Under the pieces are notes generated by a model. That model had not been told where the DNA came from. It searched no databases and saw nothing but the letters and a program-made list of their open reading frames with translations. Source: Paeniglutamicibacter psychrophenolicus (lineage in GTDB: Bacteria; Actinomycetota; Actinomycetes; Actinomycetales; Micrococcaceae). From it: a DNA stretch of 64,000 bases. The stretch spans positions 2,418,001-2,482,000 of the forward strand of contig NZ_JAGIOE010000001.1 in the NCBI RefSeq assembly GCF_017876575.1, written 5' to 3'. The position numbers were made by a program, and so were the translations under genes. This document shows positions 1 through 64,000 of this stretch, piece after piece. How positions within the stretch are numbered: the first letter of the stretch is position 1; each line of letters starts with the position of its first letter.

Positions 1-1
1 C

Positions 2-715
2 GCGGTGGCCGCCCGCGCCCTGACCTACTGGCTCAAGGACCCCCGCTACGCCGCCTCCATCGTGGTAGTCCCGCTGATGCCGGTGCTGATCTGGTTCGCC
101 TCGACCAACGCGGGGAACCCGCAGCTGATGCTGGTCCTGGGGCCGCTGCTGGGGATCCTGATGGCGTTCGCGATCTCCGCCGACGTCTCCTACGATTCCA
201 CCGCGTTCTCGTTGCACGTGCTCACCGGGGTGCGCGGGGTGGACGACCGGGCCGGGCGCGTGCTGGCCTGTGCCGTGTTCGCGCTGCCGGTGACACTGCT
301 GGCAGCGATCCTGCCGCCGGTGTTCCTGGGCCGGGCGGACCTGATGCCGGCGATCCTGGGCATCTCGCTGTGCGGGCTGCTGGCCGGGCTCGGCGTGGCC
401 TCGGTGGCCTCGGCGCGCTTCACCTATGCCGTCCCGCTGCCGGGGGAGAGCCCGTTCAAGACGCCCCCGGGCGCCGGTGCGCGGATGGCCGTGGTGCAAT
501 TGGCGACGTTCACGATCATGTCGGTGCTGCTGCTGCCTGCCCTGGGGTTGCTGGTTGCCCAGGTCCTCACGCACCAGGCGCTCTTCGGCTGGCTCGCCCT
601 GGCGGTGGGCGTGGCCGAGGGCGCGGGGCTGCTGGTGGCCGGAATCCGCATCGGCGGGCGCTGGCTCGATGCCCGGGCACCGGAGCTGATGCAGGCGGTC
701 GCGGCCAACCGCTGA
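2..715 (+). CDS. integral membrane protein, ABC-2 permease-like, 5' end outside window
   Basis: The reading frame is open to the left edge, so the 236 residues visible from the GTG at 5 are probably the C-terminal part of a larger protein. About six hydrophobic segments are visible (roughly residues 17-35, 42-60, 87-107, 112-135, 160-185 and 192-215), separated by short polar loops. No catalytic motif is present. The overall pattern resembles the permease half of an exporter of the ABC-2 kind, but that is inference from hydropathy alone. The gene ends with TGA about 70 bases before the DUF3039 gene, which has its own ribosome binding site. Substrate unknown. Confidence 0.55.
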   Translation, partial: AVAARALTYWLKDPRYAASIVVVPLMPVLIWFASTNAGNPQLMLVLGPLLGILMAFAISADVSYDSTAFSLHVLTGVRGVDDRAGRVLACAVFALPVTLLAAILPPVFLGRADLMPAILGISLCGLLAGLGVASVASARFTYAVPLPGESPFKTPPGAGARMAVVQLATFTIMSVLLLPALGLLVAQVLTHQALFGWLALAVGVAEGAGLLVAGIRIGGRWLDARAPELMQAVAANR

Positions 716-787
716 TGTGCCCCACGCGACCTGCCCCGGCACCCGGGATCGACCGACCCGGGGGATTCGCTTGTTAGACTGGAGGAC

Positions 788-1084
788 ATGAGCATGCCCC
801 TAGATCCGTTCCGCAATGATCCCCGCACCACCTCCGGCGGCGGTGCCACCACCATCGAGCGCACCGAAGTGGCCCAGGAAGTCGAGGCCGGGGACCACGA
901 ACGCTTTGCGCACTATGTGCGCAAGGAAAAGATCATGGAGTCGGCGCTCTCCGGGGACCCCGTGATCGCCCTGTGCGGGAAGGTCTGGATTCCGGGCCGC
1001 GACCCGCAGAAGTTCCCCGTGTGCCCCGAGTGCAAGGAAATCTACGAGGGCCTCACCGGCGGCGGCGACAAGGACAAGAAGTAG
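788..1084 (+). CDS. DUF3039 family protein
   Basis: Small 98-residue protein of unknown function, matching the actinobacterial DUF3039 family in size and in its C-terminal cysteine pattern: an ALCGKVW segment near residue 62, followed by a CPEC knuckle near residue 79 that could hold zinc together with the upstream cysteine. The C-terminus is rich in glycine and lysine. A GGAGG lies only two bases before the ATG at 788; the in-frame ATG at 794 is better spaced (eight bases), so the protein may start MPLDPF. It sits just upstream of a helicase gene in the same direction. Family assignment is from recall of the sequence pattern. Confidence 0.75.
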   Translation: MSMPLDPFRNDPRTTSGGGATTIERTEVAQEVEAGDHERFAHYVRKEKIMESALSGDPVIALCGKVWIPGRDPQKFPVCPECKEIYEGLTGGGDKDKK

Positions 1085-1178
1085 TTCCTTCCACGCAACA
1101 CGTCTTGACCCGAACCCGCCCGGGTGCGCCGGCACGCGCCCTGGCAGGGAAGATTCTTAGCGCCGTGGAGGTGTATGC

Positions 1179-2975
1179 ATGACCGATACCTTGTTCTCAC
1201 TTGCAGACAAGCTGCCCATGGAGGACCGGCTTCCTCCCGCCTACCCCGAACGGGCGGCCTGGGGCACCGGACCGAAGCTGCGTGCCTGGCAGGCGGAGGC
1301 GCTGGACAAGTACTTCACCGACAATCCGCGCGACTTCATGGCCGTGGCAACCCCCGGCGCAGGCAAGACCACCTTCGCACTGCGCCTGGCCAAGGTGCTG
1401 GTCGACGCGAAGACCATCAACCGCATCATCGTGGTTGCCCCCACCGACCACCTCAAGAAGCAGTGGGCCGACGCCGCGGGGCGCGTGGGCCTGGCCCTTG
1501 ACCCGAACTTCAAGAACTCGGACGGCCGCCACGGCGCTGACTACATCGGCGTCGTGGTGACCTACGCCCAGGTCGCCTCCAAGCCGATGCTGCACCGGGC
1601 GAAGGTCGAGGCGGCCCGCACCCTGGTGATCCTCGACGAGATCCACCACGGCGGCGACGCCCTGTCCTGGGGCGAGGGCATCCGCGAGGCCTTCGAGCCG
1701 GCGACCCGCCGCCTGGCGCTGACCGGCACCCCGTTCCGCTCGGACACCGCGGCGATTCCCTTCGTCGAATACGCCGAGGGTACCGACGGCATCCGCCGCT
1801 CCAGGGCCGACTACACCTACGGCTACGGCCAGGCGCTGCGCGACCACGTGGTGCGCCCGGTGCTGTTCATGGCCTACTCCGGGTACATGCGCTGGAAGAC
1901 CAGCGGCGGCGAGGAGATGGAAGCCCAGCTCGGAGAGGGCTTCACCAAGGACATCACCGCCCACGCCTGGCGCACCGCGCTGGACCCGGCGGGCGACTGG
2001 ATCCCCTCGGTGCTCCAGGCCGCCGACAAGCGCCTGACCCAGGTCCGCCGCACCGTGCCCGACGCCGGCGCGCTGGTGATCGCCACCGACCACGAGGACG
2101 CGCGCGGCTACGCCGAGCAGCTGGAGAAGATCTGCGGGCAGAAGGTCACGGTGATCCTCTCCGACGACGCCGGCGCCTCGAAGAAGATCGACGAGTTCTC
2201 CGCCGGGGACTCGCGCTGGATGGTCGCGGTGCGCATGGTGTCCGAAGGCGTGGACGTGCCCCGGCTCTGCGTCGGGGTCTACGCCACCTCGACCTCCACC
2301 CCGCTGTTCTTCGCCCAGGCCATCGGCCGCTACGTGCGAAGCCGCAAGCGCGGGGAGGTCGCCTCGATCTTCCTGCCCTCGGTGCCGATCCTGATGGCCC
2401 TGGCCAACGAGATGGAGACCGAGCGGGACCACGCGCTGGACCGCCCCGAGAAGCACTTCCAGGACCCGGACTACAACCCCGAGGACGAGCTTGTCGCCGC
2501 GGCCAACCGCGAGGAGAAGGCCAGCGACGAGCTGAACAAGCAGAAGTTCGAGGCGCTGAACTCCAACGCCTCCTTCGACAGGGTGCTCTTCGACGGCGGC
2601 GAGTTCGGCACCGGCGGCGCCGTGGGCTCCGAGGAGGAAGAGGACTTCCTGGGCATCCCGGGGCTGCTGGACGCCGACCAGGTGGGTGTGCTGCTGCGCC
2701 AGCGCCAGGCCGAGCAGGTCTCGCGGCGCAAGGTGCGCAAGGCGCACGAGGAGAGTGCCGAGGCCCCGGTGATGGACCACCGGGCGCTGATGGAGATGCG
2801 CTCGACGCTGTCCAAGAACGTTTCGGCGTGGAGCGCGCGCACCGGGACCCCGCACGGTGTCATCCACACCAAGCTGCGCGAGGTCTGCGGTGGGCCCGCG
2901 GTGGCCCAGGCCAACGCCGAGCAGCTGCAGACGCGGCTGAACAAGCTGCAGGGCTGGTTCATCGGCAAGAAGTAG
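1179..2975 (+). CDS. superfamily 2 DEAD/DEAH-box helicase
   Basis: A 598-residue nucleic-acid-dependent ATPase. Motifs are visible in order: Walker A ATPGAGKT (57-64), Walker B with DEIH (153-156), LTGTP motif III (181-185), SEGVDVP (355-361) and the arginine-finger motif QAIGRYVRS (380-388). This is the RecA-like pair of an SF2 enzyme related to the restriction/ERCC3-type helicases. The last 200 residues are acidic and charged and contain no motif I recognise. Start is well supported: GGAGGT lies six bases before the ATG. It converges on pncA and is followed by a strong hairpin terminator. The biological substrate cannot be told from sequence. Confidence 0.88.
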   Translation: MTDTLFSLADKLPMEDRLPPAYPERAAWGTGPKLRAWQAEALDKYFTDNPRDFMAVATPGAGKTTFALRLAKVLVDAKTINRIIVVAPTDHLKKQWADAAGRVGLALDPNFKNSDGRHGADYIGVVVTYAQVASKPMLHRAKVEAARTLVILDEIHHGGDALSWGEGIREAFEPATRRLALTGTPFRSDTAAIPFVEYAEGTDGIRRSRADYTYGYGQALRDHVVRPVLFMAYSGYMRWKTSGGEEMEAQLGEGFTKDITAHAWRTALDPAGDWIPSVLQAADKRLTQVRRTVPDAGALVIATDHEDARGYAEQLEKICGQKVTVILSDDAGASKKIDEFSAGDSRWMVAVRMVSEGVDVPRLCVGVYATSTSTPLFFAQAIGRYVRSRKRGEVASIFLPSVPILMALANEMETERDHALDRPEKHFQDPDYNPEDELVAAANREEKASDELNKQKFEALNSNASFDRVLFDGGEFGTGGAVGSEEEEDFLGIPGLLDADQVGVLLRQRQAEQVSRRKVRKAHEESAEAPVMDHRALMEMRSTLSKNVSAWSARTGTPHGVIHTKLREVCGGPAVAQANAEQLQTRLNKLQGWFIGKK

Positions 2976-3025
2976 CCGGACGCCTCCCCGCCGTTGTGCG
3001 GCGGAATCCGGCGCGGGGACGAAGC

Positions 3026-3072
3026 AGGCGCGGTGCCTGGCCGGGGGAATCCGGACAGGCACCGCGCCTTTT
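3026..3072. terminator. bidirectional intrinsic terminator between helicase and pncA
   Basis: Perfect 14-bp inverted repeat: AGGCGCGGTGCCTG at 3026-3039 pairs with 3056-3069. The loop itself holds a CCGG/CCGG pair, and TTTT follows at 3069-3072. It lies between two convergent genes and could stop transcription from both sides, although the T-run favours the plus strand. Confidence 0.8.
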
Positions 3073-3086
3073 CGCGTAGGGGGCGG

Positions 3087-3719
3087 TCAGCCGAGGGTCA
3101 GCACGGTCACGCCCGCGGCGCGCAGCTGCTCGAAGACCGCGTCGTTGTTCTGCGGGTGCACCGCGGCGGTGAGCGGGGCGATGACGGTGGTCTCGAAACC
3201 CTGGGTGCGGGCGTCGAGCGCCGTGGCCCGCACACAGTGGTCGGTGGCGATTCCCGCCACGTCCAGGGAGGTGATGCCGTGTTCGCGCAGCCAATCGCCC
3301 AGCAGCGGCCCGGACTCGTCCTCCACGGGCGCACCCTCGAGGGCCAGCCGGCCCTCGAAACCGGAATATGCCGCGGAGAAGCGGCCCTTGCGGAACGCCG
3401 CATGCAGGTGGGCCGTGGCCGGGGCGAGGTTGGGGTGCAACGCCGCACCGGGGGTTTCCGCCACGCAGTGCACGGGCCAGGAGTCGACGAAATCGGGTGC
3501 CTCGGAAAAATGGCTTCCCGGGTCGATGTGCCAGTCCTGGGTGGCGACAAGCACCGCGTACCTCTGGTGCCGCGCGGCCACCAGCTCGGCGATGGCCGTT
3601 GCCACGGCGGCCCCGCCGGCCACGGCCAGCGTTCCGCCCTCGCAGAAGTCGTTCTGCACATCGACGATGATCAGGGCACGCGTCGAGGCGATTTCCGGTG
3701 TGCTGGTTGGTTCGCTCAT
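3087..3719 (-). CDS. pncA: nicotinamidase (pyrazinamidase)
   Basis: Hydrolyses nicotinamide to nicotinate and ammonia in the cytoplasmic NAD salvage path. The 210-residue protein shows the complete isochorismatase-fold catalytic triad: Asp20 in IIVDVQNDF, Lys111 in FRKG and Cys162 in ATDHCV. The metal site of PncA enzymes is also present: Asp62 and His64 in QDWH, His70 and His84. It lies 20 bases downstream of pncB on the same strand, so nicotinate made here can feed the next enzyme. A GAGGAG stands 11 bases before the ATG. The family identification is firm. Confidence 0.95.
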   Translation of the reverse strand: MSEPTSTPEIASTRALIIVDVQNDFCEGGTLAVAGGAAVATAIAELVAARHQRYAVLVATQDWHIDPGSHFSEAPDFVDSWPVHCVAETPGAALHPNLAPATAHLHAAFRKGRFSAAYSGFEGRLALEGAPVEDESGPLLGDWLREHGITSLDVAGIATDHCVRATALDARTQGFETTVIAPLTAAVHPQNNDAVFEQLRAAGVTVLTLG

Positions 3720-3739
3720 GGGGGTGCTTCTCCTCGTGG

Positions 3740-5053
3740 TCAGTTTTCGTCGATGAAACGTGTGGGGATCACCGGTTCGCCGCGCTGCAGCCGCCGCGAG
3801 CTGCCGGGCATCTCCAGGATCGAGTCGCGGTGGCGTTTCGCCGCGCGGCGCACGCCGGCGGCGCCGGTGAATGCCTCGTCGATCCGGCCCCCGGCCACGA
3901 ATTGTTCCAGCAGCGCGCGGTCGTTGGCGTCGGTTGCGGGCACCTCGCCCACTCCGATGAGTTCCTCGGTGGCCCGGCCGCGTTCGTTGAGCCGGCGCAC
4001 CGCGTACTTGCGTCCGCCCACCGAGACCTTGTTCTTCGCGGCCTTGGCGACGTCGACGAAGTTTCCGGCGTCGTCGTGGCGGGAGACCAGCTTGTAAACC
4101 ATCGAGGCGGTGGGGTGCCCGGAGCCGGTGACCAGCGAGGTGCCCACGCCGTACGCGTCGACCGGGGCGGAGCCCAGGGCGGCAATCGCGTATTCGTCCA
4201 GGTCCGAGGTGACCATGATGCGGGTGTTCTCGTTGCCCAGGTCATCGAGCAGGGTGCGGACCCAGCGGGCCTGCTCGACCAGGTCCCCGGAGTCCAGGCG
4301 CACCGCGCCCAGCTCGGGCCCGGCGACCTCCACGGCGGTGCGCACCCCGGCCTCCACGTCGTAGGTGTCAACCAGCAGCGTGGTGCCGGCGCCCATGGAG
4401 GCGACCTGGGCCTCGAAGGCGGCCCGCTCGGTGTCGTGCAGCAACGTGAAGGAGTGGGCGGCGGTGCCCACGGTCTTGATCCCGTAGCGGTGCCCGGCCT
4501 CGAGGTTCGAGGTCGCCTCGAACCCGGCGATGACCGAGGCGCGGGCAGCGGCCACCGCGGATTCCTCGTGGGTGCGCCGCGAACCCATCTCGATGCACGG
4601 GCGGGTGCCGGCCGAGGCGATCATGCGCGAGGCCGCCGAGGCGATGGCGGAGTCGTGGTTCAGCGCCGAGAGGATGAAGGTTTCCAGCACGCAGGCCTCG
4701 GCGAACGTCGACTCGACGATCATCACGGGGGAGTAGGGGAAGTAGATTTCCCCCTCGGCATAGCCGTACACGTTTCCACTGAACTTGAAGTCCTGGAGGT
4801 ACTTGATCGTTGTGGCGTCAACGACCTTGGTGTCGGACAGGAACCGCAGCTGCTCATCGTCGAAGCGGAACTCCTTGATGCCCTCCAGGACCCGGCCGGT
4901 GCCGGCGACCACGCCGTAGCGCCGGCCCTCGGGCAGGCGGCGGGCAAAGGCCTCGAAAACGCTGGGGCGGTGCGCGGCCCCGGAGTGCAGGGACGCCTGC
5001 AGCATCGTCAATTCGTAGTGGTCGGTAAACAGTGAGGTGGGCTGCTGCCACAT
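3740..5053 (-). CDS. pncB: nicotinate phosphoribosyltransferase
   Basis: Joins nicotinate to PRPP to give nicotinate mononucleotide, the entry step of the Preiss-Handler route. The start MWQQPTSLFTDHYELTMLQASL is chosen because TDxYxLTM is the conserved N-terminus of the family; the frame stays open about 200 codons further upstream, but that part overlaps clpS on the other strand and looks non-coding. Family signatures include the EGE segment near residue 97, the histidine phosphorylation region GIKTVGTAAHSF, the VRLDSGDL motif and the MVTSDLDE region. Length (437) is normal. First gene of a pncB-pncA operon. A GAGGAG is about 12 bases upstream. Confidence 0.95.
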   Translation of the reverse strand: MWQQPTSLFTDHYELTMLQASLHSGAAHRPSVFEAFARRLPEGRRYGVVAGTGRVLEGIKEFRFDDEQLRFLSDTKVVDATTIKYLQDFKFSGNVYGYAEGEIYFPYSPVMIVESTFAEACVLETFILSALNHDSAIASAASRMIASAGTRPCIEMGSRRTHEESAVAAARASVIAGFEATSNLEAGHRYGIKTVGTAAHSFTLLHDTERAAFEAQVASMGAGTTLLVDTYDVEAGVRTAVEVAGPELGAVRLDSGDLVEQARWVRTLLDDLGNENTRIMVTSDLDEYAIAALGSAPVDAYGVGTSLVTGSGHPTASMVYKLVSRHDDAGNFVDVAKAAKNKVSVGGRKYAVRRLNERGRATEELIGVGEVPATDANDRALLEQFVAGGRIDEAFTGAAGVRRAAKRHRDSILEMPGSSRRLQRGEPVIPTRFIDEN

Positions 5054-5344
5054 GGCCGGTGGGCTCCTCGCGATGGGTATCGGGGGTGAAGTATGTGTGT
5101 TCGGGTGGTTCGCACCGGCGTCGGGAGCCTGGGCGCCGCGGCCCGCCCCGCCGCAGGTGGCGGCGGAATGGGCCGGCAACGGCGGTGCAAACGTTAGTAG
5201 ATACTCTAGACCCGGCATCGGCCCGCAGCCGCCTTCGGGTCCGCCCGGCGCGCTCCGTCGCTGGGTGCCCGTTGCCCGAACCGCCGAACGCTGGCCCGGT
5301 TCGCTTACGTGCCGCACCGTCGTAGAATGGGAGGTATGCCAACC

Positions 5345-5641
5345 ATGACTGCGATGCCCGATGTGCTTGAGCACGTGGAGCAGGCACAAGCACACGAACT
5401 GGACCAGCCCTACATCCTGATCATCTGGAACGACCCGGTCAACCTGATGAGCTACGTCAGTTTTGTCTTCCGCTCCTACTTCGGGTACTCCGAGTCCAAG
5501 GCGGAGAAACTGATGATGCAGGTCCACCAGGAGGGCCGCAGCGTCGTTGCCACCGGCAACCGCGAAAAGATCGAGGCCGACGTGTCGGCGATGCACGGCT
5601 TCGGCCTGTGGGCCACCTTGTCGAAGGCGGACGCAGCCTAA
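5345..5641 (+). CDS. clpS: ATP-dependent Clp protease adaptor ClpS
   Basis: Adaptor that delivers N-degron substrates to the ClpA/ClpC-ClpP protease. The signature NDPVNLMSYVSFVF and the following FGYSESKAEKLMMQVHQEGRSVV segment are typical, including the acidic/asparagine pocket for the substrate N-terminal residue. The ATG at 5345 (MTAMPD) is preferred over the one at 5336 because GGGAGG (5329-5334) is ten bases away from it but only one base from 5336. The gene ends two bases before the DUF2017 gene; clpS-DUF2017-murI is a conserved actinobacterial order. It diverges from pncB across about 290 bases. Confidence 0.93.
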   Translation: MTAMPDVLEHVEQAQAHELDQPYILIIWNDPVNLMSYVSFVFRSYFGYSESKAEKLMMQVHQEGRSVVATGNREKIEADVSAMHGFGLWATLSKADAA

Positions 5642-5643
5642 CC

Positions 5644-6213
5644 GTGGCACGAGCATTCAAGAACACCATGCGCGGGTATTCCGCCTCCCTGGAAACCGCC
5701 GAACGCCGACTGCTGCGTGGCCTGTTCCAGGACGTCATCACCCTGCTTGAGCCCGAGCGCGCCGCGGACGAGGACCCGCTGTGGGCCATGGTCGGGTTGG
5801 ACCCCAACGCGCACCGCGCGGACTTCGCGGCCCCGACCGACCCCGCCACCAAGCGCCTGCTGCCGGATGCGGACCCGGACGATGCCGATGCGTCGCTGGA
5901 ATTCCGCAGGCTCTCCGAACGCGGAATCCGCGAACGCAAGATCGGGGCGCTGCGCGAGGCGGCGCTGTTGATGGAATCCGGGTCCATCCTGCTGAGCGAA
6001 GAGACGGCCCCGCGCTTCGCCGCCGCGGTCAACGACGTGCGCCTGGTGGTGGCCGAGCGGCTGGGCCTTCAGAGCGAGGAAGACGCCGAGCGGATCCACG
6101 CGCAGAACGACTGGTCGAAGGCCGAAACCCCCGACGAATACCTGGCGCTGGTGTACAACTTCGTCACCTGGCTGCAGGAATCCCTGATGCAGGCCATGCT
6201 CAAGTCCTTGTGA
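5644..6213 (+). CDS. DUF2017 family protein
   Basis: A 189-residue soluble protein, mostly charged and alpha-helical, belonging to the DUF2017 family that accompanies clpS in actinobacteria. The GTG at 5644 (VARAFKNTMRGYS) is chosen because it lies two bases after the clpS stop and gives the usual family N-terminus; the longer frame from 5608 overlaps clpS. Translational coupling with clpS is likely. No catalytic motif is visible. A role in regulated proteolysis is suggested only by gene neighbourhood. Confidence 0.85.
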   Translation: MARAFKNTMRGYSASLETAERRLLRGLFQDVITLLEPERAADEDPLWAMVGLDPNAHRADFAAPTDPATKRLLPDADPDDADASLEFRRLSERGIRERKIGALREAALLMESGSILLSEETAPRFAAAVNDVRLVVAERLGLQSEEDAERIHAQNDWSKAETPDEYLALVYNFVTWLQESLMQAMLKSL

Positions 6214-6278
6214 GCTGGGATACAGTGTGTCGCGCTTGCTGGCCGTTCGCGCGCAAAACCACGTAGGCTTCGTACACC

Positions 6279-7208
6279 ATGACAAGTGTGTCCTCCAGCG
6301 ATAAGCGACCATCCGAGCGGCCCCGGGCAAACGCCCCGTTGGGAATCTTCGACTCCGGAGTCGGCGGCCTGACCGTTTCACGCGCCATCATCGACCAGCT
6401 TCCCGGTGAATCGACGATGTACGTCGGGGACACCGCGAACTCCCCCTACGGGCCCCTTCCCATTGCCGAGGTCCGCGCCAACGCGCTGGGAGTGATGGAC
6501 GAACTGGTCGACGCCGGGGTCAAGCTGCTGGTCATCGCCTGCAACTCCGCCTCCGCCGCGGTGCTGCGCGACGCCCGCGAACGCTACACCGCCCGCTACG
6601 GCATCCCCGTGGTCGAGGTCATCCAGCCCGCGGTCCGCCGCGCCGTCTCCGCCACCCGCAACGGCAAGATCGGGGTCATCGGCACCCAGGCCACGGTCGG
6701 CTCGCGCGCCTACGAGGACGCCTTCGCCGCGGCCCCGCACTACTCGATCACCTCGGTGGCATGCCCGCGCTTCGTCGAGTTCGTCGAGAACGGCATCACC
6801 ACCGGCAAGGAGCTGATGGACACCGCCGAGGAGTACCTGGCCCCGCTCAAGGCCGCCGGCGTGGACACGCTGGTGCTGGGCTGCACGCACTACCCGCTGC
6901 TGACCGGGGTGATCTCCTACGTCATGGGCGAGGACGTGACCCTGGTCTCCAGCGCCGAGGAGACCGCGAAGGACGTCTACCGCGCGCTGGTGGGCCATGG
7001 CCTGGCCCGCACCGCCGAGGCGGCCCCCACGCACCAGTTCCTCGCCACCGGCGATGCGGCAAGCTTTGAGATCCTGGCCCGACGCTTCCTGGGGCCCGAG
7101 GTTCTCGCGGTCGAGCAGGTCGATCACGTGGCCGCCCACTACCCGACCGGCTCCATCGCGATGGTTACCCCGCAGATGGTGGCCCTTTCGAAAGCGAGTG
7201 CCTCATGA
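6279..7208 (+). CDS. murI: glutamate racemase
   Basis: Interconverts L- and D-glutamate for peptidoglycan synthesis. The two catalytic cysteines are visible: Cys88 in VIACNSAS and Cys202 in LGCTHYPLL, together with the N-terminal [12 protein letters not shown] and the GDTANSPYG loop. The protein is 309 residues, slightly long because of an N-terminal extension of about 20 polar residues before LGIFDSG. Its stop overlaps the start of the next gene (ATGA at 7205-7208), indicating translational coupling in the clpS-to-rdgB gene row. Confidence 0.95.
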
Positions 7209-8116
7209 AGCTGACCATCATCGGCTGCACCGGCTCGTTCCCCGGCCCGGGGTCGCCCGCCTCCTGCTACCTGGTCACCGCGTTCGACGGCGAACGCGAC
7301 TGGAAGATCCTGCTGGATTTGGGCTCCGGCGCGCTGGGCGTGCTGCAGCGCTATGCCGACATCAAGGACCTGGACGGGATCTTCATCTCCCACCTGCACC
7401 CGGACCACTGCATGGATTTGTGCGGCATGCACGTGGCGATCCGCTGGGATCCGAACGGCTGGGGCCGCGAGCGGATGCTGGTGCACGGCCCGGCGGCCAC
7501 CGCCGACCGCATGGCGACCGCCTACGGGCTGCCGCTGGAGGAGGGCATGCACCCGGACTACGACTTCCAGCACTGGAAATCCCGCCAACCGGTGAAGATC
7601 GGCCCGTTCTCCATCACCCCCTACCCGGTGCTGCACCCCATCGAGGAGTCCTACGCCCTGCGCGTGGAGGCCACCGAGCCGGTCGCCGACGGGTCGCTGC
7701 GCACTTCCGTGCTGACCTATTCGGGCGACACCGATTCCTGCCCCGAACTCATCGAGGCGGCCGCCGGCGCGGACATGTTCCTGTGCGAGGCCGCGTTCGA
7801 GGAGGGCCGCGACGACGCGATCACCGGCGTGCACCTGACCGGCAAGCGCGCCGGGCAGGCCGCCACAGAGGCCGGGGTCGAGCGCCTGCTGCTGACCCAC
7901 ATCCCGGTGTGGACCGACATCAACACCGTGGTCAACGAGGCCAAAGAGGTCTACTCCGGCGGCATCGCCGTGGCGGTCTCCGGGGTCACCTACGGGGTGT
8001 TCTCCGGCTCGCAGCTGGGCACCCCGAAGTCGCTGCCCACCGCGCCGGTGTCCATCGTGCGTTCGGCGCCGAACCGCGAATGGCCCGGGACCAAGGCCAA
8101 GAGCCCGCGCAGGTAG
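7205..8116 (+). CDS. MBL-fold metal-dependent hydrolase, RNase Z/phosphodiesterase-like
   Basis: A 303-residue metallo-beta-lactamase-fold protein. The zinc-binding motif HLHPDH is at 63-68, preceded by the LLDLGSG strand; a YSGDT segment near residue 177 and LLLTHIPVW near residue 238 provide further metal ligands. The family contains RNase Z-like nucleases and cyclic-nucleotide phosphodiesterases; the substrate cannot be decided here. Its ATG overlaps the murI stop, and it precedes rph and rdgB, a conserved order in Micrococcaceae. The C-terminal 40 residues are basic and proline-rich. Confidence 0.85.
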
Positions 8117-8213
8117 CCGCGGGGGCGGGCTTGCGCGGCGAAGTGCCGCACACCAATGGCCGCAGCGGCACGCATCGACCGCCGAGGGCCGCGCGCCGAC
8201 TAGACTTGAAGCC

Positions 8214-8963
8214 ATGACTTCAGCATCCACCATTCCAGCAGTGCGCGCCGACGGGCGCGGCGTCGACCAACTCCGTGAGATCACCATTACCCGTGGCTGG
8301 TCCAAGCAGGCCGAGGGCTCGGCCCTGATCGAATTCGGCAACACCAAGGTGCTGTGCACCGCCTCCTTCACCGAGGGCGTGCCGCGCTGGCTCAAGGGCC
8401 AGGGCGCCGGCTGGGTCACCGCCGAGTACGCGATGCTGCCGCGGGCCACCAACACCCGCAACGGCCGCGAGTCGGTCAAGGGCAAGATCGGCGGCCGCAC
8501 CCACGAGATCTCGCGCTTGATCGGCCGCTCGCTGCGCGCCGTCATCGACACCAAGGCGCTGGGCGAAAACACCATCGTGCTTGACTGCGACGTGCTGCAG
8601 GCCGACGGCGGCACCCGCACCGCGGCGATCACCGGCGCCTACGTCGCGCTGGCCGAGGCCATCGAATGGGCCCGGGCCAACAACCTGGTGAAGAAGAACG
8701 CGAAGGTGCTCACCGACTCGGTGGCAGCGATCTCCGTGGGCATCATCGACGGGGTCCCGATGCTGGATCTTCCCTACGAGGAGGACGTGCGCGCCGAGAC
8801 CGACATGAACGTCGTGGTCACCGGCACCGGCGACTTCGTCGAGGTGCAGGGCACCGCCGAGGGCGTCCCGTTCAAGCGCGCCGAACTGGACTCCCTGCTT
8901 GACCTGGCCCTGGTGGGCACCACGGAGCTGGCACTGATCCAGCGCGAAACCCTGGGGCTCTGA
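8214..8963 (+). CDS. rph: ribonuclease PH
   Basis: Phosphate-dependent 3'-5' exoribonuclease that trims tRNA 3' ends. The 249-residue protein has the expected start ([16 protein letters not shown]), the RATNTRN and [16 protein letters not shown] region that binds phosphate and RNA, the [18 protein letters not shown] core and the LDLPYEED acidic motif that holds the metal. Length is typical of the family. It stands two bases before rdgB and about 100 bases after the MBL gene, so it may have its own promoter within the row. Confidence 0.96.
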
Positions 8964-8965
8964 GC

Positions 8966-9601
8966 ATGGGCGCCACCCCGCGGCTGGTGCTGGCCACCCA
9001 CAACCAGGGCAAGCTGCGCGAGTTGCGCGAGCTGCTGCGCGGGCAGGTACCCGGGCTGGACGTTGACACGCAGGTCGTCGATGCCGGAGCCGTCGGTGCG
9101 CCGGATGTCGTCGAGGACCAGGTGACCTTCCAGGGCAACGCCCTGCTCAAGGCCCGCGCGGTGTGCGAGGCGACCGGGCTGGTGGCCATCGCCGACGACT
9201 CGGGCCTTTCGGTCGACGTGCTCGGCGGGGCGCCGGGGATCTTCTCCGCGCGTTGGGCCGGGAAGCACGGCGACGACGAGGCCAACATCGACCTGCTGCT
9301 GGCCCAGCTCGGAGACATCGCCGACGAGCACCGCGGGGCCTCCTTCGTGTGCGCCGCGGCGCTGGCCACCCCGGACGGCCATGTCGCCGTGGAGATGGGG
9401 CGCCTGGCCGGCACGCTGCTGCACGAGCGCCGGGGGAACGGCGGCTTCGGCTACGACCCGATCCTGAGTCCCGACGGCTACGTGATCTCCGTGGCGGAGC
9501 TGACCGGCGAGGAAAAGAACGCGATCAGCCACCGCGGGCGCGCATTCCGCGGCCTGCTGCCACAGATCGTCAAGGCGCTGGGGGACCAGGACGCCGCGTA
9601 G
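8966..9601 (+). CDS. rdgB: RdgB/HAM1 family non-canonical purine NTP pyrophosphatase
   Basis: Cleans the nucleotide pool by hydrolysing dITP, ITP and XTP to the monophosphates. Visible family motifs are LATHNQGKLRELREL at the N-terminus, IADDSGLSVDVLGGAPGIFSARWAG in the middle (metal and nucleotide binding) and GGFGYDPIL with SHRGRAF near the C-terminus. The 211-residue length is normal. Only two bases separate it from rph, so the two are almost certainly co-transcribed. The start gives the typical short N-terminus before the first beta strand. Confidence 0.94.
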   Translation: MGATPRLVLATHNQGKLRELRELLRGQVPGLDVDTQVVDAGAVGAPDVVEDQVTFQGNALLKARAVCEATGLVAIADDSGLSVDVLGGAPGIFSARWAGKHGDDEANIDLLLAQLGDIADEHRGASFVCAAALATPDGHVAVEMGRLAGTLLHERRGNGGFGYDPILSPDGYVISVAELTGEEKNAISHRGRAFRGLLPQIVKALGDQDAA

Positions 9602-9786
9602 GCGCCGACTCGCTGGCGGCCCGGCGCCGGGGGCGGACTTCTTCCGGCATCGTGCCGCCGGGAGGGCCGCCCCTCGCGGCGCCCGGGCTGCCGATCGTGC
9701 GATGCGGTCCGGCCGCCCCGGGCCAACGGCGGCCCAGCGCATAGAGTGGAAGCAAGACAAACCTACCGAGAACGAACGGAGCAAGA

Positions 9787-10341
9787 GTGGACACCTTTAT
9801 CAAGGGGCCGTCAAAGCGCGATGTTGCGGGCATGAAGGCCGCCTTCGCACTGGTTGGGAGCACGGAGGTGGTGTCCGTCCTGTTCAAGAATGCGCGTTAC
9901 GGCAACTTCCTGGTCACCGGGGCCGCGCACCTGACCGTGCTCGATGACCTGATGGTCGGCGGGCTGAACGCCGCGGCCGCGGCCAAGGCGACCAAGTCCG
10001 CGGAGGGTGAGCCGCTGCGGCAGCGCCAGCCGGACTCGGACGTCCGCGCCTTCCCTGCGGTATTCGAGGGGGACTTCGACCCGACGCCGATTGCCGCGGA
10101 CAAGGTGGCGCACGGCGACCTGGTTGTCGCTTCGTTCACGCAGGCGCCCTACGGCGACTTCGTGGTCACCGGCGTGGCCACCGCGGCCGAGGGCGATGCC
10201 GCCTATCTCATGGTCGGGCCGTGGATCCTTCACTCCGCCGATGGACCTGCACCGCGGTTGAACGAAGTGGAGCTGGTGGCCGCTGCCGGCGGCCACATCG
10301 CGCCGGTCCCGCCGCGCCGCGGACAGGTGGACTTCGAGTAG
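9787..10341 (+). CDS. unknown protein with internal duplication
   Basis: A 184-residue protein that I do not recognise. It contains two copies of a motif about 110 residues apart: SVLFKNARYGNFLVTG with LMVGGL, and ASFTQAPYGDFVVTG with LMVGPW. Each copy would form a small beta-rich unit with the YG(N/D)F(L/V)VTG core. There is no signal peptide and no membrane segment. The GTG start at 9787 is weakly supported (an AGAAC/ACGGAG stretch upstream). The gene stands alone and converges on the DUF222/HNH gene, with a very strong terminator between them. Confidence 0.7.
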   Translation: MDTFIKGPSKRDVAGMKAAFALVGSTEVVSVLFKNARYGNFLVTGAAHLTVLDDLMVGGLNAAAAAKATKSAEGEPLRQRQPDSDVRAFPAVFEGDFDPTPIAADKVAHGDLVVASFTQAPYGDFVVTGVATAAEGDAAYLMVGPWILHSADGPAPRLNEVELVAAAGGHIAPVPPRRGQVDFE

Positions 10342-10369
10342 TCGCCTCGGTTTCTCGCCGCTGCCCCGT

Positions 10370-10435
10370 GAACGACCCTGCACCAGGAACGACCCTGCGC
10401 GTCCATCCAATCCGGATCGGACGCGCAGGGTCGTT
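10370..10435. terminator. strong bidirectional terminator with a duplicated arm
   Basis: Perfect 17-bp inverted repeat: AACGACCCTGCGCGTCC at 10388-10404 pairs with 10419-10435. The loop contains an additional ATCC/GGAT pair. A second copy of the arm start, GAACGACCCTGC, lies at 10370-10381, 17 bases before the copy at 10387-10398, so two alternative pairings with the right arm are possible. Located between convergent genes; no long T-run. Confidence 0.7.
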
Positions 10436-10447
10436 GCCATTGGTGGC

Positions 10448-12301
10448 CTAGAACAGGGGCGGGTTGGGAGTGCGCCAGTAGGTGTTGCGTCTCGGTTTTT
10501 GCTCGGGGTCCATGAACTTGGGCAGGATGACGGAGAAGAGCCCGTCGTCGTCGCGCACGACATCGATGAGCCCGGTGTGCCTGGCATGGTGGTGCCCCGA
10601 ACAGAAGGGCCGCCCATCGTTGACCCTCGTGGTTCCGCCGTTTGCCCATTCGTCGTCATGGTCGATCTCGCAATGCTCCGGGGGCACGGTGCAGCCGGGC
10701 ATGATGCAGCCGCCGTAGATCCCCAGGATGATCTCGCGCATGTAGTCGGGGAAGAAGCGCTCCTCCTGGCCGAGGTCCAGGATCTGGGATTTGCCGCCCA
10801 TGACCGCGGGCACGACCCCGCCGTTGCACAGGCCCTGGCGCAGTTCCGCCGGGGTGAGTTTCTGGCCGCGGGAGGTGATGCCGTGCGTGTCGGCCAGCCC
10901 GCGCAGCTCGTCCAGGGTGGCGATGACCAGTGTCTTGGGGGAGGGCAGGCCGATGGTCTTCTTCCCGGTGCGTGGTTGGCCCGCCGCCCTGATCAAGTTC
11001 AGCAGTCCCTGCAGATGTCGTTGCGGAGGGGTGAGCCCGTCGCCTCCATAGGCGGTGGAGTTCATGCTTCCCGGATCGAATAGCCCGTTCCGGGTGCCTG
11101 CACCGTTGCCGTTGCCGTTGCTGCCGTTGGTTCCGGTTGCGTTGGTGAACAGATTGGCGAGGATGCCGGGGCTCTTGGGATCCAGCGACAGCTTCTGGAT
11201 GGCGGCTGGATCGGTGAGCGGTGCGCCGGTGGCGGGGTCGGTGAGGAAATCGGGGAAACCAGCACCCGGACCGGCGTGTTCTGCGGTGCCGGACAGACCG
11301 TCGGAGCCATCGATGCCGGTGTCGGCAGCGTCGGCGACATCTGTATCCGCACCCGTGCCGGTGGTTGCCAGGGCCTGGGCGAGCAGCCCGTCGCGGTCCC
11401 CGGCCTTGGTCCTGGGGTTGTCGGTGCTGGCGCACAGGGCCAGCAGGGCCTCGGTGTCCCGCGGCAAGGTGCGCAGCAGGAATTCACCCAGCCCGCCGGT
11501 GGTGCCGCGGTAGAACAGCCCGGTCCGTGTGCGCAGAACCTCCTCGGGGAGATCCTCGGGTCCATTCTCGAGGGATGTTTGGATCCCGGCCAGCAGCTTC
11601 GCGGTGGTGCGGGGATCCTGGGTGCGCACGGACTCGGCGACCTGGTCCTCGAGCGTCCCCGCCAGGGCGGCGGCGTCGGGGTGCCGTTCGATCTGTGGGA
11701 CGAGGGACTCGAGCTTGCGGGCTGCGGCGCCGATCTGGCCGGGGTCGGCGGTCCCGTCGGCCAGATCCCGAGCCAAGACGGGGAAGCGTGCCGGGGCCAA
11801 CCGGCCGTGGACATCGGTGCCGGGCAGCAGCCTGTCGATGGACTTGACCCGTTCGCGGGCCTCGAAGAAGGAAATGTGCAGGAAGCCGGAGAGGAATTCG
11901 GTGGTGTCCTTGAAGACCGGCCGGCCGGTGGGGACCGTGGCCGGATCCTCCGGAAGCACCGTGGTGCCCGCGAGGTATCCGGCCGGGTCCCGGTGGATGG
12001 CGGCGAGGTCATCGAACGTGGCCTCGGGAAGTTCGTGGACCAGGGTGCGCCGGGCGGTCTCGGCGGCCAACAGCCGGGCGTGGGCGGCGGTGCGGTGCCC
12101 ATCTTCGGCCGCCCGGGCGAACAGGGCGGCGTGGACCGGGGAGCTGGTGTGTGCGGCGACGCGCCGCGAAAGGTCGCGGGCCAGTGCCTGGACCTCGAGC
12201 AGGGCGCGTAGTTCATCATCCGGCGACACCTGGTGTCCCGGGGCGCCGCGGGTGCCCGCGGTGAGTTCGATGAACCGGTCCGTTTCCATGTCCACCAGCA
12301 T
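10448..12301 (-). CDS. DUF222 / HNH endonuclease domain protein (13E12 repeat family)
   Basis: A 617-residue protein of the large actinobacterial 13E12 family: an N-terminal DUF222 helical region (about residues 30-270), a glycine/asparagine-rich linker (about 370-400), and a C-terminal HNH nuclease module with C-x-VPPEHCEIDHDDEW (catalytic His-His-Asp region), DGRPFCSGHHHARHTG. All zinc and catalytic positions of the HNH fold appear intact. These genes occur in many copies in Micrococcaceae genomes and may be mobile or involved in DNA exchange; the true role is unknown. The ATG at 12301 is used; an in-frame ATG four codons later (MET) is an alternative. Confidence 0.85.
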   Translation of the reverse strand: MLVDMETDRFIELTAGTRGAPGHQVSPDDELRALLEVQALARDLSRRVAAHTSSPVHAALFARAAEDGHRTAAHARLLAAETARRTLVHELPEATFDDLAAIHRDPAGYLAGTTVLPEDPATVPTGRPVFKDTTEFLSGFLHISFFEARERVKSIDRLLPGTDVHGRLAPARFPVLARDLADGTADPGQIGAAARKLESLVPQIERHPDAAALAGTLEDQVAESVRTQDPRTTAKLLAGIQTSLENGPEDLPEEVLRTRTGLFYRGTTGGLGEFLLRTLPRDTEALLALCASTDNPRTKAGDRDGLLAQALATTGTGADTDVADAADTGIDGSDGLSGTAEHAGPGAGFPDFLTDPATGAPLTDPAAIQKLSLDPKSPGILANLFTNATGTNGSNGNGNGAGTRNGLFDPGSMNSTAYGGDGLTPPQRHLQGLLNLIRAAGQPRTGKKTIGLPSPKTLVIATLDELRGLADTHGITSRGQKLTPAELRQGLCNGGVVPAVMGGKSQILDLGQEERFFPDYMREIILGIYGGCIMPGCTVPPEHCEIDHDDEWANGGTTRVNDGRPFCSGHHHARHTGLIDVVRDDDGLFSVILPKFMDPEQKPRRNTYWRTPNPPLF

Positions 12302-12420
12302 GCGCCGAAGCGGGGTGCCGCGGGGGCGGAGGAAGGAATCTGTGGATAACTATTTTCCGGGAGCGGGAATCCGCCGGGCCAGGCGTGTGGAGCCGAGGCC
12401 GTGGTCGATGCGGGCCACGC

Positions 12421-13179
12421 TCAGGCGTCGCGGCCGTCCCGCGGTCCGAACACGGTCAGTGCCTCGGCGTCGCTCGCCGCGGAACCGATGAAGTACTCGG
12501 CCCATTTCCGGCGGCCAGGGTAGCTCGAGGCGGCAACCACCTGCGCGATGGCCTCCTCGACGTCGATGATGCTGCGGTGCAGGGACACGGCGCCGTCGCG
12601 CAGCAGCGCCCAGTGGCCGCCCGCCCGGCCGTAGGGCATTCCCACGCTGCCGGGATTGACGACCAGGCGGCGGTCCACCAGCCGCACGAAGGGCATGTGG
12701 GTGTGCCCGCAGACCACGGTCCGGACCTCGTCGGGCAGCTCGGCGAAGGCCTCGGCCCAGCGCTCCAGCCGGGTGTCCACCAGCACGACCTCCTCGTCGT
12801 CGCGCGGGGTGCCGTGGCAGAACACCACGGGGCCGAAGCCCTCCAGCTCGAGGGTGACCGGATGCGGCAGCTGCTCCAGCATCGTGATGTGCTCCGGGCC
12901 CAGCTGCGCGGCCGCCCAGGGGACGACCTCGTCGGGAACCTCGATCGAGGCGCCCCGGGCGACGGCCGCCAGCTCGCGGTCCGCGTTGCCGCGCACCAGC
13001 ACGGCCCGGTCGCCCAGGACCGCCAGCCGGTCCAGGACCTCGACGGGTTGCGGCCCGGCGGCGTGGTCCCCGGTGATGACGATGAGGTCGGCGGCCGCGA
13101 CCGCGGGCTCGGCCAGGACCGCCTCGAGCACCGGCAGCACGCCGTGGATGTCGGACAGGACGGCGACGGAACGGATCAT
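12421..13179 (-). CDS. metallophosphoesterase, YfcE/MJ0936-like
   Basis: A 252-residue calcineurin-like phosphoesterase. The di-metal motifs follow the standard order: DIHG (10-13), GDH (37-39), GNAD (84-87), a CHGTP segment near residue 137, and GHTH near residue 175, followed by NPGSVGMP, which is typical of YfcE-like phosphodiesterases. No signal peptide, so it is cytoplasmic. The substrate is unknown. It lies between the DUF222/HNH gene and the epimerase gene on the same strand, with clear gaps, so it is not tightly coupled to either. Confidence 0.88.
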   Translation of the reverse strand: MIRSVAVLSDIHGVLPVLEAVLAEPAVAAADLIVITGDHAAGPQPVEVLDRLAVLGDRAVLVRGNADRELAAVARGASIEVPDEVVPWAAAQLGPEHITMLEQLPHPVTLELEGFGPVVFCHGTPRDDEEVVLVDTRLERWAEAFAELPDEVRTVVCGHTHMPFVRLVDRRLVVNPGSVGMPYGRAGGHWALLRDGAVSLHRSIIDVEEAIAQVVAASSYPGRRKWAEYFIGSAASDAEALTVFGPRDGRDA

Positions 13180-13205
13180 TCCTTGAGTATGCCGAGGTGG
13201 CGGGT

Positions 13206-14267
13206 TCAGGGCAATGGGTTCCGGTGCCGGTCTTCCGGGGTGGCCTGGATCGCCGGGTGCACGCGCAGGAATTCATCTTCCGCGGCGTAGTCGGTGAAGG
13301 GTGTGAAGCGGGGGTCATCGTCTGCCGGGCGGTGGGCCGGGTCGGCCAGCAACCAATCGAGCTCGGCCCCCACGGTTTGGGCGTAGCTGCCCACGGGCCG
13401 GTAGCCCAGGGCCACCGAAGCGCTGGTGTCCAGGACGATGGGAGGGAAGAAGTTCCACGGGTGGTCTCCCAGGCACGGGGCCCGGTCATCGTCAAGCAGG
13501 ATTTCATCCCAGTGGTGGCCGAGGTGGGCGGCGATGGTGCGGGCGATCTGAAGGCCGGTGGGTGCGTCGGGGTCGGCGCTGTTCAGGATCCGGGTGCCGG
13601 GGTTTGCCGCGACGACCTCGATGAGCGCGGCGGTGTTGGCCGCGGCGGTGGTGTGGTCGGCCCCGCGGCCGGCGTTGGCCAGGAAGAGTGCGGGCCGGCG
13701 GTCGAGGATGCGCTTGAGGAACACCCATTCGCGCGGGTTGGATGCCCCGGCGCCATGGACCTTCGAGGGACGGATGACGGTGACCGGCGCCCCGCTGTCC
13801 AGCAATACCTGCTCGGCGGCGACCTTGTTGGAGCCGTAGCCCTCGCGGGATTGGTGGGTGCCGTGTCCCGGGGCCATCGTGGGGTTGGTTTCCTTGATGG
13901 GAGCGTCGAACCGCGGGGCAACCTCGGAGTTGACGTGGTTGCCGCTGGCGTCCACGTAGACGGCCTTGCTGGAGAGCATCACCGTCGAATCGAGGCGGGG
14001 CAGGTGTGTGAGCAATTGGGTTGCGTGCGCGGCGGTGTAGCAGGCGGCATCGACCAGCAGCTCGGCACCGGGGCCGATGGCGTCGGCCAGCGCGTGGTCG
14101 TCGTACCTGTCCGAGGCGATGAATCGGGCGCCGGCAGCGGCCAGCGGCGCGGGCAGCTTGGCGGGGTGGCGGCCGGTGACATTGACCGACCAGCCGGCGG
14201 CCAGCAGGTGCCCGGCGGTGGCCAGCCCGAGCACCCCGGTGCCGCCCAGGATGATGGCGCGCTTCAT
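13206..14267 (-). CDS. NAD-dependent epimerase/dehydratase (extended SDR) family protein
   Basis: A 353-residue Rossmann-fold protein. The nucleotide-binding motif GGTGVLG lies at residues 8-14 (MKRAIILGGTGVLG). The start at 14267 is fixed by the glycine motif and by the four-base ATGA overlap with the gene upstream; the longer open frame overlaps that gene. A YGSNKVAAEQ segment near residue 140 provides the YxxxK pair of short-chain dehydrogenases. Substrate not identifiable; such proteins often act on nucleotide sugars or flavonoid-like compounds. Translationally coupled to the DUF6176-like gene. Confidence 0.85.
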   Translation of the reverse strand: MKRAIILGGTGVLGLATAGHLLAAGWSVNVTGRHPAKLPAPLAAAGARFIASDRYDDHALADAIGPGAELLVDAACYTAAHATQLLTHLPRLDSTVMLSSKAVYVDASGNHVNSEVAPRFDAPIKETNPTMAPGHGTHQSREGYGSNKVAAEQVLLDSGAPVTVIRPSKVHGAGASNPREWVFLKRILDRRPALFLANAGRGADHTTAAANTAALIEVVAANPGTRILNSADPDAPTGLQIARTIAAHLGHHWDEILLDDDRAPCLGDHPWNFFPPIVLDTSASVALGYRPVGSYAQTVGAELDWLLADPAHRPADDDPRFTPFTDYAAEDEFLRVHPAIQATPEDRHRNPLP

Positions 14268-14698
14268 GCGCCGGCGGGTTCGGCGGGAGTCCCCGATTCC
14301 GGGGCCTCGGTGGCCGGCGCCTTCCCGGTGCGGCCCCAATGCTCCATGGCCGCCGCGAGGTGCGCGGGGGCGAGCATGAACATCGGTTCCAGTTCCTCCC
14401 AGCCCGGTTCCTTGACGCTGCGGCTGTACTCGGCGTGGGTGGCGCCGATGGGCAGCGCCTCGTCGAGCCCGGTGCCTTCGCCCATGAGGGAAAGGTGGTA
14501 GATCCAGGTGCAGCCGTCGGCCTCCCGGTGCCGGAAGGTGGTCTCGAAGGCGGCGCGTTCGGCGGGGATGGACTCCAGTGCCTCGTCGTAGCGATCGTGC
14601 AGGACATCCATCCACTGCGTGAACCCGTCCTCCTGCCCCTCGCGGATGCGCGAGCGGCTCAGCTCCAGGCGCAGCCCGGGCGGCACCGAGGCAGGCAT
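14264..14698 (-). CDS. DUF6176-like small protein
   Basis: A 144-residue protein resembling the DUF6176 family: RLELSRSRIREGQEDGFTQWMDVLHDRYDE followed by AFETTFRHREADGCTWIYHLSL and EPGWEELEPMFMLAP. It has an alpha/beta-barrel dimer look (like ABM or EthD domains), inferred from the pattern only. The last 25 residues are alanine/proline/glutamate-rich. Its TGA overlaps the ATG of the epimerase gene, so the two are co-translated and may act on the same compound. Function unknown. Confidence 0.65.
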   Translation of the reverse strand: MPASVPPGLRLELSRSRIREGQEDGFTQWMDVLHDRYDEALESIPAERAAFETTFRHREADGCTWIYHLSLMGEGTGLDEALPIGATHAEYSRSVKEPGWEELEPMFMLAPAHLAAAMEHWGRTGKAPATEAPESGTPAEPAGA

Positions 14699-14907
14699 CG
14701 GGTGGCCGGGGAAGTCGCGGGGTTCGGGACGGAACGGGGTGTGGGGTTACTGGTTCTCCATGGTGCCATCCTGCCACCGGGTCTCAGGCTCCGGGCCGCT
14801 CGGCACGCCCGCCGGAGGCCGCTGCCAGGCGGTGAACCACGGCATGGACATCGACAGGGCCATGAAGGGCACGAAGCCCGCGGCGGGCCGGGGTGGGGGC
14901 ATGGAAC

Positions 14908-14940
14908 GGCCCGGTGCCCCCGATGAAGGGGACACCGGCC
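14908..14940 (-). terminator. hairpin downstream of aconitase
   Basis: Inverted repeat with one internal mismatch: GGCCCGGTGCCCC at 14908-14920 faces GGGGACACCGGCC at 14928-14940 with a seven-base loop. It lies just after the acnA stop (14955) on the minus strand. No T-run follows, so it could be a transcript-stabilising hairpin or a weak terminator. Confidence 0.5.
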
Positions 14941-14954
14941 CGTGGCCCGGCGCG

Positions 14955-18076
<3,122 letters not shown>

Positions 18077-18433
18077 ATGAAGAAGTTTTCGCTCACTGCC
18101 ATGGCCCGCACCCAGATGCAGCTTGCCGCGACGGCCTCCAGCGGACGCAGCGCCAACACGGTTTTCGGCGGGCACGAGCACACGCTGCGCCAGACGGTGA
18201 TCGGCCTGGCCGCGGGGACGGAACTGAAGGAACACATCAACCCCGGGGAGGCGACGATCATGGTGCTCAGCGGGCGGATCAGGCTGACCTCGGGCCAGGA
18301 GCACTGGGAGGGGCGGACCGGGGACCTGCTGGTGCTGCCGGCCGGGTACTCGCAGATCACCGCGCTGGAGGAATCGGGGTTGCTGCTGAACGTGGCCAAG
18401 ATCGACCGGCTGGAAGCGGCAGGAAACGACTGA
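18077..18433 (+). CDS. cupin domain protein
   Basis: A 118-residue single-domain cupin. The beta-barrel motif appears as LKEHINPGEATIMVLSGRIRLTSGQEHWEGRTGDLLVLPAGYSQ, but only one of the usual metal-binding histidines (in EHINPGE) is clearly present, so metal binding is uncertain. A good start is given by AGAGGA four bases before the ATG. The gene diverges from acnA and stands upstream of the DUF6924-like gene with a 76-base gap. Could be a small binding or sensing protein; no substrate can be named. Confidence 0.8.
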   Translation: MKKFSLTAMARTQMQLAATASSGRSANTVFGGHEHTLRQTVIGLAAGTELKEHINPGEATIMVLSGRIRLTSGQEHWEGRTGDLLVLPAGYSQITALEESGLLLNVAKIDRLEAAGND

Positions 18434-18509
18434 GCCCCGATTCGCGGGCGGACTGTTTCCGCTGCCGGCATCCTTCCACGGGCGCGGGTGGCCGTGGAAG
18501 ACTGGCGCC

Positions 18510-18926
18510 ATGAAGATGCTGCCCGACACCTGGTCGGTTTCTCCCTTGGTCCGCCTTGATTTCACCGACCAGGCCGCCTGGGGGCGCCTGCTTGAGGCCG
18601 TGGGGCGAGCGAGCGAGGAAGGGTTTCTGGCGAACCTGTCCATCGTCGACGATCCGGCATTCGACGGGGCGGCCCCGCAGCTCCTGCGCGCGGCCGTCGT
18701 TCCCAACCGGTTTGGCCCGACGGTTTTCTTCGCCGCCGACCGGCGCAGCCTGGCCGACCGCGGGTACCCGGTCTTGGTGATCGACCTGATGGAGGGGCGT
18801 CCGGAATTCCGTTGCGTCGCCTCGGAGTTGTGGGCGGTGGAGAGCAACCTGAACATCGCCAACCTGGATTGGGAGGATTTCGTGCGCGCTTCCGACGCGT
18901 CAGGGGTCTTTAGGGGATTCGCGTAG
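18510..18926 (+). CDS. DUF6924-like protein
   Basis: A 138-residue soluble protein that resembles the DUF6924 family: LVRLDFTDQAAWGRLLEAVG, SIVDDPAFDGAAPQLL, the hydrophobic strand YPVLVIDLMEG, and the C-terminal SNLNIANLDWEDFVRASDASGVFRGF. This last block is the most characteristic. Function unknown; family members are common in actinobacteria and may be immunity-like or regulatory proteins, but nothing here supports a specific role. Neighbouring genes are unrelated. Confidence 0.7.
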   Translation: MKMLPDTWSVSPLVRLDFTDQAAWGRLLEAVGRASEEGFLANLSIVDDPAFDGAAPQLLRAAVVPNRFGPTVFFAADRRSLADRGYPVLVIDLMEGRPEFRCVASELWAVESNLNIANLDWEDFVRASDASGVFRGFA

Positions 18927-19037
18927 CCGTGCGACCAGGACCGCCGCGGTTGCGCGTGGCCGCGCGCGTGAGGCCTTGGACACATTGGGCCTGCGGGCCC
19001 GGTGGATTTCCAGCCCGTTAAGAGACACTGATGGGTA

Positions 19038-19739
19038 ATGACTACTTTGATTGCGCTACAGGCCGCGACCGCCGATCCCTCCGGCGGAAGCCTGATCACC
19101 CGATTCGCCGACTGGGCGGTGCACCTGATGGAGGTCATCGGGGCGCCCGGCGCCGCGCTGGCCATCGCGCTGGAGAACCTGTTCCCGCCGCTGCCCTCCG
19201 AAGTCATCTTGCCGCTGGCCGGTTTCACCGCCAGCCGCGGGTCCTTCTCGCTGTTCGAGGCGCTGCTGTGGACCACGATCGGGTCGATCTTCGGCGCCTA
19301 CGCGCTGTACTGGGTGGGCCGGGCGCTGGGCCGGACGCGCACCCGGGCGATCTTCGGCTGGCTGCCGCTGGTTGACCTGGAAGACGTGGACAAGGTCGAG
19401 GGCTGGTTTGACCGCAACGGCTCCAAGGCCGTGTTCTTCGGCCGGATGATCCCGATCTTCCGCTCGCTGATCTCCATCCCCGCCGGCGTCACGAAGATGA
19501 ACCAGGCCAGGTTCCTGGGCCTGACCGCGGCCGGGTCGTTGATCTGGAACTCCATCTTCGTGCTCTCCGGGTACTACCTGGGGGAGAACTGGCACATCGT
19601 CGAGACCTATGCCGACGTCTTCCAGAAGATCGTGATCGTGGTAGTCGCCGCGCTGATCGTGCTCTGGGCCGTGCTGAAGATCCGCAAGTCGCGGGCGAAG
19701 AAGAGCGCTGCCCTGCAGGACGCGGACGCAGCCAAGTAG
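19038..19739 (+). CDS. DedA family membrane protein
   Basis: A 233-residue inner membrane protein of the DedA/VTT (SNARE-associated) family, whose members move undecaprenyl phosphate or other lipids across the membrane. Visible signatures: the re-entrant loop ENLFPPLPSEVILPLAGF (about residues 46-63), and FGRMIPIFRSLISIPAG (about 134-150) with the conserved arginine and the proline/glycine helix break. The C-terminal helix ends in a lysine-rich tail on the cytoplasmic side. Followed by a strong intrinsic terminator. No clear Shine-Dalgarno; the ATG at 19038 gives a typical N-terminus. Confidence 0.9.
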   Translation: MTTLIALQAATADPSGGSLITRFADWAVHLMEVIGAPGAALAIALENLFPPLPSEVILPLAGFTASRGSFSLFEALLWTTIGSIFGAYALYWVGRALGRTRTRAIFGWLPLVDLEDVDKVEGWFDRNGSKAVFFGRMIPIFRSLISIPAGVTKMNQARFLGLTAAGSLIWNSIFVLSGYYLGENWHIVETYADVFQKIVIVVVAALIVLWAVLKIRKSRAKKSAALQDADAAK

Positions 19740-19763
19740 CCGCACCGCCCCACCGAGCCCCGG

Positions 19764-19825
19764 GCCCGGTCGCATGTCCCTGGCACCCCGAAAGGAAAGC
19801 CAAGGACGTGCGGCCGGGCTTTTTT
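19764..19825 (+). terminator. intrinsic terminator of dedA-like gene
   Basis: A 16-bp stem with two G-U pairs: GCCCGGTCGCATGTCC at 19764-19779 against 19804-19819, loop closed by an inner TGGC/GCCA stem, followed by six T (19820-19825). The right arm plus T-run is nearly repeated at 22472-22485, on the other side of the telA/xpaC-like pair. Confidence 0.85.
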
Positions 19826-19947
19826 GCGGCCCGGGGGGAGGTGGCGTCCCCTCGGCTATGCGGTTGCCGCTGATTGCGGGGCTTTCCCTGTGACTGAAGG
19901 TCAACGTGTGGATGGCCCGGTGGCAGAGGTCATGTTGAAGGCCGCGG

Positions 19948-19990
19948 CCGACATTGATGTCGGACATCTGCGGTAACCTTCAGGTAACCT
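19948..19990 (+). promoter_or_regulatory. dyad and direct repeats upstream of telA
   Basis: A perfect dyad CCGACAT-TG-ATGTCGG at 19948-19963 is followed by two copies of GGTAACCT (19972-19979 and 19983-19990), 11 bases apart, which is one helical turn. Together they lie 44-86 bases before the telA start. This arrangement suggests an operator and an activator or extended promoter site; the cognate regulator is unknown. Confidence 0.45.
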
Positions 19991-20033
19991 CTTGCAGACT
20001 GCAACTTGGCCCAAAGCCTCCAAGGAGTACATC

Positions 20034-21260
20034 ATGTTGAACCCGCTCGACCTCGACTCGAATTCGTCCCTGCAGGCAGGGAACCCGCTTGAGTTGGAGC
20101 CGCCGAAGCCTGTGGCCGAGGTAACGGTTCATGTTCCGGAGAAGGTCGGTGGCATGGTCCTGGTGGATGCCGACGCGCAGCAGAAGCACGCTGAGACTGC
20201 CAACAGCTTTCTTGACGACCTGCTGGCGGTCCCGCTCCAGAGCCCGGAATTTCAGACCAAGTTGGCCCAGTTGACCCGGCTGGGCGAGGGCACGATGCAG
20301 CAGGCAAGCGGTGCGTCCAATCGGATGTTGAAGAGGCCGGCAGCCGTTCTTGCCGCGACTGGCGCGGACCCTGCATCGCGGACCGGCAACACCTTGGTGG
20401 AACTGCGGCAGATCGTCACCGAGCTGGATCCCAAGCGCCATGATTTGACTGGCACGAAGCGTTTTCTGAAGTTCCTACCCGGGGGTAGCGCTATGCAGCG
20501 ATACTTCTTGAAGTACGAGTCGTCGCAAGAGCAACTCGACGCCATTACCAAGGCACTCAAGGGTGGGCAGGACGACCTTCGGCAGGACAACGCTGCCATT
20601 CAGACCGAACGCGATGCTCTCTGGGCTGCGATGGGGAAGTTGGCGAATTACGCCGTGCTCGCGAGCCACCTTGGAGACGGTTTGGAGCGGCGGATTGAAG
20701 AGCTGCGCAACGTTGGTAAAGCGGACGACGCCACAACCCTGGAGGCAGACGCCCTCTACTATGTCCGCCAGCGCCACCAAGACTTGTTGACCCAGATGGC
20801 GGTTTCCATCCAAGGGTATCTGGCTCTTGACGTGGTCAAGAAGAACAACTCGGAGCTGATCAAGGGCGTGGATCGGGCGCTCGACACCACTCTCTCAGCG
20901 CTGCGGGTCGCGGTGATAGTTGCGCAAGCCCTGGCTCAGCAAAAGATCGTTCTGGCGCAAATTGATGCCCTCAATTCGACCACGTCGGACTTGATTGTCT
21001 CGACCTCGGAACTCCTCCGTTCCCAGGGTGCTGCCATTCACAAGAATGCTGCCCGGGCAACAATCGACTCCACCAAGTTGCAGCAAGCATTCGACAACGT
21101 ATTCCAGGCCATGGACGAGATCGACAGGTTCAAGACGGAAGCAGCACAGTCCATGAAACAGACGGTGCAGGTTCTTGAAGGTCAAGTGGGTCGAGCGCGA
21201 CGTCAGCTTGAGCGCAGTCACGCCACAGACGCAGCCACTACGCACACACAGAGGGGCTAA
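20034..21260 (+). CDS. telA: toxic anion resistance protein, TelA family
   Basis: A 408-residue cytoplasmic protein of the TelA/KlaA family, linked to tellurite and other toxic-anion tolerance and to cell-envelope stress. Visible family features are the long helical, coiled-coil-rich body and segments such as LKYESSQEQLDAITKALKGGQDDLRQDNAAI and SIQGYLALDVVKKNNSELIKGVDRALDTTLSALRVAVIVAQAL. The ATG at 20034 is chosen because AAGGAG (20022-20027) lies six bases upstream; an earlier in-frame start at 19992 lacks one. G+C at the third codon position is visibly lower than in neighbours. Two bases separate it from the next gene. Confidence 0.9.
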   Translation: MLNPLDLDSNSSLQAGNPLELEPPKPVAEVTVHVPEKVGGMVLVDADAQQKHAETANSFLDDLLAVPLQSPEFQTKLAQLTRLGEGTMQQASGASNRMLKRPAAVLAATGADPASRTGNTLVELRQIVTELDPKRHDLTGTKRFLKFLPGGSAMQRYFLKYESSQEQLDAITKALKGGQDDLRQDNAAIQTERDALWAAMGKLANYAVLASHLGDGLERRIEELRNVGKADDATTLEADALYYVRQRHQDLLTQMAVSIQGYLALDVVKKNNSELIKGVDRALDTTLSALRVAVIVAQALAQQKIVLAQIDALNSTTSDLIVSTSELLRSQGAAIHKNAARATIDSTKLQQAFDNVFQAMDEIDRFKTEAAQSMKQTVQVLEGQVGRARRQLERSHATDAATTHTQRG

Positions 21261-21262
21261 CG

Positions 21263-22051
21263 ATGTCTCGCATCACTGCAGGAAATATCTTCAGGGTAGT
21301 GCTTGCATTCGTTTTCTGGCTTTTCGTCGCTTTTTACGTGCTCGTGATCGGCATTGGCGCCAAGAACAAGAAGGTTATGTTTGAAGGTGGGTGCTACGCC
21401 GCCGTCTTCATTGCCGCCGTTTCCCTTGGAAGCAGCGGTGCTATTGTCGGTCTCGCGGCCATGGGCTTGTCAGCCGTGCGTTCATACATGCTTCGCGATC
21501 TCTGGCTTCCCAGAAGGGTGCGAAAATCAGAGCGCGGCAACATGGTCCACGAGCACGCGACCATGCCCCCTCCCGCCCAGTCGTACCCGACCGCAACTTC
21601 GCTCCCCGGGGCGTCGGACAACCTGTCGTCCGCTCTGGCATGGGTGAGCGCCAAGGCCAAGCAGAACAAGCACCGCCTTCCCGGAGATACATACGTAACC
21701 ATCCTGGAAACCTGCCAAATGCTGGACTCGGTAATCGACGCCGAAATCCTGCAGCCGTCCGGTGATGCGCGGTTTGAGTATGAACTGGAAGCCGTGGTGA
21801 GGGAATACCTGCCAACGGTTCTTCGGGGATTCCTGGCCATACCGCCGAGCATGGTGGACAACCGGCAACCAAACGGAAGAACACCCAATGAGGAATTGGT
21901 TGAGCAACTTGGGCTCCTTCTCGGACAGGCCGAGACACTGCACTCCACCCGTCACAGCCAAACCTCGTCGGATCTGACCACTACCGGCAACTTCCTGAGA
22001 GAACGGTTCGGGCATCACCAGCAAGGTGGATTCGACTTCGGGATCAAGTAA
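21263..22051 (+). CDS. membrane protein partner of TelA (XpaC-like)
   Basis: A 262-residue protein with two or three N-terminal membrane helices (about residues 8-30 and 40-75) and a soluble C-terminal half rich in helices (ALAWVSAKAKQNKHRLPGDTYVTILETCQML ... EYLPTVLRGFLAIPPS). In many bacteria telA is followed by xpaC, a membrane protein of the same layout; this gene follows telA by two bases with a GAGGGG upstream of its ATG. Sequence similarity to XpaC is only suggestive, so the call rests mainly on synteny and topology. Like telA it is less G+C-rich than the surroundings. Confidence 0.6.
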   Translation: MSRITAGNIFRVVLAFVFWLFVAFYVLVIGIGAKNKKVMFEGGCYAAVFIAAVSLGSSGAIVGLAAMGLSAVRSYMLRDLWLPRRVRKSERGNMVHEHATMPPPAQSYPTATSLPGASDNLSSALAWVSAKAKQNKHRLPGDTYVTILETCQMLDSVIDAEILQPSGDARFEYELEAVVREYLPTVLRGFLAIPPSMVDNRQPNGRTPNEELVEQLGLLLGQAETLHSTRHSQTSSDLTTTGNFLRERFGHHQQGGFDFGIK

Positions 22052-22429
22052 GAGATCACGTCCGTAGGTGATTGCGTTTCGTGGATTGATTGCCGACGGG
22101 ATACCTCGTGAAAGCAGTGCGGTTGTGAGTTGGTATTCGTGGGCAAACGAGACTCGCTCAGGAATTCCCCCCATGTATCCGCACGGGGGATTTCGTTGGA
22201 GAAAATTTACTCTCAGCGTCTTCCTTGTCCTGCGAACCGCAAGTTGCCTGATGCCGAGCTCGTCGCGAATCCAGTGACGGTGTCTCCAAAAATGTCTTGG
22301 CTTCTCCATGTTCTCAGGGCGCACAGGGTTCTTCGCGGGTACATCCGCAAGCGACGAACCAAGAAATCCACCGGCATGCTGCACAACGAGATCGACTTGC
22401 CACGCGGCTGCGCGCGGCATGCATCACGG

Positions 22430-22485
22430 GCCCGATCGCCCACGTCCATCGCATCGCGCGGGGGCTGTGGACGGCCGGGCTTTTT
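22430..22485 (+). terminator. terminator-like hairpin downstream of telA/xpaC-like pair
   Basis: Imperfect 14-base arms (22430-22443 against 22467-22480, two mismatches and one G-U) followed by five T. The right arm and T-run (CGGCCGGGCTTTTT, then GCCCGG) closely resemble those of the terminator at 19804-19825. Confidence 0.55.
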
Positions 22486-22547
22486 GCTGCCCGGTGAAAG
22501 GTGGGGCGCGGTGTCGGCCCGCGACTGAATGAATCACCTGTTTCCTG

Positions 22548-22576
22548 TTGACAACCGGTTCCCGCCACCCTAGGTT
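22548..22576 (+). promoter_or_regulatory. sigma70-type promoter of the GntR-ABC operon
   Basis: Perfect -35 TTGACA at 22548-22553, a 17-base spacer and TAGGTT as -10 at 22571-22576. Just downstream lie TTAC-N4-GTAA and a direct repeat TGAACCA-C-TGAACCA, which could be the binding site of the GntR protein encoded next (inference). Confidence 0.65.
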
Positions 22577-22649
22577 AGTTACATGAGTAATGAACCACTG
22601 AACCAATCAGGCTCGTGGGATCGTTGCGTGTCAAGAAAGGCTGGTCGTC

Positions 22650-23039
22650 GTGGGCGCCATCGATGATTCGCGGCCGATCTTCATCCAGATCGCGGAACTG
22701 GTCGAGTCCGAGATCGTCGCCGGCACGATGGCCGAGGAAACGCAGGTCCCCTCAACCAACGAGTTCGCGGCCTACTACCGCATCAATCCGGCCACCGCGG
22801 CCAAGGGAGTGAACCTCTTGGCTGAACGAGGAATCCTGTACAAGAAACGAGGAATTGGCATGTTCGTCGCCACTGGGGCCCGCGACCAGTTGCTGGGTAA
22901 AAGGCGCAGCGCTTTCGCCGCCCAATACATCCAACCGCTGGCCCGCGAGGCGAGGAAACTCGGCATCGACGCCGAGACACTGGCTTCGATGGTCCGCCAA
23001 TCACTGGCTGCCGATGCGGCCGAAGGAAGTGTCCGATAA
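22650..23039 (+). CDS. GntR family transcriptional regulator, YtrA subfamily
   Basis: A 129-residue regulator with an N-terminal winged helix (PIFIQIAELVESEIVAGTMAEETQVPSTNEFAAYYRINPATAAKGVNLLAERGILYKKRGIGMFV) and only about 45 further residues, the short dimerisation tail of YtrA-type GntR proteins. These typically repress adjacent ABC transporter operons and respond to cell-wall-active stress. A GTG start at 22650 is used. Its TAA overlaps the ATG of the ABC gene by one base, so regulator, ATPase and permease form one operon, probably autoregulated. Confidence 0.9.
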   Translation: MGAIDDSRPIFIQIAELVESEIVAGTMAEETQVPSTNEFAAYYRINPATAAKGVNLLAERGILYKKRGIGMFVATGARDQLLGKRRSAFAAQYIQPLAREARKLGIDAETLASMVRQSLAADAAEGSVR

Positions 23040-23962
23040 TGGAAACGACACCTGCACCGGCCATCGAGGTGCGAAACCTGACAAAGACCTACCGCGAAGC
23101 CAACGCCCTGGACTCGGTCTCCCTGTCCCTGGAGGCAAACCGGATCTACGGGCTGCTGGGCCGCAACGGCGCCGGCAAGACCACCCTGATGTCGATCCTC
23201 AGTGGCCAGGGGTTCCCGACCGGCGGCCAGGTGCTGATCCATGGCAAGGACCCGTACGAAAACGACGGGACGCTGGCGCGGATCTGCTTCATCCGTGAAT
23301 CGCAGAGATATCCCGATGACTTCAATGCGCGCCAGGCATTCAGGGCCGCAGCGCTGTTCTTCGCCAATTGGGACCAGGACCTGGCTGAGAGGCTCATCGA
23401 GGACTTCGCCCTGCCGACCAAGCGACGCATCAAGAAGCTCTCCCGCGGCCAGCTCTCGGCCGTCGGGGTGATCATCGGGATGGCGGCCCGGGCCGAAATC
23501 ACCGTGTTCGACGAGCCCTACCTGGGGCTTGACGCGGTGGCCCGGCAGATCTTCTACGACCGCCTGGTCGAGGACTACTCCGCCCACCCGCGCACCATCG
23601 TGCTCTCCTCCCACCTGATCGACGAGATCGCGAACCTCCTGGAGCATGTCGTGGTCATCGACAAGGGACGGATCATCCTTGACGAGGACGCCGACTCGCT
23701 GCGCGGCTCGGCCTTCGCCGTGACCGGGAACCAGGAGAAGGTTGCGGCCTTCATCGAGGGCCACCGCGTGCTGCACCGCGACTCCCTCGGTTCCCTGGCC
23801 TCGGTCACCATCCAGGCGCGGCTCGGGGCGACCGAGCGCGCCATGGCCGCCGAGCTGGGACTTGAGCTCTCACCCGTTCCACTGCAGCAACTGGTTGTGC
23901 GCACCACCATGGCCGCCCAAACAGAACCCCGCGGGGATCGCTACCAGGAGGCCCTTAAATGA
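23039..23962 (+). CDS. ABC transporter ATP-binding protein
   Basis: A 307-residue ATPase subunit. Walker A is GRNGAGKT (41-48), the signature is LSRGQLSAVG, and Walker B is ITVFDEPYLGLD with the D-loop; the switch histidine is in VLSSHLIDEIA. The signature is slightly unusual (LSRGQ, followed by LSAVGVI rather than the usual RxxLA). The C-terminal 90 residues form the extra domain seen in export-type (YtrB/CcmA-like) ATPases. Four-base overlap (ATGA) with the permease gene. Together they make an exporter whose substrate is unknown. Confidence 0.92.
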   Translation: METTPAPAIEVRNLTKTYREANALDSVSLSLEANRIYGLLGRNGAGKTTLMSILSGQGFPTGGQVLIHGKDPYENDGTLARICFIRESQRYPDDFNARQAFRAAALFFANWDQDLAERLIEDFALPTKRRIKKLSRGQLSAVGVIIGMAARAEITVFDEPYLGLDAVARQIFYDRLVEDYSAHPRTIVLSSHLIDEIANLLEHVVVIDKGRIILDEDADSLRGSAFAVTGNQEKVAAFIEGHRVLHRDSLGSLASVTIQARLGATERAMAAELGLELSPVPLQQLVVRTTMAAQTEPRGDRYQEALK

Positions 23963-24654
23963 ACCGCGTCGTCAAGGTTGCCCGGATGCAACTGATCAAC
24001 AAGTGGTCATTCCTGGGCATCCCGATGGTGATCCTGGTGGCCTCCACCCTGATGACCTTTGCCATCTGGGCCCTGCTGCCGGCCAGTGCCAGGGAAGGGA
24101 CCCTGTACTCGGGGTCGGGCCAGGCGGTCATGTGGTATTTTCTGGCGCTGGGCATCCAGTCGCTGACCTTCACCTTCCCGTTCTCCCAAGCCATGAGCGT
24201 TTCGCGCAGGACGTTCTATCTGGGAACCCTTGGGCTTTTCGCGACCATCGCGTTGGGCTATGCGATCCTGTACTACCTGCTGGGCCTGGTGGAAAAGGCC
24301 ACCGGCGGCTGGGGTTTCAACGGGCAGCTCTTCGCCCTGGGCTGGATCGCCGGAAACAACGCCGCCATCCAGATCCTGTTCTACTTCGTGGCCATGGTGC
24401 TGCTGTTCATGATCGGTTTCTGGGCTGCCACGGTGTACATGCGCTGGAAGGCCACCGGCTTGCTGATCGCCGGCATCGGCTTCGCCGTGGTGCTGCTGGG
24501 CCTGGTTGGGCTGGCGACACTGAACGATGCCTGGCCCCAGGTCGGCGCGTGGTTCGCCGCGATGCAGGTGCTGGGCTTGAGCATCGTCCTTGGTGGCCTC
24601 TGCGTGCTGTTGGCCGGAGGTTCCTACCTGACGCTGCGCCGGGCCACGACCTAG
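23959..24654 (+). CDS. ABC transporter permease
   Basis: A 231-residue membrane protein with six predicted helices (about residues 18-40, 55-75, 90-118, 128-152, 160-180, 193-218). It has no catalytic motif. Its start overlaps the ATPase gene by four bases, and it is the last gene of the GntR-ABC operon. The short size and single permease fit the YtrA-regulated ABC-2-like export systems. Substrate unknown. Confidence 0.85.
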   Translation: MNRVVKVARMQLINKWSFLGIPMVILVASTLMTFAIWALLPASAREGTLYSGSGQAVMWYFLALGIQSLTFTFPFSQAMSVSRRTFYLGTLGLFATIALGYAILYYLLGLVEKATGGWGFNGQLFALGWIAGNNAAIQILFYFVAMVLLFMIGFWAATVYMRWKATGLLIAGIGFAVVLLGLVGLATLNDAWPQVGAWFAAMQVLGLSIVLGGLCVLLAGGSYLTLRRATT

Positions 24655-24799
24655 GCACCGGGCACCGGGCGAACCCGGCGGGGAGGCGATGCGGCAAGCC
24701 TCCCCGCAGGGGTTCGCCATGCCGGGTGGGGTGTCATTCGCGACACATGCGGGGGTCGCGGTGCCCAAGGTGCGGGGGATCGACGGTATCCTTTGGTGC

Positions 24800-25798
24800 G
24801 TGGCCCTGGACTTTACATCGATCGACTTTGAAACCGCCAACGGATTCCGTGGCTCCGCCTGCAGCGTCGGGCTCAGCCGGGTCCGCAACGGCACAATCGT
24901 CGAGGAAGCCTCCTGGCTGATGCGCCCGCCGGAGGGCTTTGACCACTTCGACCCACGCAACGTCATGATCCACCGCATCACCGCGGACATGGTCGCCGAC
25001 GCCCCGCGTTTCGGTGAACTGTTCACCCCGATGGCCAACTTCATCGGTACCGACACCCTCGTGGCGCACAACGCCGCCTTCGACCTGGGCGTGATCCGCT
25101 CCGCCCTGGAGGTCTCGGCGCTCGCCGGACCGGCGTTCGACTACGCCTGCACCGTGAAGATGTCCCGGCGCACCTACGAGCTCTCCTCCTACTCGCTGCC
25201 CTTCGTGGCCGAAGAGGCCGGCTCGCCGATGGAAAACCACCACGATGCGCTCGCCGATGCCCGGGCCTGCGCGAACATCATGATCGACATCGCCCGCCGC
25301 CAGGAAGCCGACGCGGTGGCCGCGGCCGCCGAGGCGCTGAAGGTGAAGATGGGCTTCGCCCCGGCCTACGTGCCAGGCGACGAACTGTCCAAGGCCACCC
25401 GCGACGCCCAGGGCTGGGCCGCCAGCGGGAACCGCGTGCCGATGCAGCCCGAATGGGCCGCGTGGCCGCAGGAGGGCGAGGACCGCACCGGGGACCCCGG
25501 GGCCGACCCGGCGCACCCGCTGTTCGGCGAGACGGTGGTGTTCACCGGCAACCTGCGCATCTCCCGGCAAGTCGCCAAGGACCGCTCCGCCGAGCGCGGG
25601 GCCAACACCGCCAGCCGGGTGACGCGCGCGACCACGGTGCTGGTGGTCGGCGACGGCTTCGTGCCCGAGGACCTGTCCACCGGCCGGCTCACCGGCAAGG
25701 CCAAGCGGGTGCTGCGCCTGCAGGAGGCCGGGCAGCGCGTGGCGATACTTTCCGAGGGCGAGTTCCTGCAGCTGATCGACGGCTTCGACGCGGCCTGA
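24800..25798 (+). CDS. DnaQ-like 3'-5' exonuclease with BRCT domain
   Basis: A 332-residue protein. The DEDDh exonuclease motifs are present: ExoI IDFETAN (residues 7-13), ExoII HNAAFD near residue 90, ExoIII HHDALADA near 150. The C-terminal 100 residues resemble a BRCT domain (LFGETVVFTGNLRISRQVAKDRSAERGANTASRVTRATTVLVVG). The GTG at 24800 (VALDFTSIDFETAN) is chosen because the exonuclease fold starts there; the open frame extends 37 codons further but lacks family similarity. This exonuclease-BRCT pairing is known in actinobacteria and points to DNA repair or proofreading. Confidence 0.88.
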   Translation: MALDFTSIDFETANGFRGSACSVGLSRVRNGTIVEEASWLMRPPEGFDHFDPRNVMIHRITADMVADAPRFGELFTPMANFIGTDTLVAHNAAFDLGVIRSALEVSALAGPAFDYACTVKMSRRTYELSSYSLPFVAEEAGSPMENHHDALADARACANIMIDIARRQEADAVAAAAEALKVKMGFAPAYVPGDELSKATRDAQGWAASGNRVPMQPEWAAWPQEGEDRTGDPGADPAHPLFGETVVFTGNLRISRQVAKDRSAERGANTASRVTRATTVLVVGDGFVPEDLSTGRLTGKAKRVLRLQEAGQRVAILSEGEFLQLIDGFDAA

Positions 25799-25867
25799 GC
25801 AAGCCGGCACGGCGTCGCGCGCGTTCACGCGTGTGCCCCCGCCCGCGGGCCCGGCGGGCCACGGCCC

Positions 25868-27973
25868 CTAGCGACGTCCGCGCAACACGCGCAGCGCGCC
25901 GAAGCCCTCGCGGGCCAGTTGCCCCACGCTGGCCTCGGGTAGGTACGCCCGGGCCAGTGCCCCGGCGATCCGCGGCAAATCCGACTCGTCGCGGTACACC
26001 AGGTACATCGGCACGATGCGCGGGGAAAACTTCGCCTTGAACGCGTGCAGCGACCCGAACCCGTAGACCGGTTCCAGGGCCCTGGCCAGCGCGGCAAGCA
26101 CCCGGTCCACCGGTTCGGTCCCCGCGCCGTGCACGGCATGGGCCAGCGGGGCCCCGGACAGCGAGGCGAAGGACGCTCCCTCGGCGGAAAACGTGCGCAG
26201 CGATGAGGCGATGAGGAACTCCATGACCGGTCCGAAGCCGCCCTCGCGCCGGCGCATCAGATCCAGCGTCCATCCGGTCACGGTTCCTCCGGCGGAATAG
26301 ACCGGCAGCCAGGACAGGAACCCCTGGACGGTTCCGCTTCGGTCCTGCGCCAGGGCCACGCGCACCGCCGGGTCCGCGGCTTCGGCCAGGGTGCCCAGGG
26401 TGAAGCGCATCGGTGGCAGCGACCTGTCCCCGGCCCAGGAGTCGGAGATCTCCTCGAGCGCCGCGTGCACCGGCTCCGGCTCGTCGATCAGCGCCGTCAG
26501 CCGGAAGGACACCTCCTCGCGGGCCGCGCGGTTCAGCGCCGTGCGCACATCGGACCACGCCTTGCCGGCGAAGGCCAGATCCGGCAGGTCGACGATGGTG
26601 TCCTCGGCGATCTGCATGCTGCGGAACGCGTCGACCGGCGCCGCCGGAGCCGCGGTGACGGAGAAGAAACAGGGGACCAACCCGGCGCCCTCGGCCGCCT
26701 TGGCGAAGTCGAGCATCGCCGCATCCCGGTCCGCGGCCGGGCCCACCGGGTCGCCCAGGGAGATCGCGCAGCCGGCGTGCACCTGGTAGGCCAGCAACGA
26801 TCCGCCCGGCGAGCGGCGGTGCGCGTTCCCCTCCCAGGTCCCCATCCAGGACAGCGTGCCCCCGCCGTGGCGCTTGAGCTCGGTGACCACCTCGGGGCGG
26901 GCGATCGGATCGGCGTGCGCATCGGCCGGCAGCCGGCGCACGGGCCGCAGGCCAAAAGCCCGCCAGCAGATGACCAGGTAGCCGAGCATCAGCACCCACA
27001 GCCCGGCCAGGGCCGCGGCCAGCGAGGCCAGGTGCGCGTGGGGCAGCTGCGGCCCCATGGTCACCACCAGGGTGATCCCCAGGGCGCCGCGCAGCACGTT
27101 GAGCACCGCCAGCACCAGGGCCCCGATGAAGGCGATGCGCCGCCCGTTGCGCAGCCCGCGGGCCAGGGCAATGGCCAGCGCCGCGTCGATGAGCACCGCA
27201 ATGTGCCCGCCGCCGGCCCGGGTGGGCCCGAAAGGGCCGTGCGTGGGCACCACAAGGGTCAGGATCTGGACGAAGACCAGGCCCACCAGGCCCGCCCAGG
27301 CGATGAAGCGCTGTTCGCGCACGTTGGGCCGGGAAATGCTGCGGTGCTTGAGAATGAGCACCAGCAGGATCGCGGCGCTGTGTTCCAAATCGGAGATCTC
27401 TCCCACCAGCGTGGTGCCCAGCACCGCGAAGGCCAGCAGCAAAAACTGCCAGCGGCCGCGCCAGGGCTGGCGCACGTGGCAGGCCGCGAGGGCCAGGGCG
27501 GCGAAGATGCCCCCGGAGGGACCGGCGTCGACGTCGTTGGCCAGCGCGTCGATCCACTCGGAGCCCAGGTTGCGGAAGAGCAGCAGGGCGGCCGCGGTCA
27601 GCAGGACCGCGCCGACCTGGCCGCCGAAGAAGGCCAGCACCGCGGTGCGCGTGCCGCGGGTGGCTTCGAGCCAGCCCACGGACAGCGGGATCAGCAGTAG
27701 CACGCTGAGGTAGGCCACGGGTTCGGCAAGGAAGAACATGCCGCTGAGCGTCGTGAACCAGTTCCCGGCGCTGAAGGAGGGCAGCCCGTAGGACAATCCG
27801 GCGAACCATGCCCGGTGCGAGATGTTTTCCACCAGGGCACCGGTCGCGATCCCGCCGGCCAGCACCACCAGCCACAGCACCGCGGTGAACGGGGCCGCGG
27901 CGATGGCCCCGCGCACCGCGCGCAGCATCGAACCCCACCGGGTGGGGGCGGTTGCGGGGTGTGCGGTCGGCAT
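25868..27973 (-). CDS. MprF-like protein: rhomboid-like membrane N-terminus plus DUF2156 domain
   Basis: A 701-residue protein. The C-terminal half (about 370-690) is the DUF2156 acyltransferase-type domain of phosphatidylglycerol lysyltransferases (GGSLLAYQVHAGCAISLGDPVGP ... KAKFSPRIVPMYLVY), which transfers an amino acid to membrane lipid. The N-terminal 220 residues look like a rhomboid: WFTTLSGMFFLAEPVAYLSVLL, GWLEATRGTRTAVLAFF, GPSGG (Ser153) and a later EHSAA (His198). Further helices lie at about 215-345. The ATG at 27973 is used because the longer frame overlaps the upstream gene. Ten bases separate it from that gene. Aminoacyl-lipid specificity cannot be told. Confidence 0.75.
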   Translation of the reverse strand: MPTAHPATAPTRWGSMLRAVRGAIAAAPFTAVLWLVVLAGGIATGALVENISHRAWFAGLSYGLPSFSAGNWFTTLSGMFFLAEPVAYLSVLLLIPLSVGWLEATRGTRTAVLAFFGGQVGAVLLTAAALLLFRNLGSEWIDALANDVDAGPSGGIFAALALAACHVRQPWRGRWQFLLLAFAVLGTTLVGEISDLEHSAAILLVLILKHRSISRPNVREQRFIAWAGLVGLVFVQILTLVVPTHGPFGPTRAGGGHIAVLIDAALAIALARGLRNGRRIAFIGALVLAVLNVLRGALGITLVVTMGPQLPHAHLASLAAALAGLWVLMLGYLVICWRAFGLRPVRRLPADAHADPIARPEVVTELKRHGGGTLSWMGTWEGNAHRRSPGGSLLAYQVHAGCAISLGDPVGPAADRDAAMLDFAKAAEGAGLVPCFFSVTAAPAAPVDAFRSMQIAEDTIVDLPDLAFAGKAWSDVRTALNRAAREEVSFRLTALIDEPEPVHAALEEISDSWAGDRSLPPMRFTLGTLAEAADPAVRVALAQDRSGTVQGFLSWLPVYSAGGTVTGWTLDLMRRREGGFGPVMEFLIASSLRTFSAEGASFASLSGAPLAHAVHGAGTEPVDRVLAALARALEPVYGFGSLHAFKAKFSPRIVPMYLVYRDESDLPRIAGALARAYLPEASVGQLAREGFGALRVLRGRR

Positions 27974-27983
27974 CGGTGTTCCG

Positions 27984-28970
27984 CTACTGCCCGGCGGTGA
28001 GGGCCATCCAGCGCTCGTGCATGGCATCGAGGATCGGATCGATCTCGGAGGCCGGGCGGTGGGCCACCGCGTCGGTGCCCTGCACCGCCGCCAGCAGCGT
28101 GGTGGCAAACGCGGCGGTCTCCACGTCGGGCTCCTCGCCCAGTGCCTCGAAGAGCGCGTCGTAGGCGGCCTTCGGTTCGGTGTGTGCCAGCGCGTTGCGC
28201 ACGTAGCCGACGGCACGGAAGAGCCCGGCCCCGGCCGTGTTCTCCGGTTCCCGGCCCGGCGTTTCGTCGGTGCGCTGCTCGTCGGTGTCCGATGCGTCGG
28301 TGTCCGCCTCGGTGGCCTCCGCCTCGTCGTGGGCGGGTTCCTCGATGGCGAATTCCTGCACCAGGGCGGCCCAGCGGTCCACCGAACCGGTCCCGGATTC
28401 CAGGGCGGCGCGCACCACCAGGGCCGCTGCCCCGGCCGCGCGGTGCGCGCTGGGGGCGCCGTGGGTCAGCGCAGCGGCATCGGTGGCGATCTTGGCCGTG
28501 GTCGCCTCATTGACCCGCGGCAGCAACGCCACGAACGCGGCGCGGGTGAGCACCCCGGTGGTGTCGGCCTGCGGGAAGAGCGGGCGGCCCACCGAGGCCA
28601 TGTCGCGGTTGTCCAGGGCCAGCAGGTTCTGCGAGTCGCCCGGGGCCAGGGCCGGGGCTCCGGCGAAGGCCTCATCGATCCAGCGCGGCTGCGGCTCGGG
28701 TGCGCCCTCGGGGAAGGACTTGTTCACCAGCTTGTACCAGCGCAGCGCGGCCAGCCACATGCACGCCGCCTCGTCGGAGGCCACGCCGTCGTGGGCCCAT
28801 TCCAGGGCCTCGAGCAGCCCGTCGAGCAGGTAAAGGGCCAGGGTCTCGGTTTCGCCGGGCTCCTGCGCATCGCGGGCATGGGCGGCGCCGTCGGCCGCGG
28901 CCAGCAGGACCCCGAAGACACGGTCGGAAAAATCGGCGGGAAGCGCGTACTGATCAGTTGATTCACTCAC
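27984..28970 (-). CDS. unknown acidic protein upstream of the mprF-like gene
   Basis: A 328-residue soluble protein that I do not recognise. It is alanine-rich and mostly helical, with a strongly acidic, probably disordered stretch near residues 220-250 (EAEATEADTDASDTDEQ). The first 100 residues (DFSDRVFGVLLAAADGAAHARDAQEPGETETLALYLLDGLLEALEWAHDG) resemble a helical repeat fold. The GTG at 28970 is preferred; the longer frame would overlap the divergent sbcD gene. It lies ten bases before the mprF-like gene and is likely co-transcribed with it. Confidence 0.65.
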   Translation of the reverse strand: MSESTDQYALPADFSDRVFGVLLAAADGAAHARDAQEPGETETLALYLLDGLLEALEWAHDGVASDEAACMWLAALRWYKLVNKSFPEGAPEPQPRWIDEAFAGAPALAPGDSQNLLALDNRDMASVGRPLFPQADTTGVLTRAAFVALLPRVNEATTAKIATDAAALTHGAPSAHRAAGAAALVVRAALESGTGSVDRWAALVQEFAIEEPAHDEAEATEADTDASDTDEQRTDETPGREPENTAGAGLFRAVGYVRNALAHTEPKAAYDALFEALGEEPDVETAAFATTLLAAVQGTDAVAHRPASEIDPILDAMHERWMALTAGQ

Positions 28971-29049
28971 GGAAGCAAGTCTAGTGGTTTTGCACAGGCG
29001 GGCAGGGCCGAATACCAACTCGTGGCCGCCGCTGGCTACTGTGGAACCC

Positions 29050-30216
29050 ATGCGTATCTTGCACACCTCCGACTGGCACCTGGGCCGCTCCTTCCACCAG
29101 GCCTCGCTGCTTGAGGCCCAACGTGAATTCGTCGACCGGCTCGTTGCGACCATCGAGGCCGAGGCAGTCGATGTGCTGCTGGTGTCCGGGGACGTTTATG
29201 ACCGGGCGCTGCCCTCGGTGGACGCAGTGAAGCTCTTCGACGACACCCTGGCGCGGCTGCGGGACACCGGGGTGGCGATGGTCATCACCAGCGGCAACCA
29301 CGACTCGGCGCTGCGCCTGGGCTTCGGCTCGGCGCTGCTGGAGCACGCGGGGCTGCACCTGCGCACCCGGGTCGCGGACATCGCCAAGCCCGCGGTGTTC
29401 GCCGGCGACGGGTTCGAGGCGGCAATCTACGGGCTGCCCTACCTGGAGCCGCGCATGGTCGCCGAGTCCCTGTCTGTCACCGAGCCCGGGCACCCGCCGG
29501 TGGTGGCAGCCGCGTTGGAACGGGTCCGCGCGGATCTGGGCGCACGCCAGGAAGCCGCGAGCCATCCGGTGCACGGGATCGTGCTGGCGCACGTCTTTGC
29601 CGCCGGGGGCGCCGGATCGGATTCCGAGCGCGAGCTGAGCATCGGCGGGCTGGACATCGTGCCCACCTCCTTCTTCGCCGACTTCACCTACGCGGCGCTG
29701 GGCCACCTGCACGGCCGGCAGGTGCTGGGGCACAACGTGCGCTACTCCGGCTCCCCGATCCCGTACTCCTTCTCCGAAGCCGGGCACTCCAAGGGCGCCT
29801 GGCTGTTGGAGCTGGGCCCCGGGGGACTGGGGGAGGTGCGCGGCATCGACTGGCCAGCATCCAAGGAGCTGCGCATCCTCAAGGGCAAGATCGAGGCGCT
29901 GCTCACCGACCCGGCCTACGCCTCGGCGCAGGACGCCTGGTGCCAGGTCACCCTGACCGACACCCACCGGCCCGCCGGGGCCATGGAGCGGCTGCGCGGA
30001 CGCTTCCCGGACACCCTGGTGCTGAACTTCGAGCCCGAGGACCGAGCGGAGGACCCGCACCATTCCTACGCGCAGCGGCTGGCCGCTGCCACCTCCCCGG
30101 TCCAGGTCTGCGCCGGGTTCGTCGACCACGTGCGGATGCGGCCCCTGAGCGCGGCCGAGGAAGAACTGGTCGTGTCGGTGCTGGACCAGGTCAAGAGCGA
30201 AAAGGTGCAGGCATGA
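29050..30216 (+). CDS. sbcD: exonuclease SbcCD, nuclease subunit D
   Basis: Mre11-type nuclease subunit that, with SbcC, cuts DNA hairpins and protein-blocked ends. The metal motifs of the phosphoesterase core are visible in order: SDWHLG (7-12), SGDVYDRALPS, SGNHDS, LAHVF and GHLHGRQ. The protein is 388 residues, normal for the family. The ATG at 29050 starts the conserved MRILHTSDWHLG; the upstream 22 codons overlap the divergent gene. Its TGA overlaps the sbcC ATG by the ATGA arrangement, so the two subunits are translationally coupled. Confidence 0.95.
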   Translation: MRILHTSDWHLGRSFHQASLLEAQREFVDRLVATIEAEAVDVLLVSGDVYDRALPSVDAVKLFDDTLARLRDTGVAMVITSGNHDSALRLGFGSALLEHAGLHLRTRVADIAKPAVFAGDGFEAAIYGLPYLEPRMVAESLSVTEPGHPPVVAAALERVRADLGARQEAASHPVHGIVLAHVFAAGGAGSDSERELSIGGLDIVPTSFFADFTYAALGHLHGRQVLGHNVRYSGSPIPYSFSEAGHSKGAWLLELGPGGLGEVRGIDWPASKELRILKGKIEALLTDPAYASAQDAWCQVTLTDTHRPAGAMERLRGRFPDTLVLNFEPEDRAEDPHHSYAQRLAAATSPVQVCAGFVDHVRMRPLSAAEEELVVSVLDQVKSEKVQA

Positions 30217-33200
30217 GGGTGCATTCACTGGAACTGCAGGCCTTTGGCCCCTTCGCCAAGCGCGCCACCATCGACTTCGATGCGCTCTCCGAGGCCGGGA
30301 TCTTCCTGCTCAACGGGGAAACCGGCGCCGGGAAGACCAGCGTGCTGGACGGGATCTGCTACGCGCTCTACGGCTCGCTGCCCGGGGTGCGGACCGGGTC
30401 CAAGTCGCTGCGCAGCGACCACGCGGCCCCCGACGCGGTGCCGGAGGTCATCTGCGAGTTCTCCACCGGCGGGCGGCGCTTCGAAGTCACCCGGTCCCCG
30501 GCCTGGGAGCGGCCCTCGGCCCGCAGCAAGAACGGGTTCACCACCGCCCAGGCCCAATCCCGGCTGCGCGAGCGCATCGACGGGACGTGGGTGGAGAAAT
30601 CCACGCGCAACGACGAGGTCGGGCAGCTGCTCACCGAGGTGCTGGGGCTGGACCGCGAGCAGTTCACCAAGGTCGCGATGCTGCCCCAGGGCGCATTTGC
30701 CGCGTTCCTGCGCGCGAAGGACAAGGACCGCGAGGACCTGTTGCGTTCGCTCTTTGACACCAGCGACTACGCGATGACCGAGCGCATCCTGGGCGAACGC
30801 CTCAACGCCGCCCGCGCCGAGGCCGAGGAGGCCGCGCGCGCCCGCACCACCACGCTCCAGAGCCTGGTGGCCGACGCCGAGACCACGCTGTTCGCGCAGG
30901 CCAACGACGCCGACGCCGGGGAAACCGGCGCGGACAACGAGGAAGGCCCCGGGCAAGGCCTGGCTCCGGAGACCGGGCTGCCGCCCGAGGCCCGCGAACA
31001 CCTGCAGGCAGGGCAAGACGCGGAACTCGGCACCGTGCTGCGCGAACACATCGCCGCCACCCGCACCGCGCTGGGCCAGGCACGGGCCTCGGCCGAGGCG
31101 GCGCTCGCCGCTGCCCAAAAATCCCGAACCGCACTGGATGAGCGGGCCACGCGGCACCGCCAGCTGGCCGAGCTGGGAAGCCTTCGCGCATCCCACGAGG
31201 ACCGCGCCGAGGAAATCGCCGCACTCGGGGCTCTGCTGGAGGCCGACGCCCGCGCCGTCGGGCTGCGCCCGTACCACCAGCAATTGCTCGACGCCCGGAC
31301 CAAATCCGATGCTGCCCATCGCCGGCTGGCCGACGCGGTGTCCGCAATCGAATCCGGCGAGGCCCGGGCGGCACTCGATGCCCGGGACCCCGGCTTCCAG
31401 GCCCTGCTGGAGGCCGCGCGCGGCGAGCAGCCCGACCCCACGGCACTGGGCGCCCTGGGCGGGCATGCCGGCGAAGCGGCCAAGGCCTCCCGAGCCGCCG
31501 CCGCCCTGATCGAGGCCGCGCTGCCCGAGGAAGCCGAACTGGCCCAGGCCCGCAAGGACATCGACGCCCTGCAGGAGGATATCGAGGCCGGCACCCACAA
31601 GCAGGCCGAGCGATCCACCCGCATCCAGGCACTCGGGGAACAACTCCCGGTCCTGCGCACCCGGAACGCGGAATTGGCCGCGCTCGCCGAATCCGCACCG
31701 GGCCTGGAATCCGCGGTGCACGCGGCCACCGAGCGCCGCGACGCGGTGGCCGCCCGCACCAAGGCGGAGAAGGCGCAGCTGACCGCGCACAGCGCCTGGA
31801 ACAATGCGCGCACCGGAACCCTTGAAGCCAAGGAACGGGTCGCCGAGCTGATCGCGCTGCGCCTGGAGCAGTCGGCCGCGGCCCTGGCCCGGGAGCTGGT
31901 TGACGGGGACCCCTGCCTGGTGTGCGGATCGACCACGCACCCGGAACCGGCCACGTTGCCCGACGGCGAGCTGATCGGGGCCCAGGGCATCGAGGCAGCC
32001 CAGGGCGTGCTGGCCGCGGCGGAAAAGTCCGAGGAAAAATACCGGGCGGCGCTGAAGAAGGCGGACACGGCACTGGATGTCGGCCGCGGAAAGATCGGCG
32101 AGCTCTCGACCGAGGAGGCGGAGGCCGATCTGTTGACGGCCACCGGCGCGTTCGCATTGGCGCTGGCCTCGGGGGCCGAATCCGCCGCCGCGGCCGTGGC
32201 ACTGGGAACGGCCGAAACCGAGCTCGAAACCCTGAGCGCAGCACTGGCCTCGGCCGCCACCGCACTCGAGGTCGCGGCCGCCAGGCAGCAGGCCGAGGAA
32301 GCGAAGGCCACCAAGCTCGCCGCGCGCCTGGAAAAACTGGGCAGGGACGGCCAGTCCCTGTCCGAACGCCACGAGGCCCTGTCCGCCGCCGCGAAGTGCC
32401 TGGAAACCCTGGCCGGCGCGGTGCACGCACGGCTCGACGCGGGCACCACCCTGGAGGATGCACGGCTCCTGTGGACGGGCAGGCTGGCCGACATCGGGGC
32501 AGCGGACACCGCCGCCTGGCAAGAGCAACTCCTGGACGATGCCCGGCGCACCGCCGAGCAGGCAAGGGTGCGCGAGCACAACGACGCGGCCGTGCGCATC
32601 AAGACCCTGGCCGAGGCGCCGGGCATCGAGCTGGCCCGCACCGAGGCGGCCGCGGGGCTCGGTGCCCCGGGCGAGGATGACATCGAGGCCGCCGGACATG
32701 CCGTGTCCCGGGGCGCGGCGGCACGCGACGGACTTCTGGCCCGCGACGCGGTGCTTGCCAGCTACGCCGCACGCCTGGAAACCGCCCTTGAACGCCTCGC
32801 CGCGCTGGCCGTTGAAGCCGGACCGGTCATCGAACGCTTCGAGACCCTCAAGGGCATTGCCGACCTGGCCCGCGGCGCGGGGGAGAACCGGTTGAAGATG
32901 ACGTTGAGCACCTATGTGCTCGCCGCCCGACTGGAGTCTGTGGCGCTGGCCGCCACCGAGCGGCTGCTGGCGATGACCGGGCAGCGCTACTCGCTTCTCC
33001 ACGACGACACCCCGCGCGGCAACAACAAATCGGGGCTGGGTCTGCAGATACTTGACTCCTGGACCGGGGTGCGGCGCGACACCCAGACGCTCTCGGGCGG
33101 GGAGTCGTTCATGGCCTCGCTGTCCCTGGCGCTGGGACTGGCCGATGTCATCCAGCACTCCTCCGGGGGCATCGACATCGAGACGCTCTTCGTCGACGAG

Positions 33201-33386
33201 GGCTTCGGCTCCCTGGATGCCGAGACGCTCGAGGAGGTCATGGATGCGCTGGAGAACCTGCGCAGTGGCGGACGGGTCATCGGGGTCGTCTCGCACGTGG
33301 CGGACATGAAGCAGCGCATCACCACCCAGCTGAATGTGCACAAGTCACGCACGGGTTCCACGGTGTCGATGCAGGCCGGGGTGTGA
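30213..33386 (+). CDS. sbcC: exonuclease SbcCD, ATPase subunit C
   Basis: Rad50-like SMC-family ATPase, 1057 residues. Visible in order: the N-terminal lobe with Walker A GETGAGKTSVLDGI (about 33-46), long coiled coils, the zinc-hook motif CLVC near residue 568 (two cysteines, CxxC), and the C-terminal lobe with the ABC signature LSGGESF and Walker B LFVDEGFG. It forms a tetramer with SbcD in DNA-end processing. Coiled-coil segments are very rich in Ala/Glu/Arg. The start at 30213 is fixed by the ATGA overlap and the standard MRVHSLELQAFGPF. The very long antisense frame over this gene is an artefact of G+C-rich codon use. Confidence 0.95.
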   Translation: MRVHSLELQAFGPFAKRATIDFDALSEAGIFLLNGETGAGKTSVLDGICYALYGSLPGVRTGSKSLRSDHAAPDAVPEVICEFSTGGRRFEVTRSPAWERPSARSKNGFTTAQAQSRLRERIDGTWVEKSTRNDEVGQLLTEVLGLDREQFTKVAMLPQGAFAAFLRAKDKDREDLLRSLFDTSDYAMTERILGERLNAARAEAEEAARARTTTLQSLVADAETTLFAQANDADAGETGADNEEGPGQGLAPETGLPPEAREHLQAGQDAELGTVLREHIAATRTALGQARASAEAALAAAQKSRTALDERATRHRQLAELGSLRASHEDRAEEIAALGALLEADARAVGLRPYHQQLLDARTKSDAAHRRLADAVSAIESGEARAALDARDPGFQALLEAARGEQPDPTALGALGGHAGEAAKASRAAAALIEAALPEEAELAQARKDIDALQEDIEAGTHKQAERSTRIQALGEQLPVLRTRNAELAALAESAPGLESAVHAATERRDAVAARTKAEKAQLTAHSAWNNARTGTLEAKERVAELIALRLEQSAAALARELVDGDPCLVCGSTTHPEPATLPDGELIGAQGIEAAQGVLAAAEKSEEKYRAALKKADTALDVGRGKIGELSTEEAEADLLTATGAFALALASGAESAAAAVALGTAETELETLSAALASAATALEVAAARQQAEEAKATKLAARLEKLGRDGQSLSERHEALSAAAKCLETLAGAVHARLDAGTTLEDARLLWTGRLADIGAADTAAWQEQLLDDARRTAEQARVREHNDAAVRIKTLAEAPGIELARTEAAAGLGAPGEDDIEAAGHAVSRGAAARDGLLARDAVLASYAARLETALERLAALAVEAGPVIERFETLKGIADLARGAGENRLKMTLSTYVLAARLESVALAATERLLAMTGQRYSLLHDDTPRGNNKSGLGLQILDSWTGVRRDTQTLSGGESFMASLSLALGLADVIQHSSGGIDIETLFVDEGFGSLDAETLEEVMDALENLRSGGRVIGVVSHVADMKQRITTQLNVHKSRTGSTVSMQAGV

Positions 33387-33493
33387 CCGGGGCCCTTGTG
33401 GCCCTCCGATAGACTGGTCGGTGATTGCAAAGGGTTTTGTGTAGCGGGAGGCAGGGACGGTACACGCGTGTATGTGGAGTGCCCGTCATCACC

Positions 33494-34765
33494 ATGAGTA
33501 ATTCCGTTTCCAGGAAAACAACGCCCCGGTCCTCGCCCTATGCGGCGCTTCCGCCGCTGGTCGGCTGGGCCTTCTTCCCCCTGGGTTTCTTCGCCCGCCT
33601 GCCCCTGGCCATGCTGACCATCGGCTCCATGACCCTGCTGATCGACTCGACCGGCTCCTACGCCGCCGGCGGCATGGCCGCTGCCATGGTCGGGATCGGT
33701 TCGGCCGTGGGAGGGCCCACCATCGGCTACCTCTCGGACCGCTTCGGCCAGCGCCGCGTGCTGGTCCCGGTGGCAGTGGCCCAGGCCATCCTGATCACCG
33801 CCCTGCTCTGGTTCGGGGGTGCCGGCCCGCTGGCACCGCTGGGCGTCATCGTGCTGCTGGCCATCCTGGCCGGGGCCACCGGCCCGCAGGTCGGACCGCT
33901 GGCCCGCGTGCGCTGGATGGCGCTGACCCGCAAGCGCGATACCGGGGGACGAGAACTCTCCGCGGCGCTGAGCTACGAGTCGATGGTCGACGAACTGGGC
34001 TTCGTGCTCGGCCCGGCGGCCGTGGGCCTGCTTGCCGCATTGGTCGCACCCTGGCTGCCGCTGGCCATCGCCGCGGTCCTGACCATCGTGCTGGTCCCGC
34101 TCTTCGCGGTGCACCGCACCGAAAAGGCCGTGCTGCCCGCGGTGAAGAACGCCGTGAAGACGAAGCTGGGCGCGCAGCAGGTCACCGGGATTTCCTTCGC
34201 CGTGGCCGGCATGATCGGCATGGGTACCTTCTTCGGCGCCAGCGCCGCCGGAACCCTGGCCTTTGCCGGGGCGCTGGGCAATGCGAACATCGGCGGGCTG
34301 CTGTACGCAGCGGTCGGGTTCACCTCCGCGATCGCCGCGCTCTCGGTGGCCTTCTGGCCCAGCGGATGGCCGCAAGCCAGCCGCTGGCTGGCCGCGGCGA
34401 TCTTCATGGTCCCTGCCGCACTGGCCCTGCAGCTTCCCGGGGATCTTGTCCCGATGATTGCCGCGCTGCTGCTCGTGGGCATCCCCGTGGGTCCGGTGCT
34501 GGTCACGATCTTCACCCTCGGCGGGGAAGTCGCCCCGCGCGAGCGCCTGTCCACGGTCATGACGCTGCTGTCCTCGGGGATCGTGGTGGGCACCGCCATC
34601 GGCAACTCGTTGGCCGGGCTGCTGGCCGATTCCCACGGCTATGCCGGTGCCTACGCGGTGGCTGCCGGGGCAGCCGGGTTGATCCTGGCCGCCGGCATCG
34701 CGATGGCGATCCTGCGCCTGCGCCAGCGCCGCGCCATGCTCTCGGGCAACGGTCCGCGCGCCTGA
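33494..34765 (+). CDS. MFS transporter
   Basis: A 423-residue protein with twelve predicted membrane helices. The MFS signature between helices 2 and 3 is visible as GYLSDRFGQRRVLVP. The second half starts after a basic loop (RTEKAVLPAVKNAVKTKLG). The family looks like small drug/sugar efflux MFS proteins, but the substrate cannot be told. The ATG at 33494 is chosen because the preceding sequence in the frame (from 33425) is polar and unlike an MFS N-terminus; the ribosome site is weak. It ends just before a strong terminator shared with the IclR gene. Confidence 0.85.
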   Translation: MSNSVSRKTTPRSSPYAALPPLVGWAFFPLGFFARLPLAMLTIGSMTLLIDSTGSYAAGGMAAAMVGIGSAVGGPTIGYLSDRFGQRRVLVPVAVAQAILITALLWFGGAGPLAPLGVIVLLAILAGATGPQVGPLARVRWMALTRKRDTGGRELSAALSYESMVDELGFVLGPAAVGLLAALVAPWLPLAIAAVLTIVLVPLFAVHRTEKAVLPAVKNAVKTKLGAQQVTGISFAVAGMIGMGTFFGASAAGTLAFAGALGNANIGGLLYAAVGFTSAIAALSVAFWPSGWPQASRWLAAAIFMVPAALALQLPGDLVPMIAALLLVGIPVGPVLVTIFTLGGEVAPRERLSTVMTLLSSGIVVGTAIGNSLAGLLADSHGYAGAYAVAAGAAGLILAAGIAMAILRLRQRRAMLSGNGPRA

Positions 34766-34787
34766 GTGCAACCACCAGGAACCAACG

Positions 34788-34835
34788 GCGGGCTCCGGCA
34801 CCGAGGAATTGTTCCTCGTGCCGGCGCCCGCTTTT
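34788..34835. terminator. intrinsic terminator between MFS and IclR genes
   Basis: Long stem (34788-34808 with 34812-34831) with one mismatch and one bulge, three-base loop (TTG) and TTTT at 34832-34835. Two convergent genes end on either side, so it serves as a bidirectional stop. Confidence 0.8.
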
Positions 34836-34852
34836 CGCTTTCCGGGGCTGGA

Positions 34853-35584
34853 TCAGGCCAGTTCGGCCTCGATGGCCAGCGCCGCGGCCTTCATCCGGGC
34901 GCCGATGGCAGCGACCTCGCTGGTGTTCGAGCCGGTGCTGTAAACCACCGCGACGGCCGCCGGAAGCCGGCCGGGGACGTTGATGGGTGCGGCCACCGAC
35001 GACAGGCCCGGGATGACCTCGTCGATGCTGGTGGCATAGCCCTGGGCCCGGGCCACTGCGGCGTTCTGCCGGTACGGGGTCTCGTGGTTCAGGGCGTTCC
35101 ACTGGGCCTCGGTGAGCGTGGACTGCATGGCGATGCCCGGCGCACCGTGCCCGAAGGGGTGCCGGGTGCCGGGGTGCTGGACCACCGCGGCGTGCACGTG
35201 GCGCGGCTCGACCGTCACCAGCGTGGTGCAGTCCGGCTGGTCCCACACGGCAATGAAGGCACACATCTTCAGTTCGTTGGCCAGCACCGTCAGCTCGGGC
35301 AGCGCCGCGCTTTGCAAATCGCGCTGCACCCCGCGGGCCAGCACCGCGAGCCCGGGGGCCCCGTGCACCCGGCCGGACTCGTCGCGGGTGACCAGGCGAT
35401 GGGATTCCAGGGTGCGCAGGATCCGGTAGGCAATCGACCGGTGCACGCCCATGTCGGCTGCCAGCTCCGCAATGGTCCGCGGACCGTCGGCCTCGGCCAG
35501 GATCTCAAGCATGCGGATGCCGCGGGACAGGGTCTGCGATGCCGGGGCCGGGGTGCTGGTGGCAGTCATGGGTTTGGTGGCCAT
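34853..35584 (-). CDS. IclR family transcriptional regulator (putative 4-HPA regulator)
   Basis: A 243-residue IclR-type regulator. The N-terminal winged helix is TLSRGIRMLEILAEADGPRTIAELAADMGVHRSIAYRILRTLESHRLV, followed by the effector domain (LANELKMCAFIAVWDQPDCTTLVTVEPRH, then PFGHGAPGIAMQ). IclR proteins often control aromatic catabolism and bind small aromatic effectors. It is transcribed away from hpaC-hpaB across a short, A+T-rich region that holds two tandem palindromes, so it is the natural candidate regulator of hydroxyphenylacetate hydroxylase. The start at 35584 is supported only weakly by an adjacent AGAGG. Confidence 0.9.
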   Translation of the reverse strand: MATKPMTATSTPAPASQTLSRGIRMLEILAEADGPRTIAELAADMGVHRSIAYRILRTLESHRLVTRDESGRVHGAPGLAVLARGVQRDLQSAALPELTVLANELKMCAFIAVWDQPDCTTLVTVEPRHVHAAVVQHPGTRHPFGHGAPGIAMQSTLTEAQWNALNHETPYRQNAAVARAQGYATSIDEVIPGLSSVAAPINVPGRLPAAVAVVYSTGSNTSEVAAIGARMKAAALAIEAELA

Positions 35585-35666
35585 CCTCTGTGGGAATCGT
35601 GCTGATGTGGCGTTCTGGTTGCCGCCGGGGGTTGTTGGTCAACCGGTGCTGGGCTATGGTGCAAAT

Positions 35667-35704
35667 ATAGTTCTTTATTGGAACTATACGTTCGATATTA
35701 GAAC
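35667..35704. promoter_or_regulatory. tandem GTTC-N7-GAAC operator between iclR and hpaC
   Basis: Two inverted repeats of identical design lie head to tail: ATAGTTC (35667-35673) with GAACTAT (35681-35687), and GTTC (35690-35693) with GAAC (35701-35704). Each has a 7-base spacer; their centres are exactly 20 bases apart, two helical turns. The region is far more A+T-rich than its surroundings. This fits a tetrameric IclR site controlling both genes. Confidence 0.7.
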
Positions 35705-35760
35705 ATTTCCTCCTCCGTTGCGAGGAATTGAACGGCAGGAAATGGATCCGGGAGCACGCC

Positions 35761-36300
35761 ATGATCGTTCCGCGCAACAGGGGAGCCGCAGAGGGCGGCC
35801 TTCCGCGCAGGATCGATGCCTCAACATTGCCACATTTCCGCGGCAGCCTCGGGCGTTTTGCCACGGGAGTCGCCATCGTGACCTTTGACGGGGCAACCCG
35901 CCGGCACGGGATCACCGTCAACTCCTTCACCTCCGTCTCCATGGACCCGCCGCTGGTGCTGGTGTCCATCGCCCGCAAGTCCAGGGCCCACGACGAACTG
36001 GCCAACACCCCTTTCACCGTGAACATCCTGGGTGCCGAGCAAAAGGAGCTGGCCCTGCACTTCGCCGGCCGCCCGAGCCACGATCCAGCCTGGATCGAGG
36101 GGGAGATTGCCCCGCGGCTGGCCGGGGTGCTCGCCTATTTCTCCTGCACCCCGTGGGCCGCCTACGACGGCGGGGACCACACCCTGTACCTGGGCGAGGT
36201 CCAGGACTTCAACTACCGGCGCGGCGACGCGCTGGCCTTCGCCAACTCCGCCTTCACCACCATCCCCGAAAGCCAGCTCGGCGTCGAGGAGTTGCTCTAG
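35761..36300 (+). CDS. hpaC: 4-hydroxyphenylacetate 3-monooxygenase, flavin reductase component
   Basis: Reduces FAD/FMN with NADH and hands the flavin to HpaB. The 179-residue protein has the flavin reductase-like fold: FRGSLGRFATGVAIVTFDGATRRHGITVNSFTSVSMDPPLVLVSIARKSRAHDEL, then FTVNILGAEQKELALHFAG. The ATG at 35761 is chosen because GGGAG lies seven bases upstream; the TTG 11 codons earlier lacks this. It faces the IclR gene divergently and is followed by hpaB after 81 bases. Sister families use the same fold with other oxygenases, but the neighbour HpaB decides. Confidence 0.87.
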   Translation: MIVPRNRGAAEGGLPRRIDASTLPHFRGSLGRFATGVAIVTFDGATRRHGITVNSFTSVSMDPPLVLVSIARKSRAHDELANTPFTVNILGAEQKELALHFAGRPSHDPAWIEGEIAPRLAGVLAYFSCTPWAAYDGGDHTLYLGEVQDFNYRRGDALAFANSAFTTIPESQLGVEELL

Positions 36301-36381
36301 GTCCTTGCCCGCCGCATGGCCGTCCCCTCACGCCACCGCCAGAACCGAAGAAAGCCCACCACGCACAAAGAGGTCTTCACC

Positions 36382-37833
36382 ATGGGAATCCGAACCGGCC
36401 AACAGTTCCTGGACAAGCTCGATGCGATGTCCCCGCACCTGGTGATCGACGGGGAGGTGGTTTCGAAGAACCTCACCCAGCACCCGGCATTCAAGAACCT
36501 GGCGCTGACCTACGCCAAGCTCTTTGACATGCAGCACGATCCGGCGTCCCAGGACGCCCTGACCTACACCTCGCCCAGCAGCGGGGACAAGGTCAACGCC
36601 TCCTTCCTCATCCCGCGCACCCAGGAGGACCTGGCCCGACGCCGGGCCGCGACCAACACCTGGGCGCAGTACTCCAACGGATTCCTGGGCCGCACCGCCG
36701 ACTACATGAACTCCGCGCTCACCGCCCTGGCCGGCGCCAAGACCTTCTTCGCGCAATCCGACCCGGTGTACGGCCAGCGCATCGAGGCGTACTACGAGTT
36801 CGCCCGCGAAAACGACCTGCTGGCCACCCACACGCTGATCCCGCCGCAGGTCAACCGCTCGGTCTCCGGCTCCGAGCAGCTTGGCGGGCAGCTCACCGCC
36901 CGCATCGTGGAGGAACGCAGCGACGGGATCATCATCAACGGGGCGCGGATGCTGGCCACCGTCGCCCCGATCGCCGACGAGCTGTTGGTCTTCCCCTCTA
37001 CGGTGCTGCGCGGCACCCCGGAGGACGCCCCGTACTCCTTCGCCGTCGCCATTCCCAACGACGCCCCGCGGCTGCGCTACCTCTGCCGCACGCCGCTGCA
37101 CAACGGCGGGAACACCCACGACGAACCGCTTGCAGCGCGCTTCGACGAGATCGACGCGGTCGTGGTGTTCGACGACGTGTTCGTGCCCAACGAGCGGATC
37201 TTCATGCTCGGGCACCCGGAGCTGTGCAACGCCTGGTACACCGACACCGGTGCCGGGGCGCTGATGACCCACCAGGTCGTCACCCGCACCGTGGCCAAGT
37301 CCGAGTTCTTCCTCGGGTTGGCCTCGGAGATCGGCGCGGCCATCGGCATCGACGGTTTCATGCACATCCAGGAGGCGCTTGCCGAGCTGATCCGCGACGT
37401 GGAGATCGGCAAGGCGCTGGTGGTGGCCGCCGAGGCGCAGGCGGCGATGAGCCCCGACGGGGTGCTGCTGCCGCACTGGGACACGTTGAATGCGGCGCGG
37501 AACTGGTACCCGAAGATCTCCCAGCGCTTTCCGGAGATCATTCGCATGATGTGTGCCTCGGGCCTGATGGCGCTGCCCGGCCAGGCGGATCTGGAGGTGG
37601 CGGGCGATGACATCGCCAAGTACCTGCAGGGCAAGTCGCTGACCGGACCCGAGCGCATCGCGCTGTTCAAGCTCGCCTACGACGCCTCGATCACCGGGTT
37701 CGCCGGGCGCCAGTCGCTCTACGAATACTTCTTCTTCGGCGACCCCGTCCGCATGGCCGGGGCCATGGTCAACGGCTACGACCGCGAGCCGGTGCGGGCA
37801 CGGGTGCGCGAGTTCCTGGCCCGCGACCGGTGA
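36382..37833 (+). CDS. hpaB: 4-hydroxyphenylacetate 3-monooxygenase, oxygenase component
   Basis: Flavin-dependent hydroxylase that converts 4-hydroxyphenylacetate to 3,4-dihydroxyphenylacetate. The 483-residue length matches the two-component HpaB family. Characteristic segments: RTGQQFLDKLD near the N-terminus, FLGRTADYMNSALTALAGAKTFF, a TLIPPQVNRS block, GARMLATVAPIADELLVFP and the later FDDVFVPNERIF that precedes the acyl-CoA-dehydrogenase-like C-terminal helices. The ATG at 36382 follows AGAGG by eight bases. It is preceded by its reductase hpaC and followed by a permease gene with a separate control region. Confidence 0.93.
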   Translation: MGIRTGQQFLDKLDAMSPHLVIDGEVVSKNLTQHPAFKNLALTYAKLFDMQHDPASQDALTYTSPSSGDKVNASFLIPRTQEDLARRRAATNTWAQYSNGFLGRTADYMNSALTALAGAKTFFAQSDPVYGQRIEAYYEFARENDLLATHTLIPPQVNRSVSGSEQLGGQLTARIVEERSDGIIINGARMLATVAPIADELLVFPSTVLRGTPEDAPYSFAVAIPNDAPRLRYLCRTPLHNGGNTHDEPLAARFDEIDAVVVFDDVFVPNERIFMLGHPELCNAWYTDTGAGALMTHQVVTRTVAKSEFFLGLASEIGAAIGIDGFMHIQEALAELIRDVEIGKALVVAAEAQAAMSPDGVLLPHWDTLNAARNWYPKISQRFPEIIRMMCASGLMALPGQADLEVAGDDIAKYLQGKSLTGPERIALFKLAYDASITGFAGRQSLYEYFFFGDPVRMAGAMVNGYDREPVRARVREFLARDR

Positions 37834-37960
37834 CCCGGGGCGGGGCCCGCCTCCGCAGCCGAGCTGTTGCGCCACGGCCGTCGTGCGTGGTGTCGGTCGC
37901 CGGAACGGTACAGATTCCGCGCCGAGGGGATGCACGGACGCACCCCGGGCAGCGGGGCGA

Positions 37961-37976
37961 CGTGAGTGAACTCACG
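37961..37976 (+). promoter_or_regulatory. palindrome upstream of MHS permease gene (distal)
   Basis: CGTGAGT-GA-ACTCACG is a perfect 7-bp inverted repeat with a two-base centre, lying about 94 bases before the permease start. It is an operator candidate for a dimeric repressor and accompanies a second, different palindrome 28 bases downstream. Confidence 0.5.
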
Positions 37977-38003
37977 ATCATGGGTTATCATGGTCACAGT
38001 CCA

Positions 38004-38025
38004 ATACCGTCCGAACGGTCGGTAT
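38004..38025 (+). promoter_or_regulatory. palindrome upstream of MHS permease gene (proximal, TetR-like)
   Basis: A 22-base dyad with nine of eleven positions symmetric: the arms are ATACCG-N-CCG and CGG-N-CGGTAT around a central AA. An inner ACCGT-N4-ACGGT is embedded. It lies about 44 bases before the ATG, where a repressor would block transcription. The form is typical of TetR-family operators, but no TetR gene is present nearby. Confidence 0.6.
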
Positions 38026-38069
38026 AGCCACACCCACACCGCGCGTAGCGCCCAACGCTGGAGATCCCC

Positions 38070-39440
38070 ATGGCCCGCACCTCCCTGGCTGCAAGCAAGA
38101 AACGTTCCGAGGAACGTCGCGTTCTTGCCGGCACGCTGGTCGGCACCACCATCGAGTGGTACGACTTCTTCATCTTTGCCCAGCTCACCGCCACCTTGCT
38201 GAGCCCGCTGTTCCTGGAACCGCTGAGCAAGTCGAACCCGGGCTTCGGCCAGATCCTGGCCTTCGCCATGATCGGCATCTCCTTCCTCTTCCGCCCGCTG
38301 GGCGCCATCGTGGCCGGCCACCTGGGGGACAAGTACGGGCGCAAGCGCATCCTGGTCGCCACCCTGATCATGATGGGCGCTGCAACCGCGCTGATCGGCC
38401 TGTTGCCGACCTACGCCTCCATCGGCCTGGCAGCCCCGCTGCTGCTGGTGCTGCTGCGCATCATCCAGGGATTCTCCGCCGGCGGCGAATGGGGAGGCGC
38501 GGCCCTGATGGCCGTCGAGCACGCCCCGAAGAACAAGCGCGGCTACTTCGGCGCCTACCCGCAGATCGGCGTCCCGATCGGCATGATCCTGGCCACCGGC
38601 ATGCTCTACATCCTGCGCACCTCGATGACCCCGGAGCAGTTCGCCGCCTGGGGCTGGCGCATCCCGTTCCTGCTCTCGGTGGTGCTGATCCTGGTCGGCT
38701 ACATGATCCGCAAGGCCGTCGAGGAATCCCCGGTCTTCAAGCAGCTGGCGCTGCGCAAGGCGTCCGAGCACACCCCGCTGAAGCAGCTGTTCCAGACCAA
38801 CACCAAGGAAGTCATCCAGGCCGCGCTGATCTTCATCTCCAACAACGCCGCCGGATACCTGGTCATCGCGTTCTTCATCTCCTACACCACCAAGGTCCTG
38901 GGCATGCCGGTCGCACCGGTGCTGCTGGCCACCACCATTGGTGCTGTCGGCTGGCTGATCTTCACACTGGTCGGCGGCTGGCTCTCGGACCACCTGGGAC
39001 GCCGGAACACCTTCGTGATCGGCTACGGCATCGTCTTTGTCTGGATGATCCCGATGTTCATGCTCATCGACACCGGATCCATCTTCCTCTACGGGCTCTC
39101 GGTCTTCGTGCTGACCACCGGGCTGGGGCTGTCCTACGGACCGCAGTCGGCGATGTACGCCGAGATGTTCCCGGCGCACATCCGCTACTCGGGCATCTCC
39201 ATCGGCTACGCCCTGGGTGCAATCCTTGGCGGTGCCTTCGCGGCGACCGTCGCCCAGATCCTGCTGGAGGAGACCGGCAAATCGATCTCCATCGCCATCT
39301 ACATCATGGTCCTGACGCTCATCTCGATCGCCGCGGTGCTTTGGGTCGGGGAGACCAAGGGCAACAACCTGCATGTCGAGGACGTGGACCCGGGGCTGCA
39401 GGCCGCCCACGACGAGGCGCAGCGCGACCAGCTCGCCTAG
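38070..39440 (+). CDS. MHS family MFS permease (putative aromatic acid uptake)
   Basis: A 456-residue metabolite:H+ symporter-type transporter with twelve helices. The MHS hallmark GTTIEWYDFFIFAQ lies at the first helix, the GHLGDKYGRKRILV motif after helix 2, and the GEWGGAALMAVEHAP segment after helix 4. This family takes up organic acids such as shikimate, alpha-ketoglutarate or aromatic acids. Its place after hpaC-hpaB makes 4-hydroxyphenylacetate a reasonable substrate (inference). A GGAGATC precedes the ATG. Followed by a large inverted-repeat terminator. Confidence 0.9.
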   Translation: MARTSLAASKKRSEERRVLAGTLVGTTIEWYDFFIFAQLTATLLSPLFLEPLSKSNPGFGQILAFAMIGISFLFRPLGAIVAGHLGDKYGRKRILVATLIMMGAATALIGLLPTYASIGLAAPLLLVLLRIIQGFSAGGEWGGAALMAVEHAPKNKRGYFGAYPQIGVPIGMILATGMLYILRTSMTPEQFAAWGWRIPFLLSVVLILVGYMIRKAVEESPVFKQLALRKASEHTPLKQLFQTNTKEVIQAALIFISNNAAGYLVIAFFISYTTKVLGMPVAPVLLATTIGAVGWLIFTLVGGWLSDHLGRRNTFVIGYGIVFVWMIPMFMLIDTGSIFLYGLSVFVLTTGLGLSYGPQSAMYAEMFPAHIRYSGISIGYALGAILGGAFAATVAQILLEETGKSISIAIYIMVLTLISIAAVLWVGETKGNNLHVEDVDPGLQAAHDEAQRDQLA

Positions 39441-39488
39441 CAAGCACACCCGGTGCGTCGCCTCGCGCCAAGCAAGCGACCAACAAGC

Positions 39489-39548
39489 AAGGGGCCGAGC
39501 GGCTCCCGTTCCCCGGTATTTCGGGGAGCGGAAGCGGCTCGGCCCCTT
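39489..39548. terminator. bidirectional terminator between permease and PRTase gene
   Basis: Outer 12-bp perfect stem AAGGGGCCGAGC (39489-39500) with 39537-39548, extended inside by an imperfect G+C-rich stem. It stands between convergent genes ending at 39440 and 39585. Confidence 0.75.
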
Positions 39549-39584
39549 TGCTGCCTGCGCCCGGGCGCTGCCCGGGGTTTCCGG

Positions 39585-40253
39585 CTACAGGTGGGGGACC
39601 AGGGCCAGGATCTCGTAGTCGGCCAGCGAGTCGAAGCGCGAGTAGAAGGCGCTGACCGAGTGAAAGACCCGCGGGGTGATGGCGCAGATGAATTCGTCTA
39701 CCAGCGGCTGAACCGCCTTGCACGCCGGGGCCGGGGCCACCGGGATGGCCGTAACGATGCGTCCGGCGCCGGCTTCGCGCATCAATTCCACCGCGGCGAG
39801 CATTGTCGCCCCGCTGGCCATCCCGTCGTCGACCAGGATCACGGTGCGACCGGCGACCGGCAGCACGGCCTGACCCACCAGGCGGGCCCGCAGCTCGTCG
39901 AGCTCCTTGCGGGCGTCGGCCTCGACCTCGTCGAGGATCTCCTTCTCGAAGCGCAGCTGCGCCGAGTCCCAGACCCCGTCGATGTACTTCAGCGAGGTGT
40001 GCTCCCCGTAGGCGGCCAGCGCGGCGAAGGCGATGTCGGTTCGTTCGGGCATCACCAGGCGGCGCACCGCCAGGGCGTCGAGCGGCAGCCCCAGCCGCGC
40101 GGCGATTTCCGCAGCCACCGGGACCCCGCCGCGCAGCAGGCCGAGCACCAGCGCGTTCGGGTCCCGGGCGTACTTCTGCAGGTCGACCGCCAGGAATTCG
40201 CCGGCGGCCGTGCGGTCCGCGAAGCGGTTGGGGGCAATGTGTTCGGGTGTCAT
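39585..40253 (-). CDS. phosphoribosyltransferase family protein (copy 1)
   Basis: A 222-residue type I phosphoribosyltransferase-fold protein. The PRPP-binding loop is VILVDDGMASGATM, with a GLLRGGVPVAAEIAARLGLPLDALAVRRL segment near the N-terminus typical of the 'predicted PRTase' family. No purine or pyrimidine specificity can be deduced, since the hood region is not diagnostic. A paralogue of about the same length lies at 45546-46217. The ATG at 40253 is chosen to avoid overlap with the lipoprotein gene; the frame continues upstream without similarity. Confidence 0.85.
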   Translation of the reverse strand: MTPEHIAPNRFADRTAAGEFLAVDLQKYARDPNALVLGLLRGGVPVAAEIAARLGLPLDALAVRRLVMPERTDIAFAALAAYGEHTSLKYIDGVWDSAQLRFEKEILDEVEADARKELDELRARLVGQAVLPVAGRTVILVDDGMASGATMLAAVELMREAGAGRIVTAIPVAPAPACKAVQPLVDEFICAITPRVFHSVSAFYSRFDSLADYEILALVPHL

Positions 40254-40355
40254 GTCTCCAAGTCTGCACCCCCGCGTGTCCGGGCGGGAGCCAAGCCACG
40301 ACTTGGGCGCCTCTTTGGCCGTCAAACGCCCATTGTTGCGTACTACGATGTGGGC

Positions 40356-40907
40356 ATGAAGCGATCTCCAGCCCTCGTCATGGCTGCGGCGCTGGCCCTG
40401 GCGCTGGCCGGCTGCGCGGGCGCACCCGGTGCGCCAGCTCCGGAAAGCACCGCGCCCAGCGTGTCCTTGCGCCTGGACATCGTCGAACCCACCGACGGCA
40501 GCAGCCTGCCGCGGGCGGTGCGCCCGACCGCGATGCCGACTCCCACAGCCGTGCCGCCGCCGAAAGCCTGGGCGCCGACACCTGCCATGCCGCCCCCGAG
40601 CGGCCCGGTTGCCGCCGCGGTCACGGGCCAGTGGGGCGGGGCGACCGAGGGCTCCCCGGTGCTGTGGTTCTCCGACACCGGCCGCTTCAACGGCAACGAC
40701 GGGTGCAATTCGCTCGCAGGCTCCTGGGTGGTGGACGGGGCGCGCATCGAGCTGAAGGACACGATCATGACGCTGGTGGCCTGTCTCGGGATGGACACCT
40801 GGCTCTCTTCGGCGGCAGCGGTGCGGGTGAAGGGCGACACGCTCCACGTCACCGACGCGGCCGGCCGGGAGATCGGCACGCTGCCGCGCCTCAACCTCGG
40901 CTACTGA
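40356..40907 (+). CDS. META/HslJ-domain lipoprotein
   Basis: A 183-residue secreted protein. The N-terminal signal peptide (MKRSPALVMAAALALALAGC) ends in a lipobox LALAGC, so the protein should be lipid-anchored outside the cell at Cys20. A proline/threonine-rich linker (about 55-85) is followed by a C-terminal META (HslJ-like) domain: GQWGG ... LWFSDTGRFNGNDGCNSLAGSWVVDG, with two cysteines (DGCNS and VACLG) that could form a disulfide. META domains are associated with stress tolerance and antibiotic resistance. The ribosome site is poor. It overlaps the end of the ABC-F fragment by 17 bases. Confidence 0.85.
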   Translation: MKRSPALVMAAALALALAGCAGAPGAPAPESTAPSVSLRLDIVEPTDGSSLPRAVRPTAMPTPTAVPPPKAWAPTPAMPPPSGPVAAAVTGQWGGATEGSPVLWFSDTGRFNGNDGCNSLAGSWVVDGARIELKDTIMTLVACLGMDTWLSSAAAVRVKGDTLHVTDAAGREIGTLPRLNLGY

Positions 40908-41739
40908 CAACCGCGGTGCGGGCCGGGAGGTGCGGGGGGCGAATCGAACAGGTCCGGCTGCGGTGATTGCCGATTCCCCGGCTACTGCATGATCTTCCCG
41001 TTTCCGAGTGGATCCGGCGCCCGGCGAACCCCGACCGCAGTGCCCGGTCGTGGCTGACCAGCACCACGGTTCCCGCGAAGTCATCCAGGGCCCGCTCGAG
41101 GTCATCGGCCAGCGCGGGGGACAGGTGGTTGGTCGGATCATCGAGCAGCACCAGGTCCGCGGGCCGGGAAAAGAGCCGCGCCACATCGAGCCGGCGCCGC
41201 TGGCCCAGCGACATGGCCCCCACGCGCGCGACCAGTTCCCCGGGCCGGAACAGGCCCAGGGACGGCAGTTGCTCCAGGTCCTCTTCGAGTCCGCGCCCCG
41301 AGCCGTGGCAGAAGGCCTGGGCAGTCAGCCAGTGCGCGGGAAACCCGGTGAGATGCTGGCGCAGGTATGCCACGACTTGGTTGGCCGCGCAGGTGACGGA
41401 GACCGGCTTCAGCACACCGGCCATGACATCGAGCAACGTGGATTTCCCGGCGCCGTTGGAACCTGTGACCAGTACCCATTCCCCGGCGCGGACCTGCAGC
41501 CGGTCGATGTCCAGGCGTCCGGGAACACGCACAACGGAAAGCTCCAGCGCCGCGGGAGAGGGCCGGTCCGCGGGGCCGGTCCGCGGGGCCGGCAACGGGA
41601 ACCCGGCGGCCACCACGATCGTGCGTGGCGGGAACGCCGGGCGGTCCGGACCACGGGTGGAAGGCCCACATGCCACGCCCCTGGCAATCGGGTGCGAAGA
41701 ATGTCGATACCCCCTGCCAGCCGATGCACAGCCATCCAC
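40891..41739 (-). pseudogene. half-size ABC-F ATPase remnant (second ABC domain only)
   Basis: An open frame of 282 residues whose part from about residue 65 to 250 matches the second nucleotide-binding domain of an ABC-F protein: Walker A GSNGAGKST, an altered signature MSLGQRRRLDVARLF, and Walker B LVLLDDPTNHLSPALADDL with HDRALR. The first ABC domain and the interdomain linker of a normal 500-600 residue ABC-F protein are missing, and the last 40 residues (after GFAGRRIHSETG) are unlike the family and run into the neighbouring gene. A truncated or frame-shifted gene is the likeliest reading; a functional half-ATPase is the alternative. Confidence 0.55.
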
Positions 41740-41948
41740 GCGGCCGGCCCGGTTCGCGTACCGGTTCCGGAAGGGGCTTTTGGCTATCGGGCCGCCAACC
41801 CCGGGGGCCTACACGCGCGCACCGGATGGCCTATAGCATCGGGCGAAGATGCACCCTGCGCGCGGAACACGCGCGCGGAAGGCGGGTCTGCTCCCGGTGC
41901 ACGCGCGGGAGGAACCCGAAACGCAGGAAAACGAACCCGGAGACAACG

Positions 41949-43436
41949 ATGCACGACCGAACCCCGGAAGCGCCCGTCCCGACGCCGGACCCGGCCCGCT
42001 GGAGGGTGCTGGCGGTGCTGCTGGCCACGCTTTTCATGATGATGATCTCGGTGAGCATCGTCAACGTCGTTTTGCCTTCGGTTCAGGTCGGACTGGGCGC
42101 CACGCAGGCTGACCTGCAGTGGGTGCTGGCGGGGTACGCGTTGACCTTCGGGGTGCTGCTGGTCGCCGCCGGCCGGGCCGGGGATGTCTATGGCCGCGGG
42201 GCGATCTTCCTGGCCGGGGTGCTTCTCTTCACGCTCTCCTCGGTCGCCGCCGGCATGGCCGCCGACCCGCTGGCACTGAACGTTGCCCGGGCCGTCCAGG
42301 GCATCGGCTCGGGCCTGATCAACCCGCAGATCATGGGGATGATCCAACACTACTTCCGCGGCAAGGAACGCGGCCGGGCCTACGGCAGCGTCGGCACGGT
42401 GCTCGGGCTTTCGGTGGCGCTGGGCCCGCTGCTGGGCGGGACGCTCATCGCCTGGCTGGGCCCGGATGCCGGATGGCGCTGGACCTTTTTGATCAACGTG
42501 CCCGTCGGCGTGGTGGCCGTGGTGCTGGCGTTGCGCTGGTTCCCCCGCCCGCTGTTCACCGGCGCGCGGGCCCGTTCCCGCCAGGCGGCCAGGAGCCTGG
42601 CCCCGGGCACCGGCGGACCGGTAGCGAAACGAACCGACATGGACCCGGTGGGCGGGGTGCTGCTGGGTCTCGGGGTCTTGGCCGTGCTGCTGCCCTTCGT
42701 GCAGGGCAGGCAGACCCCCTGGGTGTGGTGGCTGCTGCCCACCGGGCTCGCGGTGGTGGCCGGATGGGTGCTCTGGGAAAAGAACTACGCGGCCCGCGGG
42801 AAATCCCCGATGGTGGACCTGGGGCTGTTCCGCATCGGCTCCTATTCCATGGGCACGGCGGTCGCCGGGCTCTACTTCGTCGGGATGCCCAGCGTCTGGG
42901 TGCTGGTGGCGATCTACGTGCAGCAGGGGCAGGGCTTCAGCGCGCTTCAGGCCGGGCTGCTGGGCCTGCCCGCCGCCGCCTGCACGGCCGTCGGCTCGCA
43001 TCTGGCCGGGATGCGGGTCATGGAGTACGGGCGCAAGATCGTGATCTCAGGGATCGGGTGCGCGCTGGCCGGCCTGCTCATCTGCATCGCCGTCATCGAG
43101 CTGCATGCCCGCGGGATGATCGGGATGTGGTGGCTGCTGGCCGGCCTGGCGTTCCTCGGCCTGGCCCAGGGCGCGGTGATATCCCCGAACCAGGCCCTGA
43201 CCATGCTCGAGGTCCCGCTGAAGTCGGTGGGAAGCGCCGCCGGGGTCATGCAGACCTCCCAGCGCATCGGCACCGCCGTGGGCATGGCGATGATCACCGC
43301 GGTCTTCTTTGCCGTGCTGGCTGCCAGCGACTGGGACGTGGCCATGCGCGTGGGGCTGGCCGCGATCGCCGTGGTGGTGCTGGCGACGCTGTGCGTGGCG
43401 CTCGCCGACCAGCGCCGGCGCGCCCGCGAGGGCTGA
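41949..43436 (+). CDS. DHA2-type MFS transporter (copy 1)
   Basis: A 495-residue drug:H+ antiporter-like protein with about fourteen helices. The motif-A region GYALTFGVLLVAAGRAGDVYGRGAIFL, the motif C GxxLGPLLGGTLIAWLG and the NQALTMLEVP block are typical of the DHA2 family. Its nearest relative is the gene at 44056-45549, with which it shares most segments, so both arose by duplication. The start MHDRTPEAPVPTPDPARW is used because the same VPxPDPxRWRxLAVLL N-terminus occurs in the second copy. A GGAGACAACG lies upstream. Substrate unknown. Confidence 0.9.
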   Translation: MHDRTPEAPVPTPDPARWRVLAVLLATLFMMMISVSIVNVVLPSVQVGLGATQADLQWVLAGYALTFGVLLVAAGRAGDVYGRGAIFLAGVLLFTLSSVAAGMAADPLALNVARAVQGIGSGLINPQIMGMIQHYFRGKERGRAYGSVGTVLGLSVALGPLLGGTLIAWLGPDAGWRWTFLINVPVGVVAVVLALRWFPRPLFTGARARSRQAARSLAPGTGGPVAKRTDMDPVGGVLLGLGVLAVLLPFVQGRQTPWVWWLLPTGLAVVAGWVLWEKNYAARGKSPMVDLGLFRIGSYSMGTAVAGLYFVGMPSVWVLVAIYVQQGQGFSALQAGLLGLPAAACTAVGSHLAGMRVMEYGRKIVISGIGCALAGLLICIAVIELHARGMIGMWWLLAGLAFLGLAQGAVISPNQALTMLEVPLKSVGSAAGVMQTSQRIGTAVGMAMITAVFFAVLAASDWDVAMRVGLAAIAVVVLATLCVALADQRRRAREG

Positions 43437-43526
43437 GGAACGGGACCCCGACGATTCGGTTCGCTCGGGGACCCCGGATGCTGCGGCCCGGGCCGGCGGC
43501 ATTCCATCCCGGGCCTGGTGCCGGGG

Positions 43527-43793
43527 CTAGCGATCCAGGCGCCGTTGGCGGATGGCGCCGTAGACCCCGGCGACAATCACCGCGCCAACGATGGACAGCA
43601 CCCAGGTGCGCAGGTTGAAGAGTCCGCCGAGCCCGGTGTGGAAGATGAGGCTGCCGATCCAGCCGCCGACGATGGCGCCTGCCACGCCCAGTGCCAGCGA
43701 GGTGAACCAGCCGCCGTTGACGCGCCCGGGCATGATGTTCTTGATCAGGGCGCCGACGACCAGGCCCAGGATGATCCAGCTAACCAGCCCCAT
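43527..43793 (-). CDS. GlsB/YeaQ/YmgE family stress-response membrane protein
   Basis: A small membrane protein of 88 residues with three helices and the glycine-rich transglycosylase-associated (GlsB) pattern: MGLVSWIILGLVVGALIKNIMPGRVNGGWF, LALGVAGAIVGGWIGSLIF, and VLSIVGAVIVAGVYGAI. Such proteins are induced by stress. AAGGAG lies six bases before the ATG, which settles this start against the longer frame. It lies on the opposite strand between the two MFS genes. Confidence 0.88.
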   Translation of the reverse strand: MGLVSWIILGLVVGALIKNIMPGRVNGGWFTSLALGVAGAIVGGWIGSLIFHTGLGGLFNLRTWVLSIVGAVIVAGVYGAIRQRRLDR

Positions 43794-44055
43794 CGGGTGC
43801 TCCTTCGAGACATCGGGCGCCCGGGTCCCGGGCCGTCCGTGCGGACGGTGCCCAACACCGGACGAGCAACAATTTACGGCCCAAACCGCCGCTACGCAAT
43901 GCACGGCGGGCGGCGAATCCCGCGCGGGAGTCCGCACCACGGCACCCGCAACCGCACCGGTGTTCAGGACCGGCGGTAAACCGCCGTGTGGCGTGGGCCT
44001 TTGGCAGGGATGCCGGGAGCGCGTATGAATGGAGTGAGAAGCGAAGGGGGAAGCG

Positions 44056-45549
44056 ATGCGCGGCGAGGTGCCGGAAGCGGAGAGCCACGTGCCCGACCCC
44101 GGACGCTGGCGCATCCTGGCGGTCCTGTTGGTCACCATGTTCATGTCGCTCATCGGGGTGTCGATTGTCAATGTCGTCCTGCCGGCCCTGCAGCAAAGCC
44201 TCGGTGCCTCGCAGTCGGACATCCAGTGGGTGCTCTCCGGGTATGCGCTGACCTTCGGTGTGGTGCTGGTGGCAGCCGGGCGCGCCGGGGACGTCTTTGG
44301 CCGCGGCGCCCTGTTCATTGCCGGGGTCGCGGTGTTCACCCTGTCCTCGGTGGCCGCGGGGCTGGCACCGGATCCGCTGAGCCTGAACCTCGCCCGCTTC
44401 ATCCAGGGCGTGGGGTCGGGATTGATCAACCCGCAGGTGCTGGGCATGATCCAGCAGTACTTCCGCGGCACCGAGCGGGGACGGGCCTACGGCGCCATGG
44501 GCACCATGGTCGGGTTCTCGGTGGCGATCGGCCCGCTGCTCGGCGGGGCGTTGATCGCGCTGCTGGGACCGGACGCCGGGTGGCGGGCGACCTTCCTGGT
44601 CAACGTCCCGGTCGGGGCGCTGGCCATCGTGCTGGCGCTGCGCTGGTTCCCGCGGCCGATGTTCACCCGGGCCGCCCTCCCGGAACCGCAACCGGCGCCC
44701 GGTGCCGGGCGCCGCACCAGGCGCCGAACCGACCTGGACCCGGTCGGCAGCACGCTGCTGGGGCTCGGCGTGCTGGGCATGCTGCTGCCCTTCGTGCAGG
44801 GACGCGAGAGCACCTGGGTGTGGTGGCTGCTGCCCGCAGGTCTTGCGGTGATCGCCGGCTGGGTGCTGTGGGAGTGGAACTACGCGGCCCGCGGCAACTC
44901 CCCGATGGTCGACCTGGACCTGTTCCGCATAAGCTCCTTCACCTTCGGCACGCTGATCGCCGGGCTGTACTTCGTGGGGATCTCCAGCGTGTGGGTGCTG
45001 GTGGCCATCTACGTCCAGGACGGGCAGGGGTTCACGGCGCTGGATGCCGGGCTGCTCGGGTTGCCGGCGGCGCTGTGCGCGGCGGCCAGCTCGCACCTGG
45101 CCGGGCTGCGGGTCATGGAGTACGGACGCAAGATCGTGATCCTCGGGATCCTGTGCGCGCTGTTCGGGCTGCTGGCCAGCATCGTGGTCATCGAGCTGCA
45201 CGCGGGCGGGCGCGTGGGCCTGTGGTGGCTGCTGGGCACGCTCGCGTTCGTGGGCATCGCCCAGGGCGCGATCATCGCCCCGAACCAGGCGCTGACGATG
45301 CTCGAGGTTCCCGCCGAGCACTCCGGCAGCGCCGGGGGAGTCATGCAGACCTCCCAGCGCATCGGCACCGCGGTCGGCATCGCCATGATGACCGCCATCT
45401 TCTTCGCCACGCTGTCCGCCACGGCCTGGGACACGGCCATGAGCGTGGGCCTGGCCTCGATTGCCGCGGTCGTGCTGATCACGCTGCTGGTGGCGCTCGC
45501 CGACCAGCGCCGGCGCACCCGGCAGGGGCCGGCGGCCGGGGGCGGCTAG
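44056..45549 (+). CDS. DHA2-type MFS transporter (copy 2)
   Basis: A 497-residue drug:H+ antiporter-like protein, paralogue of the gene at 41949-43436. The same family motifs occur (GYALTFGVVLVAAGRAGDVFGRGALFI, GPLLGGALIALLG, APNQALTMLEVP), and the N- and C-termini are alike. The charged loop in the middle differs, suggesting different substrates. AGGGGGA lies about six bases before the ATG. It converges on the second PRTase gene with a four-base overlap of the 3' ends. Substrate unknown. Confidence 0.9.
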   Translation: MRGEVPEAESHVPDPGRWRILAVLLVTMFMSLIGVSIVNVVLPALQQSLGASQSDIQWVLSGYALTFGVVLVAAGRAGDVFGRGALFIAGVAVFTLSSVAAGLAPDPLSLNLARFIQGVGSGLINPQVLGMIQQYFRGTERGRAYGAMGTMVGFSVAIGPLLGGALIALLGPDAGWRATFLVNVPVGALAIVLALRWFPRPMFTRAALPEPQPAPGAGRRTRRRTDLDPVGSTLLGLGVLGMLLPFVQGRESTWVWWLLPAGLAVIAGWVLWEWNYAARGNSPMVDLDLFRISSFTFGTLIAGLYFVGISSVWVLVAIYVQDGQGFTALDAGLLGLPAALCAAASSHLAGLRVMEYGRKIVILGILCALFGLLASIVVIELHAGGRVGLWWLLGTLAFVGIAQGAIIAPNQALTMLEVPAEHSGSAGGVMQTSQRIGTAVGIAMMTAIFFATLSATAWDTAMSVGLASIAAVVLITLLVALADQRRRTRQGPAAGGG

Positions 45550-46217
45550 GCCTCCGGGTTCCGCGAATCCCGCAGCAGGGCCGCCACGGTCTCCTCCTCG
45601 ACCTGGGAGAAGTCCTCGTAGTGGGCGCCGACGGCGGAGAACTCGCGCGGGGAGTGCAGGGCGATGATGGCCGATGCCCCCTCCATGGCGTGCACCCGGT
45701 CCCGCGGTGCCACCGGGACCGCGACGACTACCTGTCCCGCCCCGCACCGGGTGACCACGTCCAGGGACGCGTGCATCGTGGCACCGGTGGCCAGCCCGTC
45801 GTCGCACAGCACCACGATCCGCCCGGCCACCGACGGCGCGAAGTCGGCGAAGCGTGCGGCCAGCACTTCCAGTTCTCCGGCGGCCCGGTCTTCCACGGCC
45901 TGGAGTTCGGTGTTCCCGACCGAGGCCTGCGCGTGGTGGTGGACCGAGGGCACCAGGTACCGGCCGGTGACGGATCGGTAGGAGGCGATGGCGCCGAAGG
46001 CAACCTCCGAATGTCCCGGGACCCCGAGTTTGCGCACGGCCAGCGCACCGAGCTCGGCACCCAGTCTTTGGGCCAGCGGGGCGGCGACCGGCAACCCGCC
46101 GCGCAGCAGCCCCAGCACCACGGTGTCGGCGCCCAGGCCCTGGGCGGCCAGGACCTCGCCGAGCAACGCGCCGGCCTGCGCCCGGTCGTGGAACTTCACC
46201 GCTGCATGCCTGCCCAT
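45546..46217 (-). CDS. phosphoribosyltransferase family protein (copy 2)
   Basis: A 223-residue PRTase-fold protein, paralogue of the one at 39585-40253. The N-terminal VVLGLLRGGLPVAAPLAQRLGAELGALAVRKLG and the PRPP loop VVLCDDGLATGATM are nearly the same in form. The ligand-binding acidic pair (DD) is intact. It overlaps the end of the DHA2 transporter gene by four bases, tail to tail. No substrate can be named. The neighbouring membrane gene downstream on the same strand is unrelated. Confidence 0.85.
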   Translation of the reverse strand: MGRHAAVKFHDRAQAGALLGEVLAAQGLGADTVVLGLLRGGLPVAAPLAQRLGAELGALAVRKLGVPGHSEVAFGAIASYRSVTGRYLVPSVHHHAQASVGNTELQAVEDRAAGELEVLAARFADFAPSVAGRIVVLCDDGLATGATMHASLDVVTRCGAGQVVVAVPVAPRDRVHAMEGASAIIALHSPREFSAVGAHYEDFSQVEEETVAALLRDSRNPEA

Positions 46218-46328
46218 GCCTCCAGTGTGCCCGCGTTTGGCGACCGGGTGAATACCGGGCAGGGACCCCGGCCGCCCAATATCGCGCCGCCGACGGCCGG
46301 GGTCTGCACGCGTGCCCGGATCGACCGG

Positions 46329-47150
46329 TCACTTGAAGGGGTTCCACCCGGCGGTGGGAAACAGGAACGCCAACGAGGATCGCATCATCAGGAACCCGAG
46401 GATGCCCGTGATCCACGGCAGCCACTCCGCTGACGACTTGGCCAGCCACGCGGAGAGCCGCCCCAGCGGGCCCTGGAACCTCAGTCCTGCAACCGCCCGG
46501 ATGCCGATGACCGCCGCTCCCGGAATCAGCATCACCAGGCAGTAGAGCACCAACAGCCCGGATTGCACCGGCAGGGAATAGGGGCTTTGGGTCAGCAGCC
46601 CGATGGCCCCCAGGTAGGGGAGCATGGTGGGCAGCTCCAGCAGCCCGGCGGTGACGCCCAGCCCCGCAATGCCCCACGGGCTGGCCAGTGCCGTGTCCAG
46701 CCGACGTGCCCAGCGGCCCTCGGAGCCCGGCCCGGTCTGGCGTGCGGCGTCCTGTGCGGGAGCAGGTGCGCGGCCGGTTTCCGCGGCCGACCGGCCCGCA
46801 CCCGTGGTCACTGCCCCGGATGAGGCCCTGGCCTTGTCCGGGGTTTTCTTGAAGGACCAGGCAAGCATCCCGGCGCCGAGCAGCAGCACCGCCCACCGAA
46901 AGGTCGAAGAGCCCAGCAATGCGCCGGTGAATTCCTTGCTGACCAGATCGACACCGCCGAGCAGCAGCAGCCCGACGGCCAGGTAGAAGCTCCCCAAGAC
47001 CCCCAGGTAGGCCAGCGCCGAGCGCAGATCCCCGCGCGACCTTGCCCGGAGCACCAGCCACACCGGGATCACCAGGGTGCCGATGCTGGTGGCATCGATC
47101 AGGGCCAGCACGGCCAGGGAAGCGAACAATCCGGTGGTTCCAAGCATCAT
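46329..47150 (-). CDS. GAP family (Sap-like) integral membrane protein
   Basis: A 273-residue membrane protein with about six helices in two bundles, separated by a long charged loop (about residues 105-155, SFKKTPDKARASSGAVTTGAGRSAAETGRAPAP). It resembles the GAP/Sap family, known from glycolipid export in mycobacteria (SVLALIDATSIGTLVIPVWL at the first helix; GLGVTAGLLELPTMLPYLGAIGLL after the loop). The glutamate and proline in GLLELPTMLPYLG are typical. The assignment is from pattern recall; substrate unknown. Confidence 0.7.
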   Translation of the reverse strand: MMLGTTGLFASLAVLALIDATSIGTLVIPVWLVLRARSRGDLRSALAYLGVLGSFYLAVGLLLLGGVDLVSKEFTGALLGSSTFRWAVLLLGAGMLAWSFKKTPDKARASSGAVTTGAGRSAAETGRAPAPAQDAARQTGPGSEGRWARRLDTALASPWGIAGLGVTAGLLELPTMLPYLGAIGLLTQSPYSLPVQSGLLVLYCLVMLIPGAAVIGIRAVAGLRFQGPLGRLSAWLAKSSAEWLPWITGILGFLMMRSSLAFLFPTAGWNPFK

Positions 47151-47510
47151 GCTTCCAGCTTCCCCCGGGCACCGGCGTATTGGCGTCGATCAATGGGAGC
47201 ATCCGGGGTCATCCCTTCGTAGGACACCGGGCGCCGACGCCAAGGCGCAGCGCCCCGAATCCGCCACTTCCTCCGCTTCCGCTGCCCCCGCGGCCCGTGC
47301 CTCGCGCGCGCGACCCTGATGAATCTGGCCGATGCACCGGGTTTGTGGCGCGTCGCCCCCGGGCCGCGCGCGCCGCCCAGGCATTCAAGAAGGCACTGAA
47401 GGCCGCGGGAACCCCGGGCCTCGCGCGCGCGGGCGCCCGCGACGGACTTGGCAGGGGCACTTCGTGGTGTCGCCCTTGGTAAAAGCACCCCGACGTACCA
47501 CGATGAAAGG
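47151..47510. other. divergent intergenic region before two-component system
   Basis: About 360 bases with no convincing gene between the GAP-family gene (minus) and the histidine kinase gene (plus). It contains G+C-rich low-complexity runs, including the repeated CTCGCGCGCGCG at two places, and a weak TTGGTA/CACGAT pair near 47477-47505. Confidence 0.55.
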
Positions 47511-48821
47511 GTGATAGCCGATGACAACGCCACCGCGACGCCCGGGCCCGGCCGTCTCGGACGAGTGCGACCCCAGGACCTGGCCCTGGCGCTGGGCTAT
47601 GGGGGACTCACCTGGCTGCTGCACGCCCTGGCCATGGACAACGACGGGGCCTGGGGGCTGCAAAGGTACATCGGGTGGTGGCCGCTGCCGCTGGCCATCG
47701 GCTGCCTGGCCATTGCCCTGAGGCAACTCCACGTCCTGGCCGCCTCGGCCACCATGGCGGTGGCCGGGATCGTGCTGTTGCTGGTGGGCAGCAGCGGAGG
47801 GTTCTTCCTGGTCTTCGAAACCGTCTTCACGTTGGTGCTTTGGGGTGGCGCCAGGGTTTCGCGGGCCGCCGAGCACGGCTCGCTGGTGCTCACGGCGCTG
47901 CTGTCGATCGCGATGTACTTCGTGACCGGTTCCGCCGCGATCAGCGTGACCCTCGCCCTGGTTGCGGCGATGGTCCTGGTGATGCCCGCGCAATGGGCGG
48001 GAAACATCCGCCACGGCCGGGAGCTGGCGGCCAGCGAGGCACGCACCGCGGCTGCCATGGCCGAGGCCGCCGCGGCGCGCTCCGCGGCCCAAGATGCCGA
48101 ACACGAACGGATGCTGGTGGCCGAGCGCACCACCATGGCCCGCGAGGTCCACGACGTGCTCTCCGCCCGGCTTGCCGCGATTGCGCTGCAAAGCGGTGCG
48201 GCACTGAACGCCCCGCAGAACCCGGCGCTGGCCGCCCGCGCCATGGACGAGATCCGCGCACAGAGCGTCAACGGGATCGAGGAGCTGAACACCATGATCC
48301 GCATGCTGCACCGCGGCACCCCGCTCGCGCCGGCCGGGTCGCTGGGCGATGTCCCGGCCCTTCTCCGGACCTACAGCAGCTCGGGGCTCCGCGTCGCCTA
48401 CCGCAACGAGCTGCCCGGACGGGGAAGCACCCTGGATGCCGTGACCCAGGCAACCATCTACCGGACCATCAACGAGTCCCTGGTCAACTTCGCCAAGCAT
48501 GCCCCGGAGGGCGAACTCTCGCTCTCGCTGGTGCCCCGCGACGGGTCGGTGCTGTTGACGGCGTCCAACCCGGTGGCCGCCGGGCATCCGGGCGATGGCG
48601 GGGCCGCCGGCGTCCACGGCACGGGCACCGGACTGCGGGGCATGCGGGCCCGAAGCGCCGAGCTGGGCGGATCGTTCCGGATCTCGACGGCCAACAACGC
48701 CTTCGCGGTGTTCATGCTGCTGCCGATGGGCCACCGCCCGCCGGCAGCGGCCCCGGCGCCGGGGAAACCGGCCCCGCCCCTCGGCCACGCACCTGCCCAC
48801 CTCAACGAGGGAACCACGTGA
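47511..48821 (+). CDS. two-component sensor histidine kinase, NarL-type partner
   Basis: A 436-residue membrane kinase. Five to six N-terminal helices (about residues 20-165) are followed by a HisKA_3 dimerisation helix with the phospho-accepting His214 (REVHDVLSARLAAIALQSG), an N box NESLVNFAKHAP (Asn321), and a G2-like GTGTGLRGMRARSAELGG in the ATPase domain. The first 20 residues before the helices are polar. Start is uncertain: the GTG at 47511 has AAAGG directly next to it, and other in-frame starts exist at 47448 and 47565. The GTGA overlap at 48818-48821 ties it to the response regulator. Confidence 0.82.
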   Translation: MIADDNATATPGPGRLGRVRPQDLALALGYGGLTWLLHALAMDNDGAWGLQRYIGWWPLPLAIGCLAIALRQLHVLAASATMAVAGIVLLLVGSSGGFFLVFETVFTLVLWGGARVSRAAEHGSLVLTALLSIAMYFVTGSAAISVTLALVAAMVLVMPAQWAGNIRHGRELAASEARTAAAMAEAAAARSAAQDAEHERMLVAERTTMAREVHDVLSARLAAIALQSGAALNAPQNPALAARAMDEIRAQSVNGIEELNTMIRMLHRGTPLAPAGSLGDVPALLRTYSSSGLRVAYRNELPGRGSTLDAVTQATIYRTINESLVNFAKHAPEGELSLSLVPRDGSVLLTASNPVAAGHPGDGGAAGVHGTGTGLRGMRARSAELGGSFRISTANNAFAVFMLLPMGHRPPAAAPAPGKPAPPLGHAPAHLNEGTT

Positions 48822-49579
48822 GCGCACACCAACCGCCGGAACCGGGCCCCGAATCCCGCGAAGCACCACCCCGGGGTGCGATCACCGTGCTGCTGGCCGA
48901 CGACCACGCCGCGGTCCGGCTCGGCATGCGCATGGTCGTGGAATCTGCACCGGGATTCACCGTCGTCGGCGAGGCCGAAAACGGTGCCACCGCGGTATCC
49001 ATGGCCCGCGCCCTGCGGCCGGACGTGGTGCTCATGGACCTGCGCATGCCCGTCATGGACGGGGTTGCGGCCACCGGGCGGATCGTGGCCGAGGAGCTGT
49101 CCAAGGTCCTGGTGCTCACCACGTTCGACCACGACGAGTACCTCTTCGGGGCGCTGGCCGCCGGTGCCCAGGGCTTCCTGCTCAAGAGCGCGTCCCCGCA
49201 GTCCATCATCGCCGCCATGCACGCGGTGCTCGGAGGCGAGAAGGTGCTGGCCCCGGAAGTCACCGCCAAGATCGTGCACGCGGCGCTCGAGGCGGCGTCC
49301 GCGCCCGCCGCGGAAGCCATGGGCATCGACCCGCGCACGGTGCTGACCGGGCGGGAGCTGCAGGTCCTGCGGGAACTCGGGGCGGGCCACACCAACCACC
49401 GGATCGGGCGGAACCTGGGCATCGGCGAGACCACCGTGAAGACGCATGTTTCACGGCTCATGGGCAAGCTGGGCGTCGCCTCCAGGGTCCAGGCGGCCTT
49501 GGTCGCGCACCGTGCGTTCGCACAGGAACAGGAAATCCGCACCCAGCCCCCGGGCACCGGCCACAGGCGGAACCGGTGA
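48818..49579 (+). CDS. LuxR/NarL family response regulator
   Basis: A 253-residue regulator. The receiver domain has the acidic pocket ADD near residue 27-29 and the phosphorylated Asp74 in VVLMDLRMPVMDG, with Thr and Lys (LLTT-like LVLTTFDHDE and LLKSASP). The C-terminal LuxR-type helix-turn-helix reads LTGRELQVLRELGAGHTNHRIGRNLGIGETTVKTHVSRLMGKLG. Its GTG overlaps the stop of the histidine kinase, so the pair is co-translated. The target genes cannot be told; no response-regulator site was sought beyond the window's promoters. The first 20 residues are proline-rich. Confidence 0.93.
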   Translation: MSAHQPPEPGPESREAPPRGAITVLLADDHAAVRLGMRMVVESAPGFTVVGEAENGATAVSMARALRPDVVLMDLRMPVMDGVAATGRIVAEELSKVLVLTTFDHDEYLFGALAAGAQGFLLKSASPQSIIAAMHAVLGGEKVLAPEVTAKIVHAALEAASAPAAEAMGIDPRTVLTGRELQVLRELGAGHTNHRIGRNLGIGETTVKTHVSRLMGKLGVASRVQAALVAHRAFAQEQEIRTQPPGTGHRRNR

Positions 49580-49673
49580 CTTCCCGGCCGGCGGGGAGTA
49601 GCCTGAACCCGACGCGCCGAAGGGCCCCGTCCACCGTTCGGGGATACCCGGGGCGCCCGGGAAAGGGAACACC

Positions 49674-50234
49674 ATGGCCAAGCTGATCTACGCGTACCTC
49701 GCCTCGCTGGACGGGTACGTCGCCGACGCGTCGGGGGACTTCGGCTGGGCGTACCCGGGCGAGGAGGTCATGGACTTCATCAACGCCGCCGAGCGCGACG
49801 TGGGCACCTACCTGTACGGGCGCACCATGTACGAAATGATGTCCGGCTGGGAAACCGACCCCGGGTATGCCGCCGGGTCGCCCGGGGACGCAGAGTTCGC
49901 CCGCCTCTGGCAGGCCGCCGACAAGGTCGTGTTCTCACGCATCCTTCAGGCGGCGAGCACGAGGCGCACGCGGATCGAGCGCACCTTCGATGCCGGGATG
50001 GTGCGGGCACTGAAGGAAACCGCGGCAAAGGACCTCAGCGTTTCCGGCGCCGAGCTGGCGGCCGAGGCGTGGCGCGCGGGGCTCATCGACGAGTGCCAGG
50101 TCTTCGTGTCCCCGATGCTCGTCGGGGGAGGCAAGCGGATGTTCCCCGACGGGATCCGCCAACCGCTCGAGCTGCTCGAGGAGCGCCGCTTCGACAACGG
50201 CATGGTCTTCATGCGCCACCGCGTGCTGCACTAA
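49674..50234 (+). CDS. dihydrofolate reductase-like (RibD C-terminal) family protein
   Basis: A 186-residue cytoplasmic oxidoreductase-fold protein. MAKLIYAYLASLDGYVADASGDFGWAYPGEEV at the start, LYGRTMYEMMSGW, and SVSGAELAAEAWRAGLIDECQVFVSPMLVGGGKRMFP near the end are typical of the RibD-C/DHFR-related family (YwjB-like). It probably binds NADPH, but the substrate is unknown. AAAGGGA is six bases before the ATG. It converges on hpaD across 185 bases that hold several perfect hairpins. Confidence 0.87.
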   Translation: MAKLIYAYLASLDGYVADASGDFGWAYPGEEVMDFINAAERDVGTYLYGRTMYEMMSGWETDPGYAAGSPGDAEFARLWQAADKVVFSRILQAASTRRTRIERTFDAGMVRALKETAAKDLSVSGAELAAEAWRAGLIDECQVFVSPMLVGGGKRMFPDGIRQPLELLEERRFDNGMVFMRHRVLH

Positions 50235-50248
50235 CCGCCCCGGCGGCG

Positions 50249-50356
50249 GGATGCGGAAACGTTGCCGCATCCGCAAACACCGCCGGCTCCCGGCACGCAG
50301 AAGGAGCCGGGCACGCCGAAGGGGCCGGCGCGCACGCACCATCGCCACGATGGTGC
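50249..50356. repeat. cluster of three perfect hairpins plus tandem repeat
   Basis: GGATGCGG/CCGCATCC (50249-50256 with 50265-50272), CCGGCTCC/GGAGCCGG (50283-50290 with 50303-50310) and GCACCATCG/CGATGGTGC (50336-50344 with 50348-50356, three-base loop). The middle part also holds two near-identical 18-19 base units (GGCACGC-N-GAAGGNGCCGG). These fill the 185 bases between two convergent genes. Some may be terminators, though no long T-run is present. Confidence 0.6.
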
Positions 50357-50419
50357 CATGCACGCCGACCCCCCGTCGAACGCGAAGGTCCGGTGGTGCT
50401 GCGGGTTGCCGGGGGCCGG

Positions 50420-51529
50420 CTAGAGCTGGTGGCCCATCTTGAAGCCGACTTCCTCGCCCGGGTCCCCGGTCAGCGCGTTGCCCGGTGCGCGGGTGTAGGA
50501 GAAGCCGTCGGCCCCCACGGTCACCGCCATCTCGGAGGAATCGGTGCGCTTGACGACCTCGCGCGGGTTGCCGTCCAGGTCAAGGACCAGGGAGGCCTCG
50601 GTGTACCAGGACGGGACCACGGGGTTGCCCCACCAGTCGCGGCGCTGGTTGTCGTGCACGTCCCAGGTGATCACCGGGTTGTCCGGGTCCCCGGTGTAGT
50701 AGTCCTGGGTGTAGATCTCGATGCGGTGGTCATCGGGGTCCAGGATGTAGAGGTAGAACGCGTTGGAGACGCCGTGGCGTCCGGGGCCGCGCTCGATGCG
50801 GTCGGACATGCGCAGGGCGCCCATCTTGTCGCAGATCTGGATGATGTTGTGCTTCTCGTGGGTGGAGAAGGCCACGTGGTGCAGGCGCGGGCCGTCGCCG
50901 CCGGTCAGCGCGGTGTCGTGCACGGTGCCCTTGCGGTGCATCCAAGCGGCGTAGGTGGTGCCTTCCTCGTCCTGGATGTCCTCGGTGACGCGGAAGCCCA
51001 GGTCCTCCAGGTAGGCCCGGCCGCGCGGCACATCCGGGGTGACCTGGTTGAAGTGGTCCAGGCGGACCAGCTCGCCGGCGTTGTAGATGTCGTAGCGCTG
51101 GTGCAGGCGCTCGACGTGGGTGGTCTCGAAGAAGAACTCGTAGGGGAAGCCCAGCGGGTCCTCCACGCGGACCGCATCGCCGATGCCGCGCACGAAGCCC
51201 TCGGTGCGGCGTTCGGTGCGGCAGCCCAGTTCCTTGTAGTAGGCCTCGGCGGCGTCGACGTCCGCGTTGGAGCGCACGCGGAAGGCCATGGCCTTCAGCG
51301 CCGCGACCGGGCCGAGGGTCAACACCAGGTTGTGGTGGATGAACTCCTCGAAGGAGCGCAGGTAGATCTGCGTGTCGTCCTCGTAGGACACGTGCAGGCC
51401 CAGCATGTCGACGTAGAACTTGCGCGAGGCGGCCAGGTCGGTGACGACGAGCTCGGCGTAGGCGCAGCGCAGGATGTCCGGGGCCGGAACCGAGGGGGTG
51501 GGAACGGGGTTGGTGGGTGTCTTGGTCAT
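50420..51529 (-). CDS. hpaD: 3,4-dihydroxyphenylacetate 2,3-dioxygenase
   Basis: Cleaves the ring of homoprotocatechuate between C2 and C3. The 369-residue protein has the metal ligands His159, His218 and Glu271, each exactly four residues beyond the His155, His214 and Glu267 of the well-studied Brevibacterium enzyme, and His204 matches the catalytic His200. The sequence also resembles the manganese-dependent Arthrobacter globiformis enzyme. Whether Mn or Fe is used cannot be seen from ligands. Last gene of the meta-cleavage operon; AAGGAG lies about 12 bases upstream. Confidence 0.95.
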   Translation of the reverse strand: MTKTPTNPVPTPSVPAPDILRCAYAELVVTDLAASRKFYVDMLGLHVSYEDDTQIYLRSFEEFIHHNLVLTLGPVAALKAMAFRVRSNADVDAAEAYYKELGCRTERRTEGFVRGIGDAVRVEDPLGFPYEFFFETTHVERLHQRYDIYNAGELVRLDHFNQVTPDVPRGRAYLEDLGFRVTEDIQDEEGTTYAAWMHRKGTVHDTALTGGDGPRLHHVAFSTHEKHNIIQICDKMGALRMSDRIERGPGRHGVSNAFYLYILDPDDHRIEIYTQDYYTGDPDNPVITWDVHDNQRRDWWGNPVVPSWYTEASLVLDLDGNPREVVKRTDSSEMAVTVGADGFSYTRAPGNALTGDPGEEVGFKMGHQL

Positions 51530-51577
51530 GACGGGGTTCGCTCCTTCGCGAATAAAGCTGGAAAGTTGGGGGAGTGG

Positions 51578-53083
51578 CTAGGCGCCGAACTTGGGGGTGT
51601 GGACCTCTCCGAGGGTGATGTGCACGGCCTGCTGGTCGGTGTAGAAGTCGATGGAGCGGTAGCCGCCCTCGTGTCCCAGTCCCGAGGCCTTCACGCCGCC
51701 GAACGGGCTGCGCAAATCGCGCACGTTGTGGCTGTTGAGCCAGACCATGCCTGCCTCGACGTCCTGGGCGAAGTTGTGCGCGCGCTTGAGGTCGTTGGTC
51801 CACACGTAGGCGGCCAGCCCGTACTTGGTGTTGTTGGCCAGCGCCAGGGCCTCCTCGTCGGTGTCGAACGGGGTGATCGCCACGACGGGGCCGAAGATCT
51901 CCTCCTGGAAGATGCGGGCGTCCGGGGCGACGTCGACGAACACGGTCGGGGCGACGTAGGAACCGTTCTCCTGGCCTTCGGGCAGGTTCTCCGGGCGTCC
52001 GCCGCCGGCCACGACGCGGGCCTCGGTCTTGCCGATTTCCACGTAGCCCATGACCTTGGCGTAGTGCTCGGGGTGCACCAGCGCGCCGACCTGGGTCTCG
52101 GGATCGTGCGGGTCCCCGACCTTGATGTTCTTCGCGCGCGCGGCGTAGGCCTCGATGAACTTCTCGTAGATGGGGCGCTCGACCAGGATGCGCGAGCCTG
52201 CGGTGCAGCGCTCGCCGTTGAGCGAGAACACGCCAAAGAGGGTGGAATCGATGGCGGCGTCGAAATCGGCATCGGCGAACACGATGGCCGGGGACTTGCC
52301 GCCCAGCTCCATGGACATGCCCTTGAGGTTTTCGGCGCAGTTGCGGAAGATCAGCTGGCCGGTGGAGGACTCGCCGGTGAAGGAGATCAGCGGAACCTTC
52401 GGGTGCTTGACCAGCGCGTCGCCGGCCTCCTCGCCGATGCCGTTGACCAGGTTGAAGACGCCGACCGGCAGGCCCGCATCCTCGAAGATGGTGGCCCACA
52501 GCGAGGCCGAGAGCGGGGTGAACTCGGCCGGCTTCAGCACCACGGTGCAGCCCGAGGCGATGGCCGGGGCGAGCTTCCAGGATTCGAGCATGAACGGGGT
52601 GTTCCACGGGGTGATCAGCCCGGCCACACCGATCGGCTTGCGGTTGACGTAGTTCAGCTGGGAACCGGGGACCTTCAGCGCGGTGTCGTGCTGGGCGACG
52701 ATCAAATCGGCGAAGAAGCGGAAGTTCTCCGCGGCGCGCTGGGCCTGGCCGCGGGCCTGGGTGATCGGCAGGCCGGTGTCGAAGGTTTCCATCTCCGCGA
52801 GGCGGTCTTCGGCGGCGACGACGGCGTCGGCGATCTTGTACAGCACCTTGGCGCGGGCGCGGGCACTCATGGTCGGCCACGGGCCGTTCTTGAAGGCCTC
52901 GGTGGCGGCCGCGACCGCGGCGTCGATGTCGGCCTTCTGGCCCGCGGCGGCGGTGGCGTAGGTCGTGTTGGTCACCGGGTCCAGCACCTCGAAGGTCTCC
53001 CCGTTGATGGAGTCGACGAACTTGCCGTCGATGTAGTGCTGGATTCTCGTCGGAAGGTTCTCGGGAACGAAGTGCTTGCTCAT
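51578..53083 (-). CDS. hpaE: 5-carboxymethyl-2-hydroxymuconate semialdehyde dehydrogenase
   Basis: NAD-dependent aldehyde dehydrogenase that oxidises the product of HpaD. The 501-residue protein has the catalytic Cys293 (NGERCTAGSR) and Glu259 (MELGGKSPAIVF), the oxyanion Asn near residue 161 (ITPWNTPF), and the nucleotide-binding FTGESSTGQ. The order GntR-hpaE-hpaD and the 48-base gap support the substrate; by sequence alone it could be another ALDH. AAGGAG lies eight bases before the ATG. Confidence 0.92.
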   Translation of the reverse strand: MSKHFVPENLPTRIQHYIDGKFVDSINGETFEVLDPVTNTTYATAAAGQKADIDAAVAAATEAFKNGPWPTMSARARAKVLYKIADAVVAAEDRLAEMETFDTGLPITQARGQAQRAAENFRFFADLIVAQHDTALKVPGSQLNYVNRKPIGVAGLITPWNTPFMLESWKLAPAIASGCTVVLKPAEFTPLSASLWATIFEDAGLPVGVFNLVNGIGEEAGDALVKHPKVPLISFTGESSTGQLIFRNCAENLKGMSMELGGKSPAIVFADADFDAAIDSTLFGVFSLNGERCTAGSRILVERPIYEKFIEAYAARAKNIKVGDPHDPETQVGALVHPEHYAKVMGYVEIGKTEARVVAGGGRPENLPEGQENGSYVAPTVFVDVAPDARIFQEEIFGPVVAITPFDTDEEALALANNTKYGLAAYVWTNDLKRAHNFAQDVEAGMVWLNSHNVRDLRSPFGGVKASGLGHEGGYRSIDFYTDQQAVHITLGEVHTPKFGA

Positions 53084-53136
53084 TTACTGGCTCCTTGTGG
53101 GGGATTGCGGGGGAAAGCGGTGTGCTGCGAAAAGGG

Positions 53137-53796
53137 CTAGAGCGGGGAGGCCGGGAGGTTGGCCGCCGCCAGGTAGGCGTTCAGGGTGGTGGTGCGGTGG
53201 GCACGGGCCGCCTGTTCGATTTGCGCGGCCGGGGCCCGGGTCTCGATCAAATCCAGCAGCCGGGCGTGCTCGGCCACCGATTCCCGGGCGCGGCCGGGGA
53301 TGTGGGTGAAGGAGGAGGTGCGCATCACGGCCAGGCGGTTCCAACCGCGGTGCACCAGCTCTAGGATGTGCGGGTTGGGGCAATTGCGGTAGAGCACCTG
53401 GTGGAACTCGTTGTTCAGTTCGGTGAAGCGCACCGCGTCGAAGTCGACCAACAGGTCGGCCATGGCCTGGTTGATGGCCCGGGCCGCGGCCAGCTGGCCG
53501 GCGTCGATGAACGGGGCGCTCAGCGCGGTGGCCGCGCCCTCGATGATCGCCAGGGTCTGCATGGTGTGCAGGTAGAGCGTGGTGTCCGCGGCGGCCACCA
53601 TGGCCCCGACGTTTCGTTCGAAGGTCACCAGGCCCTCGGCCTCCAGCCGGCGGATGGCCTCGCGGACCGGGACCACCGAGCAGCCAAGCTCGGCGGCGAT
53701 GGTGCCCAGCACCAGCCGGTAGCCGGGGGTGAAGGTTCCCTCGGTGATCTTCTCGTGCAGCAGCCGGTAGGCCGACTCTGACTTGCTCGGTGCCAT
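53137..53796 (-). CDS. GntR family regulator with FCD domain (operon regulator)
   Basis: A 219-residue FadR-subfamily regulator: N-terminal winged helix (SAYRLLHEKITEGTFTPGYRLVLGTIAAELGCSVVPVREAIRRLEAEGLV) and an FCD ligand domain with metal-type residues (FTELNNEFHQVLYRNCPNPHILELV). It is encoded inside the meta-cleavage operon, eight bases after the fusion gene, so it is probably autoregulated. A matching palindrome, ATCGTATACGAT, lies just upstream of the first gene of the operon. Confidence 0.92.
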   Translation of the reverse strand: MAPSKSESAYRLLHEKITEGTFTPGYRLVLGTIAAELGCSVVPVREAIRRLEAEGLVTFERNVGAMVAAADTTLYLHTMQTLAIIEGAATALSAPFIDAGQLAAARAINQAMADLLVDFDAVRFTELNNEFHQVLYRNCPNPHILELVHRGWNRLAVMRTSSFTHIPGRARESVAEHARLLDLIETRAPAAQIEQAARAHRTTTLNAYLAAANLPASPL

Positions 53797-53803
53797 GGCG
53801 GGC

Positions 53804-55309
53804 CTAGATTTCCGGTTCGCCGTCGGCGACCCACTGGTTGTACTTGGCCTTCCAGCCGGTGTTCATCGGGAACAGGCCCTCGATCTTGCTGCCCTTGGAC
53901 ACGTTCAGGAAGACGAAGGTGTCCTGGCGCTCGGATTCGACGACCTCCTCGGCGATCTCGGCGGCCAGGTGCGGCGGGATGACCAGGATGCCGTCGGCGT
54001 CGGCGATGACGATGTCCCCGGGCACGATGGTGGTCCCCCCGCAGCCCACGGCCACGTCGGTGTCCCACGGCACGTGCTTGCGCCCCAGCACCGCCGGGTG
54101 CGCGCCGTTGTGGAAGGTCGGGATGTCTAGGGCCGATACGGCGTCCAGGTCGCGGACCCCGCCGTCGGTGATGATGGCCTCGGCGCCGCGGACCTGGGTG
54201 CGCATCGCCAGGATGTCGCCGAGGGTGCCGGAGCCCTTCTCGCCGCGGGCCTCCATGACCAGGATCTCGCCCGGGCCGATGTCGTCGATGACGCGCTTCT
54301 GCGCGTTGTAGCCGCCGCCGTGGGACTTGAACAGGTCCTCGCGGCCCGGCACGTAGCGCAGCGTGCGGGCGGTGCCGATGACCTTGGTCATGCCCTTGGT
54401 GGCCTGCAGCCCGTCGACCGAGACGTTGTTCAGTCCGCGCTTGCGCAACGCGCCGGAGATGGTTGCGGTGGCCACGGAGAGCAGCTTTTCCTTGACCTCG
54501 TCGGTCAGTGCCTGCTTGCCGGTGATCGGCAGCTCGATGCCCGCGCCGGCGGCGGTGCCGAAGGCGTCGATCCGATCCGCGTCGGTGATCTTGGGCTGGT
54601 TGCCGAAGGCGGCGAAGTCCGCCGTGCCCTCCACGACGGTGGTGGACAGGCGCCCGGTGCCCAGGCCGGCGGCCTCATCGTCGACCTGCACCTCGACCGT
54701 ATCGCCCGGGACGATCACCGAGGAACCTGCCGGGGTGCCGGTGAGGATCACGTCGCCGGCCTTCAGCGTCATCTGCTGCGAGAGGTCCGCGACGATCTGC
54801 GCGAAGGAGAAGATGAGTTCTTCGGTGGTGGCGTCCTGGGCGAGCTGGCCGTTGACCCAGGTGCGGATGCGCAGGGCTTCCGGGTTCACGGCCGCCGCGG
54901 GAAGCAGCACCGGGCCCATCGGGGTGTAGCCATCTCCCGACTTGGAGCGGATGTTCGAACCCTTGTCGGCGTACTTCATGTCGTACACGCCCAGGTCGTT
55001 GGAGGCGGTCACGTACCCGACGTGGCTCCAGGCGTTCTCGACACTGACGCGGCGGGCGTCGTCGCCGATGACCAGGGCGATCTCGCCCTCGAAGGCGAGC
55101 AGTTCGGTGCCGGCCGGGCGCTCGACGGTGGAACCGGAGGCTGCCAGCGAGGAGGAGGCCTTCATGAAGTAGGAGGGGAATGCCGGGGTGCGGCCGCGTT
55201 GGGCGGCGCGGGAGGAGTAGGAGAGGTGCACTGCAAGAACCTTGCCGGCCTTGTCGAAGATGGACTGGTCGACCTGGACCGGTTCGGTGGCTGTGGCGTC
55301 GCTGCTCAC
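53804..55309 (-). CDS. FAH-family isomerase/decarboxylase fused to RraA-like domain
   Basis: A 501-residue fusion. N-terminal half (about 20-235): fumarylacetoacetate hydrolase family, as in HpaG, with metal ligands Glu74 and Glu76 (FEGEIALVIG), Asp105 and the GTPAG segment near 191-195. C-terminal half (about 270-480): RraA-like fold with GDILAMRTQ, GGVRD (383-387) and GDIVIADADGILVIP. In the hpa pathway the FAH domain would act on the decarboxylated/isomerised ring-fission product. E. coli HpaG is two FAH halves; here the second is replaced. RraA-fold enzymes include aldolases and oxaloacetate decarboxylases, so the second half may replace HpaI or the decarboxylase (inference). GTG at 55309 follows AGGAGG. 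Confidence 0.85.
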   Translation of the reverse strand: MSSDATATEPVQVDQSIFDKAGKVLAVHLSYSSRAAQRGRTPAFPSYFMKASSSLAASGSTVERPAGTELLAFEGEIALVIGDDARRVSVENAWSHVGYVTASNDLGVYDMKYADKGSNIRSKSGDGYTPMGPVLLPAAAVNPEALRIRTWVNGQLAQDATTEELIFSFAQIVADLSQQMTLKAGDVILTGTPAGSSVIVPGDTVEVQVDDEAAGLGTGRLSTTVVEGTADFAAFGNQPKITDADRIDAFGTAAGAGIELPITGKQALTDEVKEKLLSVATATISGALRKRGLNNVSVDGLQATKGMTKVIGTARTLRYVPGREDLFKSHGGGYNAQKRVIDDIGPGEILVMEARGEKGSGTLGDILAMRTQVRGAEAIITDGGVRDLDAVSALDIPTFHNGAHPAVLGRKHVPWDTDVAVGCGGTTIVPGDIVIADADGILVIPPHLAAEIAEEVVESERQDTFVFLNVSKGSKIEGLFPMNTGWKAKYNQWVADGEPEI

Positions 55310-55332
55310 GGTTTCCTCCTGTTGTGTATGAA

Positions 55333-55344
55333 ATCGTATACGAT
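55333..55344 (-). promoter_or_regulatory. GntR (FCD-type) operator palindrome
   Basis: A perfect 12-bp palindrome ATCGTATACGAT, 24 bases upstream of the GTG of the fusion gene. FadR-type regulators typically bind such GTATAC-centred sites, and the GntR gene lies in the same operon. The site sits in a position to block transcription of the operon. Confidence 0.65.
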
Positions 55345-55889
55345 CTAGTGTGATCTCGATCTCCCGGCCTGTCAAGGGTTGGCCCGCCGCAAGGGTGTCG
55401 GTGCTGGCATGAAATGCCCAAGATCCCCGGATCCATGCGGGAAATCGGTGGCCCGCCCGAGCCGGAAAAGATTTTCCGACAATCCCGCGAAATCGGCGTC
55501 ACGATCCCGGGCACCCCGGCTCTTAATGTTTGAAACCAGCAAGGTGAACGCCTTTGCTGCTTCGAGAAGGGGTGCACGGAGCGCTACGGCGGGTTCTTGG
55601 GGAACCTGCCGCGGCCCGCGGGCACCGGTCAAGCGATGTCGGCTAGCGAATCGGCCGCTGCGTGTCTCGTCTCCTTTGGGGGAGGCGGGGCACGCCATCG
55701 TGACGACGCGCGACGTGGTGTGGCCGCGACACGGATTTCACGGCGGGGCCCGGATTCCTTGGGGAGGGTCCGGGATCCGCCGATGCCGTACCCGAGGGGC
55801 GGCCCAGGGGCCGCGCGCCGAAACGTCGGTGCGCCATGGAAGTGTATGCGGCAACCATCGTCCCCGTTGCACATCAGGAGCCAACCGAC
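55345..55889. other. intergenic region upstream of the meta-cleavage operon
   Basis: Together with the short leader of the operon this is a gap of 580 bases without a convincing gene. It contains a perfect dyad CGGAAAA-GA-TTTTCCG at 55463-55478 with GAAATCGG repeated on either side (about 55441 and 55489), which may be a second regulatory site. The rest is featureless apart from a candidate ribosome binding site for the next gene. Confidence 0.55.
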
Positions 55890-56675
55890 ATGCCGGAAAC
55901 CACAGACGCCTGCCAGCCATGGTGCAACAACCATTTTGGCGGCACCTGCGCCGCAGCGTTCGAACTGTATGAGAAGCCCGCGTCGCTTCGCGGCAGGGAG
56001 GCCCTGGCGGGGATCGACCTGCAGGGCGCCGGCGGTGCCACCGGCTGCAACGACCTGGAGCTTTCGGTGGGCAGTGAATTTCTGGACGACGAGGATGAAA
56101 CCCCCGCGCTGTGGTGCACCCTGAACCTGGCCCTGATTGGTGAGACCTACCGCGGGGAGGCGGCGGCATCGTTCCAAACCAATGGACCGGGCATGAAGAG
56201 CGTCCGCGCGCAGCTGGGCAGGTTCCTGGCCCTGATTCGCAGCGGGGAGGCACACCGGGCCGAGCTGGAAGAAGGCATCGCCCCGGCCCGCGCCGGTTGG
56301 GCGGCCCTCAATCGGTCCGACCAGCACCCGGACGACTGCCAGCCGTGGTGCCGGGACCACGGCGACGACGGCTGCCGGCTGACCATGACCCTGGGGTTGA
56401 CCGCCGGGAGTGGTGACCAGAACCTGGTCTACGGCACCCCGGGTGAGGCGGCCGGGGCGGCCGACCTGCTGGCGGCACGGGCAATCTACACACCCGGCGC
56501 CGAAGGCAGCCGAGGCTCCTTCCACCTCGCGCTGGACTGCTGGAACACCGTCGGCAACGACCCGGACGGATACCGCATCGACCGCACCGCGTCGTTGCCG
56601 GTGACGATGCCTGCCCTGAAGCGCATCCACGCCCGGCTCGGCGACCTGTTGGTTCAGGTGGGAGCCGCCGGCTGA
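55890..56675 (+). CDS. tandem DUF6907-like protein
   Basis: A 261-residue soluble protein made of two related halves. Each starts with a CxPWC-like motif: CQPWCNNHFGGTC at the N-terminus and CQPWCRDHGDDGC at about residue 150. The Cys/His content suggests zinc binding. Similar single modules (DUF6907) occur in Streptomyces. The ATG at 55890 is used because AGGAG lies about nine bases upstream; the frame is open 18 codons further. Function unknown; it stands alone, diverging from the meta-cleavage operon. Confidence 0.65.
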   Translation: MPETTDACQPWCNNHFGGTCAAAFELYEKPASLRGREALAGIDLQGAGGATGCNDLELSVGSEFLDDEDETPALWCTLNLALIGETYRGEAAASFQTNGPGMKSVRAQLGRFLALIRSGEAHRAELEEGIAPARAGWAALNRSDQHPDDCQPWCRDHGDDGCRLTMTLGLTAGSGDQNLVYGTPGEAAGAADLLAARAIYTPGAEGSRGSFHLALDCWNTVGNDPDGYRIDRTASLPVTMPALKRIHARLGDLLVQVGAAG

Positions 56676-56751
56676 GGACCTTCGCGCAACCACCGGGCGC
56701 GGGAAGGTCCTTCGGGACATGGTCGGGTACGGGTACGGGGGCGGGTACGGG

Positions 56752-57567
56752 CTACTTCCCGCCCAGGAAGGCGACCGCAGCGTTCCTGAACTCCCGGCTG
56801 GTCACCGCGTTGGCATGGTCGCGTCCGGCCAGCCAGAGCACGGACTTCTCGGTCTCGCGGGTTGCCAGCAGCTCGGTCAGCCGCGGCATGGTCGTGGCCA
56901 GCGCGTCCCCGTCCCCGGCCACCAGCAGCGTGGGCATGGTGGGGACCATCTGCTCGGGGGAGAAGGGCTCGGTCTTGATGGCCTGGATCATGCTCATGAG
57001 CGAGAACATGTCGTTGGATTCCACGGTTTGCGCCATGCGCAGCAAATCCGCCGTCGACTCGTCGGCGATCGAGGTGCCGTCGGCCAGGAATTGCTGGGCG
57101 GCGTTCAGGTCGAAGGCGGCCAACGGATCGATGCTCGCCGGCCCGCCGAGCACCAGGCGGTTGACCAACTGCGGCTGGGTGCCGCCGAACTCCCAGGCCA
57201 GGCGCGCACCCAGGGAGTAGCCGACAACGTCGATGCCGCTGAGCGGGTCGCTTGCCGACAGGGTTTTCGCGCCGTGGTCCATCAACAACTGCAGCAAGTC
57301 AGCGCGCATGCGGCTGGGCGTGTAGGCATCAAGGTCCTCGGGCGCCGGGGAGGTGCCGTGCCCGGGAAGATCCACCGCCAGCACCTTGCGGCCGGCCTCG
57401 GTCAACGAGCGGACCCACCCGGACTTCACCCAGTTCAGCTCGCTGGAGGAGGCAAAGCCGTGCAGCAGGACCACCGGGCGCAACGCGGTGGGGGAGCCTG
57501 GTTCGTAGACGGTCAGGCCCAGTGCGTTGGCGGTGCCTTCGACAAGGTGCTCGTGTGTGGATTCCAT
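56752..57567 (-). CDS. alpha/beta hydrolase
   Basis: A 271-residue cytoplasmic hydrolase. Visible: oxyanion region VVLLHGFASSSELNW, DLPGHG, the nucleophile elbow GYSLG (serine near residue 117), an acid candidate in LVAGDGDAL, and the catalytic His in GRDHANA. The family includes esterases and C-C bond hydrolases; the substrate is open. AAAGGA precedes the ATG by about ten bases. It could belong with the ABM gene downstream in the same direction, 93 bases apart. Confidence 0.85.
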   Translation of the reverse strand: MESTHEHLVEGTANALGLTVYEPGSPTALRPVVLLHGFASSSELNWVKSGWVRSLTEAGRKVLAVDLPGHGTSPAPEDLDAYTPSRMRADLLQLLMDHGAKTLSASDPLSGIDVVGYSLGARLAWEFGGTQPQLVNRLVLGGPASIDPLAAFDLNAAQQFLADGTSIADESTADLLRMAQTVESNDMFSLMSMIQAIKTEPFSPEQMVPTMPTLLVAGDGDALATTMPRLTELLATRETEKSVLWLAGRDHANAVTSREFRNAAVAFLGGK

Positions 57568-57660
57568 GTGGCAGATCCTTTCAGATCCGGAAGGGCTTGG
57601 CGAATGTCCCGGCGTTGCGCGGGGCGCTCGTCGGGGCCGCTGCCACTTTGCATGGTGATG

Positions 57661-57981
57661 TCATGTGGCGATGCGCGGGGCGGTGGTTGCCGGTTCAACG
57701 GCCTGAAAGTGTTCGACCACCGGGAACGGATCGTAGAAGCGATGCAGCAGTGCCTTCCACTGGCGGTAGTTCCCCGAACCGCGGAAGCCGACGGTGTGCG
57801 CCTCGAGCGATGTCCAGGAGACCAGCAGCAGGAAGTGGTTGGGCGTCTCGATGCTGCGGGACAGCTGCAGCCCGAGGAAGCCCTCGGTGGCGGAAATAAA
57901 CGGGCGGGCCCGCTCGAAGGCGGCCATGAACTCGTCCTCCATGCCGGCGATGACCGGCAGCAATGCGTGTTCGGTGATCAT
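57661..57981 (-). CDS. antibiotic biosynthesis monooxygenase (ABM) domain protein
   Basis: A 106-residue dimeric alpha/beta-barrel protein: MITEHALLPVIAGMEDEFMAAFERARPFISATEGFLGLQLSRSIETPNHFLLLVSWTSLEAH. These small enzymes oxidise quinols or act as haem/ring oxygenases. Located just upstream of the alpha/beta hydrolase gene on the same strand, with which it may form a small detoxification unit. The start has no clear ribosome site. Confidence 0.85.
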   Translation of the reverse strand: MITEHALLPVIAGMEDEFMAAFERARPFISATEGFLGLQLSRSIETPNHFLLLVSWTSLEAHTVGFRGSGNYRQWKALLHRFYDPFPVVEHFQAVEPATTAPRIAT

Positions 57982-58058
57982 GGTTCCCAGTGTGCGCCCT
58001 GGCGCCGCACCAGGGCGACATTGTGGCGCGGACCGGTCTGTCCGCGCCGCAAGGCCGC

Positions 58059-58505
58059 TCAGCGGTCGGCTGTCCCGGATTCGAGCAGGGCCTTGAGCTT
58101 GCCCAGGTCCTTGCCCATGGCGCGGCGCATCATGGGGTCCATCAGGAATCCGGCGACCTTCGAAAAGCCCGCGGGTTCACCGGTGTTGGCCAGGACCATG
58201 CGCGTTGCCGCGCCCTCGTCTTCCCACGTGTAGGTGGTCTGCATGGGGAAGGGGCCCTGGGCGGTGCGCATGACCAGCCTGCGCCCGGGCACCCAATCGA
58301 CGAACTCGTAGGTGTATTTCAGTTCCCGCCCCATGAAGCGGGCGCCGAAGTCCACCAACGTGCCGGCCCCCAGCGGCGGGCCGCCCCGGTGGACGGCCGA
58401 GTCGATGTTCGAGTACCACGACGGGGCGTTGGAAGGATCGGCAGCATAGCCGGCCACGACCGCACGCGGACGCTGGATCACGATCGAGCACGCGACATCG
58501 ACCAT
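58059..58505 (-). CDS. SRPBCC family protein
   Basis: A 148-residue START/Bet v 1-like protein with the typical helix-grip pattern: IVIQRPRAVVAGYAADPSNAPSWYSNIDSAV, LVDFGARFMGRELKYTYEFVDWVPGRRLVMRT, TYTWEDEGAATRMVLAN. Members bind hydrophobic ligands or act as cyclases; no specific ligand can be named. AAGGAG lies five bases before the ATG. A second SRPBCC gene follows upstream on the same strand (58533-59501), so the two may be co-expressed. Confidence 0.85.
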   Translation of the reverse strand: MVDVACSIVIQRPRAVVAGYAADPSNAPSWYSNIDSAVHRGGPPLGAGTLVDFGARFMGRELKYTYEFVDWVPGRRLVMRTAQGPFPMQTTYTWEDEGAATRMVLANTGEPAGFSKVAGFLMDPMMRRAMGKDLGKLKALLESGTADR

Positions 58506-58532
58506 CCTGGCTCCTTGGTTCGCCGCTGCGCC

Positions 58533-59501
58533 TCAGCGGGCCGTGACGTTCCGGCCGGTGAAGGCCACCAGGCGTTCGAGGCTGGCGGCGGATTCATCGA
58601 CCAGGGTCTCGTCGGCAAAGCTGTTGCCGCGCATCTGCGGGCTGATGGTGTTCCGGGCGAGCCCCAGCACGTAGTCGGACAGGCCCGGGTGGACCTGAAG
58701 CGACTGGCCGGTGGCCGTGGCCAGGTCCCAGGCGTGGACCAGGAATTCGAGGTTCAGGATGTTCGCGACGATGGTGGCAGGAAGCTGGGCGAAGCCCATG
58801 TCGATGGTGCCCTCCAGCCCGCGCCTGGTGAAGGACTCGAGCGTCGCCTGGGCGGCGTCGGCCACGCGGGCCTCGGCCGGGGCGGAGGGGTCATCGAGCA
58901 GTTCCAGGCCCAGGGCCTTGCCGATGCCGTGCACCGAACCGATCAGGTGGTCCACCAGCTGGGTGACGCTGAAGTTTTCGCACGGGGTCGGCAGCCCGTT
59001 GTCGGCGGGCGTGAGCTTGTGCAGCACCCGCTGGACGACGGCCAGGGTTGCCTCGGCGCTGGCCAGCTCGTTGATCGGATCCGGGATCGCGGCCCAGTCA
59101 TCGGCCCCGGCATCGCCCTCGGTGGCAAGGCGCACCAGGCGGTCCAGGAAGTGGTTCCAGCCCTCGGTGTGCCCGGCGACCTCCTCGGGGGCAAGGCCCT
59201 CGTGCAGCAGGGTCAGGCGGGTGCCGCCGTCGACCGGTTCCAGGGTGATGGTGACGGTCGAGGTCGCGGATTCGCTGCCTTCCCAGCCCCAGTCGAAGAC
59301 CAGGCGCTTGCCGGGCTCGACCTCCTTGATGGTTCCGGCCGCTGAATGGCCCGGGGTGATGGTCCAGCGGTATTCGCCGCCGGCGCGCAGATCCATGCGC
59401 GCCGCGACGGTCTGCCAGCGACGGAGCCGCTCGGGGCGGGTCACCAGCTCGAAGGCGGCCTCGGGATCGATCGGGAGGAACACTGATTTTTCAATGGACA
59501 T
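58533..59501 (-). CDS. SRPBCC (AHSA1-like) domain fused to maleylpyruvate isomerase-like domain
   Basis: A 322-residue fusion. The first 145 residues form an SRPBCC/AHSA1 domain (MSIEKSVFLPIDPEAAFELVTRPERLRRW ... GWNHFLDRLVRLA). The second half (from about 165) is a DinB-like, TIGR03086-type domain (LPTPCENFSVTQLVDHLIGSVHGIGKAL), related to mycothiol-dependent maleylpyruvate isomerase. Mycothiol use is plausible in this group but not shown. The ATG at 59501 has AGGAG eight bases upstream; the longer frame overlaps the ArsR gene. It follows that regulator by 22 bases. Confidence 0.8.
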   Translation of the reverse strand: MSIEKSVFLPIDPEAAFELVTRPERLRRWQTVAARMDLRAGGEYRWTITPGHSAAGTIKEVEPGKRLVFDWGWEGSESATSTVTITLEPVDGGTRLTLLHEGLAPEEVAGHTEGWNHFLDRLVRLATEGDAGADDWAAIPDPINELASAEATLAVVQRVLHKLTPADNGLPTPCENFSVTQLVDHLIGSVHGIGKALGLELLDDPSAPAEARVADAAQATLESFTRRGLEGTIDMGFAQLPATIVANILNLEFLVHAWDLATATGQSLQVHPGLSDYVLGLARNTISPQMRGNSFADETLVDESAASLERLVAFTGRNVTAR

Positions 59502-59523
59502 GGGGTATCTCCTGTGGGTGTGT

Positions 59524-59823
59524 TCATGAATGATGTCCCGTGGCCTCGTCGACCAGCAGCTCGAGCTCCGAGGTCCAGAAGGACTCCAGCGATCGGCGCA
59601 GCGTGGCCATCCCGGACGGGTCGAGGCGGTAGAACCGGTTGCGGCCGTCCTTGCGGGCGGTGACCAGGCCAACCTCTGCCAGCAGCAGCAGGTGTTGGGA
59701 GATGGCTGAGCGGGTCACGGGGAAGCGCCCGGCCAGTTCCGTGACGGTGCGTTCCCCGTCGGCCAGGATGTTCAGCAGGGCGCGACGGGTTGGTTCGGCA
59801 GCGGTTTCCAGGACGTCGGGCAC
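59524..59823 (-). CDS. ArsR family transcriptional regulator
   Basis: A 99-residue winged-helix repressor: VPDVLETAAEPTRRALLNILADGERTVTELAGRFPVTRSAISQHLLLLAEVGLVTARKDGRNRFYRLDP. No cysteine metal site is visible. It is paired with the SRPBCC fusion gene, a common arrangement. The GTG at 59823 is preferred to the longer frame (59877) because an operator-like palindrome lies between them. No ribosome site precedes it, so the mRNA may be leaderless (a TAACGT lies at the right distance for a -10). Confidence 0.82.
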   Translation of the reverse strand: MPDVLETAAEPTRRALLNILADGERTVTELAGRFPVTRSAISQHLLLLAEVGLVTARKDGRNRFYRLDPSGMATLRRSLESFWTSELELLVDEATGHHS

Positions 59824-59831
59824 AAAAGATA

Positions 59832-59849
59832 CGTTAGTCGTCGCTAACG
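59832..59849 (-). promoter_or_regulatory. ArsR-type operator upstream of regulator start
   Basis: CGTTAG (59832-59837) and CTAACG (59844-59849) form a perfect 6-bp inverted repeat with a six-base spacer, nine bases before the GTG at 59823. It overlaps the candidate -10. Fits autorepression by the ArsR protein. Confidence 0.55.
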
Positions 59850-59940
59850 CATCGCGCAAGGGCTCGCGGGCGGGCAAATCGACATGCCGGGAAACTTTCG
59901 CGTCACAGGGCTTGTGAACGGAAGGGCCGGGCCGTATTCT

Positions 59941-59967
59941 TAGTTCTGGTCAAGATGACACTAACTA
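59941..59967 (+). promoter_or_regulatory. candidate NrtR operator upstream of nrtR-nadABC
   Basis: A 27-base dyad with the form TAGTT-N3-GTCA-N3-TGAC-N3-AACTA. The first half lies before and the second half across the ATG at 59955; if translation starts at the TTG (59982), the site falls entirely in the leader. This fits an autoregulated NAD operon. Confidence 0.5.
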
Positions 59968-60710
59968 GGAAGGTGGATCGGTTGCCGTTTTCGAATGTGG
60001 CAGAACGCCGCGAACAGCCACCGGCACTGGCCGTGTCCACGGTGATCTTCTCGCTGCGCGACGATGAACGCACCGGGCGCAAGGGCCTGTGGCTGCCACT
60101 GGTGCGCCGCACCCGCGAACCCTTCCGCGGCCAATGGGCCCTGCCCGGCGGCCCGCTGGGCCCGCGCGACTCGCTGCTGGACGCCGCGGCAAACAACCTG
60201 CGCGACACCACCGGGTTGGTCCCGCGCTACCTCGAACAGCTCTACGCCTTCGGGGACCTGGACCGCTCGCCCACCCGCCGCATGGTCTCCATCGTCTACT
60301 GGGCGCTGGTCCGCGAGGACGACCCCCACGACACCGCCACCTCGGTGCTCGTGGACGACCCCAACGTCGCCTGGTTCCGTGCCGACGACCCCGAGGTGCT
60401 GGGAAACCTGGCCTTCGACCACCGGCAAATCATCGAGTACGCACTGTGGCGACTGCGCAACAAGGTCGAATACGGCTCCATCGCCCACCGACTGCTCGGC
60501 GAGCGCTTCACCCTCGCCCAGGTCCGCGAGGTCTACGAGGCGGTGCTGGATCGGGCGCTGGACCCGGCGAACTTCCGCCGGACCCTGCGCAGCACCCCCG
60601 ACATCGAGGAAACCGACGAGTTCCTCTCCGGCGGCAAGCACCGCCCCCCGCGCCTCTACCGCTACACCGGCTCAACCACCCACCCCCTTGAGAGCGAGAA
60701 CATCTCATGA
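59955..60710 (+). CDS. nrtR: Nudix-related transcriptional regulator of NAD metabolism (NrtR)
   Basis: A 251-residue NrtR-like repressor: an N-terminal Nudix-type ADP-ribose sensor domain (PALAVSTVIFSLRDDERTGRKGLWLPLVRRTREPFRGQWALPGGPLGPRDSLLDAAANNLRDTTG) whose Nudix box is degenerate, and a C-terminal winged helix (GERFTLAQVREVYEAVLDRALDPANFRRTL). The ATG overlaps the next gene by ATGA at its end. Start is open: the ATG at 59955 has no ribosome site, whereas a TTG at 59982 is preceded by AGGAAGG by eight bases. Its place before nadA-nadB-nadC makes NAD synthesis control likely. Confidence 0.88.
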   Translation: MTLTRKVDRLPFSNVAERREQPPALAVSTVIFSLRDDERTGRKGLWLPLVRRTREPFRGQWALPGGPLGPRDSLLDAAANNLRDTTGLVPRYLEQLYAFGDLDRSPTRRMVSIVYWALVREDDPHDTATSVLVDDPNVAWFRADDPEVLGNLAFDHRQIIEYALWRLRNKVEYGSIAHRLLGERFTLAQVREVYEAVLDRALDPANFRRTLRSTPDIEETDEFLSGGKHRPPRLYRYTGSTTHPLESENIS

Positions 60711-61975
60711 GCAGCATCCAAGCCACCCTGCAGACCCTGAAGCTGGTTTCCCCCGAAGCCAGCTGCAACACCGATTTGACCAAGGGACCGTGGCTCTTTG
60801 ACACCGGGGAGGCCGACTACGGGCCGGGCTCCTCTCAGGACGACGTTGCCCCGGCCGACACCCCGCGGCAGGGCGAGATCCCGGCCGAGTACCGCGAGGC
60901 CTCGGATGCGGAGCTGACCGCGCGGATCCTGGCGGCCAAGGAAACCCTGGGGGATTCGCTGGTGGTCCTGGGCCACCACTACCAGCGCGACGAGGTCGTG
61001 GCCTTCGCCGACTTCGTGGGGGACTCCTTCCAGCTGGCCAACGCGGCGCTGACCCGCGAGCAGGCCAGGTACATCGTCTTTTGCGGCGTGCACTTCATGG
61101 CCGAGACCGCCGACATCCTCTCCACCCAGGAGCAGGCGGTGATCCTGCCGAACCTGGCCGCGGGCTGCTCGATGGCCGACATGGCCGACGAGTCCTCCGT
61201 GGAGGAATGCTGGGAGCAGCTCATGGACCTCTACGCGCACGAGGACTCCTCCGACGGTTTGGCCGCGGTCATCCCGGTGACCTACATGAACTCCTCCGCC
61301 GCGCTGAAGGCCTTCGTCGGCAAGCACGGCGGGATCGTGTGCACCTCCTCCAACGCCGCCACGGTGCTTGAGTGGGCGTTCGAGCGCGGCCGCCGGGTGC
61401 TCTTCTTCCCCGACCAGCACCTGGGCCGCAACACCGCCAAGGCCATGGGCATACCGCTGGAGCGGATGCCGATGTGGAACCCGCGCAAGCCCCTGGGCGG
61501 GAGTGACGAGGCCACCTTGCACGATGCCAAGGTCATCCTGTGGCACGGCTTCTGCTCGGTGCACAAGCGCTTCACCGTCGCCCAGATCGAGCGGGCCCGC
61601 GTGGAGCACCCCGGCGTGCAGATCCTGGCGCACCCCGAGTGCCCGATGCCGGTGGTCGACGCCGCAGACGCGGCGGGGTCCACCGACTACATCCAAAAGG
61701 CCGTCGCCGCCGCCCCGGCAGGATCGGTCTTCGGCATCGCCACCGAGATCAACATGGTCAACCGGCTGGCCGCCGAACACCCCGAGCACACAGTGTTCTG
61801 CCTGGACCCGGTGATCTGCCCGTGCTCCACCATGTACCGCATCCACCCCGGCTACCTCGCCTGGGTGCTCGAGTCCCTGGTGGACGGAGTCGTGCTGAAC
61901 CGGATCGAGGTGCCCGCCGAGGTGGCGGCCGACGCCAAGGTCGCCCTGGAACGGATGCTGGCGGCACGGCCGTGA
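60707..61975 (+). CDS. nadA: quinolinate synthase
   Basis: Condenses iminoaspartate with dihydroxyacetone phosphate to quinolinate, using a [4Fe-4S] cluster. The 422-residue protein has the cluster cysteines Cys126 (FCGVHFMAE), Cys212 (VCTSSNAAT) and the C-terminal CPCS pair (Cys371/Cys373), of which one should be the third ligand. Also visible: VVLGHHYQRDEVV and CSMADMA. The start overlaps nrtR and the stop overlaps nadB, so the three genes are tightly coupled. Confidence 0.96.
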   Translation: MSSIQATLQTLKLVSPEASCNTDLTKGPWLFDTGEADYGPGSSQDDVAPADTPRQGEIPAEYREASDAELTARILAAKETLGDSLVVLGHHYQRDEVVAFADFVGDSFQLANAALTREQARYIVFCGVHFMAETADILSTQEQAVILPNLAAGCSMADMADESSVEECWEQLMDLYAHEDSSDGLAAVIPVTYMNSSAALKAFVGKHGGIVCTSSNAATVLEWAFERGRRVLFFPDQHLGRNTAKAMGIPLERMPMWNPRKPLGGSDEATLHDAKVILWHGFCSVHKRFTVAQIERARVEHPGVQILAHPECPMPVVDAADAAGSTDYIQKAVAAAPAGSVFGIATEINMVNRLAAEHPEHTVFCLDPVICPCSTMYRIHPGYLAWVLESLVDGVVLNRIEVPAEVAADAKVALERMLAARP

Positions 61976-63654
61976 ACGGCACCGATCTGGTGGTCGTCGG
62001 CTCCGGGGTCGCCGGGCTCTACGCCGCGCTGACCGCCGCGGTCCGCGGGCTCGATGTCACCCTGCTGACCAAGGACAAGCTGGCGGACTCCAACTCCTGG
62101 TACGCCCAGGGCGGCCTGAGCGCCGTGGGCCCTGCCGGCGCCGCGGCGGGGGACTCCATCGCCAGCCATGTCGCAGACACGCTCACGGCCGGGGCGCACC
62201 TGAACGACGCGGACGCCGTGGCGATCATGTGCTCCACCGCGTGGGGCCACGTCACCCGGCTCATCGAGGCCGGTGCGCAGTTCGACACCGATGCCTCCGG
62301 CGCCTTCGCCCTGGGCCTGGAGGCAGCGCACGCCCACCCGCGGATCCTGCACGCCGGCGGGGACGCCACCGGCAAGGGGCTGGCCGGCGCGCTGATCAAT
62401 GCCTGCCGCACCCAGCAGGCCGCCGGCCGGCTGCAGATCCGCGAACACGCCTTCGTCACCGAACTGCTCACCGAGGCCAACCCGTTGGCCCGTGCCCAGC
62501 GGGACCCGGCCGCCATGGTCACCGGGGTTCGGGTGCTTGGGCCCGACGGGGGCAGCGAGGAGCTTCGCGCGCGCGCGGTGCTGCTGGCCACCGGCGGGAC
62601 CGGGCAGCTCTTCGCCGCGACCACGAACCCGTTGGGTGCCACCGGAGACGGGGCCGCCCTGGCCTACCGGGCCGGCGCGGCGCTGGCGGATGCCGAATTC
62701 ATCCAGTTCCACCCGACCCTGGTCTCCCCGGGCGGCTTCATGGTCTCCGAGGCCGTGCGCGGGGAGGGCGCGGTGCTCATCGACGGCCACGGCGAACGCT
62801 TCATGGTGAAGGTGCACCCGGATGCCGAACTGGCGCCCCGCGACGTGGTGGCCCGCGCCATCCACGCCGTGCGCGCGCAAGGCGGCACCGTGCACCTGGA
62901 CGCCCGCGGCGTGGAGGCCACGCACGGGCCCGGGTTCCTGGCCCGGCGCTTCCCCTCCATCACCGCCGAACTGGCCAAGCTCGGCTACGACCTGACCGCC
63001 GAACCGGTCCCCGTCACCCCGGCCGCCCACTACTGGATGGGCGGGGTCCTCACCAACGACACCGGCGCCACCACGCTGCCCGGGCTCTACGCCGCCGGGG
63101 AGGCGGCCTGCACCGGGGTGCACGGCGCCAACCGGCTGGCTTCCAACTCGCTGCTCGAGGGGCTGGTCTTCGCCTGGCGCACCGTGGTGAACCTGCCGGC
63201 GAACCCGCTGGACGCCGCGGCTGCCGGCCCGGCCACCAGCAGCAGGGACACCAACCTGATCATGACCCACCCTGCCGGCGATGCCGGGGATGCCGACGAC
63301 GACGCATCGCGCGCGCGAGGCACGGCGCTCCAAGAGATGGAGCTGCCCGCGCTGCAGGCCCTGGCCCAGGCGCACCTGGGCGTCGAACGCACCGCCGACG
63401 GGCTGCGCACCGCCCTGGCCCAGCTCGCGCGCTGGCACGTCACAACCCAAGACCGCGCCTCCCGCGAGCGGGCCAACCTGCTTGAGCTGGCCAAACTCAT
63501 CGCCACCGCCGCGCTGAACCGGGAAAACTCCCTCGGCGCGCACTACCGTTCCGACGCCCCCGAGGCACCGCAGCGCCTGAACGGGCACCTGCCCCGCTAC
63601 GCCCAGGTGCCGGCCACCACGAACCTGAACCTAAGGATCTCCTCCCTTGTCTGA
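61972..63654 (+). CDS. nadB: L-aspartate oxidase
   Basis: FAD-dependent oxidase that turns L-aspartate into iminoaspartate for NadA. The 560-residue protein starts at GTG 61972 with the FAD-binding GSGVAGLYAA (10-19), followed by the SWYAQGGLSAV, the ATGGTGQLF block, FIQFHPT and HGANRLASNSLLEGLVF segment typical of the fumarate reductase-like flavoproteins. The GTGA overlap with nadA decides the start; the long upstream open frame is a shadow of nadA. It overlaps nadC by eight bases. Confidence 0.95.
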   Translation: MNGTDLVVVGSGVAGLYAALTAAVRGLDVTLLTKDKLADSNSWYAQGGLSAVGPAGAAAGDSIASHVADTLTAGAHLNDADAVAIMCSTAWGHVTRLIEAGAQFDTDASGAFALGLEAAHAHPRILHAGGDATGKGLAGALINACRTQQAAGRLQIREHAFVTELLTEANPLARAQRDPAAMVTGVRVLGPDGGSEELRARAVLLATGGTGQLFAATTNPLGATGDGAALAYRAGAALADAEFIQFHPTLVSPGGFMVSEAVRGEGAVLIDGHGERFMVKVHPDAELAPRDVVARAIHAVRAQGGTVHLDARGVEATHGPGFLARRFPSITAELAKLGYDLTAEPVPVTPAAHYWMGGVLTNDTGATTLPGLYAAGEAACTGVHGANRLASNSLLEGLVFAWRTVVNLPANPLDAAAAGPATSSRDTNLIMTHPAGDAGDADDDASRARGTALQEMELPALQALAQAHLGVERTADGLRTALAQLARWHVTTQDRASRERANLLELAKLIATAALNRENSLGAHYRSDAPEAPQRLNGHLPRYAQVPATTNLNLRISSLV

Positions 63655-64000
63655 CATCGCCACAACCACGGCCCCGGCCATCGCCGCCCCGGCCCGCCCC
63701 GCCACGCTGCTCCCGGTCCCCGCCCGCGCCATCGAGAAGATCGTGCTCGCCGCCCTGGAAGAGGACAACCCGCGCGGGGACCTGACCGGAAACGTGCTGA
63801 TCCCCGCCGGCACCACGGCCACCGCCGCGGTCATCGCCCGCGAACCGGGCATCTGCGCCGGGCTGGAAACCTTCATCGCCGCCATGAAGCTGACCGACCC
63901 GGCCCTGGAGCTCACCCCGGCGCTCGCCGACGGGGAGCCCTTCGCCACCGGCGACACCCTGGTCACGGTCTCCGGCCCGGCCCGCGGGCTGCTGGCCGGG
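63647..64000 (+). CDS. nadC: nicotinate-nucleotide diphosphorylase (quinolinate PRTase), 3' end outside window
   Basis: Converts quinolinate and PRPP to nicotinate mononucleotide. Only the first 118 codons are present; the rest lies beyond the right edge. The N-terminal signature EEDNPRGDLTGNVLIPAGTTATAAVIAREPGICAGLETF and LTDPALELTPALADGEPFATGDTLVTVSGPARGLLAG identify it. The TTG at 63647 is chosen from the AAGGA ten bases upstream; no better start was seen. It overlaps the nadB stop, so the four genes nrtR-nadA-nadB-nadC form one unit. Confidence 0.9.
   Translation, partial: MSDIATTTAPAIAAPARPATLLPVPARAIEKIVLAALEEDNPRGDLTGNVLIPAGTTATAAVIAREPGICAGLETFIAAMKLTDPALELTPALADGEPFATGDTLVTVSGPARGLLAG

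Follow-up and report, generated by a model that had tools for sequence, protein, structure and literature searches.

What does a protein that joins an FAH domain to an RraA-like domain do in a homoprotocatechuate (HPC) operon? We followed up such a gene in Paeniglutamicibacter psychrophenolicus, where it lies in a 64,000-nucleotide stretch of the genome (referred to here as the window). Its genomic association over many genera suggests, with a probability of roughly 0.75, that the fusion is a middle-step enzyme of the HPC meta pathway, one that does the work of HpaG and perhaps stands in for HpaF as well. The fusion would convert the product of HpaE, 5-carboxymethyl-2-hydroxymuconate (CHM), to 2-oxohept-3-ene-1,7-dioate (OHED) and CO2. 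The OHED would then be passed on to the downstream module of the organism, either HpaH plus HpaI or one DapA-type aldolase. The gene and its parts are located as follows.

53804..55309, minus strand: FAH-RraA fusion (501 aa, PRK12764 family), the proposed HPC-pathway isomerase/decarboxylase that turns CHM into OHED
54635..55210, minus strand: FAH domain, 'SR' subfamily, residues 34-225; E74, E76, D105 and K123 are kept, and R34 and Q37 stand where HpaG C-half N-Y-A-D-H-A-S-E has His and Glu
53981..54469, minus strand: RraA-like domain, residues 281-443, with D365-X20-R386-D387 (Pfam; fold match 5x15)
54215..54217, minus strand: Asp365 codon, first residue of the D-X20-R-D spacing
54149..54154, minus strand: Arg386-Asp387 codons (GGVRD), aligned with Arg123-Asp124 of the HMG/CHA aldolase 3NOJ

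The gene is a single open frame on the minus strand (55309..53804), with a GTG at 55309 and a stop at 53804. Pfam placed FAA_hydrolase at residues 34-225 (E 3.5e-51) and RraA-like at residues 281-443, with all 152 model positions covered (E 6.2e-31). These profiles bear out the original prediction of one frame with a complete FAH and a complete RraA-like domain. The metal ligands that it had named, Glu74, Glu76 and Asp105, were correctly positioned: they align with the HpaG C half as the Glu-x-Glu...Asp ligands of FAH proteins and, like K123, are identical in 79 of 79 fusions (the window and 78 relatives, among the best 80 of 469 loci). The motifs GGVRD and GDIVIADADG are both present in the RraA half, as predicted. 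Absence of the catalytic Arg-Asp pair had been named beforehand as a possible refutation; the pair is there. D365, R386 and D387 align with D102, R123 and D124 of 3NOJ and are identical in the same 79 of 79 fusions (best 80 of 469 loci). Their spacing is that of the D-X20-R-D metal and enolate site.

The architecture is already catalogued by NCBI as PRK12764 ('fumarylacetoacetate hydrolase family protein'), and the model description names no reaction. The NCBIfam equivalog, NF009399, scored 793.5 bits over fusion residues 5-494 against a cut-off of 444. The same whole-length model was over cut-off in 39 of 59 genomes (P. psychrophenolicus included), so the fusion is not an assembly artefact. 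The RraA half alone exceeded the cut-off of 208 of PRK08245/NF006093 (228.9 bits, residues 267-495). Scores against the following models were below cut-off: 136, 109.2 and 136.7 bits for the HpaG models TIGR02303, TIGR02305 and NF011750 (cut-offs 276.4, 228.65 and 811), 81.7 and 73 bits for the HMG/CHA aldolase/oxaloacetate decarboxylase models NF006731 and TIGR02798 (179 and 304.5), and 47.9 and 29.8 bits for the RraA RNase E inhibitor models NF006875 and TIGR02998 (136 and 241.25). HpaG proteins have two FAH-fold domains per chain or pair; the fusion has one FAH and one RraA-like domain. Six FAH domains were found in the P. psychrophenolicus genome, the fusion's own among them, and not one passed an HpaG cut-off.

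Compared with the halves of E. coli HpaG, the FAH half scored 128 bits to the C half and 60.7 bits to the N half. It reads S-Y-S-S-R-A-A-Q where the HpaG C half has N-Y-A-D-H-A-S-E. With positions placed through this HpaG alignment, not residue by residue against FAHD1, the FAHD1-type His-Glu dyad was not found: the His position is R34, an invariant Arg, in 79 of 79 fusions, and at the Glu position 73 have Q and 6 have E (best 80 of 469 loci). Orthology of the FAH half to the HpaG C half was considered and rejected, as FastTree placed it in an 'SR' group apart from E. coli HpaG and the canonical FAH genes of L079-L081 (see below). Local support was 0.81 for the 22-row 'SR' group, 1.00 for 18 of its rows, 0.99 for six fusion-type rows (one being the unfused gene of L097) and 0.97 for E. 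coli HpaG with L079-L081. The tree had 34 rows representing 33 genes (L066 and L085 are one gene); the FAH gene of L078 was dropped because of 100 masked bases, and the N half of E. coli HpaG was a 140-residue fragment. An AlphaFold2 model of the fusion, built from 35 aligned fusions, had a mean pLDDT of 85.5 and a pTM of 0.55, and the packing of its domains is not reliable. By fold, the first half matched HpcE and FAHD1 structures and the second half Streptomyces RraAS2.

Unfused 'SR'-type FAH genes were also seen. Those of L085, L087, L094, L095 and L096 lie near aldehyde dehydrogenases, and L085 and L087, the two that were scanned, also have P450, glutamine-synthetase-like and glyoxalase-type or LigB dioxygenase genes; in these other actinobacteria they perhaps mark a catabolic cluster for aromatics or amines that is as yet uncharacterised. 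In the genome of L083 and L082 (G392), the fusion has hpaE and a DapA-type gene beside it, and a different contig carries an unfused 'SR'-type FAH gene; the hpaD about 4 kb away from this unfused gene shares 43% identity with that of the window.

On the minus strand, the operon runs fusion, GntR/FCD regulator, hpaE, hpaD. The remaining pathway genes of the window are these.

53137..53796, minus strand: GntR/FCD regulator, second gene of the operon (GntR 3.1e-15, FCD 1.5e-19)
51578..53083, minus strand: hpaE (TIGR02299, 672.5 bits, cut-off 638.35; 45% identical to E. coli HpaE)
50420..51529, minus strand: hpaD, 3,4-dihydroxyphenylacetate 2,3-dioxygenase (TIGR02295, 448.5 bits, cut-off 321.4)
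36316..37833, plus strand: hpaB-type 4-hydroxyphenylacetate 3-monooxygenase oxygenase, upper pathway, 12.6 kb from hpaD (TIGR02309, 550 bits, cut-off 480.2)
35728..36300, plus strand: flavin reductase beside hpaB, likely in the HpaC role (below every curated cut-off scored)

The flavin reductase, hpaB and an MFS metabolite/H+ symporter stand in a row at 35728-39440 (+), 11-15 kb from hpaD, as genes of the upper 4-hydroxyphenylacetate pathway. A search for sigma-70-like promoters in window positions 50000-55800 returned none and was uninformative.

The operon had been described as lacking hpaF, hpaH and hpaI, and the discovery of these genes elsewhere in the genome, combined with a lack of activity of the half on pathway intermediates, had been named beforehand as evidence against the prediction. 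The description holds for the local operon. Genome-wide it fails for hpaH and hpaI, which are adjacent at L050 7255-8963 (-), near C1:4.496 Mb and about 2 Mb from the window; hpaF was not found.

L050 8055-8963, minus strand: hpaH (TIGR02312, 362 bits, cut-off 351.5; 52% identical to E. coli BL21 HpaH)
L050 7255-8127, minus strand: HpaI-like aldolase gene (best family TIGR02311, 329.4 bits, below the cut-off of 368.8; 55% identical to E. coli BL21 HpaI over 234 aa)

The TIGR02311 (HpaI) cut-off was reached in none of the 59 genomes. In many other genera the hpaH-hpaI pair lies inside the fusion cluster, unlike the arrangement in P. psychrophenolicus.

Absence of hpaF here means absence of matches in profile searches for a short protein. 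There were none at E 1 in the P. psychrophenolicus genome, and 4 of 14 control genomes matched, below cut-off. Neither the 59 genomes nor three further genomes gave a match, and no control matched in either search. In a phylum sample of 396 genomes, 8 matched, 7 of them over cut-off; all belong to one genus and none is over the cut-off for the fusion. The search is therefore able to detect the family. By tblastn at E 1, E. coli HpaF matched only its own locus among 178 sequences (2.18 Mb of loci, not whole genomes). Between match ends, the gap from hpaD to hpaH had a median of 17 nt over the 48 loci with a positive gap and was largest, at 376 nt, in L163 (best 80 of 469 loci), which leaves no room for a 381-nt hpaF in nearly all 48.

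We scanned public genomes with aligned RraA halves as the query and took the best 80 of 469 confirmed loci. RraA was fused to FAH in one frame in 79 of these 80; in L176 the FAH matched the canonical query only. The commonest order, in 46 of the 79 fusion loci, was fusion-GntR-hpaE-hpaD-hpaH-hpaI, and E. coli BL21 has hpaG-E-D-F-H-I. Modules were counted in flanks of up to 8 kb around the fusion, again among the best 80 of 469. Both hpaH and hpaI were nearby in 53 of 79 fusion loci, a DapA-type gene with neither of them in 14, and the two modules together in none. Two loci had hpaH only, and 10 had none of these genes, 5 of them cut by contig ends. An aldolase gene, hpaI (53) or DapA-type (14), thus lay within the fetched flanks of 67 of the 79. 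These orders and counts indicate that the fusion occupies the hpaG position, that hpaF is gone and that the last-step enzymes are interchangeable around the fusion.

The best family of all 14 DapA-type genes (best 80 of 469 loci) was TIGR02313 'HpaI-NOT-DapA' (2,4-dihydroxyhept-2-ene-1,7-dioic acid aldolase). None reached its cut-off of 396.7 (333-352.7 bits; a contig-end fragment, 97), and 13 of the 14 passed the ordinary dapA cut-off of 206.15, a result that counts against our reading. DHDPS-family enzymes of the NahE hydratase-aldolase type both hydrate and cleave unsaturated 2-oxo acids, and such enzymes would explain how one DapA-type gene replaces two genes. In the 80th locus, from Curtobacterium pusillum (L097), each half has a gene of its own; the genes run RraA-DapA-FAH and are followed by an SSADH-like gene. 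This locus has a second, canonical FAH gene beside hpaD that could be its HpaG, and the hpaD of L097 shares only about 40% identity with that of the window.

Several loci stood out individually. L160 (record titled Actinomycetaceae bacterium) has full flanks with fusion-hpaE-hpaD and no hpaH, hpaI or DapA-type match nearby; the same is seen in L148, L158, L169, L170 and the window. Given these missing matches, the last steps must be encoded elsewhere in such genomes. The fusion loci L141 (record titled Sporosarcina beigongshangi; its HpaE is 81% identical to that of the window) and L176 (record titled Stenotrophomonas maltophilia P13; genome 2.7 Mb) point to contamination, mislabelling or transfer.

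Across genomes, the fusion and HpaD were over cut-off in the same 39 of 59 (P. psychrophenolicus included). In the phylum samples of 396, where at most 3 (fusion search) or 5 (HpaD search) candidates were scored per genome, all 8 genomes with the fusion over cut-off were among the 13 with HpaD over cut-off. HpaH-like proteins above 300 bits were found in 37 of the 39 fusion genomes. The other two were G018, with a DapA-type aldolase in the cluster instead, and G035, whose contig stops less than 1 kb beyond hpaD. HpaI-like proteins at E 1e-80 or better were found in 35 of the 39, none over the curated cut-off; in G022 and G027 a weaker HpaI-like match adjoins hpaH. The Paenarthrobacter loci L128, L132 and L137 carry the fusion. 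This co-occurrence with HpaD, together with the hpaG position, supports the part of the original prediction in which the RraA half replaces a second FAH half (HpaF being a further candidate).

The other five HpaD genomes of the phylum sample show one of two arrangements. L077 has an unfused RraA gene and a DapA-type gene. L078-L081, from other classes of the phylum, have one canonical FAH and a DapA-type gene with hpaE, hpaB and hpaD in all four and a GntR match in three; no RraA, hpaH, hpaI or HpaF match was seen in these stretches. A single FAH may therefore be enough, with the RraA half perhaps dispensable for the core reactions. In G164, RraA lies beside DapA-type and hpaD genes in a locus with no FAH match.

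Taken together, the tie of the fusion to hpaD and hpaE, the completeness of both domains and the invariance of the metal and motif residues are direct observations that count for an HpaG-like role. Against it stand the single-FAH clusters L078-L081, the placement of the FAH half outside the HpaG orthologues, the RraA locus of G164 and the second canonical FAH of L097. Our best reading is that the RraA half stands in place of one HpaG FAH half, or of HpaF. Since the FAH metal ligands and the RraA D-X20-R-D are kept, both halves are expected to bind a metal-chelated 2-oxo acid.

How the two reactions would be divided is less certain. We tentatively favor, at somewhat less than even odds, a division in which the FAH half decarboxylates and the RraA half carries out the enol-keto isomerisation. 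The FAH half, with metal ligands and K123 kept and the His-Glu pair lost, would be the decarboxylase; the RraA half, through its D-X20-R-D metal/enolate site, would perform the isomerisation done by the second FAH half of HpaG. A study of FAHD1 (PMC8398924) proposes that a lysine network participates in decarboxylation and that the His-Glu dyad positions water, either for hydrolysis or to ketonise the enol product. We infer that K123 corresponds to the lysine tied to decarboxylation. For the HMG/CHA aldolase, R123K lowered kcat 181-fold and pyruvate proton exchange about 20-fold (PMC5065237). The likelihoods that we attach to this division and to the next two readings concern ways of dividing one overall reaction, and they overlap with that of the whole-protein role.

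It is rather doubtful, by comparison, that the same overall reaction proceeds with the halves reversed, the RraA half acting as the decarboxylase, much as RraA-fold enzymes decarboxylate oxaloacetate, and the FAH half as the HHDD isomerase. This reading draws on the NF006731 and TIGR02798 scores of the RraA half, though far below cut-off, on its intact D-X20-R-D and on the loss, from the FAH half of the fusion, of the His-Glu pair that is present in the single-FAH clusters L079-L081. The greater closeness of the FAH half to the HpaG C half and the conservation of E74, E76, D105 and K123 in every fusion compared (79 of the best 80 of 469 loci) argue against it.

Less likely again is that the RraA half stands in for HpaF, the CHM isomerase, and that the FAH half alone catalyzes both HpaG reactions. 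That hpaF is the pathway gene not found, that F is missing from the E-D-H-I order of the commonest fusion clusters (best 80 of 469 loci) and that single-FAH clusters exist (L078-L081) would all fit. CHM isomerises without enzyme, however, if more slowly (PMC12718150). Moreover, the single-FAH clusters show no RraA or HpaF match in their stretches, which suggests that HpaF need not be replaced at all.

A role for the RraA half as the pathway aldolase, which the original prediction had offered as the route to a compact lower pathway, is very improbable. The alignment with the HMG/CHA aldolase 3NOJ, R123-D124 included, and the lack of hpaI in the local operon speak for it, but an hpaI adjoins hpaH in this genome, albeit below the HpaI cut-off, and hpaI or a DapA-type aldolase accompanies the fusion in 67 of 79 loci (best 80 of 469). 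The fusion stays while the aldolase changes among loci, and both unfused RraA genes in hpaD-bearing loci (L077 and L097) are directly followed by a DapA-type gene. Identity of the RraA half with HpaI was rejected on these grounds; identity with HpaH was rejected too, as hpaH belongs to a different family and both this genome and 55 of the 79 loci carry it (best 80 of 469). Least credible of all is a non-catalytic RraA half, whether a scaffold for oligomerisation or a passenger RNase E regulator as the resemblance to RraAS2 might suggest, given that D365, R386 and D387 are invariant (79 of 79, best 80 of 469 loci), that the scores stay under the RNase-regulator cut-offs and that the unfused form also occurs in catabolic loci.

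If the HpaG-like role is correct, it would account for the steps that lie between ring cleavage and the aldolase when Micrococcaceae-type bacteria break down tyrosine via homoprotocatechuate, and one half of a bifunctional enzyme would have been exchanged for an unrelated fold with the pathway unchanged. It provides a testable reaction for a widespread actinobacterial family named in databases only by its FAH domain, and for an RraA-like domain whose relatives often carry RNase-regulation names. The fusion is constant where hpaH plus hpaI is exchanged for a DapA-type aldolase, and this exchange offers a natural experiment by which steps can be assigned. We consider the chances about evenly balanced that the RraA fold here has a new catalytic use, as an isomerase or vinylogous decarboxylase on 2-hydroxymuconate-type intermediates. 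Joined to an FAH domain that lacks the His-Glu dyad, it would take over the proton transfer of the lost dyad, and the fusion would be a second, independently evolved HpaG of actinobacteria.

By titles and abstract starts, no paper naming PRK12764, or describing or assaying the fusion or either half, was found among the open-licence papers listed; the one listed paper that joins homoprotocatechuate and RraA concerns the HMG/CHA aldolase. 4-Hydroxyphenylacetate, homoprotocatechuate and tyrosine all support growth of Arthrobacter sp. Rue61a, for which a meta pathway has been proposed (PMC3534580). The A. arilaitensis genome paper lists AARI_13280, 13290 and 13310 among the homoprotocatechuate genes (PMC2991359). 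Our guess is that one of these three is the fusion.

Several known systems resemble the fusion in part. PRK12764 is the same whole-length two-domain protein, and its description is without the pathway role argued here; PRK08245 is a single-domain NCBIfam subfamily ('hypothetical protein') that carries no function and is silent on the fusion. The closest solved structure to the RraA half is RraAS2 of Streptomyces coelicolor (5X15), at 33% identity and a TM of 0.93 by target length. RraAS2 is reported as an RNase ES inhibitor (PMC5738090), whereas the RraA half of the window is fused to FAH in a catabolic operon. The HMG/CHA aldolase/oxaloacetate decarboxylase (3NOJ) shares the RraA fold and the three matching residues; unlike the fusion, it belongs to a different pathway, its family models score below cut-off here and a separate aldolase accompanies the fusion.

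The split HpaG of Acinetobacter baumannii TH, OPETD plus HHDDI, offers another parallel. According to PMC12718150, the two partners are jointly needed for the middle steps, namely for decarboxylation of the tri-acid, which CHMI speeds. The split form in Curtobacterium is analogous, but both Acinetobacter partners are FAH proteins, equivalent to the two halves of HpaG. A further counterpart is HpaG/HpcE itself, the bifunctional isomerase/decarboxylase of E. coli (1GTT/1I7O), which acts as OPET decarboxylase and HHDD isomerase and, like the fusion, has two domains in one chain and the same operon position. HpaG/HpcE is FAH plus FAH, whereas the fusion is FAH plus RraA-like, with an FAH half that is 38% identical in the fold match and falls in a different clade. 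The fusion is thus best read as a putative HpaG-type enzyme in which one FAH half has been swapped for an RraA-like domain, in a catalogued family without an assigned reaction.
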